Assembly (NCBI GenBank): GCA_018692355.1
Contig: JABHKE010000202.1
Location: forward strand, 1-37,603
Source: Fidelibacterota bacterium
GTDB lineage: Bacteria; Fidelibacterota; Marinisomatia; Marinisomatales; UBA1611
Reading direction: 5' to 3'
DNA length: 37,603 nucleotides
Shown: positions 1-37,603 of the stretch, piece after piece
Layout of the letters: each line of letters opens with the position of its first letter
Position numbering within the stretch: position 1 is the first letter of the stretch
Notes under the pieces: generated by a model
Told to the model about the DNA's origin: nothing
Seen by the model: the letters and a program-made list of their open reading frames with translations, nothing else
Databases searched by the model: none
Made by a program: the position numbers and the translations under genes

Positions 1-38
1 CTTGCCTATTTTGAACTCACGATTTTATTCTTATAGAT

Positions 39-809
39 ATGATTTTCACAAATCTTATAAAAACTAATCTCCGGACAAAACAGTTTGGAAGAGATATCGA
101 ATATTACCAACGATTGGGATCTACCAATGACGAAGCATGGGAACTCATTCAAAATGGAGAAGCAAGTCACGGGATGATTGTTATCACAGATTATCAAACT
201 CAGGGGAAAGGTCGAGGTGGAAATTCCTGGTTTATGAGTCCCAGTAAAGGATTGGCTTTATCTCTTATTCTTTTAGAGTCCATTCCCGTAGAAAAAGCAG
301 GATTAATACCTTTAGTTGCAGGTGTAGCAATGGCAAAAACATTAAAAAATCGAGGTGGGTCGCCTACATTAAAATGGCCGAATGACATATTATTTCACGG
401 GAAAAAAACTGGTGGAATATTGTGTGAAAGCAAGATATCCGGACAATCAGTTCAGTCAATGGTTGTTGGAGTAGGGATAAATGTGAATGAAACTGTAATT
501 GATTTTCCCGATGAATTAAAAGAAACTGCAACATCTCTTTCAATTGAGAGCGGTCATACGCATCAGAGAGAATTGGTGGCAGCAATATTTACCACTTTTT
601 TCGAACAATATTGGGAAATGTTGCAGGAATCTCCTGAAGAAATCATTAATGATTGGACATCACTTTGCGGGCATTTGGGAAAATCGGTTTCATTTAATTT
701 CAAAGGGGAAAACTTATCTGGAATATTTGAAAAAATAGATCAAAATGGTCATGCTTGTATTATTATTGATGGGCAAGACCAAATGTTTCCTGCAATCATT
801 TTAAATTGA
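39..809 (+). CDS. birA: Biotin--[acetyl-CoA-carboxylase] ligase
   Basis: Cytosolic enzyme that makes biotinyl-AMP and transfers biotin to the carrier lysine of acetyl-CoA carboxylase and other biotin carboxylases. The 256-residue protein begins directly with the catalytic domain and has no N-terminal helix-turn-helix, so it is a class I enzyme without the repressor function of E. coli BirA. Visible motifs are GKGRGGNSW (biotinyl-5'-AMP loop, about residues 56-64), KWPNDI and GILCE in the core, and a small C-terminal SH3-like domain. It is convergent with the cation transporter, with 22 bases between the stops. No clear promoter lies in the 38 upstream bases, so it may be co-transcribed with a gene outside the window. 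Confidence 0.95.
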   Translation: MIFTNLIKTNLRTKQFGRDIEYYQRLGSTNDEAWELIQNGEASHGMIVITDYQTQGKGRGGNSWFMSPSKGLALSLILLESIPVEKAGLIPLVAGVAMAKTLKNRGGSPTLKWPNDILFHGKKTGGILCESKISGQSVQSMVVGVGINVNETVIDFPDELKETATSLSIESGHTHQRELVAAIFTTFFEQYWEMLQESPEEIINDWTSLCGHLGKSVSFNFKGENLSGIFEKIDQNGHACIIIDGQDQMFPAIILN

Positions 810-831
810 ACCCTGATTCATTATAAAATGA

Positions 832-2010
832 TTAATATTTATGTATAGGAGATACCTTAATGTCTATTTCAAATCCAGGAAATATTTCAAATAAATCATC
901 TTCCAATGATTGACAGCATTCTACAATTTGATTTTGAAACATTCCCACTTTAACATTTATTCCAAATAGAATCACTTTGTGATTCTCTGTTTGGACGACA
1001 CGAATATCATGGATATCTGTGATCCGTTCATCTCCACTCCAGTTTTGATCAAGATATGATTGGATCTCCTGCACCAATGGATTCCCTGGTTGTACAGGAT
1101 CCATATGAATGGTGGGTTCAACACCTAATGCACCATGCAACTTGTACTCTACTTCCTCTGAAATATCATGAGCTTCAGCTGTGGATTTATCTGCATCAAT
1201 TTCCACATGAACGCTAATAAACTTGTCATGCCCATAACTGTGAATTGTAATATCATGTGCCCCTAAAACGCCATCTACATTCATGACGATCTGGCGTATG
1301 ACTTCTACTTCTTCAGATGTCGGAGGTTTACCAATGAGGTCATCCACTGCATCTTTCGCTATTTCAAACCCGGTATATATCAAAAACAATGCCACGCCTA
1401 ATCCTGCCCAACCGTCCGAAGATGGGTATCCATATTTCCCGGCAATTAATGCACCTACAACTAACAAACTTGAAAGTGCATCTGTGCGATGATGCCACGC
1501 GTCTGCATGTAGTGTGCCTGATGCAATCTTTATTGAGAGAAATTCCGCATATCTTGCTGTGATTTCTTTCAAAATAATGGTCACCATAAGGGTAAGTATC
1601 ATCCACCATTCAGCTACCACTTGTTCAGGATTTTTAATTCTATCAATGGATGCTTCAATGAATTCGATACCAGCGACACATAACAGAATCGCAATAATCA
1701 ATGTTGCTATGTATTCTGCACGGCCATGACCATAAGGATGCTCAACGTCAGCAGGCTTCTCCGCTTGTTTGAACCCCAAAATCACAACAATCGATGAAAC
1801 AACATCAGATAATGTATGGACAGCATCGGCGATTACACTAACGGCCCCTACCATAACACCAATTACTAATTTAAGAATAAATAAAATGCTGTTTACTAAA
1901 ACGGAAATCCATCCTTGAAAAACTCCAATTTTAGTACGATACATCTTTGCCGATTCTTTTGTGTTGGGGATGAAATAATTGGTGATGGTTTCAAACATAG
2001 AATTAGTCAT
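832..2010 (-). CDS. Cation diffusion facilitator family transporter with duplicated C-terminal domain
   Basis: Inner-membrane divalent metal/proton antiporter of the CDF family (Zn, Fe, Mn or Co efflux; the metal cannot be told from sequence). Metal-site residues are H65/D69 in TM2 (AVHTLSD) and H173/D177 in TM5 (HHRTD), the HxxxD + HxxxD arrangement. Six membrane segments fill about residues 30-225. The usual cytoplasmic dimerisation domain (about 235-310) is followed by a second similar unit (about 320-392, TDIHDIRVVQ... matching AHDITIHSYG...), making it about 90 residues longer than FieF (300 aa). The start codon overlaps the 3' end of the recombinase gene by 8 bases; an alternative start at Met5 would remove the overlap. 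The overlap suggests co-transcription with the recombinase. Confidence 0.92.
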   Translation of the reverse strand: MTNSMFETITNYFIPNTKESAKMYRTKIGVFQGWISVLVNSILFILKLVIGVMVGAVSVIADAVHTLSDVVSSIVVILGFKQAEKPADVEHPYGHGRAEYIATLIIAILLCVAGIEFIEASIDRIKNPEQVVAEWWMILTLMVTIILKEITARYAEFLSIKIASGTLHADAWHHRTDALSSLLVVGALIAGKYGYPSSDGWAGLGVALFLIYTGFEIAKDAVDDLIGKPPTSEEVEVIRQIVMNVDGVLGAHDITIHSYGHDKFISVHVEIDADKSTAEAHDISEEVEYKLHGALGVEPTIHMDPVQPGNPLVQEIQSYLDQNWSGDERITDIHDIRVVQTENHKVILFGINVKVGMFQNQIVECCQSLEDDLFEIFPGFEIDIKVSPIHKY

Positions 2011-2905
2011 TAATTTTAAATCTGTCTAAAGGACTTTTTATTCTTTCAAATGAAATTTTAGAAATATGAGTATAAATCTGAGTTGTTTCCAATCGTTTAT
2101 GCCCTAATAATTCTTGAATGAACCGAATATCTGTTCCATTTTCTAATAAATGGGTGGCAAAGCTATGACGTAATGTATGGACTGTTGCGTGTTTTTTGAT
2201 GCCAGTATTTTTGACAGCTTTTTTCATGATGGATTGAACTGAACTGGCACTATACCTTCCTCCCTTTTGTCCTTCAAATAAATAGTGTTTTGGGTAATAT
2301 ATTTTCAAATATTTTTTTAATACTCCTTTTAACGAAGTGGAGAATACAGAATAACGATCTTTTTTCCTTTTCCCCATTTTTACAATAATCAGGTTTCGAT
2401 CAAAATCAATATCCCAAACCTGAAGTGAGAGAAGTTCATTTAATCGTATTCCGGATGAATATATTGTCATTAAAATAGCTTTATGTTTTAAATTGGTTAC
2501 AGAATTTAAAATTTGAGCAACTTCTGATTCTGAAAGAACAACTGGTATTTTTTCTTCTTTTCGAAATCGAATATTTAAAGCCGGTGGAATTTCTCTTTTT
2601 AATATATCAGAGAAAATAAATTTTAAAGCTGCAACCGTTTGCTTCATGGATGAAATAGATCGCTTTTTATTTCTTTTTAAATCATATAAATAATTTTCCA
2701 CAATTCTATCTGTCACTTTTGTAATTTTTTCACTGATAAGCCATTTTGAAAAATGATTTATAGCCGACAAATATGAACCAACGGTACGATCGCTATAATT
2801 ACGAATGATAAGTTTTTGTTTGGCGGTATTTAATAAGTCGGCTTTTAACATAACAATGCGGTTAAAACACAATATTATATTAAAGAGTAAACCCGCTAAA
2901 CGCAA
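2003..2905 (-). CDS. Tyrosine recombinase (XerC/D-like, integron-associated type)
   Basis: Site-specific recombinase of the phage-integrase/Xer family. N-terminal SAM-like DNA-binding domain (about 25-105), then a catalytic domain with R154 (SGIRLNE), a lysine near 179, H243xxR246 (HTLRHSFATHLLENG), H269 (LLGHK) and nucleophile Y278 (QIYTH). It ends in SPLD, as do IntI integrases, but lacks the extra helical insert that defines true IntI between the lysine and HxxR. The longest reading starts at a TTG (2905) inside a 25-bp palindrome; an ATG at 2851 giving 282 residues (MLKADLLNTAK) is more natural. It lies immediately beside attC-like sites and cassette genes transcribed the other way, the arrangement expected of an integron recombinase. 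Its 3' end overlaps the transporter gene. Confidence 0.9.
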   Translation of the reverse strand: MRLAGLLFNIILCFNRIVMLKADLLNTAKQKLIIRNYSDRTVGSYLSAINHFSKWLISEKITKVTDRIVENYLYDLKRNKKRSISSMKQTVAALKFIFSDILKREIPPALNIRFRKEEKIPVVLSESEVAQILNSVTNLKHKAILMTIYSSGIRLNELLSLQVWDIDFDRNLIIVKMGKRKKDRYSVFSTSLKGVLKKYLKIYYPKHYLFEGQKGGRYSASSVQSIMKKAVKNTGIKKHATVHTLRHSFATHLLENGTDIRFIQELLGHKRLETTQIYTHISKISFERIKSPLDRFKIND

Positions 2906-2934
2906 TAATTGTGTTTAGCAAGACGTTGTGCAAC
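2895..2934. other. attI-like palindromic site beside the recombinase
   Basis: Bases 2895-2919 form a near-perfect palindrome (GCTAAACGCAAT / A / TTGTGTTTAGC-type arms, one mismatch). It is followed at 2925-2931 by GTTGTGC, which resembles an integron R' core (GTTRRRY-like) and is mirrored by GCACAAC at 3474-3480 after the first cassette gene. The same arms plus the CAAGAC flank recur in the longer palindrome at 3747-3791. Its location between the divergent recombinase and first cassette is that of an attI, which is an inference from layout and sequence only. Confidence 0.5.
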
Positions 2935-2961
2935 ATATCCGAGCAATACCCTGAAAATAAA

Positions 2962-3462
2962 ATGAAAGTACTCAATGTCCATAAGCGAATAATAAATCAG
3001 CCGAAAAATGAAGTGTCGGAAATATTAAAAACACTGGCAACTGAAAATGATAAAATTTGGCCAAAAGAAAAATGGCCACAAATGAAATTTAAAGATGGAA
3101 TCAAAATTGGAGCAAAAGGCGGACACGGACCAATAAGATATTTAGTAGAAGAATATAATCCGAATGAAATAATTCAATTCAGATTCTTAAAACCCAATGG
3201 GTTTAATGGAATTCATAAGTTCGAGATAAATGAACTCTCGAAAGAAAAAACCGAAATAAAACATACGCTTGATATGAATACTGTTGGGAAAGGAACATTA
3301 ATATGGATTTTCGGGATTCGTTCTTTACACAATGCTTTAATCGAAGATGGATTAGATAAACTTGAAAATGACTTCCTTGAAAATAAAAAATTGTCCAAAT
3401 GGAACTTTTGGTTGAGATTTTTAAGGAAACAAATGGCGAAAAGGAAAAATAAACCGAATTAA
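2962..3462 (+). CDS. SRPBCC family protein (first cassette gene)
   Basis: A 166-residue cytosolic protein of the START/Bet v1-like SRPBCC superfamily, hydrophobic-cavity proteins of varied function. Support is the overall pattern: an opening beta strand (VHKRIINQPKNEV), a central GGHGPIRYLVEEYNPNEIIQF strand pair, FNGIHKFEINEL, and a long C-terminal helix ending in a lysine-rich tail. No catalytic residue can be assigned. The ATG at 2962 is chosen; an upstream GTG at 2911 falls inside the palindrome. It sits between an attI-like site and an attC-like site, so it reads as a mobile gene cassette, with AAAT-rich codon use typical of such cassettes. Confidence 0.7.
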   Translation: MKVLNVHKRIINQPKNEVSEILKTLATENDKIWPKEKWPQMKFKDGIKIGAKGGHGPIRYLVEEYNPNEIIQFRFLKPNGFNGIHKFEINELSKEKTEIKHTLDMNTVGKGTLIWIFGIRSLHNALIEDGLDKLENDFLENKKLSKWNFWLRFLRKQMAKRKNKPN

Positions 3463-3473
3463 TAAAATACGTT

Positions 3474-3604
3474 GCACAACAATGGCTATAAGTAATTGCT
3501 TGTTCTCGCCTACTTCTGAAAATCCGCGAGGATTTTCAGTTGGGTGTGTACTTGCAAAAGTTCGTGCTAAACCACGCAACTACTCATAGCCGATACCGTT
3601 GTGA
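3474..3604. repeat. attC-like recombination site after cassette 1
   Basis: About 131 bases with attC architecture. The outer core GCACAAC (3474-3480) pairs with GTTGTGA (3598-3604). Inner arms GGCTATAAGTA (3484-3494) and TACTCATAGCC (3581-3591) pair 10 of 11. The middle holds a perfect 10-bp hairpin (CTGAAAATCC at 3516-3525, GGATTTTCAG at 3530-3539). Integron attC sites fold as single strands in this way; the R' core GTTGTGA departs from the classical GTTRRRY consensus. Confidence reflects structure seen directly and function inferred. Confidence 0.65.
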
Positions 3605-3629
3605 GTTATTAATAAAAAAAAGTGATCAG

Positions 3630-3725
3630 ATGAAAAATAATCTAAGTAAAGACTGGGTAAAGTACGAAGCCTACAGCAGCTCCGCATCTTCCAAAACTCG
3701 TCATCGAGTTGCACTTAAGAGTTGA
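3630..3725 (+). pseudogene. Short cassette gene remnant (31 codons)
   Basis: After the first attC-like site an ATG opens a 31-codon frame (MKNNLSKDWVKYEAYSS...) that stops just before the large palindrome at 3747. The first ten codons look like a genuine gene start; the rest is serine/arginine-rich and resembles nothing I recognise. The most likely reading is the 5' stump of a second cassette gene cut off by the palindrome/hairpin element, but it could also be non-coding. Confidence 0.3.
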
Positions 3726-3746
3726 ATTCAAGCAGTATAATATTAA

Positions 3747-3791
3747 TGAATGTCTTGCTAAACACAATAATTGTGTTTAGCAAGACATTCA
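3747..3791. repeat. 45-bp near-perfect palindrome
   Basis: Two 22-base arms (left arm begins TGAATGTCTTGC, right arm ends GCAAGACATTCA) are exact reverse complements around a single central A. The core, GCTAAACACAAT and its complement, also occurs at the recombinase-proximal site 2895-2919. It would form a cruciform in DNA or a 22-bp hairpin in RNA. There is no T-tract after it on either strand, so it is not a normal terminator. Its shared core with the recombinase site suggests a recombination site or a dimerised copy of that site. Confidence 0.85.
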
Positions 3792-3829
3792 GCCGCAATC
3801 CGCTTCGCTTCTTGCGAATGAATGTGGTG

Positions 3830-3891
3830 CGCCGGGCGCTGCCCTTCTTGTCCGCAAAGCGGACGGCGAAGAACAGCGCTGTAAAATCAAT
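3830..3891. repeat. 62-bp structured repeat, copy 1
   Basis: Direct repeat of 5286-5347 with two mismatches. It folds into nested stems GCGCTG/CAGCGC, then CTTC/GAAG, then GTCCGC-AAA-GCGGAC. It is much more GC-rich than its surroundings. The 12-mer AATGTGGTGCGC at 3821-3832 overlaps its left edge; the exact inverse GCGCACCACATT is at 5386-5397, after copy 2. Copy 1 therefore keeps a left end and copy 2 a right end of what looks like one small mobile element. Confidence 0.75.
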
Positions 3892-3892
3892 C

Positions 3893-4222
3893 CCCATTTA
3901 TGAAAAATTAGGGCTAAAATTGATTGTGAAATCTCTTCCTTATTACGCACGATTTGAATGCCTTAATGGAAACTCAACTTTTTCAATTCATCAAACGGAG
4001 ATATTGCCAAAAGGAGATGGAATATATGTTTACTTTGAATGTGAAAATCTAGGCGAACAAGTTGAAAATTTAAAAGAAAACGGAATTAAGTTTGAACAAG
4101 AACCAACTGACCAAAATTGGTTGTGGAAAGAAACACAATGAAAAGATGTTGACGGAAATCAACTGATATTATTTTATGGTGGAGAAAACAGATTAAATCC
4201 ACCTTGGAGAATAAATAGTTGA
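3893..4222 (+). pseudogene. VOC (glyoxalase/bleomycin-resistance) protein remnant
   Basis: Reading from 3893 gives a recognisable VOC-superfamily domain (YEKLGLKLIV, ARFECLNGNSTFSIHQ, GIYVYFECENL, then DVDGNQLILFYGGENR, NPPWRIN). Two lesions are visible. The first beta strand and the start codon are missing and replaced by the 62-bp repeat. An in-frame TGA at 4139-4141 interrupts the C-terminal third, where relatives usually have an arginine codon, so CGA to TGA is the simple explanation. Downstream codons remain in frame to the natural stop at 4220-4222, so the decay is recent. Confidence 0.8.
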
Positions 4223-4244
4223 GCAGTATGTATAATAATAAACT

Positions 4245-4440
4245 ACACACAACACTGTATATAGCAAATAGGGCGTTCTGAGGTTTACGAAAGGTCAGCG
4301 CTATTTACAAACACCGCCACATCGTTGATTTGGCTTTTTAGAATGAATAAATTAAAAACCAAATATAAACTCTTGGCTTCGTGCAGATTTGAAACTTTCA
4401 GCTTTCAAACCCCGCACTACGCATAGCCGGGTCGTTAGCG
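4245..4440. repeat. Hybrid attC-like region before the methyltransferase cassette
   Basis: The left part starts with an attC-like half (CACAACACTGTATATAGC from about 4246). The right part ends with another (CACTACGCATAGCC, then CGTTAGCG at 4433-4440). The two halves do not pair with each other, whereas each resembles half of a different attC type. A short hairpin (TTTGAAA / TTTCAAA) lies at about 4388-4409. The likely origin is recombination or deletion joining two unlike sites. CGTTAGCG is mirrored by CGCTAAC at 5240, as expected for the two ends of one cassette. Confidence 0.5.
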
Positions 4441-4451
4441 AAAATAAAACT

Positions 4452-5255
4452 ATGATGAAACAATCAATTGTTAATATTGGAAAAAGAGTAATTCCCCAGA
4501 ATATCAGGGTTTTCTTCAGAAAACTCAATTGGAAATGCCATTATCTATTACAATCAGCCATGATTAATTCCTCGGAGAAAAAAGTGTATTGTCCAATAGC
4601 GAAAAAAGAGTTCAAAAAATTTGTGAACATTGGAAATGATTTAATAACTCCATCAAATGGTGCAAGAGGAAGACAAAGGTTAGTATGGCATTATTTGGAG
4701 AATAAAATAAAAATTCTAGAAAATGAAATAAGAATACTCCATACGGCTCCTGAACTTTCATACTTTGAGGTACTTAGTAAACTAAAAAATATAGATTACG
4801 TGCCTGGTGACAAAATGGCCGCAGGATACTCAAATCAAAAAGGAATTCTAAATATTGATTTAACTAATCTAGAATTTGATGATTGTAGTTTTGATTATTT
4901 TCTCTCTAACCATGTGCTAGAGCATATACCTAATGATAGAAAAGCAATGTCCGAAATTTTCCGAGTATTGAAAGAAGGAGGAGTTGCGGTGATTACTGTT
5001 CCAATAAATGAGAAGCTGGATAAAACTTATGAAGATCCAACAATTGTTACACCTAGAGATAGAAAAAAGCATTTTGGACAATGGGATCACGTAAGATGGT
5101 ATGGTTTAGATATTAAAAATAAATTAGAAAAAATAGGTTTTAGAGTAAAAATGCTTAAATATGGGGAGCAGTTTTCAAAAAAAGATTTTCAAAGATACGG
5201 TTTCAAGAATGATTTTATTGTGGAAGCACAGAAACCTTTCGCTAACAAGGTATAA
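4452..5255 (+). CDS. Class I SAM-dependent methyltransferase (cassette gene)
   Basis: A 267-residue protein with the Methyltransf_11 pattern: NIDLTNLEFDD (acidic residue after beta2/beta3), FDYFLSNHVLEHIPND and AMSEIFRVLKEGGVAVITVP (beta4, helix and beta5). The canonical glycine loop is weak. The N-terminal ~90 residues contain two lone cysteines but no zinc ribbon. The substrate is unknown; similar proteins occur in surface-glycan clusters and in gene cassettes. ATG ATG at 4452/4455 follows the cassette boundary CGTTAGCG by about 12 bases. The stop TAA at 5253-5255 lies inside the left arm of the following attC-like site, so the last residues are encoded by the site itself, a classic cassette feature. 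Confidence 0.82.
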   Translation: MMKQSIVNIGKRVIPQNIRVFFRKLNWKCHYLLQSAMINSSEKKVYCPIAKKEFKKFVNIGNDLITPSNGARGRQRLVWHYLENKIKILENEIRILHTAPELSYFEVLSKLKNIDYVPGDKMAAGYSNQKGILNIDLTNLEFDDCSFDYFLSNHVLEHIPNDRKAMSEIFRVLKEGGVAVITVPINEKLDKTYEDPTIVTPRDRKKHFGQWDHVRWYGLDIKNKLEKIGFRVKMLKYGEQFSKKDFQRYGFKNDFIVEAQKPFANKV

Positions 5256-5286
5256 GTGGCATTAAAACGACCGCTTATACTAGACC
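5240..5286. repeat. Truncated attC-like site after the methyltransferase
   Basis: CGCTAAC (5240-5246) is followed by the arm GTATAAGTGG (5250-5259), an 11-base loop, and CCGCTTATAC (5271-5280), pairing 9 of 10 with a possible G-T wobble. The expected partner core CGTTAGCG after the right arm is missing: the sequence runs ACCG and then into the 62-bp repeat at 5286. The site seems to have lost its R' end to that repeat. Confidence 0.6.
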
Positions 5287-5397
5287 GCTGGGCGCTGCTC
5301 TTCTTGTCCGCAAAGCGGACGGCGAAGAACAGCGCTGTAAAATCAATAGAATTATTGAGAATACTTAAATTCTACTGCCTTTACAGCGCACCACATT
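5286..5397. repeat. 62-bp structured repeat copy 2 with right-hand terminal inverted repeat
   Basis: Bases 5286-5347 repeat 3830-3891 (two mismatches). They continue into a second hairpin whose arms GCGCTGTAAA (5332-5341) and TTTACAGCGC (5380-5389) are exact complements. It ends with GCGCACCACATT (5386-5397), the exact inverse of the 12-mer at 3821-3832. Joining 3821-3891 to 5348-5397 at the shared repeat would rebuild an element of about 120 bases with 12-bp terminal inverted repeats and no coding capacity. Confidence 0.7.
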
Positions 5398-5424
5398 AGA
5401 ACAAAATGGAGAAATAGTTCTATC

Positions 5425-6375
5425 TTAAATCATCCCATTAATTTTATGCAGTTTATTCACCCCGCCCCGAGCTAAAGCATATTCAAATGACCATTTAAGA
5501 CAGGCGGAACCAATCTGTCCATCCTTCCGTATTGCGATATACCCAATTTGAAAATCCGGCGTTCCATTATGAGCTTTAATAATACGATTTAGCGCTTCTT
5601 CGCAAGCCACTGTGGGGTCATATCCTTGTCTCATCAGTTCCACCACAAGAAAACTGCCTGTGGTTTTAATCACTTCTTCTCCTAGCCCTGTGGCAGCGGC
5701 ACAGCCGATCTCATTATCCACAAAAAGTCCTGCACCAATAATGGGGCTATCTCCCACCCTACCATGTAATTTATAAGCCCAACCGCTGGTTGTGCATGCA
5801 CCGGCAAAATCACCATTCTTATCCTGCACTAAAACAGAGATTGTGTCGTGGGTCTCATGAGGTGTCATTTCCCGGCGGTTCTTTTCCCATTCTTCCCAAG
5901 CCTGCCGAGATTCAACCGTGAGAAGATCCATTTCTTCGAATCCCAGAGATACTGCGAACTGCCGCGCCCCTTCCCCAACCAACATTACATGCTTGGTATC
6001 TTCCATCACTTTTCGAGCCACAGAAACAGGATGTTTGATATTTTGTAAAAATGCCACGGAACCGGCATTCCCACTGGAATCCATAACACATGCATCCAAA
6101 GTAACATTACCCTGCTCATCAGGCAGCCCGCCAAAACCTACAGACGTAATGGTTGGGTCAGCTTCGGTAACACGTGCACCCGCTTCTGCTGCATCCATGG
6201 CATTCCCACCATTCACTAAAGTTTCCCACGCAGCATCATTCGCTGGCAAGCCATGGTTATATGTGGAAAGAATGATTGGATTATTTTTATTTGCAATAAT
6301 ATTTGAATCTCCAAAAATGGCAGAAGGTGCTGTAATCCCAATTGCGCCCGTCTTTAAAAAATCTCTGCGTTTCAT
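5425..6375 (-). CDS. Isoaspartyl peptidase / N4-(beta-N-acetylglucosaminyl)-asparaginase family protein
   Basis: Ntn-hydrolase of the asparaginase-2/glycosylasparaginase family, made as a precursor and activated by self-cleavage before a threonine. The nucleophile is T178 in HETHDTISVL; the sequence GRVGDSPIIGAG and the C-terminal TGLGE motif are the family's substrate and oxyanion regions. Residues 1-25 (MKRRDFLKTGAIGITAPSAIFG) form an RR-containing, Tat-like signal, so the enzyme is probably periplasmic. ATG at 6375 is chosen over the TTG at 6378; AGGGAT lies about 12 bases upstream. Aspartylglucosaminidase (EC 3.5.1.26) is the best match. The substrate is probably glycan-asparagine or isoaspartyl peptide debris. 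Confidence 0.88.
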   Translation of the reverse strand: MKRRDFLKTGAIGITAPSAIFGDSNIIANKNNPIILSTYNHGLPANDAAWETLVNGGNAMDAAEAGARVTEADPTITSVGFGGLPDEQGNVTLDACVMDSSGNAGSVAFLQNIKHPVSVARKVMEDTKHVMLVGEGARQFAVSLGFEEMDLLTVESRQAWEEWEKNRREMTPHETHDTISVLVQDKNGDFAGACTTSGWAYKLHGRVGDSPIIGAGLFVDNEIGCAAATGLGEEVIKTTGSFLVVELMRQGYDPTVACEEALNRIIKAHNGTPDFQIGYIAIRKDGQIGSACLKWSFEYALARGGVNKLHKINGMI

Positions 6376-6532
6376 CAAATTATAATCCCTATTTGTTCAA
6401 GGATGAAATTTATAAAGAAAAAATCGAAGAAACACAGTTTGGCAATGTCTTTACGAAAAAATTAATTGCGAATCGTAGACAAGCACATTTCATCACAAAT
6501 CTAATCACTTCTAACATTTAGCATATTGTGAT

Positions 6533-6554
6533 TCCCTATATTCCTATGTAGGGA
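6533..6554. promoter_or_regulatory. Inverted repeat upstream of small membrane protein
   Basis: TCCCTA (6533) and TAGGGA (ending 6554) flank a loop containing TATTCCTAT, 23 bases before the ATG at 6578. There is no T-tract, so an operator or 5'-leader hairpin is more likely than a terminator. Weak evidence only. Confidence 0.3.
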
Positions 6555-6577
6555 TAACCAAACTAGAAGAGATTATC

Positions 6578-6949
6578 ATGGAAACAAGTTTAGCATTAAC
6601 TATCATCGGTATTGTACTGACATTAGTGGGAATTATTTTTAATACAATTCCAAAAGTTGTAAATCAAAAAATTATGGGAGACCTGGCCCCGGAAGCAGAA
6701 AATCCGACGGCTGCGTTACGCGTTGCAATTGGAGGTATTTCGATTGCAGTTGGAATAATTGCTCTTTATTGTAAAGATTTTCCGGTTGACCAAGCCAGCG
6801 CACTTTTAGTTGCCATGGGAACCGGATTCATTGTCATTATGGCGGCAATTATTTCAATGAAGTTCAGAGGATTCAGTGATGAAGTAGCTGTTCCACCGGT
6901 TGTCATGTTTATTATATTGACAATCATTGCGTTTTATGCTTCATCATAA
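6578..6949 (+). CDS. Small four-helix membrane protein of unknown function
   Basis: A 123-residue hydrophobic protein with four predicted membrane segments (about residues 5-25, 45-64, 75-93 and 102-121) joined by short loops. The loop VNQKIMGDLAPEAENPTAAL after the first helix is the only sizeable polar stretch. ATG at 6578 is preceded by AGAAGAG, a plausible ribosome binding site. It resembles small DUF4345-like membrane proteins in topology but I do not recognise a specific family. It stands alone, convergent with the phosphoesterase gene, with a shared terminator. Confidence 0.75.
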   Translation: METSLALTIIGIVLTLVGIIFNTIPKVVNQKIMGDLAPEAENPTAALRVAIGGISIAVGIIALYCKDFPVDQASALLVAMGTGFIVIMAAIISMKFRGFSDEVAVPPVVMFIILTIIAFYASS

Positions 6950-7002
6950 TGAAAAACTAAATGAATAAAAGAGTATCTCTTCTCATTTAATTATAAACAT
7001 AT

Positions 7003-7041
7003 AAAAAGATGTTTTATATCTATAAAACATCTTTTTTCTTT
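7003..7041. terminator. Bidirectional terminator overlapping a coding 3' end
   Basis: A perfect 16-bp stem (AAAAAGATGTTTTATA at 7003-7018, its complement at 7021-7036) with a 2-base loop has an A-tract on the left and T-tract on the right, so it can stop both convergent transcripts. The stop codon and last six codons of the phosphoesterase (KKDVL) lie in the right arm. Confidence 0.85.
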
Positions 7042-8186
7042 AAACGAATCAGAGTGATTTCTGCAGGGACACCGATTCGTAATGGTGGCCCCCAATAGCC
7101 TGTTCCTCGGTTCACATAAATTTGAGTACCATAATGATCGTAGAATCCAGCGATGTATGGATTTGCAAGTTTTGTTAAATATGTGAATGGCCAAAATTGT
7201 CCACCGTGGGTATGCCCAGATAGTTGCAGGTCTGCCCCGATTTCATGTACCGAATGGATGCTGTTAGGTTGATGAGCCAATACAATTTTTGTTATGTCAT
7301 CAGGCACCGAACGAAGGGCAAGCCCTGGATCAGATTTATGGGCAGGTTTAATTTGATGCGCTGTAAGATCAGTTATACCAGCAATTGCGATCTGGTCATC
7401 CGATCTTGAAATTAATTCATTTGAATTAATTAAATTTATCATACCAAGCCTATCTGTTTCATCTAACCATAAATCCACACCTGAGTAGTATTCATGATTC
7501 CCAGTAACAAAATATGTTCCAAAAGGTGCAATCATGTCTTTTAAGGGAGCCAAATCAGAACGAAGGTATTGAACTGAGCCATCTACAAGATCACCAGTTA
7601 CAGCAATTAAATCGGGATTATGAATTGATATTTTATCTAATACATTTTCTACATAAGGCCTTTTAATTGTTGGTCCTATATGAAGATCAGAAATTTGAGC
7701 AATTGTAAAATTATTAAAACTTTCTGGAAGGGATTCCAAAAATATATCATGCTTAATAACTGATGGACCTTTCCTGGAATTGTAAAATCCAAGACCAGTG
7801 GCCGTACCCGATATACCAATTATACCCAGAGTGATAGATTTTTTAATAAAGTCTCTTTTTGAATTATCAATTGGCTGCTCAGTATCAACTAGATTACTAA
7901 TAATTGATAGAAACTGAATTAAAAAATCCTTTGTAAATAAAAAAATAAAAGATAATGTGAAAAAGCCTAGACTCGTATAGCCCAAAAAAGAAAATTTGTC
8001 CATAATTTTTGATTCAGTTCCATTCATTCGGAGGACAATGGGCACCACGGGTAACAGGCTAAAAATAAATACCGTAATGTAAACTAATATAGTATAAGGA
8101 AAAGAAAGCCCCACTATGGGTATAGTGCGCCAGGCAACATAACCATGAATTAACCACAACACTCCTAAGGCAACAAAAAAAAACAT
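7020..8186 (-). CDS. Membrane-anchored calcineurin-like metallophosphoesterase
   Basis: Binuclear-metal phosphoesterase of the YaeI/YkuE group. Four membrane helices occupy about residues 1-100. A KRDFIKKS stretch with a hydrophobic segment (about 110-133) follows, then the catalytic domain: D167/H169 (ISDLHIG), D199 (TGDLVDG), N230/H231 (TGNHEYYSG) and the C-terminal SGHTHGGQFWP histidines. Family members act on phospholipid or UDP-diacylglucosamine substrates at the membrane (LpxG-like), but the substrate is not shown by sequence. At 388 residues it is normal for the membrane-anchored subgroup. Its last codons form one arm of a terminator hairpin. Confidence 0.88.
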   Translation of the reverse strand: MFFFVALGVLWLIHGYVAWRTIPIVGLSFPYTILVYITVFIFSLLPVVPIVLRMNGTESKIMDKFSFLGYTSLGFFTLSFIFLFTKDFLIQFLSIISNLVDTEQPIDNSKRDFIKKSITLGIIGISGTATGLGFYNSRKGPSVIKHDIFLESLPESFNNFTIAQISDLHIGPTIKRPYVENVLDKISIHNPDLIAVTGDLVDGSVQYLRSDLAPLKDMIAPFGTYFVTGNHEYYSGVDLWLDETDRLGMINLINSNELISRSDDQIAIAGITDLTAHQIKPAHKSDPGLALRSVPDDITKIVLAHQPNSIHSVHEIGADLQLSGHTHGGQFWPFTYLTKLANPYIAGFYDHYGTQIYVNRGTGYWGPPLRIGVPAEITLIRLKKKDVL

Positions 8187-8218
8187 TTTTTATTTTTTGT
8201 ATTTATGTATCAGAGATT

Positions 8219-9394
8219 TTAAGAGTCGTATGCAGCCAGCCCAGTCACATCTTGCCCGAGGATCAATGTATGCATTTCGTGGGTACCTTCGTAGGTATAA
8301 ACTGATTCAATATTCGCCATATGACGCATAGGTGAATAATCTTCTGTAATGCCGTTTGCACCTAATATTCCTCGGGATATTCTGGCAACATCTCTAGCTA
8401 ATTCACAATTATTTCGTTTAGCCATAGACACCTGTTGAAAGGTCATCTTCCCTTCATCTTTTAATCTTCCCAATCGATACACCAATAATTGCGCTTCTGT
8501 AATCCGTGTAACCATTTCTGCCAACTTAGCTTGAGTTAATTGATATCCGCCAATAGGCTTGGAGAATTGTTTTCGCTCTTTGGAATATTCTAAAGCTATA
8601 TTGTAGCAATCTGTCGCACAACCAACCATTCCCCAGGCTATGCCGTACCGCGCTTGTGTCAAACAACTCAGCGGCCCTTTTAATCCTTCAATATTAGGGA
8701 GCCGCGCAGAATCAGGCACCCTTACATTCGCCATTGAAAGTTCAGATGTAATGGAAGCGCGGAGACTCAATTTTCCATGAATATCACTGGTTGTGAATCC
8801 TTCCATTCCCTTTTCTAATAAGAATCCACGAACAAGGCCATCTTCATCCCGAGCCCACACAACAGATACATCTGCCAAAGATCCATTGGTGATCCACATT
8901 TTATTGCCATTAATGATCCATCCGTCGTCACCATCTCGTTTACATCGTGTCGCCATACCGCCGGGATTAGAACCAAAGTTAGGTTCTGTTAGTCCGAAAC
9001 TGCCGATCTTCGTTCCTGCACCCAGTTCTGGGAGCCATTTGGCTTTTTGTTCATCTGAACCGTAGGCATGAATGGGATACATGACCAAAGCCCCCTGGAC
9101 GCTTGCAAAAGATCGCAGGCCCGAATCGCCCCGTTCCAGTTCATGAAGAATGAGCCCATAGGCCACATTACTGACGCCAGCACCACCGGATGATTCCGGT
9201 AAGGCAGACCCCATAAACCCTAATTCACCTAATTTGGGTACGAGTTCCATGGGAAATGTTGAATTTTCATAATGATCATTTATTACCGGCATAAATTCTG
9301 TTTGTACAAAATCATACGCCGTTTGCTGAATCAGAAGTTCTTCTTCCGTGAGCAGGTCAGTTATATTGTAAAAATCAGGTCCTAATTTTTTCAT
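8219..9394 (-). CDS. gcdH: Glutaryl-CoA dehydrogenase (acyl-CoA dehydrogenase family)
   Basis: FAD enzyme that oxidises and decarboxylates glutaryl-CoA to crotonyl-CoA plus CO2 (EC 1.3.8.6). The 391-residue protein follows human GCDH closely: the arginine that binds the substrate gamma-carboxylate in LRSFASVQGALVMYPI, FGLTEPNFGSNP and MWITNG at the flavin site, ARYGIAWG, and the catalytic glutamate in YTYEGTHEMHTLILG. It is the last gene of a four-gene minus-strand operon, 28 bases after the homocitrate-synthase-like gene, which supports a 2-oxoadipate/glutaryl-CoA route. Electrons would pass to ETF encoded elsewhere. Confidence 0.92.
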   Translation of the reverse strand: MKKLGPDFYNITDLLTEEELLIQQTAYDFVQTEFMPVINDHYENSTFPMELVPKLGELGFMGSALPESSGGAGVSNVAYGLILHELERGDSGLRSFASVQGALVMYPIHAYGSDEQKAKWLPELGAGTKIGSFGLTEPNFGSNPGGMATRCKRDGDDGWIINGNKMWITNGSLADVSVVWARDEDGLVRGFLLEKGMEGFTTSDIHGKLSLRASITSELSMANVRVPDSARLPNIEGLKGPLSCLTQARYGIAWGMVGCATDCYNIALEYSKERKQFSKPIGGYQLTQAKLAEMVTRITEAQLLVYRLGRLKDEGKMTFQQVSMAKRNNCELARDVARISRGILGANGITEDYSPMRHMANIESVYTYEGTHEMHTLILGQDVTGLAAYDS

Positions 9395-9422
9395 AAAATT
9401 CCCATAAAATTTGAAATTGAAA

Positions 9423-10550
9423 TTACGATTTTATTCCCATTGAATTAGTAAGAGAAATGAGGTCTTTATCATCCCAGTTCAATTTTTCGGGATGAGATTT
9501 TATTTCGATTAAAATTGTATCTAATTCTTTAGGTGTTACGCTTATTCCTAAATGAATTAATTTATTATTAAGTGCAGAATTTCCCGTGTATTTATCAATC
9601 ACAAAATGACGTTTTCGTTGAACCGATTCTGGCGAAATTGCTTCATACGATCTTGGTTCCTTAATGACTGCTTTAACATGAAGTCCTGCTTTATGGGTGA
9701 ATGCATTTTTCCCTACAATGGGTTGGTTGGCATTTGAATCCAATTTAGAAAATGCCTTAACCAATTCAGATAATTCTGGAATCAATCCCAGATTCCAATT
9801 CCCGTTTACTTTATAAATGTTGGTTAAAGCAATCACAACTTCTGCCAATGGCGGCAGCCCGCAACGCTCTCCTAATCCATTGATTGCCACATCTACGCAT
9901 TGTGCACCAGCTTCTAGGGCTGAAAGTGCATTGGCCGTAGCCATACCAAAATCATTATGGCAGTGAATATGTATGGGAATATCCAACTCTGAAACCATTC
10001 GGCTAACTAATCCTTTCATTTTTGTTGGTGTTAAACAACCAACAGTATCAGCCAAACTGAATCTGTCTATACCTTCTTTTTGAACCAATTGTCCTACTTG
10101 AATAAGAAATTCTAAATCGGTTCGGCTTGCGTCTTCAGCCGTAAATCGAAGTTTGAGCCCTTTATCTTTTCCATATTTCACCGCAGTTTCAATTCGATCT
10201 AAGGCTTCAGATTTTGTTACATTGAATTTGTGTTTCAAACTCAATGGAGATGTTCCAAAAAAGATTCCCATCCAACCAACACCAATGGCTGCAACATCAT
10301 TGATATCTGATTTGGACGCTCGACCGTGAGCCATTTTCTTCGCTTTCAGATCCAAATCATTCAAAGCTACAACCGCTTCGTATACATCAGGAGATACGGC
10401 TGGATGACCTAGTTCGATGAAATCCACACCGAATGCATCCAGGCGTTTTGCCAACGCTAATTTTTGGTCTAATGTAAAGGAAACACCCGGCGTTTGTTCA
10501 CCTTCTCTGAGAGTTGAATCTAAAATTTCGATTTTTTTACTGATTAACAT
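9423..10550 (-). CDS. Homocitrate synthase-like enzyme (LeuA/NifV/Lys20 family)
   Basis: DRE-TIM metallolyase that condenses acetyl-CoA with a 2-oxoacid. Visible motifs: DSTLREGEQ (11-19, catalytic R15), ELGHPAVSP (46-54), metal-binding HCHND (196-200), GLGERCG (225-231) and AFTHKAGLH (273-281). KAFxHKAGxH fits homocitrate synthases better than 2-isopropylmalate synthases (which have HxSGIHQDG). The 375-residue length and short C-terminal domain match the Thermus enzyme, without the LeuA regulatory domain. The first codons overlap the acyltransferase stop by 7 bases, so translation is coupled. 2-Oxoglutarate is the expected substrate, giving homocitrate; citramalate or isopropylmalate synthesis cannot be excluded. 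Confidence 0.82.
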   Translation of the reverse strand: MLISKKIEILDSTLREGEQTPGVSFTLDQKLALAKRLDAFGVDFIELGHPAVSPDVYEAVVALNDLDLKAKKMAHGRASKSDINDVAAIGVGWMGIFFGTSPLSLKHKFNVTKSEALDRIETAVKYGKDKGLKLRFTAEDASRTDLEFLIQVGQLVQKEGIDRFSLADTVGCLTPTKMKGLVSRMVSELDIPIHIHCHNDFGMATANALSALEAGAQCVDVAINGLGERCGLPPLAEVVIALTNIYKVNGNWNLGLIPELSELVKAFSKLDSNANQPIVGKNAFTHKAGLHVKAVIKEPRSYEAISPESVQRKRHFVIDKYTGNSALNNKLIHLGISVTPKELDTILIEIKSHPEKLNWDDKDLISLTNSMGIKS

Positions 10551-11557
10551 ACCAATTTCCGCTGCTCTTCCATACCCATGGAAATAAGATAGGGATTTTC
10601 TTTTTGTAGGGATGAAAATGCTGATTTTGAATCCATATCCAACCAGTTGTTTTCAATCATGATTTGTCCAATAGAGCCACCCAAGGTATTACCAGGACCA
10701 AGCAAAACTAATTTATCCGGACAAAATTCCTTTATAGCAACCGTAATTGCAGTAAAGAAATCGTAAACATTTGTCACTTGATGTCCTAATGTATAGTTAT
10801 ACAAATCTACAGTCTCTGTGCTATATGGCGACCAAATATGTCCTCGCCCATCCACCAAAGACACAGATGGTTTTTGAAAAATAGATTGGGGTAATAATTC
10901 GCATGCTTTTTTCGAGATAGAATCCAATAAAGGTGTATGAAAAGCAGCATGATAAGGCAATTGAAATGGATAATTATCTTTTGCCGGTAATTTCTTTAAT
11001 AAGATATCTAATGCTGATTGCTCGCCACCAATAACCAAATATCCACCAAGATAAATGGACACATGGGCACTTACATTTTTAATCTCGGTTAATACTTCTT
11101 CTTTTTTAGACTCATCAACGTGCCAATTTTCATCCACAACTGAATATATAATTTGTCCACCGATAGTGCCTTCTTTCATCATAGATCCCATAGTACTAAT
11201 TAAGGAATAGGTATTTTCATAGGTCAAAGCTCCACTTAATGCCAAGGCACTATACCACCCCATGGAATTTCCTGTGATAGCAACAATCTCATATTTTTCT
11301 TGGTCAATGGAAAGAAAGTCAGATAAACTACAAGCGTAAATGAGTGGCGACGCATGTTCTCCCGACATGTGAATTTTGGCTCTAAATGGCTTCGAATCCA
11401 ATTCTGTTAACGTGGAATTTCCAACCAATTTTCGCTGATCATCCATATTAGCAATCTGGTTTTTTGCCGATGCACCAAAAGTGGCCAAATAACCCGATGT
11501 ATCTCGCGTATATGTCCCTCGTCCTGGACAGATTATCACAATGCGTTCTTTAGTCAT
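10544..11557 (-). CDS. FabD-like acyltransferase lacking the malonyl-binding arginine
   Basis: An alpha/beta acyltransferase related to malonyl-CoA:ACP transacylase. The nucleophile is S98 in GNSMG (FabD has GHSLG) and the catalytic His is H207 in AAFHTPLL. Two substitutions stand out. The oxyanion GQG motif near the N terminus is GRG (CPGRGT). The RG of the conserved MRGxxMQ segment, whose arginine holds the malonyl carboxylate in FabD, is MG (STMGSMM, M123). In polyketide synthase AT domains, loss of this arginine goes with non-carboxylated acyl substrates. It overlaps the E1 gene upstream by 8 bases and the homocitrate-synthase-like gene downstream by 7. A role in moving the E1-derived acyl group between CoA and a carrier is an inference. 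Confidence 0.82.
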   Translation of the reverse strand: MTKERIVIICPGRGTYTRDTSGYLATFGASAKNQIANMDDQRKLVGNSTLTELDSKPFRAKIHMSGEHASPLIYACSLSDFLSIDQEKYEIVAITGNSMGWYSALALSGALTYENTYSLISTMGSMMKEGTIGGQIIYSVVDENWHVDESKKEEVLTEIKNVSAHVSIYLGGYLVIGGEQSALDILLKKLPAKDNYPFQLPYHAAFHTPLLDSISKKACELLPQSIFQKPSVSLVDGRGHIWSPYSTETVDLYNYTLGHQVTNVYDFFTAITVAIKEFCPDKLVLLGPGNTLGGSIGQIMIENNWLDMDSKSAFSSLQKENPYLISMGMEEQRKLVC

Positions 11558-13763
11558 TCACTAATTCCAACCCGTGTTTAATGATGGATGATTTACTTGG
11601 AAGTGTAGCAGTCGCAGCAATACCAATTGAAATAAAACTATCTTCCGCTGCATGAAGTCTAATATTCAAATGCTTATTACTTGCAGACAATAAGTTTGAA
11701 ATAAGTCCTTCACCGTGACACCCCGTTCGACGACATTCATCCACAATAAGTACATTTTCACACGTACCAATGGCATTCAATAATATTTGAATATTGATAT
11801 CAGACAGCCAGCGGAGATCAATGACTTTAATTTTTTTCTTCAGTTTTTTCTCAATCTCTTTTTTAGCCTGAAGTGACAAGTACAAACCATTCCCGTATGT
11901 GATAATTGTGAGCGTTTTTCCATTCCCATATTCTGAAAACTCCCCTAATGGAATTTCTTCATCTAAATCGGGGTATTGGAAAACCCATTTACCATCTTTT
12001 GGTTCATAAAGATCCTTCGCCATATAAAGTGCAATTGGCTCTACGAAAACAACGACTCTGCCATTCTCATAAGCTTCTCGAACGGCAGTTCGAAGCATTC
12101 TTGATGCATCTGCACCATTAGACGGCACTGCAAGAATTAAACCTGGAATGTCTCTAAAAACGGTTAATGAATTATCATTATGAAAATGCCCACCAAATCC
12201 TTTTTGATACGCCAAGCCCGGAACACGTAAAACCATTGGATTCGTAAATTGACCTTTAGAGAAAAAAGGTAATGTAGCCGCTTCTCCACGCAATTGATCT
12301 TCCGCATTATGAAAGTAGGCCAAAAATTGAATTTCAGGAATTGGAATGAAACCATTTTGACCAAACCCTATCCCAAATCCAATGATAGAAGTTTCATCTA
12401 ATGGGCTGTTAAATACACGTCGCACACCAAATTGCTTATAAAGATCAGCTGTCACATGATATACGCCGCCTTTTTGTGCCACATCTTCCCCAAAGATTAA
12501 TGTGTTTTCGTAGCGAAGCAATAAATCTGATAAGGTGTAGTTAATCAATTTCGCCATATGATGGGATTGATCCATCCGATTAAATTCTTTTCCGAACAGA
12601 TCCTTTCGAGTTTTCACTGAAGGCTGCTTCGGTATTTTTCTTGACGATTGATTTGCAATAATGGATTCAATTACGTCTTCAGCTGATTCAAGTTTAGGCC
12701 GAAGGGTCGTAGCATCAAAAACGTGGTTCACTTGCTGTCGAATCGATTCATATAGACGCACTATTTCTTCGGATGATAAACAATTGTTCTCAATTAAAAT
12801 TCGTGATGAGTGGAGTAATGGGTCATTGAATTCTGTGGCTTCAATTTCTGCCAAGGGAAGATATCCAACCTCAACATCTGAACCGGCATGCCCCATGAGT
12901 CTCACCGTTTTCATATGAAGAAAAATGGGCGACCGATTTATCCTGCAATCGTGCTCAACTTGTCGAGATTTAATCATAAGATCAATGAGATGAAGTCCAT
13001 CTGTTTTCACATACTGCAATCCAAGGCGATTAGAAAAATTTTGCTCAATCCAATGTTCATTTGTCGGCACAGAAATTCCAGTTCCATTATCTTCACAAAT
13101 AAAAATAATGGGGACATGGCCCCCAGAATTGCTGACCCAACTAGCTGTATTAAACGCACTTAGTGCTGTTGCATGGTTCGCACTGGCATCTCCAAAACTG
13201 CATAATATAATACTTTCAGCTTTCAATTTTCTTTCTGAAATGTCCAAATCTTTAGCCCGATCAATAGAAAAAGCAGTTCCCACAGCTTTAGGCAAATGAC
13301 TGGCAATCGTGCTGGTTTGTGGCGGTATATTGAGCTTTTTACTCCCAATCACTTTATGCCGGCCACCGCTAATGGGGTCATCGGAAGATGCCATGAAAGA
13401 AAGGGCTATATCATAAATGGGAGTAGATTCAGGTAATTGTTTGGATCGCTGAATAAAAAATGGGCCACTACGATAATGAAGAAAAGCCATGTCCGTGTAA
13501 GGGAAAACTTTTCCAAAAACTGCATTTCCTTCATGCCCCGAGCTCCCAATGGTATAAAAGCACTTTCCTTCATTTTTTAAAATACGCGCTTTCAGATCCA
13601 TGTGTCGACTCATAATCTGGGACTCAAATAGAGAAATCAGTTCTGAAGAACGAATATTGGTTTGAGATAAATGTATATTGGTTCGTGCTGAAGGAAAATG
13701 TCCTAATCTTACATGATCTAAAAAATTCTGATCAATTATTTCTTCTCTGTTAAAAATACTCAT
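11550..13763 (-). CDS. Fused alpha/beta 2-oxoacid dehydrogenase E1 component
   Basis: A 737-residue thiamine-diphosphate decarboxylase joining the E1-alpha (about 1-350) and E1-beta (about 400-737) chains of the branched-chain/2-oxoacid dehydrogenase complexes. The alpha part has the TPP motif GDASANH...EDNG; the beta part has IFGEDVAQKGGVYHVT, FNSPLDETSIIGFGIG, EIQFLAYFHNAEDQLRGEAA and RTGCHGEG. The linker (about 350-400) is poorly conserved. Such fusions are common in Bacteroidota and relatives, normally as 2-oxoisovalerate dehydrogenase; E2 and E3 are not in the window. Being first in an operon with a homocitrate-synthase-like enzyme and glutaryl-CoA dehydrogenase, 2-oxoadipate is an attractive alternative substrate. 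Confidence 0.9.
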   Translation of the reverse strand: MSIFNREEIIDQNFLDHVRLGHFPSARTNIHLSQTNIRSSELISLFESQIMSRHMDLKARILKNEGKCFYTIGSSGHEGNAVFGKVFPYTDMAFLHYRSGPFFIQRSKQLPESTPIYDIALSFMASSDDPISGGRHKVIGSKKLNIPPQTSTIASHLPKAVGTAFSIDRAKDLDISERKLKAESIILCSFGDASANHATALSAFNTASWVSNSGGHVPIIFICEDNGTGISVPTNEHWIEQNFSNRLGLQYVKTDGLHLIDLMIKSRQVEHDCRINRSPIFLHMKTVRLMGHAGSDVEVGYLPLAEIEATEFNDPLLHSSRILIENNCLSSEEIVRLYESIRQQVNHVFDATTLRPKLESAEDVIESIIANQSSRKIPKQPSVKTRKDLFGKEFNRMDQSHHMAKLINYTLSDLLLRYENTLIFGEDVAQKGGVYHVTADLYKQFGVRRVFNSPLDETSIIGFGIGFGQNGFIPIPEIQFLAYFHNAEDQLRGEAATLPFFSKGQFTNPMVLRVPGLAYQKGFGGHFHNDNSLTVFRDIPGLILAVPSNGADASRMLRTAVREAYENGRVVVFVEPIALYMAKDLYEPKDGKWVFQYPDLDEEIPLGEFSEYGNGKTLTIITYGNGLYLSLQAKKEIEKKLKKKIKVIDLRWLSDINIQILLNAIGTCENVLIVDECRRTGCHGEGLISNLLSASNKHLNIRLHAAEDSFISIGIAATATLPSKSSIIKHGLELVND

Positions 13764-13832
13764 TTATTTCGCCACGAATTCAAGGGAAAAAACCATTATT
13801 CACACCATTCGTACTTTGATGGTATAAATCAT

Positions 13833-14507
13833 TCAAATCAAACCATGGTCTGCAAAGGAATACACATCATTTCCAGCAATGATCAAATGATCATGAACAG
13901 ACACATCAATGGCTTGAGCAGCTTTTTTTAGCTTTTTAGTGATGGTAAGATCATCCTGGCTGGGGTTAGGGTTTCCACTGGGATGGTTATGAACAAAGAC
14001 TAAAGCAGCCGCATCATTCACAAGTGCTCGCTTTACGACCTCCCGCGGATAAACTGCTGATGTGGATAAAGTGCCTTCAAACAGTTCTTCCATTTTCAGA
14101 ATCTGGTTCCGTCCATTAAGGTAAATAACGAGAAAAACTTCTCTGTTTTTATCCCGGAGATTATGTTTGAGATAGTCCAATACTTCATCTGCTGATCGCA
14201 CAAAATCTTTATCCAATACTCGGTCAGCTAGATACCTTCTCGATACGGCTTGGGCAATCTTCAATCCTAATACGTTTTTATCACCAATACCCTTAATTTC
14301 TTTTAATCCAGTGGGCTCAGCTTCTAAAACCGCTTTAAGAGAACCAAATTTCTTCAGAGCATCTTTGGCTTGTTGTTTACAATCTGTGCGGGGTGTACCC
14401 AAGGTGAGTAGAAGTTCAATAATTTCGTAATCGTGGAAGCCGTCTAGCCCACTTTTAAGGAATTTTTCACGGAGTCGCTGGCGGTGACCCTCGTTGGAAT
14501 TAGCCAC
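13833..14507 (-). CDS. radC: RadC family protein with JAB/MPN domain
   Basis: A 224-residue protein: N-terminal helix-hairpin-helix region (LKEIKGIGDKNVLGLKIAQ, about 68-86) and a C-terminal JAMM metalloprotease-like domain with HNHPSGNPNPSQDD (173-186). RadC was named for a radiation phenotype now disputed; the JAMM fold suggests a peptidase or nuclease-like role that is unproven. It starts with GTG at 14507 (VANSNEGHRQRLREKF, family-typical). It is separated from its neighbours by 59-69 bases. Confidence 0.93.
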   Translation of the reverse strand: MANSNEGHRQRLREKFLKSGLDGFHDYEIIELLLTLGTPRTDCKQQAKDALKKFGSLKAVLEAEPTGLKEIKGIGDKNVLGLKIAQAVSRRYLADRVLDKDFVRSADEVLDYLKHNLRDKNREVFLVIYLNGRNQILKMEELFEGTLSTSAVYPREVVKRALVNDAAALVFVHNHPSGNPNPSQDDLTITKKLKKAAQAIDVSVHDHLIIAGNDVYSFADHGLI

Positions 14508-14565
14508 AGAGTTTACTAGGTAAAATACTGGACATTATAGCTCAGCGTGATTCGCGTCTCAGTAG

Positions 14566-15528
14566 TTAGTTTTTTAAACTCATGAGCTTTTCTTTGAATT
14601 CCCGGAGTTCCCGAATGTTTCCTATCTCAATCTCCCTTGAATCCCATTTTAATTTAAAATCTAATTCGGAATCTGAACCACCTTGTTTTTGGTATAGCGA
14701 ATAGAGCTCAGCTTCTTCACGTGGTTTGGCTGCGTGTAGGGTTGCTGTCAATTGATAGGCGATGTCTTCTCCAATATCTTCAATCACACGATGGGGAAGA
14801 TTCTTTTCCAATAAACTTTGTTCAATCCGTGAAAAACGCATCCCATTCACGACATAATCCTGATAAGCTTCCCAAGCAAAAGGCGCAACTGCTTTTACAG
14901 ATTCCGCCATTGCATCAGAAAAAACTCGTATCTCATATTGAGCGTGACTATCCGATCGTAATCCAACGAAATGAAGAAGGTTGTGAAGGTCATTTTTCCA
15001 ATACCATTCTGTATAAAGATTCACTGGCAGTATAGATCGTGCCAATTCACGGGCGACACCTGCTTCATTTAATTCTGAATAAATAGCAAAACTTCGTTCA
15101 GAAATTTCTTTGAATGAATCCAATACTTTTTGTTTTAATTCTATCGGGACTTCCCCCATCCGTCCCTGTTTATTCAGTGCACTTTGGAATTGAATATGCT
15201 CCGGGTCTGGCATATAAAATTCGTCCCGTGCTTCGGAATACCGGAGTGAATATTCATTTATATTGGCTGTCCGATGACGAACCCATTGCCGAGCCACAAA
15301 GATTGGCATTTTGCAATGGAATTTGAATTCCACCATTTCAAAAGGTGTAGTATGGCGATGACGCATTAGATAACGAATAAGCCCGCGATCTTGAGAAACT
15401 TTACTGGTTCCTTGCCCGTAACTCACACGGGCAGCCTGAACGATGGCATCATCACCACCCATGGAATCCACGAGACGGACAAAACCTTTATCTAAACATT
15501 TAATTGCATTTTCTGGTATTTGGGTCAT
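14566..15528 (-). CDS. thyX: Flavin-dependent thymidylate synthase
   Basis: Makes dTMP from dUMP using methylenetetrahydrofolate and NADPH with FAD (EC 2.1.1.148). The ThyX signature RHRTANINEYS (84-94, RHRx7S) and LRYSEARDEFY are intact, as are RGLIRYLMRHRHTTPFE at the N-terminal flavin site and RSILPVNLYTEWYWKNDLHNLLHFVGLR. At 320 residues it is longer than the usual 220-250 and carries a charged C-terminal extension (about 265-320), as do long ThyX forms of several FCB and thermophilic groups. It is the downstream gene of a run with the O-methyltransferase and CysQ genes; the 10-base gap suggests an operon. Confidence 0.96.
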   Translation of the reverse strand: MTQIPENAIKCLDKGFVRLVDSMGGDDAIVQAARVSYGQGTSKVSQDRGLIRYLMRHRHTTPFEMVEFKFHCKMPIFVARQWVRHRTANINEYSLRYSEARDEFYMPDPEHIQFQSALNKQGRMGEVPIELKQKVLDSFKEISERSFAIYSELNEAGVARELARSILPVNLYTEWYWKNDLHNLLHFVGLRSDSHAQYEIRVFSDAMAESVKAVAPFAWEAYQDYVVNGMRFSRIEQSLLEKNLPHRVIEDIGEDIAYQLTATLHAAKPREEAELYSLYQKQGGSDSELDFKLKWDSREIEIGNIRELREFKEKLMSLKN

Positions 15529-15538
15529 TATTATAGCT

Positions 15539-16177
15539 CTAAATTATTTTTCGATAGATCATTAAACCATCTCTGACAGGCAAAAGTAATTGTTCTAATC
15601 TACCATCATTTTTTATGAGTTCAGCAGTTTCCCTAAGTGCCTTGGCGTCATCATCTTCCGGGTTTAACACGGAACCGCTCCAAAGCATATTATCAAAAAT
15701 AGCTATCCCACCTTTTTTCAATAACATGGTTCCTTTTCGATAATATTCTGGATACCCTGTTTTATCTGCGTCTACAAACATCATATCGAAAGAGCCTGCT
15801 CTGAATTCTTCCAAAGATTTATCTGCTTCACCCTTGTGAATTGAAATCTTATAATTCACATCTGATTTTTCGAACCAACTCTTGGCTGTAACAATATGTT
15901 TTTCCATCAATTCGCAAGAATAGATCTCTCCATCAGCCGGTAAAGCTTCCGCCATTTTTAATGTGGAATATCCCGTGAACATCCCAATTTCTAAAACTCG
16001 TTTTGCGTCGGAAATTTTTATCAACATTTGTAAAAGTCCGCCTACCAACGAACCGCAAAGCATTTGGGGTTTATCTTCGGTTTCCCAAGTTGTTTTAGAT
16101 AATTCCTTTAAAAGATCTGTATCATCCAAAGAATAATCTTTGCAGTATTTTTCTATATCTTTTGAAACTAAATGCAT
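15539..16177 (-). CDS. Class I O-methyltransferase (caffeoyl-CoA OMT-like)
   Basis: A 212-residue SAM-dependent O-methyltransferase of the OMT_3 family. Motif I VLEIGMFTGYSTLKMAEAL (about 60-79), the acidic SAM-ribose residue in YSCELMEKHI, FDMMFVDADKTGYPEY (metal-binding aspartates, DADK) and IFDNMLWSG (DN) are all present, so it should need a divalent metal. Bacterial members act on catechol-like small molecules or 5-hydroxyuridine in tRNA (TrmR); the substrate here is unknown. It is 10 bases upstream of thyX and 6 bases downstream of cysQ on the same strand. Confidence 0.9.
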   Translation of the reverse strand: MHLVSKDIEKYCKDYSLDDTDLLKELSKTTWETEDKPQMLCGSLVGGLLQMLIKISDAKRVLEIGMFTGYSTLKMAEALPADGEIYSCELMEKHIVTAKSWFEKSDVNYKISIHKGEADKSLEEFRAGSFDMMFVDADKTGYPEYYRKGTMLLKKGGIAIFDNMLWSGSVLNPEDDDAKALRETAELIKNDGRLEQLLLPVRDGLMIYRKII

Positions 16178-16183
16178 TATTAC

Positions 16184-16963
16184 CTAAATACTGTTTAATA
16201 CCTGGAACGTTTTATCCACCGCATCCACATCTCCTGCGATTAACCCCGGTTCTATTAATGTGTTTGCTTGATTGTATTTCCGTGGATTCCCTTTAAGATC
16301 AATTAATTTTCCCCCTGTTTCATTAATAATGCAATTCCCGGCACAAATATCCCATTCATTTTTTGGGCGAAGGGATGCAAAAATATCCGCATGACCTGCT
16401 GCCGTAAGTCCTAATTTATATGCTACTGAACCAATGGCACGCAATTCGCCAAAGACGCCATTGAAGGGCTCCCATAGTCCACGTCTTGTCTCGGAACGAC
16501 TATTTAATATGACCATTTCACCAATGTCCTCTTTTGTCATACATTGAATCGATTCGCAATTTAAATGGGCGCCTTCCCCTTTGGCAGCTGTGAACGTTTC
16601 TTTTGTGACCGGATTGTAAAGGACACCCACAATGGGTATTCCATTTTCAACCAATCCAACACTAACTACAAAATTGGGAACTCCTTCTATAAATTCCTTT
16701 GTTCCATCCAAGGGATCAACAACCCAAACACGATTTTTCGTGAGCCTTTCAGGTGAATCAACTGTTTCTTCCGAAAGCCAACCATATTCCGGGCGTGCAT
16801 CCTTTAAAACTTTTTTCAAATATGAGTCCGCCGCATGATCTGCCGTGGTGACTGGATTATGATACCCTTTATCTTTGATCTCATATTCTGCTTTGTAATA
16901 ATTAAGAATAAGTCCGCCCGCTTCAATGGCGGCATCTTTTGCTAGTAATAAGTCAGAATTCAT
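16184..16963 (-). CDS. cysQ: 3'(2'),5'-bisphosphate nucleotidase
   Basis: Inositol-monophosphatase superfamily enzyme that clears 3'-phosphoadenosine 5'-phosphate from sulfate assimilation and CoA-carrier turnover. Metal-site motifs: GWLSEET (catalytic glutamates), WVVDPLDGTKEFI (89-101, the DPLDGT signature) and EWDICAGNCIINETGG. FxEGVPNFVVSVGLVE after the DPLDGT motif is typical of CysQ rather than SuhB. The 259-residue length is normal. It is the first gene of a cysQ - O-methyltransferase - thyX run. Confidence 0.9.
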   Translation of the reverse strand: MNSDLLLAKDAAIEAGGLILNYYKAEYEIKDKGYHNPVTTADHAADSYLKKVLKDARPEYGWLSEETVDSPERLTKNRVWVVDPLDGTKEFIEGVPNFVVSVGLVENGIPIVGVLYNPVTKETFTAAKGEGAHLNCESIQCMTKEDIGEMVILNSRSETRRGLWEPFNGVFGELRAIGSVAYKLGLTAAGHADIFASLRPKNEWDICAGNCIINETGGKLIDLKGNPRKYNQANTLIEPGLIAGDVDAVDKTFQVLNSI

Positions 16964-17028
16964 AGTGCGAAATTTAGAAATGAAAGTATTTCAGAGTTAG
17001 AGTATTAATGTACCAAAGAAGAGATATT

Positions 17029-17436
17029 TTATTTTCCCATGTCCAGGATCATATCCCAATACTCTTTTGATACCGGCATAACGGACAAACGACCGAATTT
17101 CACCAAGTGAAATTCATCAAAACGTCCATCTTCTTTAATCTGTTTTAAGGGTACAGGATTTGCGATGGCATAATCCGGCGTTAAGTCAAATACCACAAGT
17201 TTTTCATTATCTGCATTGGGGTCAGGATACGAGTCCGATATAATGTTTGCAACACCAGTTACGCACCGTTCTTTCCCTGTATGATAAATAAATGCTTTAT
17301 CACCTTTTTTCACCTCACGAATGAACTTTAAAGCCCAGTTATTGGTGACACCATCCCAATAAGTTTGTCCATCATTTTCCAAGTCCTGATAACTATAGTC
17401 GTGGTCCGGTTCACATTTTAAAAGCCAATTATTCAT
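17029..17436 (-). CDS. EVE domain protein
   Basis: A 135-residue single-domain protein of the EVE family (PUA-like fold), which recognises modified bases in RNA or DNA. Family marks: WLLKCEPDHDYSYQDL at the N terminus, YWDGVTNNWALKFIREVKKGDKAFIYHTG and the C-terminal SVMPVSKEYWDMIL. The aromatic pocket residues near SYQDL and the W at NNWA are present. Its ATG overlaps the stop of the DUF2461 gene by 4 bases (ATGA), a frequent partnership in small housekeeping operons. Confidence 0.92.
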   Translation of the reverse strand: MNNWLLKCEPDHDYSYQDLENDGQTYWDGVTNNWALKFIREVKKGDKAFIYHTGKERCVTGVANIISDSYPDPNADNEKLVVFDLTPDYAIANPVPLKQIKEDGRFDEFHLVKFGRLSVMPVSKEYWDMILDMGK

Positions 17437-18071
17437 GAAATTGCCTCCGTTATAAATTGGTTCAAGGGAAGCATTTTCTCATAAATATCCCCGGCTTTGT
17501 TAATAAAATTTTCCGATGAAATTTCATCCGGATCAATTTGGACAGAAACAATATGGTCTTTATGTCGAAGCCATTGAATCTGGGGATGATCTTTTGGAAA
17601 ACCTCGGGGTGCTGTTTTTAATTGATCACCACTTAATCCATCAAATTCATTTAAAAATGTTTTATCAAGAACAATATTTTCAAATTTTTTTGGCCAGGCT
17701 ACGATATGATCCCGAATCATGCTAAGTATTTCCTTATCTGGATGCCAAATTCCTCCAGCGAGATAAACCTGCCGGGGAGAAATATGAATATAATACCCCG
17801 AACCGGCTTGTCTTCGCCCACCCTGCTTCAACGCTGCACCAAACCATGTTTTATATGGAGTTTTGTCCTTTGAAAAACGAATATCCCGATAGATACGAAA
17901 AAGACAATCCTTAGGTTCTACACCCATAATAGATTCATCAAATCCGATGATGGTATGAAGCAATATAGCCACTAGGTCTTCAAAATTCCCAATTGCGTCT
18001 TTGTAACGATCTTTATTGGCATGGTACCAGTCTCTGGTGTTGTTTTGATGAAGGTCTGTTAAAAATTGCAA
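17433..18071 (-). CDS. DUF2461 (TIGR02453) family protein
   Basis: A 212-residue cytosolic protein of unknown function, widespread in Bacteroidota and actinobacteria. Recognised by the N-terminal FLTDLHQNNTRDWYHANKDRY, RIYRDIRFSKDKTPYKTWFGA and GSGYYIHISPRQVYLAGGIWHP. There is no ATG at the expected position: the reading opens with TTG at 18071, just after an in-frame TAA, so a TTG (or rarer ATT) start is needed. It follows the TPMT-like gene by 13 bases and overlaps the EVE gene. Confidence 0.88.
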   Translation of the reverse strand: MQFLTDLHQNNTRDWYHANKDRYKDAIGNFEDLVAILLHTIIGFDESIMGVEPKDCLFRIYRDIRFSKDKTPYKTWFGAALKQGGRRQAGSGYYIHISPRQVYLAGGIWHPDKEILSMIRDHIVAWPKKFENIVLDKTFLNEFDGLSGDQLKTAPRGFPKDHPQIQWLRHKDHIVSVQIDPDEISSENFINKAGDIYEKMLPLNQFITEAIS

Positions 18072-18084
18072 ATGAATTTAGTTA

Positions 18085-18693
18085 TCATTGATTGGCACTC
18101 TTTTTAAAAATGATCAATTTTTCCCTTTTTTTTCTAGGCTCAACAGATTGTAACGGGAATTCTTCTTTTTCAATTTTCCAACCTGAATTAAATGTGGATT
18201 TAACTTCATCAATCGTTGTTCCCCAGGGTGGCCCACCCTCATCCTGACTTTTATCCAAAGGAAACCAAAGTCCAACGAGTTTCCCACCTGGTTTTAAAAT
18301 TGTTCTTACTATTATTTCATATTCTTTTCTGCGATTGGGATGGATAGCACAAAAACAGGTTTGCTCTATCACATAATCAAAAGTGTCAGGATATTTTCCT
18401 ACCAAAGAAAAAATATCATCTTGAACTGTGGTGATAGTTACCGATTTTTCAATTGCTAATTTATTTAATTCGGAAATTGGTGTTGGCGCAAAATCAACAG
18501 CTGTAACATCAAATCCTTTTTTGGCAAACATGATGGCATCATATCCTCTACCACAGCCAACAATACAAACTTTCCCTTTAATTAACTCATTTGAAATAGA
18601 ATTAAAAACAGGTGTAACACCTTTTAAATCCCAACCTGTATCATTTTCTAAATATATGTCCTCCCAAAACTGAGAGTGATCTACTTCATTCAT
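18085..18693 (-). CDS. TPMT-family SAM-dependent methyltransferase
   Basis: A 202-residue protein of the thiopurine S-methyltransferase family. FWEDIYLENDTGWDLKGVTPVF (8-29) is the family N terminus; motif I is VCIVGCGRGYDAIMFAKKG; YVIEQTCFCAIHPNRRKEYE and KPGGKLVGLWFPLD follow. Bacterial members methylate tellurite/selenite, thiols or halides; which applies here is unknown. Its first base coincides with the last base of the peptidase S51 gene, so they are probably co-translated. Confidence 0.88.
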   Translation of the reverse strand: MNEVDHSQFWEDIYLENDTGWDLKGVTPVFNSISNELIKGKVCIVGCGRGYDAIMFAKKGFDVTAVDFAPTPISELNKLAIEKSVTITTVQDDIFSLVGKYPDTFDYVIEQTCFCAIHPNRRKEYEIIVRTILKPGGKLVGLWFPLDKSQDEGGPPWGTTIDEVKSTFNSGWKIEKEEFPLQSVEPRKKREKLIIFKKSANQ

Positions 18694-19391
18694 TATATCA
18701 GGTACATTTCTTTTTTATCTTCGTTCACTACACCATTTTTAATCGAAACATAATGGACATAAGAATCAGAATAAAACTGAATCGATTTGTAATATTTCCC
18801 ATTTTTAAAATGGATGGCAGCGCCACCATCAATGGCCCAGCCCGGACCACATTTCCCCTGTTTTAACATTTTATGAACATCTGGCTTACGATCCTTTTCT
18901 TCCTGATAATGAGGACAGGCCATTTCCGGAAGGAAGCCAAGGCAATCCATCACATTGAGATTACTGGCCCAGGAATCAGTGATACCTTGCTCGAACCAAC
19001 AGATTGCACCAGCACTTACGCCACATAAAATTTTACCTTTGTTATAAGCTTTGAGCAAAAGTTTATCCAATTTCCATTCCTGCCAGACTGCTAACATACT
19101 TTTGGTATTTCCACCACCAACATAGATTACATCCGCTTTATTAATAATATTATCTAACCTAGGTGTCCTCTGGAAAAATGTAACATGACTTGGCTCACAA
19201 TTCATTTTTGTAAAACATTTATAAAACTTGATAATATAGTCTTGGTTTTCTGCACTGGCTGTTGGGAAAAATACTACATTGGGTTTTTCCTTTCCCGTAA
19301 GCTCTAAAATATATTTCTCAATTTTCCTATGATTCGGATTTCTGCCAAACCCACCACCGCCAATGGCAATGATATGTCCTTTTTCACTCAT
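18693..19391 (-). CDS. Peptidase S51 (dipeptidase E-like)
   Basis: Serine peptidase of the class I glutamine-amidotransferase-like fold that cleaves Asp-X dipeptides. Nucleophile serine in GVSAGAICWF (about 138-147), GGGNT motif (about 93-97), and the C-terminal WAIDGGAAIHF histidine. N-terminal IAIGGGGFGRNP is typical. The 232-residue length is as expected. It sits between FecR (3 bases upstream) and the TPMT-like gene (1-base overlap). Confidence 0.9.
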   Translation of the reverse strand: MSEKGHIIAIGGGGFGRNPNHRKIEKYILELTGKEKPNVVFFPTASAENQDYIIKFYKCFTKMNCEPSHVTFFQRTPRLDNIINKADVIYVGGGNTKSMLAVWQEWKLDKLLLKAYNKGKILCGVSAGAICWFEQGITDSWASNLNVMDCLGFLPEMACPHYQEEKDRKPDVHKMLKQGKCGPGWAIDGGAAIHFKNGKYYKSIQFYSDSYVHYVSIKNGVVNEDKKEMYLI

Positions 19392-19394
19392 GGA

Positions 19395-20012
19395 TTACTT
19401 TGGCTCCTTAAAATATTGTGTGAATTCATCTGTTGTTTCAAAGATGAGAAATTCTCCATTCGATGTTGAGATTACAGTCTTTCCTTCTTCTACCATTATA
19501 GTTTTTCCTGATTTTGTATTTCGTACATCCAATTTCCCAGTTAATACGGAAAAAACGCAATCTGAAACACCTTGATAATGTGGACCATGGTCATTCATGG
19601 TTCGGTGTCCTGCTAAAAAGGTTGTTCCTTTCACCACAGCAACACTTGAAGGTGTGTTAACAACAAATTCCCTATTTCTTGTTTTTCTTAATTCAGCGCT
19701 CACCCGTCCTCCAAAAATATTGATCTCCGTTTTGATAGAATCCTTTTTAGAAGAGCCGAATATTTTAATTACTGAATTTCCATACAAACTTATTACACTT
19801 TTATCTTGAATATTTAGAAAAGAAAGGAAGGCATTCTTGTCCGTAGATATTTTATCACCATTATAAATTGATTCACCTTTTCGAATTTTTCCTGAACGAA
19901 TTTTTCCTGATCGGTACACTTCACCTGTAGCATTCGTGCAAATACCAATTTGCTCTGGTTCCGGTAAACTCATTAAAGTTGATAGGGTAAAAAGTACTAA
20001 TATATGTTTCAT
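19395..20012 (-). CDS. FecR domain protein, exported
   Basis: A 205-residue protein with an N-terminal signal sequence (MKHILVLFTLSTLMS) and a FecR domain, a beta-jelly-roll-like fold used as periplasmic sensor or structural domain: GDKISTDKNAFLSFLNIQDKSVISLYGNSVIKI, GGRVSAELRK, FVVNTPSSVAVVKGTTF. There is no membrane helix for contact with an anti-sigma factor and no sigma gene beside it, so classical Fe-type signalling is unlikely. A small 15-bp tandem duplication near codon 35 gives the peptide repeat SGKIR SGKIR. Confidence 0.85.
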   Translation of the reverse strand: MKHILVLFTLSTLMSLPEPEQIGICTNATGEVYRSGKIRSGKIRKGESIYNGDKISTDKNAFLSFLNIQDKSVISLYGNSVIKIFGSSKKDSIKTEINIFGGRVSAELRKTRNREFVVNTPSSVAVVKGTTFLAGHRTMNDHGPHYQGVSDCVFSVLTGKLDVRNTKSGKTIMVEEGKTVISTSNGEFLIFETTDEFTQYFKEPK

Positions 20013-20298
20013 GGTGCGTTAAACTTAATACAAAGTAATGGTTTATATTCTTGGATAGAATAGGAGAAATCCTGTATTTTCGCCCAAGTCGGGACACGAA
20101 GGATTCCAAATTTTAATCATTTTTTTCTGACGCAATTGACACGATTTTTATCACCCTTTTCAGGGCCAAAATTTTCCTTCCTTCTTAAGTCCCAATAAAA
20201 GAAAAAATAACAGACGACCTCGTCGGTAGATTCAAGGAAACGCCTTGAGTTAATTTTGCTATAAACAGACGGGAGTCGTGTAACATATAGGTACAAAT
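20013..20298. promoter_or_regulatory. Divergent intergenic region and RNase G leader
   Basis: 286 bases between the divergent FecR and RNase G genes. A TTGACA box is present at about 20138-20143 but no good -10 box follows at 17 bases. The 3' part (20207-20285) can form small stems, such as CAAGG/CCTTG (20233-20247) and CGAC/GTCG near 20213-20224. The sequence ACAGACG occurs on both sides of this. A structured 5' leader is what one would expect if RNase G/E controls its own message, as E. coli RNase E does; this is inference. Confidence 0.3.
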
Positions 20299-21840
20299 AT
20301 GAAGAAGGAAATCTTTATAAATGAGAGTATGGGTGAAACCCGTATTGCGATTCAGGAAGATAGCCAATTGGTTGAAGTTTATATTGAAAAACAGGATAAA
20401 CATCGGATGGTTGGCAATGTTTACAAAGGCAAAGTTGAAAATGTTCTTCCCGGGATGCAGGCCGCATTTGTGGATATAGGCAATGACCTGAATGCATTCC
20501 TCCCCTTTTCCGAAATTGGGAATAATGAATATATCATTGAAGATAGCGGCAATAAGCACAGCCGAAATAATAATCGTAGACATGATAATATTGAAGTTGA
20601 CCTAAAAAAGGGTCAGGAAATTTATGTACAGGTCATTAAGGAGCCCTTTGCAGGAAAAGGTCCCCGTGTGACTACAGAGGTAGCATTACCAGGTCGATTA
20701 CTAGTGCTTGTTCCAAATGAAAATTATATTGGGATTTCTAAAAAAATCTGGGACAAATATGAACGTCGACGACTGAAAAAAGTTGCCCAACAACTGCGTG
20801 AAAGTAATACAGGTGTAATCATTCGTACTGTTGCTGAAGGGAAATCTGAAGAACTCATAGAGAATGATTTCAACCAATTGATGGAAAATTGGGACAAAAT
20901 GGAAAAAATTTCAGCTAGAGAGAAAGCTCCAGTAATTGTCTACGAAGATTTAGAAACAGCATCAAGCGTGGTTAGGGATCTATTAACACCGGATGTTGAA
21001 AAAATTATCATTGATTCCAAGCGTCTTTACAAAAAAACACAAAAGTACCTTGAAGATATATCCCCAAGTCTACTGGAACGATTAGAACTTTATAAACTTA
21101 AGTCTCCTCTTTTTGAAAGTTTTGGTATTGAGTCCGAAATTGAAAAACTGATGCGACCAAAAGCCTGGCTAAAAAGTGGTGCATACCTGATCATTGAAAA
21201 AACAGAAGCCATGGTTGTGGTTGATGTAAACAGTGGTCGATTTGTTGGGAAAAAACTCCATGAAGAGAATTCACTTAAAATTAATCTTGAAGCGGCAAGA
21301 GAAGTTGCACGACAACTCAGACTCCGTGACTTATCCGGGTTGATCGTAATTGACTTTATCGACATGAGATATGAAGAAAATCGAAAAAAAGTATATCACG
21401 AAATAAGGAAAGAACTCAAGAAAGATCGAGCTAAAGTGGCAGTGGCACCCATCACGGAATTTGGGCTTTTAGAAATGACGAGACAGCGGATTCGATTAAG
21501 TTTATTGGATTCTATGAGTGAAGAATGTCCAGCCTGTCATGGCTCAGGACGGATTATTTCCAGAGAAACGCTGGTGACACGGATTGATCATTGGTTACGG
21601 CGCTACAAGAGTAAGCATCGTTCTTTAATGCTCCGACTACAACTTCATCCGGAAAATGCTCAATATTTGGGGGGTGAAAAGAAACATATTCTTCGCGGCC
21701 TTATGTGGCAAAATTTTGTCCATTTAAAAATCGAAGAGAATGTAGAACTCCTACAAGATGAGTTTCGGTTTTTTCGCACTAAAGATAATACTGATGTTAC
21801 CAATGAAATGAATCTTGAAAAGGTGAAATCGGCCTCGTAA
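20299..21840 (+). CDS. rng: Ribonuclease G/E family endoribonuclease
   Basis: 5'-end-dependent, single-strand-specific endoribonuclease for rRNA maturation and mRNA decay. The 513-residue protein has an S1 RNA-binding domain (about 35-125: GNVYKGKVENVLPGMQAAFVDIG), the RNase H-like fold, and DNase I-like catalytic metal aspartates in MVVVDVNSGRFVG and LIVIDFIDMRYEENR. The zinc-link CPACHGSGRI (two cysteines) joins dimers. It lacks the long scaffold tail of E. coli RNase E, so RNase G is the better name. The stop is 26 bases before the L21 start, and rng-rplU-rpmA is a common order. Confidence 0.95.
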   Translation: MKKEIFINESMGETRIAIQEDSQLVEVYIEKQDKHRMVGNVYKGKVENVLPGMQAAFVDIGNDLNAFLPFSEIGNNEYIIEDSGNKHSRNNNRRHDNIEVDLKKGQEIYVQVIKEPFAGKGPRVTTEVALPGRLLVLVPNENYIGISKKIWDKYERRRLKKVAQQLRESNTGVIIRTVAEGKSEELIENDFNQLMENWDKMEKISAREKAPVIVYEDLETASSVVRDLLTPDVEKIIIDSKRLYKKTQKYLEDISPSLLERLELYKLKSPLFESFGIESEIEKLMRPKAWLKSGAYLIIEKTEAMVVVDVNSGRFVGKKLHEENSLKINLEAAREVARQLRLRDLSGLIVIDFIDMRYEENRKKVYHEIRKELKKDRAKVAVAPITEFGLLEMTRQRIRLSLLDSMSEECPACHGSGRIISRETLVTRIDHWLRRYKSKHRSLMLRLQLHPENAQYLGGEKKHILRGLMWQNFVHLKIEENVELLQDEFRFFRTKDNTDVTNEMNLEKVKSAS

Positions 21841-21866
21841 CTTTGCCGGCTTTTTGGAGACGTAAA

Positions 21867-22250
21867 ATGTACGCTATCGTAAATATATCAGGAAAACAAT
21901 TCAAGGCTACTGAAGGTGCCCGAGTACGTGTCCCGCTACAAACCGGGGATGCCGGGGCCAAAGTAACCTTTGACAATGTATTGCTCCTTCATGACGGATC
22001 GAGCACTCAAATCGGAACACCCACAGTGACAGGCGCAACGGTAACTGCTACCGTAGTTGAACATGGACGAGAAAAAAAGATTCTTATCTATAAGAAAAAA
22101 CGACGTAAAGGGTATCAACGCAAAAACGGACACAGACAGTGGTTTACCGAAGTAGAGATTCAAAAAATACAAGCAACTGCTACCAAGACAAAGAAACCTG
22201 CAAAAAAAGCAGAACCCAAAGTCAAAGAAACAGTAAAAGAAGAGGAATAA
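21867..22250 (+). CDS. rplU: Ribosomal protein bL21
   Basis: 127-residue 50S subunit protein that binds 23S rRNA near the solvent side. MYAIVNISGKQFKATEG and KKKRRKGYQRKNGHRQWFTEVEI are diagnostic. ATG at 21867 is chosen with GGAGA just upstream; an in-frame start at 21843 would add seven unlikely residues. A lysine/alanine/glutamate-rich tail of about 25 residues extends beyond the usual ~103-residue core. It is directly followed by rpmA. Confidence 0.97.
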   Translation: MYAIVNISGKQFKATEGARVRVPLQTGDAGAKVTFDNVLLLHDGSSTQIGTPTVTGATVTATVVEHGREKKILIYKKKRRKGYQRKNGHRQWFTEVEIQKIQATATKTKKPAKKAEPKVKETVKEEE

Positions 22251-22253
22251 CTC

Positions 22254-22511
22254 ATGGCACATAAGAAAGGACAAGGTAGTATCCGAAATGGTCGCGATTC
22301 AAACCCGAATTATCTCGGTCTTAAAGTAGCTGATGGGCAATCTATCTTAGCGGGAACAATAATACTGAAGCAACGTGGAACTAAAATTCACCCTGGAATG
22401 AATGTTCAGCGTGCAAATGATGACTCCCTATTCGCAACTGCGGACGGAATTGTTCAATTTGGTCGAAAAGGCCGAACTCGAAAAATTGTAACAATCGTTA
22501 CAGAAAATTAA
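22254..22511 (+). CDS. rpmA: Ribosomal protein bL27
   Basis: 85-residue 50S protein whose N terminus reaches the peptidyl-transferase centre. [24 protein letters not shown] is the standard bacterial N terminus without the cleavable extension found in Firmicutes. It starts 3 bases after rplU and ends with the operon terminator at 22520. Confidence 0.98.
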
Positions 22512-22519
22512 TTTCTAAA

Positions 22520-22543
22520 CCCTCCGACATCGGGGGGTTTTTT
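22520..22543 (+). terminator. Rho-independent terminator after rpmA
   Basis: CCCTCCGA (22520-22527) and TCGGGGGG (22530-22537) form an 8-bp stem with one T-G wobble, followed by six T. It ends 24 bases before the malate dehydrogenase gene. Confidence 0.9.
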
Positions 22544-22552
22544 GTTTCATGA

Positions 22553-23503
<951 letters not shown>

Positions 23504-23513
23504 TTCTTTTTCA

Positions 23514-23533
23514 AACTTGGAGAACTCCAAGTT
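23514..23533. other. Perfect 8-bp hairpin after mdh
   Basis: AACTTGGA and TCCAAGTT with a GAAC loop, 10 bases after the mdh stop. There is no T-tract; it may protect the 3' end of the transcript or pause polymerase before the terminator 25 bases further on. Confidence 0.6.
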
Positions 23534-23556
23534 CTTCAAGGCTAATTTTCACATTA

Positions 23557-23598
23557 AAAGCCTCGCCTTCGGACAAGTTCAAGAGACGAGGCTTTTTT
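23557..23598 (+). terminator. Rho-independent terminator after mdh
   Basis: AAGCCTCG and CGAGGCTT close an 8-bp stem with a long inner loop, followed by TTTTTT. It separates mdh from the sigma-factor operon. Confidence 0.85.
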
Positions 23599-23670
23599 AT
23601 TTGTGATCCCAGTGCACTTTGTGTTTAATTATTCTTCACTAGTCTTTATTTTTAAAAAATAAATTCCATG

Positions 23671-23700
23671 ACAACCTTTTTTAAATTTAACATGTCATAC
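23671..23700 (+). promoter_or_regulatory. Possible autoregulated ECF promoter
   Basis: ACAACC (23671-23676) and GTCATAC (23694-23700) have an AAC/GTC spacing close to that of ECF-sigma promoters. The same bases lie in an inverted repeat ATGACA ... TGTCAT. It lies just before the TTG start of the sigma gene (23722). Only a proposal by resemblance. Confidence 0.35.
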
Positions 23701-23721
23701 TCATTGTAACGCGGCACACGT

Positions 23722-24276
23722 TTGGAAAATAATATTACAACTTTAATCCTTGAAGCAAAGAGTGGGAATACAGTAGCGTTCCATAAACTGGTTTCATATC
23801 ACGATGAGAGAATCATGACATTAGCCCTACAACTTACACGAGATAAACAAGATGCTGAAGATCTCTACCAGGAAGTTTTCATGAAGGCCTATAAAGCCAT
23901 CGGATCTTTTCGCCTTGAAAGTGAATTCTTCACCTGGCTCTATCGTATTACGGTAAATTCTTTTTACGATCTACAACGGAAGGCATCCCGAATTCAAAAA
24001 CAGGAATCATTGGCCCCTGAAAAAGATTCAACTCATGATATTGCGGACGATTCAATTCCATCGGCGGAAAAAGAAGAAATCCAACATGCCGTTACAAATG
24101 CATTAAACCAATTACCAACCCAACAAAAAACTGCTTTTGTTATGAAACACTACGAAGGGCTGAAAATCAGGGAAATTGCCACTATTATGAATCTCTCTGA
24201 CGGCACGGTGAAACGGTATTTATTCCGTGCCATTGAAAAACTTCGTCCCATGCTAAAGGAGTATCGCTATGCCTAA
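23722..24276 (+). CDS. ECF-family RNA polymerase sigma factor
   Basis: A 184-residue sigma-70 family factor. Region 2 (about 24-88): DKQDAEDLYQEVFMKAYKAIGSFRLESEFFTWLYRITVNSFYD. Region 4 (about 118-178): LNQLPTQQKTAFVMKHYEGLKIREIATIMNLSDGTVKRYLFRAIEKL. It starts with TTG, and no ATG in front of region 2 is available; no good Shine-Dalgarno sequence is seen. Its 3' end overlaps the anti-sigma gene by 8 bases. In context it should turn on this envelope operon. Confidence 0.93.
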   Translation: MENNITTLILEAKSGNTVAFHKLVSYHDERIMTLALQLTRDKQDAEDLYQEVFMKAYKAIGSFRLESEFFTWLYRITVNSFYDLQRKASRIQKQESLAPEKDSTHDIADDSIPSAEKEEIQHAVTNALNQLPTQQKTAFVMKHYEGLKIREIATIMNLSDGTVKRYLFRAIEKLRPMLKEYRYA

Positions 24277-25234
24277 ATCCTTATCTGATAATCAAAAAAA
24301 CCTCGCCAGCCTTTACGTTTTAGATGCGTTCACAGAAGCGGAGCAAATTACATTCGAGAATGAACTGGCACAAAACGAAGATCTGCAATCCTATGTTCGC
24401 AGTCTTGAATCCACTTTGAATGTGACATCTTCTGCAAAGATGGCCACTCCAGATGAAATTGAACTCCAATCCCAGCGGAATTTGCTCCGGACGAATATTG
24501 ATGCCATGGCATCTGAAGAAGTAAAAATAGCTCCGGGAATCTGGGAATATCTCAAAGCATGGATTCAAACACCAACGCCAGCTTGGGTGAATTTGGCATC
24601 GGTAGCCGCAGCTTTTGCACTGGGACTATATATGATGAAACCTATTCCACAACAAACACCGGAAAAACCAGAAATAGACATTAAAGAATTATTGAGATCA
24701 GGACAATTGGGCCAAATCAAATTTGCAGATAACGGTCATAGGGATGGCCAAATTCGACTTGCTGTGGAATCAAGGCAGGACCTGGAACTATCCGGGTCGG
24801 CGAATGATGAATTGATCACGAATTTACTTTTCTATCTCTTGCTCCACGACCAAAATCCCGGGAAACGGCTGAAGGCAGTCAAACTGCTTCAGAACTCTCA
24901 ACCTGCCCAGGAAACTAAAATGGTATTGGTTTCCGCGCTGTTGACCGACTCTAATCCTGGTATTCGTCTTAAATCAATTCGACTCCTTTCCACCTATGAA
25001 CCGGAAAAAGTCATTCAGGATGCATGCATGAAAGTCTTGCTGGAAGATGAAAATGAAGCTATTCGCCTTTCAGCCATGGATATTATAGAAATGGTGCCGA
25101 ATTCATCAATGATTCCTGCTCTCCAGGTTGTGAGTGTATTGGATGAAAATGACTTTATCCGGGACCGTGCACAAGAATTATTGAGAGCATTTTCTTTGGA
25201 TGAAACTGATTCCCGGGTGGAGGCAAAATCATGA
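24269..25234 (+). CDS. Anti-sigma factor fused to periplasmic HEAT repeats
   Basis: A 321-residue single-pass membrane protein. The cytosolic N terminus (LASLYVLDAFTEAEQITFENELAQN) has the RskA-like anti-sigma layout without the HxxxCxxC zinc motif. One membrane helix lies at about 109-128 (VNLASVAAAFALGLYMM). The outside part carries four HEAT-like repeats at about 185-310 (for example NPGKRLKAVKLLQ, NPGIRLKSIRLL, NEAIRLSAMDII, DFIRDRAQELL). HEAT repeats would serve as a protein-sensing or docking module. It overlaps the sigma gene (8 bases) and the DUF4097 gene (4 bases), so the four genes are translationally linked. Confidence 0.85.
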   Translation: MPKSLSDNQKNLASLYVLDAFTEAEQITFENELAQNEDLQSYVRSLESTLNVTSSAKMATPDEIELQSQRNLLRTNIDAMASEEVKIAPGIWEYLKAWIQTPTPAWVNLASVAAAFALGLYMMKPIPQQTPEKPEIDIKELLRSGQLGQIKFADNGHRDGQIRLAVESRQDLELSGSANDELITNLLFYLLLHDQNPGKRLKAVKLLQNSQPAQETKMVLVSALLTDSNPGIRLKSIRLLSTYEPEKVIQDACMKVLLEDENEAIRLSAMDIIEMVPNSSMIPALQVVSVLDENDFIRDRAQELLRAFSLDETDSRVEAKS

Positions 25235-26475
25235 TTCGAATTTTAATTGCTCTTCAATTTGCAACACTCCTTTTCGGACAAAAGATTTTTGAAGAATTTG
25301 AGAAGGATCGAAATAATAAATATCATTATAAGGAGACGTATCGCTTTGATACCGTCCCGGATGATGGCTCTTACACAGTTTTATTGGAAAGCGTTGAAGG
25401 GGATATCCGTGTAAGTGCTCATAAAGGTGCCAGTGCAGAAATAACCATAATACGGAAAATTCGAGCCACCAGAGAAAAAAAAGCCAAACGGTTGGTGAAT
25501 GATGCAAAAATCCTAGTTTATCATGTGGAAGATGATCAACTGATCCAAGTTCGATCCGAAAAGAAGATCCGCTATAAACGTGGTGTTCATACAGAATTTG
25601 AATTGAAACTGCCTATGAACATTAATTTGAATCTTAAAACGACTGGCGGGGATATTGATGTAACGGATATCCGAGGTGAATCAGTGTTAAGAACCAGCGG
25701 CGGTGATTTGGACCTTGAAAATTTGATGGGCCGCATTGAGGCCCACACATCTGGGGGTGATATTGATGTCTCCCGTGTAGAAGGATTGATTCGCGTTCAC
25801 ACATCCGGTGGCGATATTGAAATTGTGAATTCCGATGGTCTATTTAATGCATCTACTTCAGGTGGCGACCTTGAGTTCCTTCATTTGACCGGAAATATTG
25901 ATGCACAAACCAGTGGTGGTTCTATCACATTGGAAAATATTGAAAGCGAATCTGTGGAATGTCGTACATCTGGTGGCGATATTAGAGCGGAAGATATTTC
26001 TGCTAATTTCACCGGACGAACATCCGGTGGACAAATCGACCTTGAATCTATTAAAGGTCATGTGAATGTAACCACCTCCGGCGGTGATATTAATGCGGAA
26101 CAAATCACGGGATCACTCACCTGTCATACATCTGGTGGCGATATTGAGGGTGAGGACATTATTGGATCAGTTGATGCTTCTACCACTGCCGGCGATATTG
26201 AACTGGAATTGTCTTATGATTCATCTATTAAGGAATACAGTTTCAATTTGGAAACACGATCTGGTGATATTGTTGTTCGTGTTCCAACAGGACTACCCTT
26301 GAATGTAGATGCAGAAATATTCGATACCAATATACCCCAGGAATTGAATTCTGACATTCCATTAGAAATTTTAACAAGCGAAAATCGAGTGACCGGGATT
26401 GGTCAAATCCAAAAGGGCACCATTCCCTTACGCTTACGCGCCACTTTCGGAACCATAACTATTGAACAAGAATAA
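25231..26475 (+). CDS. DUF4097 beta-solenoid (toastrack) exported protein
   Basis: A 414-residue secreted protein with signal peptide (MIRILIALQFATLLFG). About residues 130-330 consist of eleven near-identical turns of 18-19 residues beginning TSGGDI (or TTGGDI, TSGGSI, TSGGQI, TTAGDI), which will build a right-handed beta-solenoid with a glycine ladder. A basic, charged segment precedes it (TIIRKIRATREKKAKR, about 72-87). The turns are alike at both DNA and protein level, so they arose by internal duplication and may vary in number between strains. Likely a periplasmic or surface structure or sensor ligand. Confidence 0.88.
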   Translation: MIRILIALQFATLLFGQKIFEEFEKDRNNKYHYKETYRFDTVPDDGSYTVLLESVEGDIRVSAHKGASAEITIIRKIRATREKKAKRLVNDAKILVYHVEDDQLIQVRSEKKIRYKRGVHTEFELKLPMNINLNLKTTGGDIDVTDIRGESVLRTSGGDLDLENLMGRIEAHTSGGDIDVSRVEGLIRVHTSGGDIEIVNSDGLFNASTSGGDLEFLHLTGNIDAQTSGGSITLENIESESVECRTSGGDIRAEDISANFTGRTSGGQIDLESIKGHVNVTTSGGDINAEQITGSLTCHTSGGDIEGEDIIGSVDASTTAGDIELELSYDSSIKEYSFNLETRSGDIVVRVPTGLPLNVDAEIFDTNIPQELNSDIPLEILTSENRVTGIGQIQKGTIPLRLRATFGTITIEQE

Positions 26476-26478
26476 TCT

Positions 26479-27960
26479 ATGAAGATTATTATAACATTAC
26501 TGACAATAAACTTAGTTTTTGGATTCAGTTCATCCTTAAGTGATTCAACATCTTTCACTACAAATGAAATTCGATTTTATTCGGATGTGACCATTGATTC
26601 ATTAGAGATCATGACAAATAATATTCGAATTTTGGGTGGTGGACTCTCTGTCTATGGAACAGTGGAAAGCCAGATCACCGTTATCGGTGGCGATGTCCAA
26701 ATTTTTTCATCGGCAATCATTAATGGTAAAATTATTTCTATAGGCGGCGATGTTCAAACCGACAAAGATGCACAGATAAATGGTAAAATTGTTGAGGCCA
26801 GTTTGGATCAAGGTCTTATCTATCGGGAGACTTTTACTGACTCGGCAAAATCGGGAGAAAAGAATTTTAGAATCTCAACATTCTCTCAACGCTCCCGTGA
26901 TGGCTGGGTTCACCCGGAACCGGATGTATTTGAATACAATCGAAATGAGGGGTTACGCTTTGTCCCACTGAATTGGAATTGGGATCGTGGGAATGAGTCC
27001 TTGATACGGTTAAGCTTTTCACTGGGATATCGGTTTAGTTCGGGTGAATTCATTGGGCGAACTACATTGGAGTCTTCCCTGCTGAAAAATCGATCTGCAA
27101 CACTTTTTGCCAGTGGATTTAAAACAGTGCGAACTGATGATGAATTTAGGCTTCCGGAAAAAGAAAATTCATGGGCCAGCCTTTGGGGTCGACAAGATTT
27201 TTACGATCGCTGGGATGAAACCGGTTTCGAAGTAGGCTTTGGGTTTGATTTCTCACATTTAAAGGTGAAAGGGAAATTTGTCCGAGTTACACAAAGTGAG
27301 ATATCGGTTAATCAAGATCTTTGGAGTTTCACCAATGAAAGTAGTGTTTTACGTAATAACCCATTCATGGTTGAAACAGACGTGGAATATCTGGAAGGTG
27401 TGGCAGCATTCAGGACCGCATCTTATTCCCCTCTCAAGACGGGCTTAGCGATTTTATCAAAAGTGGAAATGACCTTAAAAATGATTGATTCTACACTGGC
27501 TGATTCGTCCTTAAGGTTGACACATATTGCTATGGCTAATTGGGAAGTGTCGGATGGCGTTGTTATACGAAACCGGCTCATTTTGGGAATGGGCTCTGAA
27601 TCATTACCAATTTATCGACAGTTCGGCATTGGCGGTTTGGGGTCTGTGAGTGCCCAAAATTATAAATCACAAATTGGGAATCATATGGCTCAAGTAAATT
27701 CGGAATTGGTCTTTACAGAAGAATTCACTGATACCTGGTTCATGGTGAAATTATTCTATGATGCGGGCATGGCTTTTAATTCGCCTGACTTGTTGGATAT
27801 GAAACCTAATTCTGAACGGTCTGATACATGGCTTCAATCTGCTGGAATCGGCTTTGGCTGGGAGGATGGTGACGGATTGGATATGGGATTCAATTTCGCA
27901 AAATCTCTGGGAAAGGACGAGCCGATTGAATCAACAGTCCGGTTAAACTTTAATTTCTAA
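26479..27960 (+). CDS. Exported protein: bactofilin-like N-terminal turns and outer-membrane beta-barrel
   Basis: A 493-residue protein with signal peptide (MKIIITLLTINLVFGFSSS). About residues 35-100 form short beta turns with repeated GGDVQ and INGKI, resembling polymer-forming (bactofilin/DUF4097-like) strands. From about residue 160 onwards there are alternating-hydrophobicity strands with a final STVRLNFNF ending in phenylalanine, the signal for BAM-dependent insertion; GFGWEDGDGLDMGFNFAKSLG is its last strand pair. The barrel half resembles BamA/surface-antigen C termini. It starts 3 bases after the DUF4097 gene. Function unknown; it could anchor the solenoid proteins at the outer membrane. 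Confidence 0.72.
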   Translation: MKIIITLLTINLVFGFSSSLSDSTSFTTNEIRFYSDVTIDSLEIMTNNIRILGGGLSVYGTVESQITVIGGDVQIFSSAIINGKIISIGGDVQTDKDAQINGKIVEASLDQGLIYRETFTDSAKSGEKNFRISTFSQRSRDGWVHPEPDVFEYNRNEGLRFVPLNWNWDRGNESLIRLSFSLGYRFSSGEFIGRTTLESSLLKNRSATLFASGFKTVRTDDEFRLPEKENSWASLWGRQDFYDRWDETGFEVGFGFDFSHLKVKGKFVRVTQSEISVNQDLWSFTNESSVLRNNPFMVETDVEYLEGVAAFRTASYSPLKTGLAILSKVEMTLKMIDSTLADSSLRLTHIAMANWEVSDGVVIRNRLILGMGSESLPIYRQFGIGGLGSVSAQNYKSQIGNHMAQVNSELVFTEEFTDTWFMVKLFYDAGMAFNSPDLLDMKPNSERSDTWLQSAGIGFGWEDGDGLDMGFNFAKSLGKDEPIESTVRLNFNF

Positions 27961-27961
27961 G

Positions 27962-28843
27962 ATGATAATAATAAAAAACAACATTTTAGTTTTATCACTT
28001 TCACTTCTTTTCTCCCAAAATGATACAACTTTTATCAGAGATTATTATCAATATGATCTCAGGGATTATGGATCGATTGAAATTGACCTGAATTTCGGAT
28101 TAGGTGAATTGGAGATTGGATCTTATCATAAACCTAAAACTATTTCAGGCATTATCGAATACAACCCTGATCATACAGAAACGGATGTAGATTTTTCCTC
28201 ATCAGGGAATAAGGCATTCCTATCCATCAAGGGTAAATCCGGTGATAAATTTGAATGTTGTGATAATGGGTTTACTTTTAATGATTTTGACTTGGGGGAT
28301 GAATTCCATAACTACATGGATTTTGATCTGGCCAAAGGGATTCCAACAGAACTGGAATTGGATTTTGGATTAGGCGAGGCCAATATTAATCTTACGGATC
28401 TTTCATTATCTTACTTTGAATTGGATTGTGGATTGAGCGATGTAAAACTGGAAATGGACCGGTCAAATAAAATCACCTGTGAACGAGTGAGCATTTCCAG
28501 TGGACTCGGTGATTTTAATGGTTATGGCTTGGGAAATCTCAATTCACAAAAATTTAATCTGGATGTTGGATTAGGTGCTGCCACGGTTGATCTCCGGGGG
28601 GAATTTGATGAAGATATGGACCTGTCCATTGATGTTGGACTAGGCGCTTTGGAATTGATTTTACCCGAAAATGTGAATATAAAGCTACGAGTAGATCATT
28701 CATTTTTAAGTTCTGTGGATGTGGATGGCTTGATGTCCGAGGGAAGAAATAAATATGTGAGCAAAGATTGGGATGAAAATCGGCCTACCATCACAGGGGA
28801 TATTTCTGTGGGGATTGGGTCTGTTGATATTGAGGTTGATTGA
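27962..28843 (+). CDS. Second DUF4097/toastrack-like exported protein
   Basis: A 293-residue acidic protein with a short signal peptide (MIIIKNNILVLSLSLLFS). It is built from repeated strands containing FGLGE, GLSDV, GLGDF, GLGAAT, GLGALE and GIGSVD, spaced about 25-40 residues: the LiaF/DUF4097-type toastrack. A CC pair occurs near residue 99. It begins 1 base after the barrel gene, so it closes the ECF operon. A cell-envelope stress role is suggested by the company of the sigma factor. Confidence 0.75.
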   Translation: MIIIKNNILVLSLSLLFSQNDTTFIRDYYQYDLRDYGSIEIDLNFGLGELEIGSYHKPKTISGIIEYNPDHTETDVDFSSSGNKAFLSIKGKSGDKFECCDNGFTFNDFDLGDEFHNYMDFDLAKGIPTELELDFGLGEANINLTDLSLSYFELDCGLSDVKLEMDRSNKITCERVSISSGLGDFNGYGLGNLNSQKFNLDVGLGAATVDLRGEFDEDMDLSIDVGLGALELILPENVNIKLRVDHSFLSSVDVDGLMSEGRNKYVSKDWDENRPTITGDISVGIGSVDIEVD

Positions 28844-28893
28844 AATTGAAACACAGAGAACACCAAGGGCTCTAAGATTTTTCTTTCTGCTAG

Positions 28894-29003
28894 TTGGTTG
28901 GATGAATGAAGGAGACAGGTTGAAAATGGGCTTCAATTTCGCTAAACAATTGGGGTCAAATTCACCGATTGAATCCACAATCCAATTCAATTTCTATTTA
29001 TAA
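28894..29003 (+). pseudogene. C-terminal remnant of a barrel gene
   Basis: Reading 28894-29003 gives GWMNEGDRLKMGFNFAKQLG... followed by PIESTIQFNFYL, matching the last 33 residues of the barrel protein at 26479-27960 (WEDGDGLDMGFNFAKSLG ... PIESTVRLNFNF). No upstream part of that gene is present. It is the tail of a once-complete paralogue in this operon, deleted apart from its last strand. Confidence 0.75.
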
Positions 29004-29031
29004 TGGAAATTGTGAAATACTGCGTCCTTTT

Positions 29032-30054
29032 TTACGATGGAGATTTTGGTAATAATTGATCTAACCTTTCTGTTAATTTTTCAATTGTTAAATTTTTATT
29101 TAATATAAGTCCATCAGGATTTATCAGAAAATTTTGGGGAATGGCCATGACACCGTAATTCTTAGATACTTGTCCCCAGCCATCCAATTTGGATAAATGT
29201 GTCCAGTCCAACTTATCATCTTCAATGGCTTTCAGCCATCGATCCCGACTATCATCAACTGATAGGCTGATGATGGTGAAGTTCCTATCTTTGAACTGGT
29301 TATGCAGTTTCACCAAATCGGGGCTCACTTTTCTACAAGGGCCGCACCAGGATGCCCAGAAGTCTAGTAATATTGTTTTCCCTCGGAAATCGCTTAAGCT
29401 TACATCGATTCCATTGACATCGGGCACAGTGAAATCAGGTGCTGATTTAGATTTAGATGTGGCTTCTAATGTTTTAAATAATGTGGATACTTGATGAAAA
29501 TATTCTGATTGTTTCACATCTGACGAAAAGCCTCTCATTATGGCCTTCATTGTATCCAAAGATATTTGATTTACCTGAAATTGGTAATAAGCAACGAAAG
29601 CAGAAAAAGTATAGTCATTTTTATTAAGCATTAGGTTCATTCCAGTTTCTTTTTCAAAAATAGCGTCTAAAGAGATCGAATGAAATAAACTATCTTCCCG
29701 TGAGCCTGAAATAGTTACATTTTCCAATGAATCAATATTCCCAACAATTTTAATTTTGGAATTATCCAGAAAAAGATGAATGGGACCAAGCGAGTCATTC
29801 AAAAATATTGAATGGAGATAAGGGCTTTCGATTGTACCTGAGAAGGAAAATGATCCATTGATAATCTGGGATGAGTCTACATCAATTTTCTGATTCGTAT
29901 CCAAATCCAGCTTAGATAAAACAGCTTGCCCATTTTCTAATGAATTAATATGACCCTGAATTATAAATCCACTCTCTTGGTCAGGTGCACAAGAGATTAC
30001 AAATAAAATTGAAAAAAGATTAAATATGGAAATAGAATATTTCATTCTATACAA
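29032..30054 (-). CDS. TlpA-like thiol-disulfide lipoprotein with DUF4369
   Basis: A 340-residue lipoprotein: signal with lipobox ISCA (cysteine about residue 22), a DUF4369-like beta domain (about 30-125), a helical linker and a C-terminal thioredoxin domain with WASWCGPCRKVSPDL (CxxC), PDFTVPDVNGIDVSL and cis-proline region VMAIPQNFLI. This type is abundant in Bacteroidota and acts as periplasmic reductase, for example in cytochrome c maturation. Start at 30054 or at Met4 (30045) are both possible. It is convergent with the operon at 23.7-28.8 kb. Confidence 0.9.
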   Translation of the reverse strand: MYRMKYSISIFNLFSILFVISCAPDQESGFIIQGHINSLENGQAVLSKLDLDTNQKIDVDSSQIINGSFSFSGTIESPYLHSIFLNDSLGPIHLFLDNSKIKIVGNIDSLENVTISGSREDSLFHSISLDAIFEKETGMNLMLNKNDYTFSAFVAYYQFQVNQISLDTMKAIMRGFSSDVKQSEYFHQVSTLFKTLEATSKSKSAPDFTVPDVNGIDVSLSDFRGKTILLDFWASWCGPCRKVSPDLVKLHNQFKDRNFTIISLSVDDSRDRWLKAIEDDKLDWTHLSKLDGWGQVSKNYGVMAIPQNFLINPDGLILNKNLTIEKLTERLDQLLPKSPS

Positions 30055-30195
30055 AATGTGATGAAAGATTGATGAGTTTCTGCATCATCCTGAGCACCAC
30101 TACCCGATAACACAACACCTACTTTTGGCATGATTAGTTCCCCTTAGGCTATTCAGTTTTTTGATTTATTTAATTATTGACCATCTTCGCCTTAC

Positions 30196-31116
30196 TCAGA
30201 GTGACGAATTATTTTCAATATTCCTTTTTAATCCAACAAACTTGGTTCTCTTTACAGCGGATCCTTTAAATAATTTACGAAATTTATCTTCATCCAGATT
30301 TTGCCAATCTTCATTGGTCCAATTTAAAATTTCTTGTCGTGGTTGAAATTCTGGAATATTTGATGTCTCAGAAAATTTTTCATTCCATGGACATATATCC
30401 TGACAAATATCACATCCATAGATCCAACCCTGGAGATCATTTTGATTTTCAGGCAATTTGCCACGATGTTCAATAGTCAAATAGGAAATACATTTCCCCG
30501 CATCGATTTGATATTCATCCAATGCTTGCGTGGGACACGCATCAATACAGGCTGTACAACTCCCGCAAAGATCGTCATTAAATGGGGCATCATAATCCAA
30601 TTCAATATCAAGAATCAATTCCCCAAAAAAAAGCCAACTTCCATGATCTCTCGTGATCAAATTCGTGTGTTTCCCCAACCAACCAAGCCCTGCTCTTTGT
30701 GCCCAAACTTTATCCATTACAGGGGAAGTATCCGTACATACGACTCCCTTCACATCCTGATGAGTTTCTTTAATCCAGCCCAATAATTGGAAAAGTCGTT
30801 TTTTGATCACATCGTGGTAATCATCTCCCCAAGCGTAATTAGATAATTTGTAGTCTGAATGAATATTAGACTGATCCTTCCCTACAAAATAATTAAGTCC
30901 AATCGATATGACTGATTTTGCTTCAGGAAAATAGGTTTGGATATCACCACGTTCTTTTTTCCTTTTAACAATCCATTCCATGGTGGCATGGCGACCTTGC
31001 ATAAGCCAGGATTCAAGATCAGTTTTTTCTTTGGGGGTTGGTTCTGCTTTTGCGATCCCCACCTTATGAAACCCAAGTTCCTTTGCTTTTTTCTTTATAG
31101 ATTTGGATGAAATCAT
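30196..31116 (-). CDS. queG: Epoxyqueuosine reductase
   Basis: Cobalamin- and 4Fe-4S-dependent enzyme for the last step of queuosine synthesis in tRNA. Ferredoxin motifs CGSCTACIDACPTQAL and CDICQDICPWN are both present, as is the cobalamin-domain YFVGKDQSN ... YAWGDDYHDVIKKR and the family signature DTSPVMDKVWAQRAGLGWLGKHTN. The protein is 306 residues, shorter than the ~380 of E. coli because the C-terminal HEAT-like part is absent, as in many FCB members. It is divergent from the TrmH-type gene with 23 bases between starts. Confidence 0.95.
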   Translation of the reverse strand: MISSKSIKKKAKELGFHKVGIAKAEPTPKEKTDLESWLMQGRHATMEWIVKRKKERGDIQTYFPEAKSVISIGLNYFVGKDQSNIHSDYKLSNYAWGDDYHDVIKKRLFQLLGWIKETHQDVKGVVCTDTSPVMDKVWAQRAGLGWLGKHTNLITRDHGSWLFFGELILDIELDYDAPFNDDLCGSCTACIDACPTQALDEYQIDAGKCISYLTIEHRGKLPENQNDLQGWIYGCDICQDICPWNEKFSETSNIPEFQPRQEILNWTNEDWQNLDEDKFRKLFKGSAVKRTKFVGLKRNIENNSSL

Positions 31117-31139
31117 TGGATGTAATTTAAATTAATAAA

Positions 31140-31790
31140 ATGACCCCTGAACGATTCCAAAAGATAAAAGATATTTTAAACAAACGTCAACCAGACTTGA
31201 CGGTAGTTTTGGATAATGTCCATAAGCCACACAACCTTGCTGCCATTATTCGTTCTTGCGATGCGGTTGGTATCAGTGATATTCATGGAATCTCTTCTAA
31301 TGAACAGAAAGTGGGTGTAAACTTAAAATCTGCCAGTGGATCAAACCATTGGGTGAACCTTCATATCCATCATTCTATACCAAATGTAATCTCTGAATTG
31401 AAGCAAAGTGGTTTTTCTATTTATGCTGCCAATGGCAGTGCAAAAGCGATTGATTATCGTAAAGTTGATTATACCAAACCATCTGTCATCGTGTTGGGTG
31501 CTGAGTTGGATGGAATTTCACCGGAAACTTTGGATATGGTAGATGAAGAGATCAAAATTCCCATGCAGGGTATGGTGGAAAGCTTGAATGTGTCTGTGGC
31601 GAATGCAGTTATTTTGTTTGAAGCCCAAAGGCAAAGACTACAAGCAGGATTATATGAAAAGTGTAGGTTGGACAAAAATACGGTTGAAAAACTTCTGTTC
31701 GAGTTTTCTTATCCTGAAGCGGCAAAGGTTTACCAATCTACAGGAGAAGATTATCCGAAGTTAGATACTGAAGGACAGATTATTTCCTGA
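31140..31790 (+). CDS. trmH: tRNA (guanosine-2'-O-)-methyltransferase, SpoU/TrmH type
   Basis: SPOUT methyltransferase that 2'-O-methylates G18 in the tRNA D-loop. N-terminal VVLDNVHKPHNLAAIIRSCDAVGI (motif 1), VLGAELDGISPE (motif 2) and IPMQGMVESLNVSVANAVILFEAQRQRLQAGLY (motif 3, deep trefoil knot). 216 residues is typical of the TrmH clade with its C-terminal helical tail. Paired head to head with queG, another tRNA-modification gene. Confidence 0.9.
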   Translation: MTPERFQKIKDILNKRQPDLTVVLDNVHKPHNLAAIIRSCDAVGISDIHGISSNEQKVGVNLKSASGSNHWVNLHIHHSIPNVISELKQSGFSIYAANGSAKAIDYRKVDYTKPSVIVLGAELDGISPETLDMVDEEIKIPMQGMVESLNVSVANAVILFEAQRQRLQAGLYEKCRLDKNTVEKLLFEFSYPEAAKVYQSTGEDYPKLDTEGQIIS

Positions 31791-31978
31791 CCGATATTGG
31801 TTTTATACCGAACATAGGCCGCAGCCAATGTATTCTTTTAACTATTTCATAGCCTATAAAACAACCTCCGAAAGTCATTACATTGATCAAAATAAATTGA
31901 AGGAACGCAAAAAATATTGTGATGTCTGATTCTGTATATCTCGGAATAAAATCAGTCTAGAAACCAAGATTGCCAGGT

Positions 31979-32366
31979 TCAATCTATTCTGAATGTGCAA
32001 ATTTCTGGTTTCTTAAAAATCCAGTGCCTGTATTTGGCTACAAATCGGTAAATCATATCGCGTATTGGTAGTGGAATAAGCCAAGAAATAAAAAACCATA
32101 TCTTCCAGTGCCACCTCAAGTAAAGCAGACACCGTATTGCCGCTGCAGATCTGATATAAGAACGGCCATTCCTCAATAGGTAAACTGAATCAGACATCTG
32201 TTGCCATTCAGGGAATGTATGAATTAGTTTTTGAGCATCATCTGACTTTATAGGCCTATATGCAATATCAGCACCTGGTGCCAGTCTTGGGTCCATGAAA
32301 AATGCTCTGGTGGCATAGGCCACAATCCCCATCCAGTAGTAGGACATCTCTGCTAGAATCCAGCAT
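31979..32366 (-). pseudogene. DCC-family (DUF393) thiol oxidoreductase-like gene, frameshifted
   Basis: The DCC family is named for the DxxCxxC motif. Starting at ATG 32366, the reading is MLDSSRDVLLLDGDCGLCHQ, which holds the motif (DGDCGLC). The frame then breaks in a five-base homopolymer (A5 at 32298-32302 on the + strand, T5 in the gene). With four T the frame continues as FMDPRLAPGADIAYRPIKSDDAQK ... RSYIRSAAAIRCL ... PIRDMIYRFVAKYRHW, the normal DCC body, to the stop at 31979. Without correction only 122 C-terminal residues are read and the motif is lost. Either a real one-base insertion or a homopolymer sequencing/assembly error. Confidence 0.85.
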
Positions 32367-32395
32367 TTATATAGCCATACCCAAATCTATCCCAC

Positions 32396-33550
32396 TTATT
32401 TTTGGAATTGAAAATTGTTTTCTATATTGGCTGCCATAACTCGTTTATAATTTGATCGGTCAGTATCTCCTTCCGTATTGATAACCAAAACTGTTGATGT
32501 TTTATTCAAACAAATTTTCTCTTTGAAGGTATTAAAATCATGCTTCTTACAAAGTCCTATCAAAGCACCCAAACCACTTGCTCCAGATTCACCTGAAATA
32601 ATTACTGGGTCTCCGGATACAGGAGAAGCTAATGTGATCATTGCTTCTTCTGATAATTTATCTGAAATCGATATAGATCCTACCAGGCCATTCTTCAATA
32701 TATTCCAAGCCAAGGTTGATACTGAGCCACAATTTAGTCCTGCCATGGTTGTTGTTTCGTCATTTTTAACTGAAACTCGATTTCCAGTTTTTATTGATTC
32801 AAATAAACAGTTGGCAGAGTGAGGTTCTACACTAATACAGGCAGGAGGATTCTGCCATTCTTTCATTATATAACCAATGATTGAAGCTGCCCAACTTCCT
32901 ACACCCGTTTGGAGAAACAATACATCGATTTTTTCTTTCCCTATTTGCCTAGTAATCTCATGCATCTGAGTCCAATACCCTTTCATGATATCTAGTGGGA
33001 CATCTTCATACCCATCCCAAGCTGTATCTTGTATCAAAGACCAAAAATGTTTCCCAGATTTATTATTAGCTTCATCCACACGTGTGCTCGCCATCTTTAC
33101 AGCAATATCATAGGCTTGATCTATCACAAATACATCAGCCCCTTCTTGTTCTATTGCTCTTACTCTGTCAGAAACGGTTCCTTGAGGCATATAAATAAGA
33201 GCCTTTCGCCCTAGTTTTCTAGCCATCCATGCTACTGCTCGACCATGGTTCCCATCAGTAGCGGTGCAAAATGTTTTTATTTGCGGATTTTTTTCTATTT
33301 GCCTATACATTGCATATGAAGCACCTAAGGCCTTAAATGCATTAATTCCAAATCGATGGCTTTCATCTTTTAATAAAAGGCTCCCGATACCTAAACGCTT
33401 AGCTAATCCAGGTAGTTTGACCAAGGGAGTTTCTTTGTTGCCTATTGTTTCATGAAAATCTGCTACTTCTTTCGGATCCCAGGATGAATTGTACAATGTC
33501 TGTTTTACATCCCTTAAGCTAAAATTATTGTTTTCTATGACACATATCAT
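32396..33550 (-). CDS. dpaL: Diaminopropionate ammonia-lyase
   Basis: PLP-dependent beta/alpha-lyase (EC 4.3.1.15) that converts 2,3-diaminopropionate to pyruvate and two ammonia; also active on D-serine and related amino acids. The PLP lysine lies in ESHRFGINAFKALG (about 59-72). TATDGNHGRAVAWMA, QDTAWDGYEDVP, QTGVGSWAASI (phosphate-binding) and GLNCGSVSTLAW are family-specific. 384 residues is normal. It lies 29 bases downstream of the frameshifted DCC gene start, on the same strand. A catabolic role is likely. Confidence 0.92.
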   Translation of the reverse strand: MICVIENNNFSLRDVKQTLYNSSWDPKEVADFHETIGNKETPLVKLPGLAKRLGIGSLLLKDESHRFGINAFKALGASYAMYRQIEKNPQIKTFCTATDGNHGRAVAWMARKLGRKALIYMPQGTVSDRVRAIEQEGADVFVIDQAYDIAVKMASTRVDEANNKSGKHFWSLIQDTAWDGYEDVPLDIMKGYWTQMHEITRQIGKEKIDVLFLQTGVGSWAASIIGYIMKEWQNPPACISVEPHSANCLFESIKTGNRVSVKNDETTTMAGLNCGSVSTLAWNILKNGLVGSISISDKLSEEAMITLASPVSGDPVIISGESGASGLGALIGLCKKHDFNTFKEKICLNKTSTVLVINTEGDTDRSNYKRVMAANIENNFQFQK

Positions 33551-33621
33551 TTTGCGTTTCCTAATGATTTAATCAATGCAATTTACCAATATCCACTCAC
33601 ATGGTTATTTACACCCGACAT

Positions 33622-33643
33622 CTTCTTCTATTTTAAACTGACT
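33622..33643. repeat. 22-base direct repeat, copy 1
   Basis: Matches 36477-36498 with one mismatch (C/T at position 17). It begins CTTCTTCTATTTTAAA. One copy lies just upstream of the hypermodification-like gene and the other directly beside the tRNA fragment, 2.85 kb apart. It could mark the ends of an inserted segment; chance in AT-rich DNA is possible. Confidence 0.55.
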
Positions 33644-33667
33644 TATTGTTTTAAAATTGATACTTGA

Positions 33668-34552
33668 ATGAATAAATTTCACAATCCTTATGCCACAGCA
33701 CTTGATGGATTAATTCTGGATGATCCTGTCTCTGCTTTTTTTGATTTTTGCCGCGAAAGAGAAAACATTCGCTTAGAAAGAGAAATGGGTGCTCCTGCCC
33801 CATGGACCGATAATCTTATTTTTCAACAAGGTCGTTTCCTGAACGTATTTAGAGAAGACGACCGCGGCAGCAAAGCCATACTGCACTTTGCCAAAAACTT
33901 AGAAAAAGATTTACCCAATTTAATTCATGCTCTATTTTTTGCACGCTGGTGTAATAGACAGGAAACTCTTGATAAACTTTCATTAAAAATTATATCTCAA
34001 CCCAAAGAATTAATTCAAAAACTAGATAGACTCAATCCTTGGTGTAATGTTACAGCTTACCCTGTTGAGCCGGTGCATTGGGCAGGCAAACAATACTCAC
34101 GGTTCGATGCGGCTACAACACTTTTTGGAAACATTAAAGAATCGTTAGCTGATGCTATCACCGGAGCTCAAGGTGACGTGATCGAAGCTACCAAATCGGT
34201 AAATGCTCTATTTAGAATGCAAAATGACTTCCCGATTTTTATGGCTGTCATTGATTTGGCCTGGTTTCGTCCTGATGTGATTGACCCGGCAAGCCATGTC
34301 CCTACAGGTATTGGTGCTGTAGCTTACCTTAATCGACTTCAGATACATTTTGGCTTAGATAATCATCGGCAAACGTGCGACCGAATGATTACGCTGCAAA
34401 AAGAATTCTGGCCAGAAGCTAAAAGGGCATTTCAACCCATTGATATTGAATATTTATCCTGCGAGTGCAGGAAATATTATAGCTATGTTAATGGGACAAA
34501 ACTTTTTGAAGGGAAAAATCGCTTCCACCCTAAAAGTTACATGGATAAATAG
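33668..34552 (+). CDS. Putative DNA-thymine hypermodification-type helical protein (HMUDK / aGPT-pyrophosphorylase-like)
   Basis: A 294-residue, mainly helical protein. The N-terminal region FFDFCRERENIRLEREMGAPAPWTDNLIFQQGRFLNVFREDDR matches the pattern ER..I...R..G.P.PWT.D.I....RF.NV.RE.D that I know from the helical domain of phage 5-hydroxymethyl-dU DNA kinases and alpha-glutamyl/putrescinyl-thymine pyrophosphorylases (base-hypermodification enzymes). A cysteine pair (LSCECRKYYSY) lies near the C terminus. There is no P-loop. No methylase, TET/JBP or phage structural gene is close by, so the substrate is unclear. The gene's last 130 bases are repeated 1,025 bases downstream. ATG at 33668 lacks a clear ribosome binding site. 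Confidence 0.6.
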   Translation: MNKFHNPYATALDGLILDDPVSAFFDFCRERENIRLEREMGAPAPWTDNLIFQQGRFLNVFREDDRGSKAILHFAKNLEKDLPNLIHALFFARWCNRQETLDKLSLKIISQPKELIQKLDRLNPWCNVTAYPVEPVHWAGKQYSRFDAATTLFGNIKESLADAITGAQGDVIEATKSVNALFRMQNDFPIFMAVIDLAWFRPDVIDPASHVPTGIGAVAYLNRLQIHFGLDNHRQTCDRMITLQKEFWPEAKRAFQPIDIEYLSCECRKYYSYVNGTKLFEGKNRFHPKSYMDK

Positions 34553-34620
34553 CCGTACCCATCGAGTTATGAGACCGACCTAAATCCACAAAAAAAAACC
34601 ACGAATGTGGGGCTTGATGG
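34401..34620. repeat. ~220-bp direct repeat, copy A
   Basis: Spans the last ~150 bases of the hypermodification-like gene plus its downstream terminator. The second copy (35426-35646) is about 90% identical over the coding part. The copies are 1,025 bases apart and enclose the ferritin-like gene. Confidence 0.85.
34598..34615. terminator. Terminator module, copy 1 (degenerate)
   Basis: CCAC-GAAT-GTGG with an A-tract on the left and GGCTTGAT after. Other copies have a longer CCCCAC/GTGGGG stem. Serves the convergent hypermodification-like and ferritin-like genes. Confidence 0.6.
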
Positions 34621-34712
34621 TTTAAAAGATAAATTTATTTCAGTAGGGCACCATACGAATGTGGTCAGTCTATTTAAAACTTTCATTTTTTAGTACTAAT
34701 AAACAATTAGCC

Positions 34713-35333
34713 TTATTCCCATAATCCATGTCTCTTTATATATTTATCGGCGTTAATAGCTATTTCCCTTACTAATCCTTCCAACTTTTTTAGTCTTTCT
34801 AATTCTTGAAGGTATACCTCTTCAATCACCTTGCGATATCTGTTTCTTGCTTCATCTACCGCCGACTTGTCTAATTGTGTATCAAGCCAATTTGTAATCC
34901 ACCCAGCATGACTTTCCTCTTTTATGATCTTATGGAAAACATTTTTCACGTCATCTGATACGCCTTTCGTGTCCACATAAACTTTATAGTGAAGAAGTGC
35001 GACTGGTTCAAACGCCTCGGTCATTGCAAGAACTTCAATCTCACTTTTAGGGAACCCTGCTTTTGCATAATAGTGACTCCCTTTTTCATCATGTGCAGTA
35101 ATAGATCCACCATTTTTTTCTAGGAGTGTTGTTATATATGACGCGTGACGAATTTCCTCTGCGCTGTGATGGATCAGCTTATCTCTCAAGAAGTTATCTT
35201 TTGCTCGTCTCGCATATTCTCCAAGAATAAGTCCTCCAACTAGCTCTGACTTAGCATACGAAGATAATAGTTTTTTTTCTTCTATATCCATTAAATCCAA
35301 AAGGTTAAAATTATTTGTAAACGCTATATCCAA
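34713..35333 (-). CDS. Ferritin-like diiron protein
   Basis: A 206-residue all-helical protein. ELVGGLILGEYARRAKD, HHSAEEIRHASYI, MTEAFEPVALLHY and KEESHAGWIT supply the two E...ExxH half-sites of a carboxylate-bridged diiron centre. The C-terminal helix is charged (EEVYLQELERLKKLEGLVREIA). It is related to ferritin-like oxidases or oxygenases; no particular enzyme is recognised. It lies in the middle of a duplicated segment and is read towards the hypermodification-like gene. With four terminator modules around it, it looks like an insertion. Confidence 0.75.
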   Translation of the reverse strand: MDIAFTNNFNLLDLMDIEEKKLLSSYAKSELVGGLILGEYARRAKDNFLRDKLIHHSAEEIRHASYITTLLEKNGGSITAHDEKGSHYYAKAGFPKSEIEVLAMTEAFEPVALLHYKVYVDTKGVSDDVKNVFHKIIKEESHAGWITNWLDTQLDKSAVDEARNRYRKVIEEVYLQELERLKKLEGLVREIAINADKYIKRHGLWE

Positions 35334-35356
35334 ATCTACTCATCATCCCACCAAAC

Positions 35357-35380
35357 AAAAAACCCCACTAATGTGGGGCT
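35357..35380. terminator. Terminator module, copy 2
   Basis: AAAAAACCCCAC (loop TAAT) GTGGGG, stem 35363-35378, with a GGCTTGATGTTGT flank. On the minus strand the A-tract becomes a U-tract, so it best ends leftward transcription, yet it lies upstream of the ferritin-like gene. Confidence 0.7.
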
Positions 35381-35425
35381 TGATGTTGTAATGCGCTTAC
35401 TTTAAAACTTGGCTTAATTCTATAT

Positions 35426-35646
35426 AAGAATTCTTCCCAGAAGCTAAAAGGGAATTTCAACCGATTGATATTGAATATTTATCCTGCGAGTGCAGGAAAT
35501 ATTACAGCTACGTCAATGGGACGAAACTTTTTGAAGGGAAAAATCGATTCTATCCTAAATAGATTATAAATAAATAGTGATACTCATCGGGTTATGAATT
35601 CGAACTAAATCCACAAACAAAAAACCCCACGAATGTGGGGCTTGAT
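35426..35646. repeat. ~220-bp direct repeat, copy B, with a gene-tail remnant
   Basis: 35426-35562 reads as the C terminus of the hypermodification-like gene (PEAKREFQPIDIEYLSCEC ... LFEGKNRFYPK stop) but has no upstream part. Coding changes between the copies are mostly synonymous or conservative, so the lost gene was once under selection. The terminator CCCCAC-GAAT-GTGGGG at 35625-35640 lies at its end. Confidence 0.85.
35619..35640 (-). terminator. Terminator module, copy 3 (after the Gre factor)
   Basis: CCCCAC (35625-35630), loop GAAT, GTGGGG (35635-35640), with an A-tract on the left. On the minus strand this is a stem followed by U-rich sequence, 22 bases downstream of the greA stop. 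Confidence 0.85.
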
Positions 35647-35661
35647 TTATTCAATAAAAAA

Positions 35662-36141
35662 TCATTCTGCAGAAATATTTTCAATTGCAGTAATTGTGAA
35701 CTTTGTCTCTTTACCCCGGATTTCAAGCGTAAAATTTTCATCAATCTTTTTCCCAACTATAGCTTGGCCAAAAGGTGAATGGTAGGTTATAACCAAGGGA
35801 TACAGATCCAACTCAAATTCGATGGGACCTAATAGGTAATAGTCTTCGGCCTCATCTTTGCCCTCTTCACGGATTGTTACCTTATTACCAAATCCTACCT
35901 TGTCGGTTTCAATTTCGCTAAACTCGATGATCTGGAATGGAGAATGGGTCTGTAGCGATTGTGTCTTACGTATTATAAAACTCTGCTCCTCCCTGGCAGC
36001 GTGGTATTCCCCATTTTCCTTAAGATCACCATGACTAGCTGCATCTCTAATCTTTAATGAAGTCTCTTTCTTTGATTTATCAAGAGATTTCATTTTCTTT
36101 TCCAATGCGCTGTGTGTATCCCGCAAAATCAAAGTCGCCAT
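35662..36141 (-). CDS. GreA/GreB transcript cleavage factor
   Basis: Rescues backtracked RNA polymerase by stimulating transcript cleavage. N-terminal coiled coil with the acidic tip DLKENGEYHAAREEQ (metal-holding D and E), then the C-terminal FKBP-like domain (YPLVITYHSPFGQAIVGKKIDENFTL). The start chosen is ATG at 36141 (MATLILRDTH), with AGGAAT eight bases upstream; 32 codons upstream to 36237 are open but unrelated. At 159 residues it has GreA length. It is the more conserved gene in an otherwise scrambled stretch. Confidence 0.88.
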   Translation of the reverse strand: MATLILRDTHSALEKKMKSLDKSKKETSLKIRDAASHGDLKENGEYHAAREEQSFIIRKTQSLQTHSPFQIIEFSEIETDKVGFGNKVTIREEGKDEAEDYYLLGPIEFELDLYPLVITYHSPFGQAIVGKKIDENFTLEIRGKETKFTITAIENISAE

Positions 36142-36424
36142 ATCGATATTCCTATTATTGATCGGATTAAATAAATTGTTCGAGGGAATATTCCCAAATT
36201 TTTTCCAGGTATGCCCTGCCCCAGTAGTTTGTACCACTTAGTAATTTAGTGGTTGAGATTGCAATTGTCTGCAATTCAGGAGAAAAATTAAGTCAAAGAA
36301 AAAGCCCAATCAAGTGCTTGTTTCTCGTCGTCTAGCATGGATATCTACAGAATATTTTATATCGTCTGGAAACGTGAAAGAAAAAGCATCAACTTCCCGA
36401 CAGGAAACCAAGGCTGTTGTAGTG
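36142..36424. other. Non-coding stretch between Gre factor and tRNA fragment
   Basis: 283 bases with no convincing gene. It contains GATTGCAATTGTCTGCAATTC near 36257-36277 (a short imperfect direct repeat). Nothing else was identified. Confidence 0.4.
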
Positions 36425-36470
36425 TAGCGGGGGAAGGATTCGAACCTCTGACCTTTGGGTTATGAGCCTC
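36425..36470 (-). tRNA. 3' fragment of an initiator-Met-like tRNA (CAU anticodon)
   Basis: On the minus strand this reads GGCTCATAACCCAAAGG, then GGTTCGAATCC (T-arm), then CCCCCGCTA (3' acceptor side). That is the anticodon loop CAU, the variable loop, the T-arm and the acceptor 3' strand of a tRNA-fMet or elongator Met; GGCTCATAACCC and the CCCCCGCTA acceptor best fit the initiator. The 5' acceptor strand, D-arm and most of the anticodon 5' stem are missing, so it is not functional. Such 3' tRNA halves are left at one end of elements inserted into tRNA genes. Confidence 0.75.
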
Positions 36471-36476
36471 ACGCAG

Positions 36477-36498
36477 CTTCTTCTATTTTAAATTGACT
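36477..36498. repeat. 22-base direct repeat, copy 2
   Basis: Directly beside the tRNA fragment; one mismatch from 33622-33643. Confidence 0.55.
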
Positions 36499-36523
36499 GG
36501 AGAGCGAATGGACGCCGATTTAT

Positions 36524-36562
36524 CCCACAAACAAAAAACCCCGGGTGACCGAGGCTTGATGT
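36524..36562 (-). terminator. Terminator module, copy 4
   Basis: CCACAAACAAAAAACCCC followed by GG-GTGA-CC and GAGGCTTGATGTTGTG. The stem is CCCCGG/CCGAGG with one mismatch. It lies 17 bases downstream of the stop of the T9SS-tailed gene, so it ends that transcript. Confidence 0.75.
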
Positions 36563-36578
36563 TGTGAAAAGGGTAAAT

Positions 36579-37406
36579 TTATTTCAGCAGTATCATCTTT
36601 TTGGTCTGGACATAATTGTCAGCTTCTATTCTATACAAATACAAACCAGCACCCACAGGCTCATCAGAATCATTGGTTGCATTCCATTGGGTAGATTTGT
36701 ATCCGGCATTTTGATGACTACTGACCAATGTGCTGATATGCCTGCCTGTGATATTGTATATGGTAATATTAACGAGCCCATCTTCAGGTAACTCATAGCC
36801 AATAGTTGTGGATGGATTGAATGGATTTGGGAAATTCTGATGAAGTGTAAATCTCTGGGGAAGTATCTCATTTCTGTTATCAGTCCCGACAGAATTTGAA
36901 TAGAAGCTAATATTATCAAAATATATTATGTTGTCTTGAGTTCTACCACCCAGGTTAAAATCGGGAAAAACAACAATCTGATCAATACCAATAGCTTCAA
37001 GAAGGCCAATATGACTTGAAAAATCAAAGGTCAATTCTTCCCATGCATTGGTTACAGTGTTAGCAACTTTGATTTCTCCAAGTGAACCGCTAGATGGAAT
37101 TACAAACTTAAGACCGACATCACTGATTACGGTTTTATATACCATAATTTTTAGTATGCTATTGGTAGCATCTAGCGAGAATGTCCCAATATCTGAACCG
37201 TGCAGGGATTCGCAGCCTGCCCAAGGTTGACCAGCCTGTAAAGCAGTAAACTTTGCTACTGTAGTTGATGAATTGACACTGTCAGTATTTGGATTTGTAA
37301 CTATTTCAAGGGGAGGATTACCACCATTCTCGAAGACGGTCCAGGTCCAAGTGGCATCATAACCACCGATTTCAAAATCAATCGGAGAATTTTGCGCTAA
37401 AACCAT
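36579..37406 (-). CDS. Secreted protein with Por/T9SS-type C-terminal sorting domain
   Basis: A 275-residue product. Residues 1-165 form a jelly-roll-like beta domain (IDFEIGGYDATWTWTVFENGG ... DQIVVFPDF ... DNIIYFDNISF), of the type seen in carbohydrate-binding modules of polysaccharide-degrading enzymes. The last ~85 residues are a type IX sorting tail: LHQNFPNPFNPSTTI, GYELPEDGLVNITIYNITGRHI, GAGLYLYRIEADNYVQTKKMILLK. The listed start (MVLAQ) gives only the end of a signal peptide; a signal-like frame MYSKNKTLLVLFYMLLK begins at 37465 in another frame and would need a frameshift near 37400-37410. The start codon is therefore uncertain. Confidence 0.8.
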   Translation of the reverse strand: MVLAQNSPIDFEIGGYDATWTWTVFENGGNPPLEIVTNPNTDSVNSSTTVAKFTALQAGQPWAGCESLHGSDIGTFSLDATNSILKIMVYKTVISDVGLKFVIPSSGSLGEIKVANTVTNAWEELTFDFSSHIGLLEAIGIDQIVVFPDFNLGGRTQDNIIYFDNISFYSNSVGTDNRNEILPQRFTLHQNFPNPFNPSTTIGYELPEDGLVNITIYNITGRHISTLVSSHQNAGYKSTQWNATNDSDEPVGAGLYLYRIEADNYVQTKKMILLK

Positions 37407-37603
37407 TCCCCACTTTTTAAAAGCATATAAAATAAAACCAGCAATGTTTTGTTTTTTGAATACATAATTTCTCTTTTTTATTTATTGGTCAAGTCCAAAA
37501 AGTTCTGTAAAATGAATCAAAAGGTCACAGTTTTTCCGCCTGCGATTTTTATTTTTACAGCAGGCTGATTTACGATTTTGGTTTCTTTTCTTTTTTCAAG
37601 CAA
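37407..37603. other. Upstream region of the T9SS-tailed gene
   Basis: 197 AT-rich bases up to the window end. The only feature is the out-of-frame hydrophobic reading from 37465 (minus strand), which looks like a signal peptide for the preceding entry. No promoter is assigned. Confidence 0.35.

What the first reader, a model, noticed from the sequence alone, without database searches (positions are those of the whole stretch)
2003..5400. Integron-like cassette island driven by a non-IntI tyrosine recombinase
A tyrosine recombinase ending in SPLD but lacking the IntI-specific helical insert lies beside an attI-like palindrome and unrelated promoterless plus-strand genes, each followed by a foldable attC-like site. 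Cassette ends match in pairs (GTTGTGC/GCACAAC; CGTTAGCG/CGCTAAC). Classic integrons need IntI; a Xer-type enzyme using attC-like hairpins would be a different system.
Basis: partly seen in the sequence, partly recalled or inferred. Interest (0 to 1): 0.8.

Follow-up and report, generated by a model that had tools for sequence, protein, structure and literature searches.

The report
Integron run by an insert-less integrase
A marine bacterium carries a gene-capture platform built like an integron, but its enzyme lacks the extra helix thought to be essential for integrons, and the same kind of hairpin site bounds the antibiotic-resistance genes tet(X) and erm(F) on some plasmids of other bacteria.

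Summary
The finding holds up and is larger than reported. The window has a tyrosine recombinase (2003-2851, minus), an adjacent attI-like palindrome, and three plus-strand cassettes, one degraded. The recombinase lacks the roughly 40-residue IntI insert. Relatives in five phyla sit beside a similar attI-like site, followed by variable DNA. In 11 of 18 testable arrays the first nine cassette bases are the exact reverse complement of a later stretch, against 6 of 306 mismatched pairings. Nine such hairpin sites show strong covariation. In listed rows, a covariance model built from them shares 11 of 42 contigs with the insert-less recombinase and 0 of 55 with true IntI. The hairpins lack consistent bulged bases and instead keep two A·C top-strand (G·T bottom-strand) positions. 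Plasmid copies of tet(X2) and erm(F) are bounded by such sites. Best reading: an integron class whose integrase has no I2 helix. Recombination is inferred; nothing was tested at the bench. Ten searches of an open-access library found no description of it.

The parts
2003..2851 (-). Insert-less tyrosine recombinase (putative integrase), 282 aa
   Evidence: PF00589 and Phage_int_SAM_4; TIGR02249 216.9 bits, below its 265 cut-off, XerC and XerD below cut-off, NF040815 224.8 over 220; insert missing; the R, K, HxxR, H and Y recalled as the active site are invariant in 22 aligned proteins, window included
2880..2927 (+). attI-like site: palindrome 2895-2919, AAGAC, then the GTT junction at 2925
   Evidence: Similar block in 18 of 20 closest relatives, with variable DNA after GTT; 3' of the gene in a second group; profile
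2925..3597 (+). Cassette 1; ORF 2962-3462 (166 aa, no Pfam or NCBIfam match)
   Evidence: Nine-base reverse complement of its start, TTGCACAAC, found at its end
3474..3604 (+). attC1, full hairpin site, R'' GCACAAC, R' GTTGTGA
   Evidence: Fold z -5.6 on bottom strand; 95.9 bits and the only strong model hit of the genome, but it is one of the nine seed sites and so matches by construction
3598..4330 (+). Cassette 2, degraded; glyoxalase-like gene remnant 3899-4138 ending at an internal stop
   Evidence: Weak Glyoxalase match, below cut-off
3747..3791 (.). Second, perfect palindrome copy of the attI-like half site inside cassette 2
   Evidence: Repeats D2, I1, I2
4247..4330 (+). attC2, degenerate
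   Evidence: Model hit E 0.019 in an unfiltered local search, rank 3
4434..5293 (+). Cassette 3; methyltransferase ORF 4452-5255
   Evidence: Start GTTAGCG and end CGCTAAC, each once in 2800-5500; Methyltransf_11 E 9e-13
5240..5293 (+). attC3, short form; R' box reads GCTGGGC
   Evidence: Model hit E 0.0028, rank 2 of the region
832..2010 (-). Cation-efflux-like gene (name recalled), neighbour on the non-array side
   Evidence: tblastn hits directly after the recombinase in L001, L002, L019 and L120 and about 700 nt after it in L003
5425..6378 (-). Isoaspartyl-peptidase-like gene (name recalled) at the far end of the array
   Evidence: Same gene at the far end of the array in L001, with other genes between; in L085 it lies elsewhere, by my reading between recombinase and efflux gene

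Best explanation
This is a chromosomal integron of a class whose integrase has no I2 insert. The recombinase binds the palindromic attI-like site next to its gene and exchanges strands at the GTT there with the R' box of a cassette's attC-like hairpin, so circular cassettes are inserted at, or excised from, the first position. Shown by sequence: the missing insert, the attI-like site with variable DNA starting at GTT, paired cassette ends, hairpins with covarying stems, matched R'/R'' boxes between neighbouring cassettes, and the contig-level link of these hairpins to this recombinase rather than to IntI. Inferred: that the enzyme performs the recombination, that the folded bottom strand is the substrate, and that the two conserved A·C top-strand (G·T bottom-strand) positions take over the strand-marking role of the bulged bases that IntI reads with its I2 helix.
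For: Insert absent: 64 residues in all 24 group-A proteins (window included) against 105-107 in 17 IntI. Nine-base cassette-start match in 11 of 18 arrays against 6 of 306 mismatched starts. Exact R'/next-R'' match in 6 of 10 consecutive pairs of sites against 2 of 90 non-consecutive. Covariation score 0.500, shuffled mean 0.167 (0 of 500 as high), slid versions at most 0.109; 16 of 23 pairs changed on both sides. Model hits near family members; contigs shared with the insert-less gene 11 of 42, with IntI 0 of 55, listed rows only. No IntI over cut-off in this genome. Bottom strand folds better in 22 of 26 sites. Same neighbours, other cassettes in L001.
Against: No experiment and no read-level excision data. 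7 of 18 arrays showed no 9-nt match, and at 10 nt the count is 4 of 18 (3 of 306 controls). The model hits 12 of 30 genomes with IntI but not this recombinase and 23 of 178 with neither, so the sites are not confined to carriers. Of 33 non-duplicate hits, five lie in an unexpected place by my reading of coordinates: four in L157 on the 5' side of a gene whose attI-like site is 3', one inverted in L007. The drop in conservation after GTT is modest and position +11 is A in all 21 sites. A classical-type site folds better as top strand, so fold energy is a poor guide to strand. The own genome (86% complete, 215 contigs) holds one strong site only.
Confidence: 0.82

Rival explanations
1. The same recombinase mobilises the cassettes, but through ordinary double-stranded sites with two strand exchanges, as Xer and Xer-like elements do; the hairpins are only symmetric duplex sites.
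For: No I2 helix; the attI-like core is a near-perfect duplex palindrome; nearest solved structures by fold are XerA, then IntI4.
Against: Sites keep a 130-nt two-armed fold with compensatory changes, while few columns are invariant beyond AAC, GTT and some stem positions; bottom strand favoured by energy in 22 of 26, a weak argument.
Confidence: 0.12
2. The cassettes are classical integron cassettes moved by a true IntI in trans or in past hosts; the neighbouring recombinase is a bystander.
For: IntI over cut-off exists in 42 of 245 genomes of the phylum, and the attC model hits 12 of 30 IntI-only genomes.
Against: No IntI over cut-off in this genome. Listed model hits share no contig with IntI (0 of 55) but do with the insert-less gene (11 of 42). 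The first cassette begins at the site beside the insert-less gene in two opposite gene orientations. 20 IntI loci gave one weak hit, itself a site with bulged bases.
Confidence: 0.05
3. A dead remnant: repeats and hairpins without any present recombination.
For: Cassette 2 is degraded and attC2 and attC3 are weak.
Against: The gene is intact with the recalled active-site residues invariant. Contigs end within 600 nt on the array side of the gene in 10 of 20 loci against 3 of 20 on the other side (IntI loci: 3 and 1 of 20), and three contigs end at the GTT junction itself (L015, L141, L144); this suggests live heterogeneity, though repeats can also break assemblies.
Confidence: 0.03

Closest known systems
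Chromosomal integrons with IntI (TIGR02249; structure 2a3v)
   Same: Integrase gene beside attI, GTT junction, cassettes in one direction, R''/L''/L'/R' hairpin sites, boundaries paired between neighbours
   Different: No I2 insert; hairpins without consistent bulged bases, two conserved A·C (top) / G·T (bottom) positions instead; attI-like site is a palindrome; in some relatives the site lies 3' of the gene
XerA-type recombinases (NF040815; 5hxy, 4a8e)
   Same: Size, lack of insert, only NCBIfam score over cut-off, best fold match
   Different: Those are dif-type recombinases (recalled); this clade sits beside attI-like sites and cassette arrays
Integron-like subgroup of tyrosine recombinases (Smyshlyaev et al. 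2021, PMC8138268; passages read)
   Different: It calls the insertion essential for integron function; the passages read tie no insert-less member to cassettes
Archaeal integrons (Ghaly et al. 2022, PMC9668308; passages read)
   Same: Cassette arrays with attC folds in new lineages
   Different: Their integrases carry the IntI-specific domain, which the detection method requires

Membership tests
Integron (IntI-type) | Integrase over the IntI family cut-off (TIGR02249, 265 bits) | tested here: not met
   216.9 bits; model columns 180-238 skipped
Integron (IntI-type) | I2 / patch III insert in the catalytic domain | tested here: not met
   64 residues against 105-107 in IntI; predicted model shows no extra helix between 172-185 and 202-216
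Integron (IntI-type) | attI site next to the integrase with GTT junction | tested here: met
   (an attI-like site by sequence; activity not tested)
Integron (IntI-type) | Cassettes with R/L-box attC hairpins and paired ends | tested here: met
Integron (IntI-type) | Bulged extrahelical bases on the R''-L'' arm | tested here: not met
   A·C in 9 of 9 seeds at both positions; in 18 further hits 12 and 17. One site beside IntI in L187 has two bulged bases; this contrast rests on one site plus PMC2727003
Integron (IntI-type) | Recombination of the folded bottom strand | not testable with these tools
   Only fold energies: bottom better in 22 of 26
XerC / XerD | Over the XerC or XerD cut-off | tested here: not met
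   198.5 of 335 and 184.7 of 330 bits; the genome has two other genes that fall in the Xer-type group
NF040815 XerA / integron integrase | Over the family cut-off | tested here: met
   224.8 against 220 bits; the name covers both functions and does not say which

The most novel reading that the evidence does not exclude
There is a second great class of integron, without the I2 helix and with hairpins marked by wobble positions instead of bulged bases, spread through Fidelibacterota, Calditrichota, Ignavibacteriota, Bacteroidota and some Pseudomonadota and perhaps Patescibacteria and DPANN archaea. It either predates I2 or arose beside it, is missed by integron finders that demand the IntI domain, and is the original home of the resistance cassettes tet(X) and erm(F).
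Probability: 0.5. Interest if true: 0.93.

Novelty: new variant of a known kind. Interest (0 to 1): 0.86.

Why it matters
The I2 helix is held to have created single-strand recombination in integrons, but direct proof is said to be lacking because deleting it kills IntI1 (eLife 2020, PMC7790495, passages read). A natural family that seems to use hairpin cassettes without I2 makes that question directly testable. Finders that require the IntI domain would presumably score these arrays as integrase-less clusters. The same hairpins bound tet(X2) and erm(F) on some Bacteroidota plasmids, which suggests how a last-line tetracycline-resistance gene was first packaged; the one tet(X3) paper whose passages I read on this point (PMC8635130) describes an ISCR2-xerD-tet(X3) context.

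Tried and rejected
A simple hairpin heuristic over whole loci gave 56 hits against 46.8 in shuffles, so it was dropped for the start/R'' test and a covariance model. A heuristic for classical attC found 4 hits against 0.5 in shuffles in 18 IntI loci, never more than one per strand; in 20 further IntI loci it gave 18 hits against 11, and one clear bulged site, L187, was kept. So the comparison with classical sites rests on one site plus the literature. Rfam at gathering threshold and ARAGORN found nothing in the window. I considered a dif-module or phage-integrase reading; searches of plasmid and phage records with the protein gave only relatives under 60% identity (393 and 40 records).

Literature: ten searches of open-access PubMed Central papers. 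No paper in those listings appears, by title and abstract start, to describe an insert-less integrase with cassette arrays, or tet(X)/erm(F) as attC cassettes. Subscription journals and preprints are not held, so this is not proof. Passages only were read in PMC9668308, PMC8138268, PMC9024848, PMC7790495, PMC2727003, PMC12561888, PMC8635130 and PMC5331189; term searches in PMC8693923 and PMC8069840 found none of the terms asked for. No paper was read whole.
Full report
WHAT IS THERE. The recombinase reads 282 codons from ATG 2851 to 2003 on the minus strand. It has the phage-integrase catalytic domain and a SAM-like N-terminal domain. In NCBIfam it passes only NF040815 (224.8 over 220 bits) and falls under the cut-offs for integron integrase (216.9 of 265), XerC and XerD. 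From the lysine region to the HxxR box it has 64 residues, as in all 24 group-A proteins; 3 further group-A2 proteins have 65, 17 true IntI 105-107 and 11 Xer-type proteins 68-71. The predicted structure (mean pLDDT 83.9, under 50 at 253-268) shows no inserted helix there and resembles XerA and IntI4. The attI-like palindrome (2895-2919) ends five bases before GTT at 2925. Three cassettes follow on the plus strand: starts at 2925, 3598 and 4434, R'' boxes at 3474, 4247 and 5240. The middle boundary fits less well: GTTGTGA against ACACAAC, and about 100 nt between attC2 and the third start are unexplained.

THE SITE BESIDE THE GENE. Of the 20 closest, 18 show a palindrome-like block ending in GACGTT, GATGTT or (L005) CCTGTT upstream of the gene; L007 and L014 do not. 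They come from Fidelibacterota, Calditrichota, Ignavibacteriota, Bacteroidota and Pseudomonadota, nearly all as metagenome-assembled genomes, where misbinning is possible; Marinicella pacifica (L017) is an isolate. Across 21 located group-A sites GTT is invariant, and mean information is 1.03 bits in the 20 bases before it, 0.70 at +4 to +7 and 0.60 at +8 to +25. The drop is modest: the 45 bases before average 0.77, and +11 is A in all 21. In a second group the block lies 3' of the gene (L132, L134, L135, L137, L139, L140, L141, L144). Three contigs end at the junction itself (L015, L141, L144). Contigs end within 600 nt of the gene on the array side in 10 of 20 group-A loci and on the other side in 3 of 20; in 20 IntI loci the figures are 3 and 1.

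CASSETTE ENDS. Of 31 cassette starts that I read off, 26 were located, and 18 had at least 500 nt of array. In 11 of the 18 the reverse complement of the first nine bases occurs within about the next 3 kb; starts borrowed from other loci do so in 6 of 306 pairings. At seven bases the figures are 12 of 18 against 40 of 278, at ten bases 4 of 18 against 3 of 306. One of the 11 (L157) is not followed by a model hit at that place. The seven misses are L001, L006, L008, L016, L017, L164 and L153. Neighbouring hairpin sites in one array match R' to next R'' exactly in 6 of 10 consecutive pairs, against 2 of 90 others; the four misses are one pair in L020 and three in L157.

THE HAIRPIN. Nine sites of about 130 nt, found through these end matches, were aligned by sequence alone. 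For the R and L stems 82.6% of cells pair, 16 of 23 pairs show changes on both sides, and the covariation score is 0.500 (shuffles 0.167, none of 500 as high; slid copies at most 0.109). Two positions inside the stem are A·C in nine of nine sites, which makes them G·T on the bottom strand. In 18 further model hits the first is A·C in 12 and the second in 17; the model itself favours A and C there, so this second count leans that way. No base is consistently bulged. Classical attC sites carry two or three bulged bases on one arm, the first of which sets strand choice (PLoS Genet 2009, PMC2727003, passages read), and the I2 helix docks such bases (PMC7790495, passages read). One site near a true IntI of the same phylum (L187 1810-1941) does have two bulged bases on the left arm. 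The pairing of an I2-less enzyme with unbulged hairpins is the most interesting inference here; it rests on sequence only. The bottom strand folds better in 22 of 26 sites, but the L187 site folds better as top strand, so energies alone do not tell which strand reacts.

LINK TO THE ENZYME. With model R1, one search lists 32 hits in 45 sources (27 after dropping duplicates, 9 of them seeds) and one search lists 6 in 56 sources, none in a locus of a true IntI. By my reading of coordinates 28 of these 33 lie either 5' of the gene on the other strand or 3' of it on the same strand (for L027, L031, L036, L045 and L151 the attI-like site itself was not looked up); the exceptions are four in L157 and one in L007. 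In 245 genomes of the phylum, relatives of the enzyme at E 1e-45 or better occur in 37 (insert length was measured only for those in the tree), the hairpin in 59 and IntI in 43 (42 over cut-off). The hairpin is found in 13 of 24 genomes with the insert-less enzyme alone, 12 of 30 with IntI alone, 11 of 13 with both and 23 of 178 with neither. At contig level 11 of 42 contigs with the insert-less gene hold a listed hairpin and 0 of 55 with IntI do (the hairpin table was cut, so weaker hits are not counted). A search of 20 IntI loci gave only the L187 site, at E 0.062. So the local link is clear, while the genome-level link is not exclusive; stray sites could be remnants, broken assemblies, or sites shared between the systems.

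POSITION AND HISTORY. A cation-efflux-like gene follows the recombinase in the window and in L001, L002, L019 and L120, and lies about 700 nt away in L003. In L001 the same peptidase gene closes the array, with other genes in between; in L085 the peptidase seems to lie between recombinase and efflux gene instead. The window's cassette proteins (for cassette 2 its open part) had no tblastn match at 1e-6 in the other loci held. In the tree the insert-less clade has support 94/95 and IntI 100/100; their sisterhood (88/8) is unresolved, with further insert-less Patescibacteria and DPANN sequences near the base.

RESISTANCE GENES. On Sphingobacterium faecium plasmid pWB8 (L170), tet(X2) lies between two model hits (E 5e-10 and 2e-7), and its start GTTATGTGCC is the exact reverse complement of GGCACATAAC at its end. 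On a Bacteroides fragilis plasmid (L171) the tet(X) start reads GTTATGGGCC, one base off, and the site after tet(X) (E 6e-8) runs into a cassette start GTTATGCGGCAGC that leads to erm(F), there in reverse direction. On a Flagellimonas plasmid (L169) the same start lies beside a 272-aa relative of the recombinase, too short to hold the insert; that cassette, with erm(F) again reversed, ends at CCGCATAAC, followed by a dihydrofolate-reductase-family cassette with matched boxes. Copies of the tet(X2) site at 98% identity or more occur in 13 plasmid records, pWB8 included, of which I opened two. On plasmid pHH1107 a relative lacking the N-terminal part, 'TpnF', precedes a palindrome and tet(X3); no convincing hairpin of this model follows tet(X3) there. 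Passages of PMC8635130 describe this context as ISCR2-xerD-tet(X3).

VERDICT. On the sequence tests made here it has the anatomy of an integron but fails two features that define IntI integrons, the I2 insert and the bulged bases, and these fail together. I therefore file it as a new variant of a known kind, not as an IntI integron.

Noticed in passing
L167 5028-7049; L170 3874-5334; L171 3713-5341; L169 3880-5872: tet(X) and erm(F) on plasmids are bounded by hairpin sites of this family; a relative of the recombinase lacking its N-terminal part ('TpnF') sits beside tet(X3).
   Followed up: partly
L050 and L038 (also L034), upstream of the recombinase: Of ten Patescibacteria and DPANN relatives tried (about 40% identity), L050 (9 nt) and L038 (8 nt) show a cassette-start match followed by an attC-like hairpin by eye, and L034 a 7-nt match at several places. 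Integrons of this class may reach DPANN and CPR.
   Followed up: partly
window 3747-3791; L001 about 3875-3850: Extra copies of the attI-like half palindrome inside the arrays; in the window it is a perfect 45-base palindrome.
   Followed up: no
window 3830-3891 and 5286-5347: A 62-nt G+C-rich repeat (97% identical) in cassette 2 and just after attC3, with AATGTGGTGCGC before one copy and GCGCACCACATT after the other; possibly a small inserted element.
   Followed up: no
window 4331-4433: About 100 nt between attC2 and the start of cassette 3 that look like the second half of another attC-like site.
   Followed up: no
L157 3911-10957: Four hairpin sites lie on the 5' side of a recombinase whose attI-like site is on its 3' side, as if the recombinase gene sat inside an array.
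   Followed up: no
Phylum of the window: True IntI genes over cut-off in 42 of 245 genomes; 13 genomes carry both kinds of integrase gene (IntI counted at E <= 1e-70).
   Followed up: no

Follow-up and report, generated by a model that had tools for sequence, protein, structure and literature searches.

Organization of the locus

The window (the whole stretch of DNA analysed here, 37,603 nucleotides) contains a tyrosine recombinase gene and, on the opposite strand, a series of elements laid out like an integron platform with its attached cassettes, among which lie the end of an insertion sequence and a perfect 45-bp palindrome. The features are as follows, in positions of the window.

2003..2851, minus strand: tyrosine recombinase, 282 aa (Pfam Phage_integrase and Phage_int_SAM_4; NCBIfam NF040815)
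2857..2931, plus strand: attI1, dyad 2895-2919, core GTT 2925-2927 (R1 match; relatives keep the site upstream of their integrase)
2962..3462, plus strand: cassette 1 ORF, 166 aa
3474..3604, plus strand: attC1, whose R'' GCACAAC exactly inverts the attI1 core GTTGTGC (attC finder score 17.6)
3654..3732, minus strand: terminal remnant of a presumably IS30-like insertion sequence, with its terminus GAATTCAAG at 3732
3733..3789, plus strand: attI2 (site 2), a putative left-truncated and symmetrised attI (R1 match, left flank)
3747..3791, no strand: 45-bp perfect palindrome
3788..3891, plus strand: element E1, ORF-less, hairpin-rich, array-associated, 3' end missing (89% to the E element of locus L118)
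3902..4222, plus strand: broken cassette ORF, start absent, one in-frame TGA
4247..4440, plus strand: candidate attC2, ACACAAC ... GTTAGCG (by eye; missed by the attC finder)
4454..5255, plus strand: methyltransferase cassette ORF (listed frame 4389-5255; Methyltransf_11, 1e-12)
5240..5293, plus strand: attC3, CGCTAAC ... GCTGGGC, with altered R' (finder score 13.6, looser threshold 13)
5286..5397, plus strand: element E2, 5' end missing (92% to the L118 E element)

The first attachment site, attI1, directly abuts the integrase gene, an arrangement that is repeated in relatives, and it is matched at 2857-2928 with 80.7 bits by R1, a model of 18 attI sites that excludes site 2 and has attI1 itself among its members. 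An attC hairpin is clear in attC1, where it is imperfect (folding z of -3.6 and -5.6), is present with an altered R' in attC3, and is discerned by eye only in attC2. Neither Pfam nor NCBIfam matched the longer frame around the cassette 1 ORF (2911-3462), and Pfam gave nothing for the longer frame of the broken ORF at 3902-4222, which we take to resemble a glyoxalase/VOC-type protein. The methyltransferase cassette (4389-5255) has a weak PADLOC match to mad2 (3e-5), which probably reflects the general methyltransferase fold.

Elements E1 and E2 have 62 nt in common, and matches to element E occur in 8 of 245 genomes; copies directly follow an attI in locus L117 (1-140) and an attC in L118 (1500-1654) and L119 (920-1017). 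The termini of the element resemble attC with the core AAT/ATT replacing AAC/GTT. The insertion sequence remnant at 3654-3732, for which we give the strand of the transposase in intact copies, has two more copies in the same genome and matches in 38 of the 245 genomes, some of those matches being short or lying elsewhere in the query. Next to intact copies is a transposase with HTH_38 and rve domains. The IS30 family shares this combination, and we call the element IS30-like; unlike a full member, the window retains only an end of ~80 nt.

The palindrome

The arms of the palindrome (3747-3768 and 3770-3791) are 22 nt long and 100% complementary around a one-base centre, 45 bp in total. A preliminary description of this DNA, made from the letters alone, had judged such arms improbable by chance, and the statistics agree: 60 first-order Markov sequences as long as the window had longest perfect arms (spacer up to 10) of 8-11, and palindromes with arms of at least 22 have an expected number of 7.7e-8. 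Single-strand folding of 3735-3840 gives z = -10.1 on the plus strand and -8.3 on the minus strand. The palindrome is confirmed as real and far above chance. Its core was said to recur beside the recombinase with one change, and it does so at 2895-2919, in a match that extends to 2927 (33 nt, 94%); a search of the window's own assembly (2.05 Mb, 215 contigs) found no third similar place beyond 2895-2927 and the palindrome itself.

Two other identities were considered for the palindrome and rejected. An intrinsic terminator is ruled out by the A+T-rich stem, by the lack of a T run 3' of the palindrome, which the preliminary description had already pointed out, and by the absence of Rfam matches in 1900-6500. 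A phage or viral site was the other: the exact pattern occurs in 10 stretches of viral contigs, by eye mostly similar to a single repeated coding-like stretch, of which none has a recombinase match and one has a weak R1-like match. The second strong palindrome of the window, at 7003-7036, has 17-base arms and a T-rich end and is probably a terminator.

A recombinase lacking the integron-specific insert

The recombinase scores above the NCBIfam cut-off for NF040815 and below that for TIGR02249, which it matches in two pieces. Its best PDB sequence match is the integron integrase structure 2a3v, also aligned in two pieces, relative to which the protein is about 40 residues shorter between query positions 187 and 204. 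The distance from the GxRxxE to the HxLRH motif is 91 residues in all 20 loci of the close clade (L034-L053) and 132-134 in 13 insert-bearing relatives, the pattern having measured 13 of 17 such relatives correctly and failed in 4. In a tree of 74 rows, which omits two rows of short integrases as well as four stop-containing Xer rows, 21 short integrases fall on one side of a branch (100/100) and 17 insert-bearing ones on another (100/100). The short clade spans Neomarinimicrobiota, Calditrichota, Ignavibacteriota, Bacteroidota and Gammaproteobacteria, and the closest relatives of the window's enzyme are from Neomarinimicrobiota (formerly Marinimicrobia). Insert-bearing integrases are present in that phylum too (matches in two pieces); where a listed genome carries such an integrase together with R1 sites, the R1 sites are on separate contigs. 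The AlphaFold model of the recombinase (mean pLDDT 82, pTM 0.64, domain placement unsure) has XerA 5hxy as its first structural match and 2a3v next.

The protein therefore combines traits of two known groups. Like IntI (TIGR02249; VchIntIA structure 2a3v), it has 2a3v as best PDB match, an SPLD-type C terminus and the IntI fold among its top structural matches; unlike IntI, it is missing the catalytic-domain insert and its top structural match is XerA. XerA-type recombinases (NF040815) share with it the absent insert and the NCBIfam score above cut-off, but the window's enzyme is linked to attI and attC cassettes instead of a dif site. Messier and Roy reportedly held, to judge by the title of their 2001 paper, that the extra domain is necessary for integron integrases. 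This domain is described as separating integron integrases from other recombinases (in passages of PMC9024848). Because the IntI-specific insert is absent, we class the recombinase as a relative of integron integrases, not as a canonical IntI. The platform resembles an integron in every sequence feature examined, although its protein fails the usual definition of IntI.

A family of quasi-palindromic attI sites

Beside the integrase, the attI of this lineage consists of GGTTAAAAC, a spacer, the dyad CCCGCTAAACgCAATaATTGkGTTTAGC, the bases AAGAC and the core GTT, and this layout is conserved at the same place beside the integrase in relatives; in Neomarinimicrobiota 43 nt separate the end of the dyad from the start of the integrase. 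The attI1 of known integrons has L and R boxes and the direct repeats DR1 and DR2 (as set out in parts of PMC12901181), and the sites described here are like known ones in lying beside the integrase gene, in the core GTTnnnn, in the upstream repeats and in insertion at G|TT. They differ in having a conserved quasi-palindrome as their upstream part, whereas the title of a 1997 paper, cited in PMC4792948, terms attI 'non-palindromic'. In 17 of 18 attI the dyad retains a position that does not pair, usually G/G or G/T, the exception being the solo site L127/L183. Across phyla, the anchored dyads of integrase-linked attI (L036 mis-anchored, L046 not placed) pair at 8.5 of 12 positions as against 7.5 with swapped arms, a small difference; an unanchored search gave 9.7 against 4.1, figures to which we give no weight, since selecting the best place biases them and several loci were misplaced, and shuffling gave p > 0.1 in 12 of 24 rows.

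R1 matches (E <= 0.01) were found in 40 of the 245 genomes and the short integrase (E <= 1e-45) in 37. Both occur together in 19 genomes against 6.0 expected (hypergeometric p 4e-8, uncorrected for kinship), a strong overlap. The scattering without regard to the recombinase that the preliminary description had named as a refutation is absent from the window's own genome, which has two sites only; among relatives integrase-less copies are common. Some genomes have many R1 sites, G042 at nine places and G126 at eight, second-strand rows and one weak row left uncounted; since most sites in multi-site genomes have no integrase within 400 nt, and some have integrase fragments only, solo attI of this family exist in several genomes.

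Several solo attI share an upstream block of at least 100 nt that is genus-specific, as at 3709, 8606, 9905 and 13131 of L161 (G042:C125), and conserved upstream blocks also precede the solo sites of L168, L171, L173, L177 and L186; this block is perhaps a promoter-bearing platform. In L122 and L123 (G131:C48 and G138:C51) the left neighbour of an integrase-less attI resembles the cation-efflux gene next to the window's integrase, which looks like loss of the integrase at the same chromosomal place.

If cassettes enter at these sites as in known integrons, the first cassette is expected to have the attI core GTTnnnn, reverse-complemented, as its R'' box. Each site was tested for the exact 7-mer at a distance of 150-3000 nt, followed by GTT 45-200 nt further. 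The window passes, with GTTGTGC at attI1 and GCACAAC at the start of attC1. Among integrase-linked loci, of which 15 were examined and 13 have an array of at least 700 nt (two under 250 nt were dropped, one of them also mis-anchored), 9 of 13 are positive, against 11% with swapped cores (455 tests). Loci with integrase fragments gave 1 of 2. For solo attI (29 examined, 2 with short arrays dropped) the result is 8 of 27 against 9.1% with swapped cores (976 tests), a few of the 8 showing no attC-like continuation by eye (L176, L180). The rows share common ancestry and are therefore not independent trials. With the inverted attI core recurring at cassette ends, cassettes appear to be joined at G|TT, like those of known integrons. 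In 10 relatives, 12 attC candidates fall on the array side (54.3 kb) and 2 on the other side (42.9 kb), against 1.3 per array side after shuffling, and five of these ten loci have no candidate. The working landing site for cassettes is most likely attI1.

Site 2 as a truncated attI

The preliminary description had taken the palindrome for a recombination site or a dimerised attI-like site. An attI-like recombination site stands: R1, from which site 2 was left out, matches it on the plus strand at 3732-3789 (model 14-72, 38.8 bits, E 1.8e-9), over flank and dyad, and by the junction test the adjacent recombinase's attI is a point of cassette insertion. The dimer is not supported. On the minus strand R1 matches model positions 37-72 only, with 31.2 bits (7.6 bits fewer); the plus-strand flank, short and AT-rich as it is, scores 10.2 bits as an attI left flank, a value that 0.05% of all window positions attain, or 0.18% when AT-rich positions alone are counted, and the opposite flank scores at chance. 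These flank scores speak against a dimer; site 2 reads as one attI in plus orientation whose left arm has been mirrored.

The core of site 2 is ATT in place of GTT, for which reason we call the site attI-derived, and no integrase match was found near 3733-3789. The terminus GAATTCAAG of the insertion sequence is identical in all nine loci compared, with different sequence outside it, and in the window it ends at 3732; as attI homology starts at 3733, attI2 begins at the IS end and the outer GGTTAAAAC repeat is absent. The R1 match and the junction test support descent of the palindrome from the neighbouring recombinase's attI, as a second attI in one copy and plus orientation. With its ATT core, lost outer repeat and lost asymmetry of the left arm, attI2 is probably a relic that would recombine poorly or not at all; the array 3' of it is decaying, the neighbouring cassette ORF being broken. 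Some other solo attI also carry non-GTT cores, so the ATT core may be tolerated.

Origin of the perfect symmetry

Site 2 has an A-T pair at the dyad position that does not pair in other attI, and its left arm, TGAATGTCTTGCTAAACACAAT, is along its whole length a mirror of the right arm, to which the first bases of E1 belong. Among 53 distinct sites its perfect arms, at 22, are the longest, followed by 15 (L045), 12 (L183) and 8 (L162), the other 49 having 6 or fewer. Template switching at quasipalindromes is known in E. coli (passages of PMC7202029), and it can turn an imperfect inverted repeat into a perfect one (PMC7202029 and PMC3820800, likewise in part). The site 2 arms are the product expected from such a switch, an event we infer from its outcome; they resemble the known mutations in that an imperfect inverted repeat became perfect, and differ from them in the 22-base arms and in their place at a recombination site. 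Intermediate forms of site 2 did not turn up.

In the account that we favour, the ordinary attI is a landing site at which the integrase would join cassettes at G|TT. An IS30-like element may have landed in, or recombined beside, an attI lacking an integrase of its own, leaving its end at 3732 and removing the outer repeat. A later switch of replication template at the quasi-palindrome would have copied the right arm and the first bases of E1 over the left arm, giving the 22-base perfect arms. The palindrome is then the core of a second attI, some 0.8 kb downstream of the integrase gene and the first attI; it would have been cut by an insertion sequence and symmetrised by a template switch, and is probably a relic. 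We give this reading a probability of roughly 0.7.

Could the symmetry instead be functional, with mirrored right halves presenting two outward cores so that cassettes are inserted or inverted on both sides? Both arms do bear the natural right-arm sequence up to GAC, and an ORF-less element adjoins the right side, but the core is ATT on both sides, the IS end replaces the outer attI repeat, the next cassette is broken, and the left side holds the IS remnant with no cassette junction; we regard a functional symmetric attI as unlikely. Somewhat less likely again is that the dyad chiefly serves to bind a regulator, or the integrase in autoregulation, with site 2 a spare operator. In Neomarinimicrobiota its position, ending 43 nt short of the integrase gene, is a possible place for an operator; against this, the dyad always adjoins a cassette core, which follows the cassette rule, and solo copies distant from any integrase stand before cassettes.

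That aberrant transposition by the insertion sequence, not a replication template switch, made the mirrored left arm is a slim prospect. The IS end lies just 14 nt from the palindrome, but the attI-like stretch 3733-3746 separates the two, none of nine other IS ends compared has such a mirror, and L183, with 12-base perfect arms and no IS seen alongside, is a partial counter-example. Slimmer still is an assembly fold-back artefact: these can produce perfect inverted repeats, but this one is only 45 bp, its flanks differ and run into the IS end on the left and the E element on the right, and its core is present as attI in other genomes. Template switching at an IS-cut attI remains our preferred account.

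Relation to known integrons

Integrons, attI and attC are already known; what appears to be new is a platform with an insert-less integrase and numerous solo attI. Attachment site pieces in cassettes and integrase-less arrays have been described (parts of PMC12901181 and PMC9668308), and the locus resembles DattI cassettes, CALINs and In0 elements in having an attI-derived site inside an array and cassettes without a nearby integrase. It differs from CALINs, which have no attI, in that a whole attI stands alone here, in several copies per genome, and from DattI cassettes, in which a piece of attI replaces attC, in that the solo attI is whole. Outside preprints and most subscription journals, the literature yielded no platform run by a domain-less integrase and no numerous solo attI; four papers matched integrons together with Marinimicrobia, none of them by its title on integrons of this phylum.

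There is perhaps an even chance that these loci represent a class of integrons that is widespread, spans at least five phyla and has gone largely unrecognised, with insert-less integrases, quasi-palindromic attI and, in some genomes, several attI dispersed over the chromosome and served in trans by a single integrase, the palindrome of the window being one such site frozen by symmetrisation. An insert-less clade at attI with matching cassette ends would allow the role of the extra domain to be tested directly, and it would mean that surveys requiring the domain overlook platforms. The conserved quasi-palindromic attI, accidentally made perfect here, would amount to a natural experiment on the need for asymmetry in attI. 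Upstream of the short integrase of L044 (Melioribacteraceae) lies an array of seven regularly built attC candidates, and this locus is a better model for short-integrase integrons than the window.

Follow-up and report, generated by a model that had tools for sequence, protein, structure and literature searches.

A kinase-less HMUDK_hel clade of marine bacteria: tRNA-Met-flanked cassettes and a possible role in the recognition of modified thymine

Introduction

In phages, HMUDK_hel proteins belong to gene clusters for the post-replicative modification of thymine in DNA (PMC6449724). The HMUDK_hel protein of these clusters is encoded directly after a P-loop kinase and before a dUMP hydroxymethylase, and the copies of hypermodifying phages (M6-like Pseudomonas phages, Bordetella phage CN2, Delftia phage PhiW-14 and Bacillus phage SP10) adjoin the kinase, ADDT and the dUMP hydroxymethylase or, in the case of SP10, are fused to a kinase. 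It is through this phage kinase link that the family has been annotated, PF18723 (HMUDK_hel) representing the helical domain of 5-hmdU DNA kinases. Here, a strongly conserved clade of the family without kinase is described from abundant uncultured ocean bacteria.

Two groups of defence proteins offer further points of comparison. Validation in E. coli has linked a domain of the 5-hmdU DNA kinase type, from the DefensePredictor systems, to phage defence (PMC13092281). The likeness of these systems to the marine gene lies in the description of a '5-hmdU DNA kinase'-related domain, and the multi-gene context given there for them is absent around the marine gene. As for the Brig glycosylases, they are reported to counter phages whose bases are modified, and the target of Brig2 is modified thymine (PMC13160076). 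Brig1, Brig2 and Brig3 resemble the working mode proposed below, namely the flipping and excision of phage-modified bases, but they show weak homology to uracil-DNA glycosylases and not to HMUDK_hel, and the analogy is a functional one only. Regarding the surroundings of the gene, additive islands with repeats of tRNA ends, as well as tycheposons anchored at tRNA-Met, are known in Methylophilaceae (PMC10872708).

Family membership and missing partners

The DNA under study, hereafter the window, is the whole stretch of 37,603 nt formed by positions 1-37,603 of contig JABHKE010000202.1 of a Fidelibacterota bacterium, and the relatives compared with it were Neomarinimicrobiota, Actinomarina and others. 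The protein encoded at 33668-34552 (Table 1) has HMUDK_hel as its sole Pfam match by hmmscan, with 70.1 bits against a curated cut-off of 25 bits and with residues 22-271 aligned to positions 5-272 of the 281 of the profile; it also matches phrog_2396 in PHROGs (E 1e-25). The membership in this family, which had been predicted from the letters of the DNA, is borne out by the profile score, by the conserved residues and by the fold match described below. Likewise, the pattern of the ER...PWTxD...RFxNVxRExD type that had been noticed there is genuine, since its key residues (R31, P45, R56-F57, N59, R62, E63 and D65) show no variation in an alignment of 38 homologues from marine bacteria and phages. 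When plasmid relatives are added, N59, R62, D65, Y131, F188, D196, G214, G216, C265, E266 and K269 stay essentially constant, and R31 and D259 (N or E in a few) are also kept across the marine clade and the phage and plasmid relatives. The motifs R..PW, RFxNxxRExD, D.., GxGA and CExxK are invariant or nearly so in marine and phage members and mostly in plasmid members, and the retention of the residues common to the three groups indicates that the common site of the family is intact in the marine protein.

Table 1. Positions of the HMUDK_hel gene and of the cassette features that surround it in the window
Feature	Position	Strand	Remarks
Left cassette boundary, degenerate tRNA-Met-derived repeat	33592..33621	+	aligned with intact copies in L023, L024 and L025
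Unit common to the window and G036 (locus L054)	33620..34600	+	gene and short flanks; 92.5% over 982 nt
HMUDK_hel-family gene, without kinase domain	33668..34552	+	294 aa; PF18723, E 2.6e-19
Right cassette boundary, repeat TACCCATCGAGTTATGAGACCGAC	34556..34579	+	3 mismatches to the 24-nt motif
Ferritin-like gene (tentative), next cassette	34713..35333	-	sub-threshold ferritin matches
Truncated second HMUDK_hel remnant	35426..35574	+	last ~50 codons, 84% aa identity
Third repeat copy	35581..35604	+	6 mismatches
greA-like gene between third and fourth repeats	35662..36237	-	GreA_GreB 1.6e-16, GreA_GreB_N 4.8e-13
tRNA-Met scar, anticodon arm to 3' end, 5' half missing	36424..36470	-	91% to the intact tRNA-Met of the genome
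Fourth repeat copy	36449..36472	+	7 mismatches; continuous with tRNA-Met 3' half

The marine protein shares the Pfam family, the invariant residues and the predicted fold with the proteins of the hypermodifying phages, but it is only 24-28% identical to them, belongs to a separate clade and, unlike the phage copies, never adjoins the partner genes. This was manifested in searches with the proteins of phages CN2 and Ab18, carried out on 33 viral loci and 38 cellular loci (527 kb). The viral loci yielded the kinase in 26 of 33 cases, the hydroxymethylase in 31, ADDT and the radical SAM enzyme in 23 each and the PALP enzyme in 17, whereas kinase, ADDT, radical SAM, PALP enzyme and dUMP hydroxymethylase were all found at 0/38 cellular loci, that is, the window and 37 others. 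The lack of the usual partner genes noted by the original prediction is therefore true well beyond the window, and a hypermodification role is not supported; the region 33668-34552 is not a hypermodification locus. It could still be argued that the protein truly hypermodifies DNA (or tRNA), with its kinase and the remaining partners encoded at distant sites of the same genome. All the family-wide residues are kept, the genomes are incomplete, and the kinase model PF18748 is of limited sensitivity, as the kinase of phage Ab18 reaches only E 0.006. Nevertheless, this model found no kinase in 61 relatives and 5 further genomes, while it was recovered in the control phage CN2, and together with the empty count of nearby partners this makes distant partners quite improbable. 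The window has a PALP gene of its own in the neighbourhood, of the diaminopropionate ammonia-lyase type, which was considered as a linked partner because phage clusters have PALP too; it was discarded, as it has no counterpart at the 37 other loci.

Predicted fold and proposed activity

The AlphaFold model of the protein, obtained with a 38-row alignment, is confident (pLDDT 90.5, pTM 0.87). In Foldseek comparisons it matches phage HMUDK_hel proteins with E values of 4e-7 to 1e-4, prob 1.0 and TM 0.60-0.71 on the query, the proteins of PhiW-14, phiRSL1 and SP10 standing at E about 1e-6. The next matches are ADDT (E 2.8e-4) and aGPT-Pplase1 (E 1.4e-3), both with prob 1.0. The likeness to these amino-acid:DNA transferases is found at the fold level, but neither a family-model match nor profile-profile support accompanies it for the marine protein (0.3-1.2% in hhalign with the aGPT-Pplase/ADDT profiles). 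Accordingly, the kinship with the aGPT-Pplase family that had been proposed from sequence is reduced to a relation of fold, Pfam giving no match and hhalign no significant one.

In the PDB, no significant structural match to the model was obtained, and a search by sequence found no solved relatives. The most recurrent, though weak, PDB match is the queuine salvage hydrolase Qng1/DUF2419, which releases queuine (prob 0.2, TM about 0.25-0.29, without profile support) and has been described as structurally similar to DNA glycosylases (PMC9406330). The profiles of HhH-GPD (0.1-0.4%), Qng1 and ADDT all remained below 2% probability in hhalign, at or below unrelated controls, with shallow alignments. 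By eye only, G-x-G-A and D259 resemble the hairpin and catalytic-Asp motif of HhH-GPD proteins. Assignment to the glycosylase superfamily by profile comparison was not significant; as nothing rose above the unrelated controls, the glycosylase relationship is a lead and not a result.

The common residues, the fold and the role of the family in phages point to the binding of 5-hydroxymethyl-pyrimidine in DNA and, because no kinase is at hand, the protein would act alone. Tentatively, and with somewhat less than even confidence, we favour a combined reading in which it works on its own, flipping bases to read or remove modified thymine for the purpose of defence or repair. The kinase-less HMUDK_hel protein would bind DNA and flip out a modified pyrimidine of the 5-hydroxymethyl-uracil type, and the flipped base would be either excised, in which case the protein might be a glycosylase, or marked, by the protein alone or with the help of general base-excision repair. 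Substrate, base flipping, catalysis and biological role are what we infer in this reading. The most likely benefit would be protection against phages with modified thymine, the repair of oxidised thymine being a close alternative. A precedent exists in the Brig glycosylases, one of which is directed against modified thymine (PMC13160076), although they are of another family. The link to phages is an indirect one, since PADLOC gives no match for the marine gene, none of the defence genes tested lies beside the marine copies and peptide patterns of the marine clade retrieve no relatives from IMG/VR. Should recognition of modified thymine prove to be a property of the helical protein by itself, the function of this part in the phage enzymes would be accounted for, and the repertoire of marine bacteria could include a further protein of defence or repair that recognises bases.

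Distribution and genomic settings

The gene is present in 39/245 Neomarinimicrobiota genomes, and the search for related loci added Actinomarina genomes and one Planctomycetota MAG as further carriers. All the marine copies form one clade (support 100/100) on a long branch, apart from the phage and plasmid-borne proteins; this is a kinase-less, mobile and marine clade of HMUDK_hel. It is under strong purifying selection, with dN/dS 0.25 (0.0467/0.189) against a 91%-identical copy in the genome G036 and about 100 near-invariant columns. A link of the gene to the sunlit ocean or to UV was also considered and discarded: rhodopsin and photolyase track the gene poorly, the genome of the window has neither of them, and a rhodopsin-rich family (f16) is without the gene.

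In most of the other lineages the gene is placed outside any recognisable cassette, among housekeeping genes, and it often overlaps or nearly touches a gene of the same strand. At L048 and L056 (also at L043 and L050) it is found between tdh (threonine dehydrogenase) and a glycine C-acetyltransferase (kbl)-like gene, the start of which it overlaps at L048 and L056. The location of the gene within housekeeping operons in some lineages, those of tdh-kbl and of the pyrimidine genes of Actinomarina, also fits a role in metabolism or repair. In this regard, the protein might serve solely in housekeeping repair, as a glycosylase of oxidised thymine (5-hmU, 5-formyl-U), and play no part against phages, as would be consistent with the strong purifying selection, with the same-strand overlapping or near-overlapping placement behind housekeeping genes in several lineages and with neighbours that are neither viral nor defence genes. 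However, its patchy presence and frequent transfer better fit an accessory gene, ordinary HhH-GPD glycosylases are already present in 30/31 relatives and the fold link to glycosylases is unproven, all of which leaves a pure repair role unlikely.

Another alternative concerns the level at which the enzyme works. Its substrate could be a free modified pyrimidine nucleotide or nucleoside instead of DNA, in a manner comparable to Qng1, which frees queuine from queuosine monophosphate. Besides the recurrent though weak structural match to Qng1, this is consistent with the Actinomarina setting, where the gene ends a pyrB-pyrC-carAB-pyrF-pyrD run and overlaps a short ORF (pyr names read from the sequence by eye), and with the distant plasmid relatives, which adjoin MazG/MazG_C pyrophosphohydrolase and thymidylate synthase genes. 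Against it, the clusters of the phage relatives modify thymine in DNA post-replication (PMC6449724), a MazG_C homologue is found at 0/37 marine loci and the pyrimidine-operon setting is limited to Actinomarina. An enzyme of free nucleotides is thus rather doubtful, and the stand-alone reading or removal of modified thymine in DNA is retained as the preferred account.

Some observations on these settings can be added. At the Actinomarina loci L034 and L036-L039, the HMUDK_hel gene comes last, after pyrB-pyrC-carA-carB-pyrF-pyrD-like genes and the short ORF, and its overlap with this preceding ORF is 19 nt. Eight Neomarinimicrobiota genomes (L113-L120) encode proteins of ~600 aa in which an N-terminal PfkB sugar kinase-like part is joined to a C-terminal Q_salvage (Qng1) match, possibly a one-protein queuosine salvage enzyme that would first phosphorylate and then release queuine; the genomes in which HMUDK_hel adjoins tdh make up 4/8 of them. 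The plasmid-borne HMUDK_hel proteins of Gloeothece and Sinorhizobium (L201 and L204) are annotated as 'nucleotide kinase domain-containing protein' and are encoded directly next to a MazG-MazG_C protein, with CBASS phospholipase, TIR and Nmad2 genes nearby in Gloeothece and two thymidylate synthase genes in Sinorhizobium. Like the marine proteins, they are cellular, accessory and without adjacent kinase, but they are 19-25% identical to them, and the MazG_C partner and the defence context are theirs and not those of the marine clade.

Horizontal transfer and the tRNA-Met cassette array

The copy of the window is 91% identical in protein and 92.9% in DNA (dS 0.19, dN 0.047) to that of G036, a genome of a different family (f5), and only 57% identical to that of G004, which belongs to the same genus. 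RNase G, encoded on the same contig, shows the reverse pattern, with 59% identity to the other family and 86% to its own genus, and this opposition implies horizontal transfer of the HMUDK_hel gene. The agreement of RNase G with the genus also supports the cellular location of the gene, and contamination of the contig was dismissed as unlikely, RNase G being 86-89% identical to its counterparts in the genus. The mobility that the original prediction had offered as one option is directly demonstrated by the identity contrast with RNase G and by the cassette boundaries.

The homology between the window and G036 ends at both limits of a common unit (Table 1), precisely where copies of a repeat are placed; apart from short repeats, the rest of 30000-37603 has no match at the G036 locus (L054). 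The repeat CACCCATCGGGTTATGAGCCCGAC is the complement of the anticodon arm of tRNA-Met, and its copy at the left boundary is too degenerate for the motif scan. Elsewhere, four copies are present at L023/L054, two at L024 and two at L025, the motif scan also finds the repeat in another contig (G000:C189), and shuffled sequence has practically no copies. At L024 the repeat runs on into the whole 3' half of tRNA-Met, directly upstream of the HMUDK_hel gene. The intact tRNA-Met is located at positions 344-418 of another contig of the genome of the window (G000:C121), while ARAGORN finds no tRNA in the window itself. Three G:C pairs follow one another in the anticodon stem of this tRNA-Met, as is characteristic of initiator tRNA. 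The tRNA scar noticed earlier in the window is real, corresponding to the half of tRNA-Met from anticodon to 3' end, and is explained by the tRNA-Met-arm repeats that flank the cassettes. In about a third of the genome of the window (728 kb), the repeats were found only in such clusters, at one single site and in the tRNA itself; one exact 21-mer of the cassette repeat gave no match in IMG/VR. Within each of the arrays at 33592-36472 of the window, 6629-10219 of L054 and 1706-2665 of L196, the repeats are all in one orientation.

The HMUDK_hel cassette of the window measures ~0.96 kb and is part of a small array of mostly single-gene cassettes. The intervals of the window contain HMUDK_hel, the ferritin-like gene with an older HMUDK_hel remnant behind it, and greA; those of G036 contain a DEAD-box helicase, HMUDK_hel and AMP nucleosidase, and that of G000:C189 a sulfotransferase-like gene (helicase and sulfotransferase named by eye). 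The neighbour that had been called a diiron ferritin-like protein does exist as a gene, but its ferritin identity is tentative, because the matches are sub-threshold (EncFtn-like 0.088; TIGR04535 2.8e-4, far under the cut-off). A search for the HMUDK_hel/ferritin-like pairing elsewhere found it at 0/37 other loci. The ferritin-like gene, without homologue at any of them, was rejected as a conserved partner. A second, 86%-identical occurrence of the 3' end of the HMUDK_hel gene and its downstream flank (34401-34618) is found at 35426-35646, which reveals a truncated second copy beyond the ferritin-like gene. This remnant is as diverged from the copy of the window as the genes of other species are, and could be the trace of an older allele or of an earlier cassette insertion.

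Like the tRNA-anchored additive islands and tycheposons (PMC10872708), for which tRNA-Met is a known anchor, the array consists of accessory genes set apart by direct repeats that derive from a tRNA segment. It differs in that tycheposon-type elements repeat the last 20 bases of the tRNA, whereas the array of the window repeats the anticodon arm, holds mostly one gene per interval and has no adjacent recombinase. No tyrosine recombinase was found beside the array, the nearest being about 30 kb off at 2003-2905. This XerA/IntI-like enzyme, encoded on the minus strand (NF040815, 1.7e-66; integron integrase model below cut-off), is a possible but unlinked candidate for the mover of the cassettes.

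As most of the other lineages are without a recognisable cassette, the cassette accounts for the gene in the window and in its closest relatives but not in the family as a whole. Since the window and three near relatives have the gene in a cassette and a truncated copy persists nearby, the gene might be taken for a passenger without selected function, carried by the mobile cassette system. This is highly improbable in view of a dN/dS of 0.25 or lower, of the near-invariant columns and of the many lineages that keep the gene outside any recognised cassette. Returning to the reader or remover of modified thymine, a fuller and bolder version can be conceived, possible although on balance unlikely, in which the HMUDK_hel protein of Neomarinimicrobiota and Actinomarina would constitute an undescribed single-gene system by which modified thymine of the phage type is recognised and either excised or marked, and would owe its spread in part to integron-like arrays of one-gene cassettes recombining at copies of the initiator-tRNA-Met anticodon arm. 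The tRNA-Met cassette array represents in itself a concrete path along which single genes cross from one family of marine bacteria to another. A 4.5-kb contig labelled Pelagibacteraceae (CAJXBA010000050.1, locus L025), which may be misbinned Neomarinimicrobiota, has a copy 81% identical to that of the window, together with the same repeats and a neighbour of the DEAD-box type.
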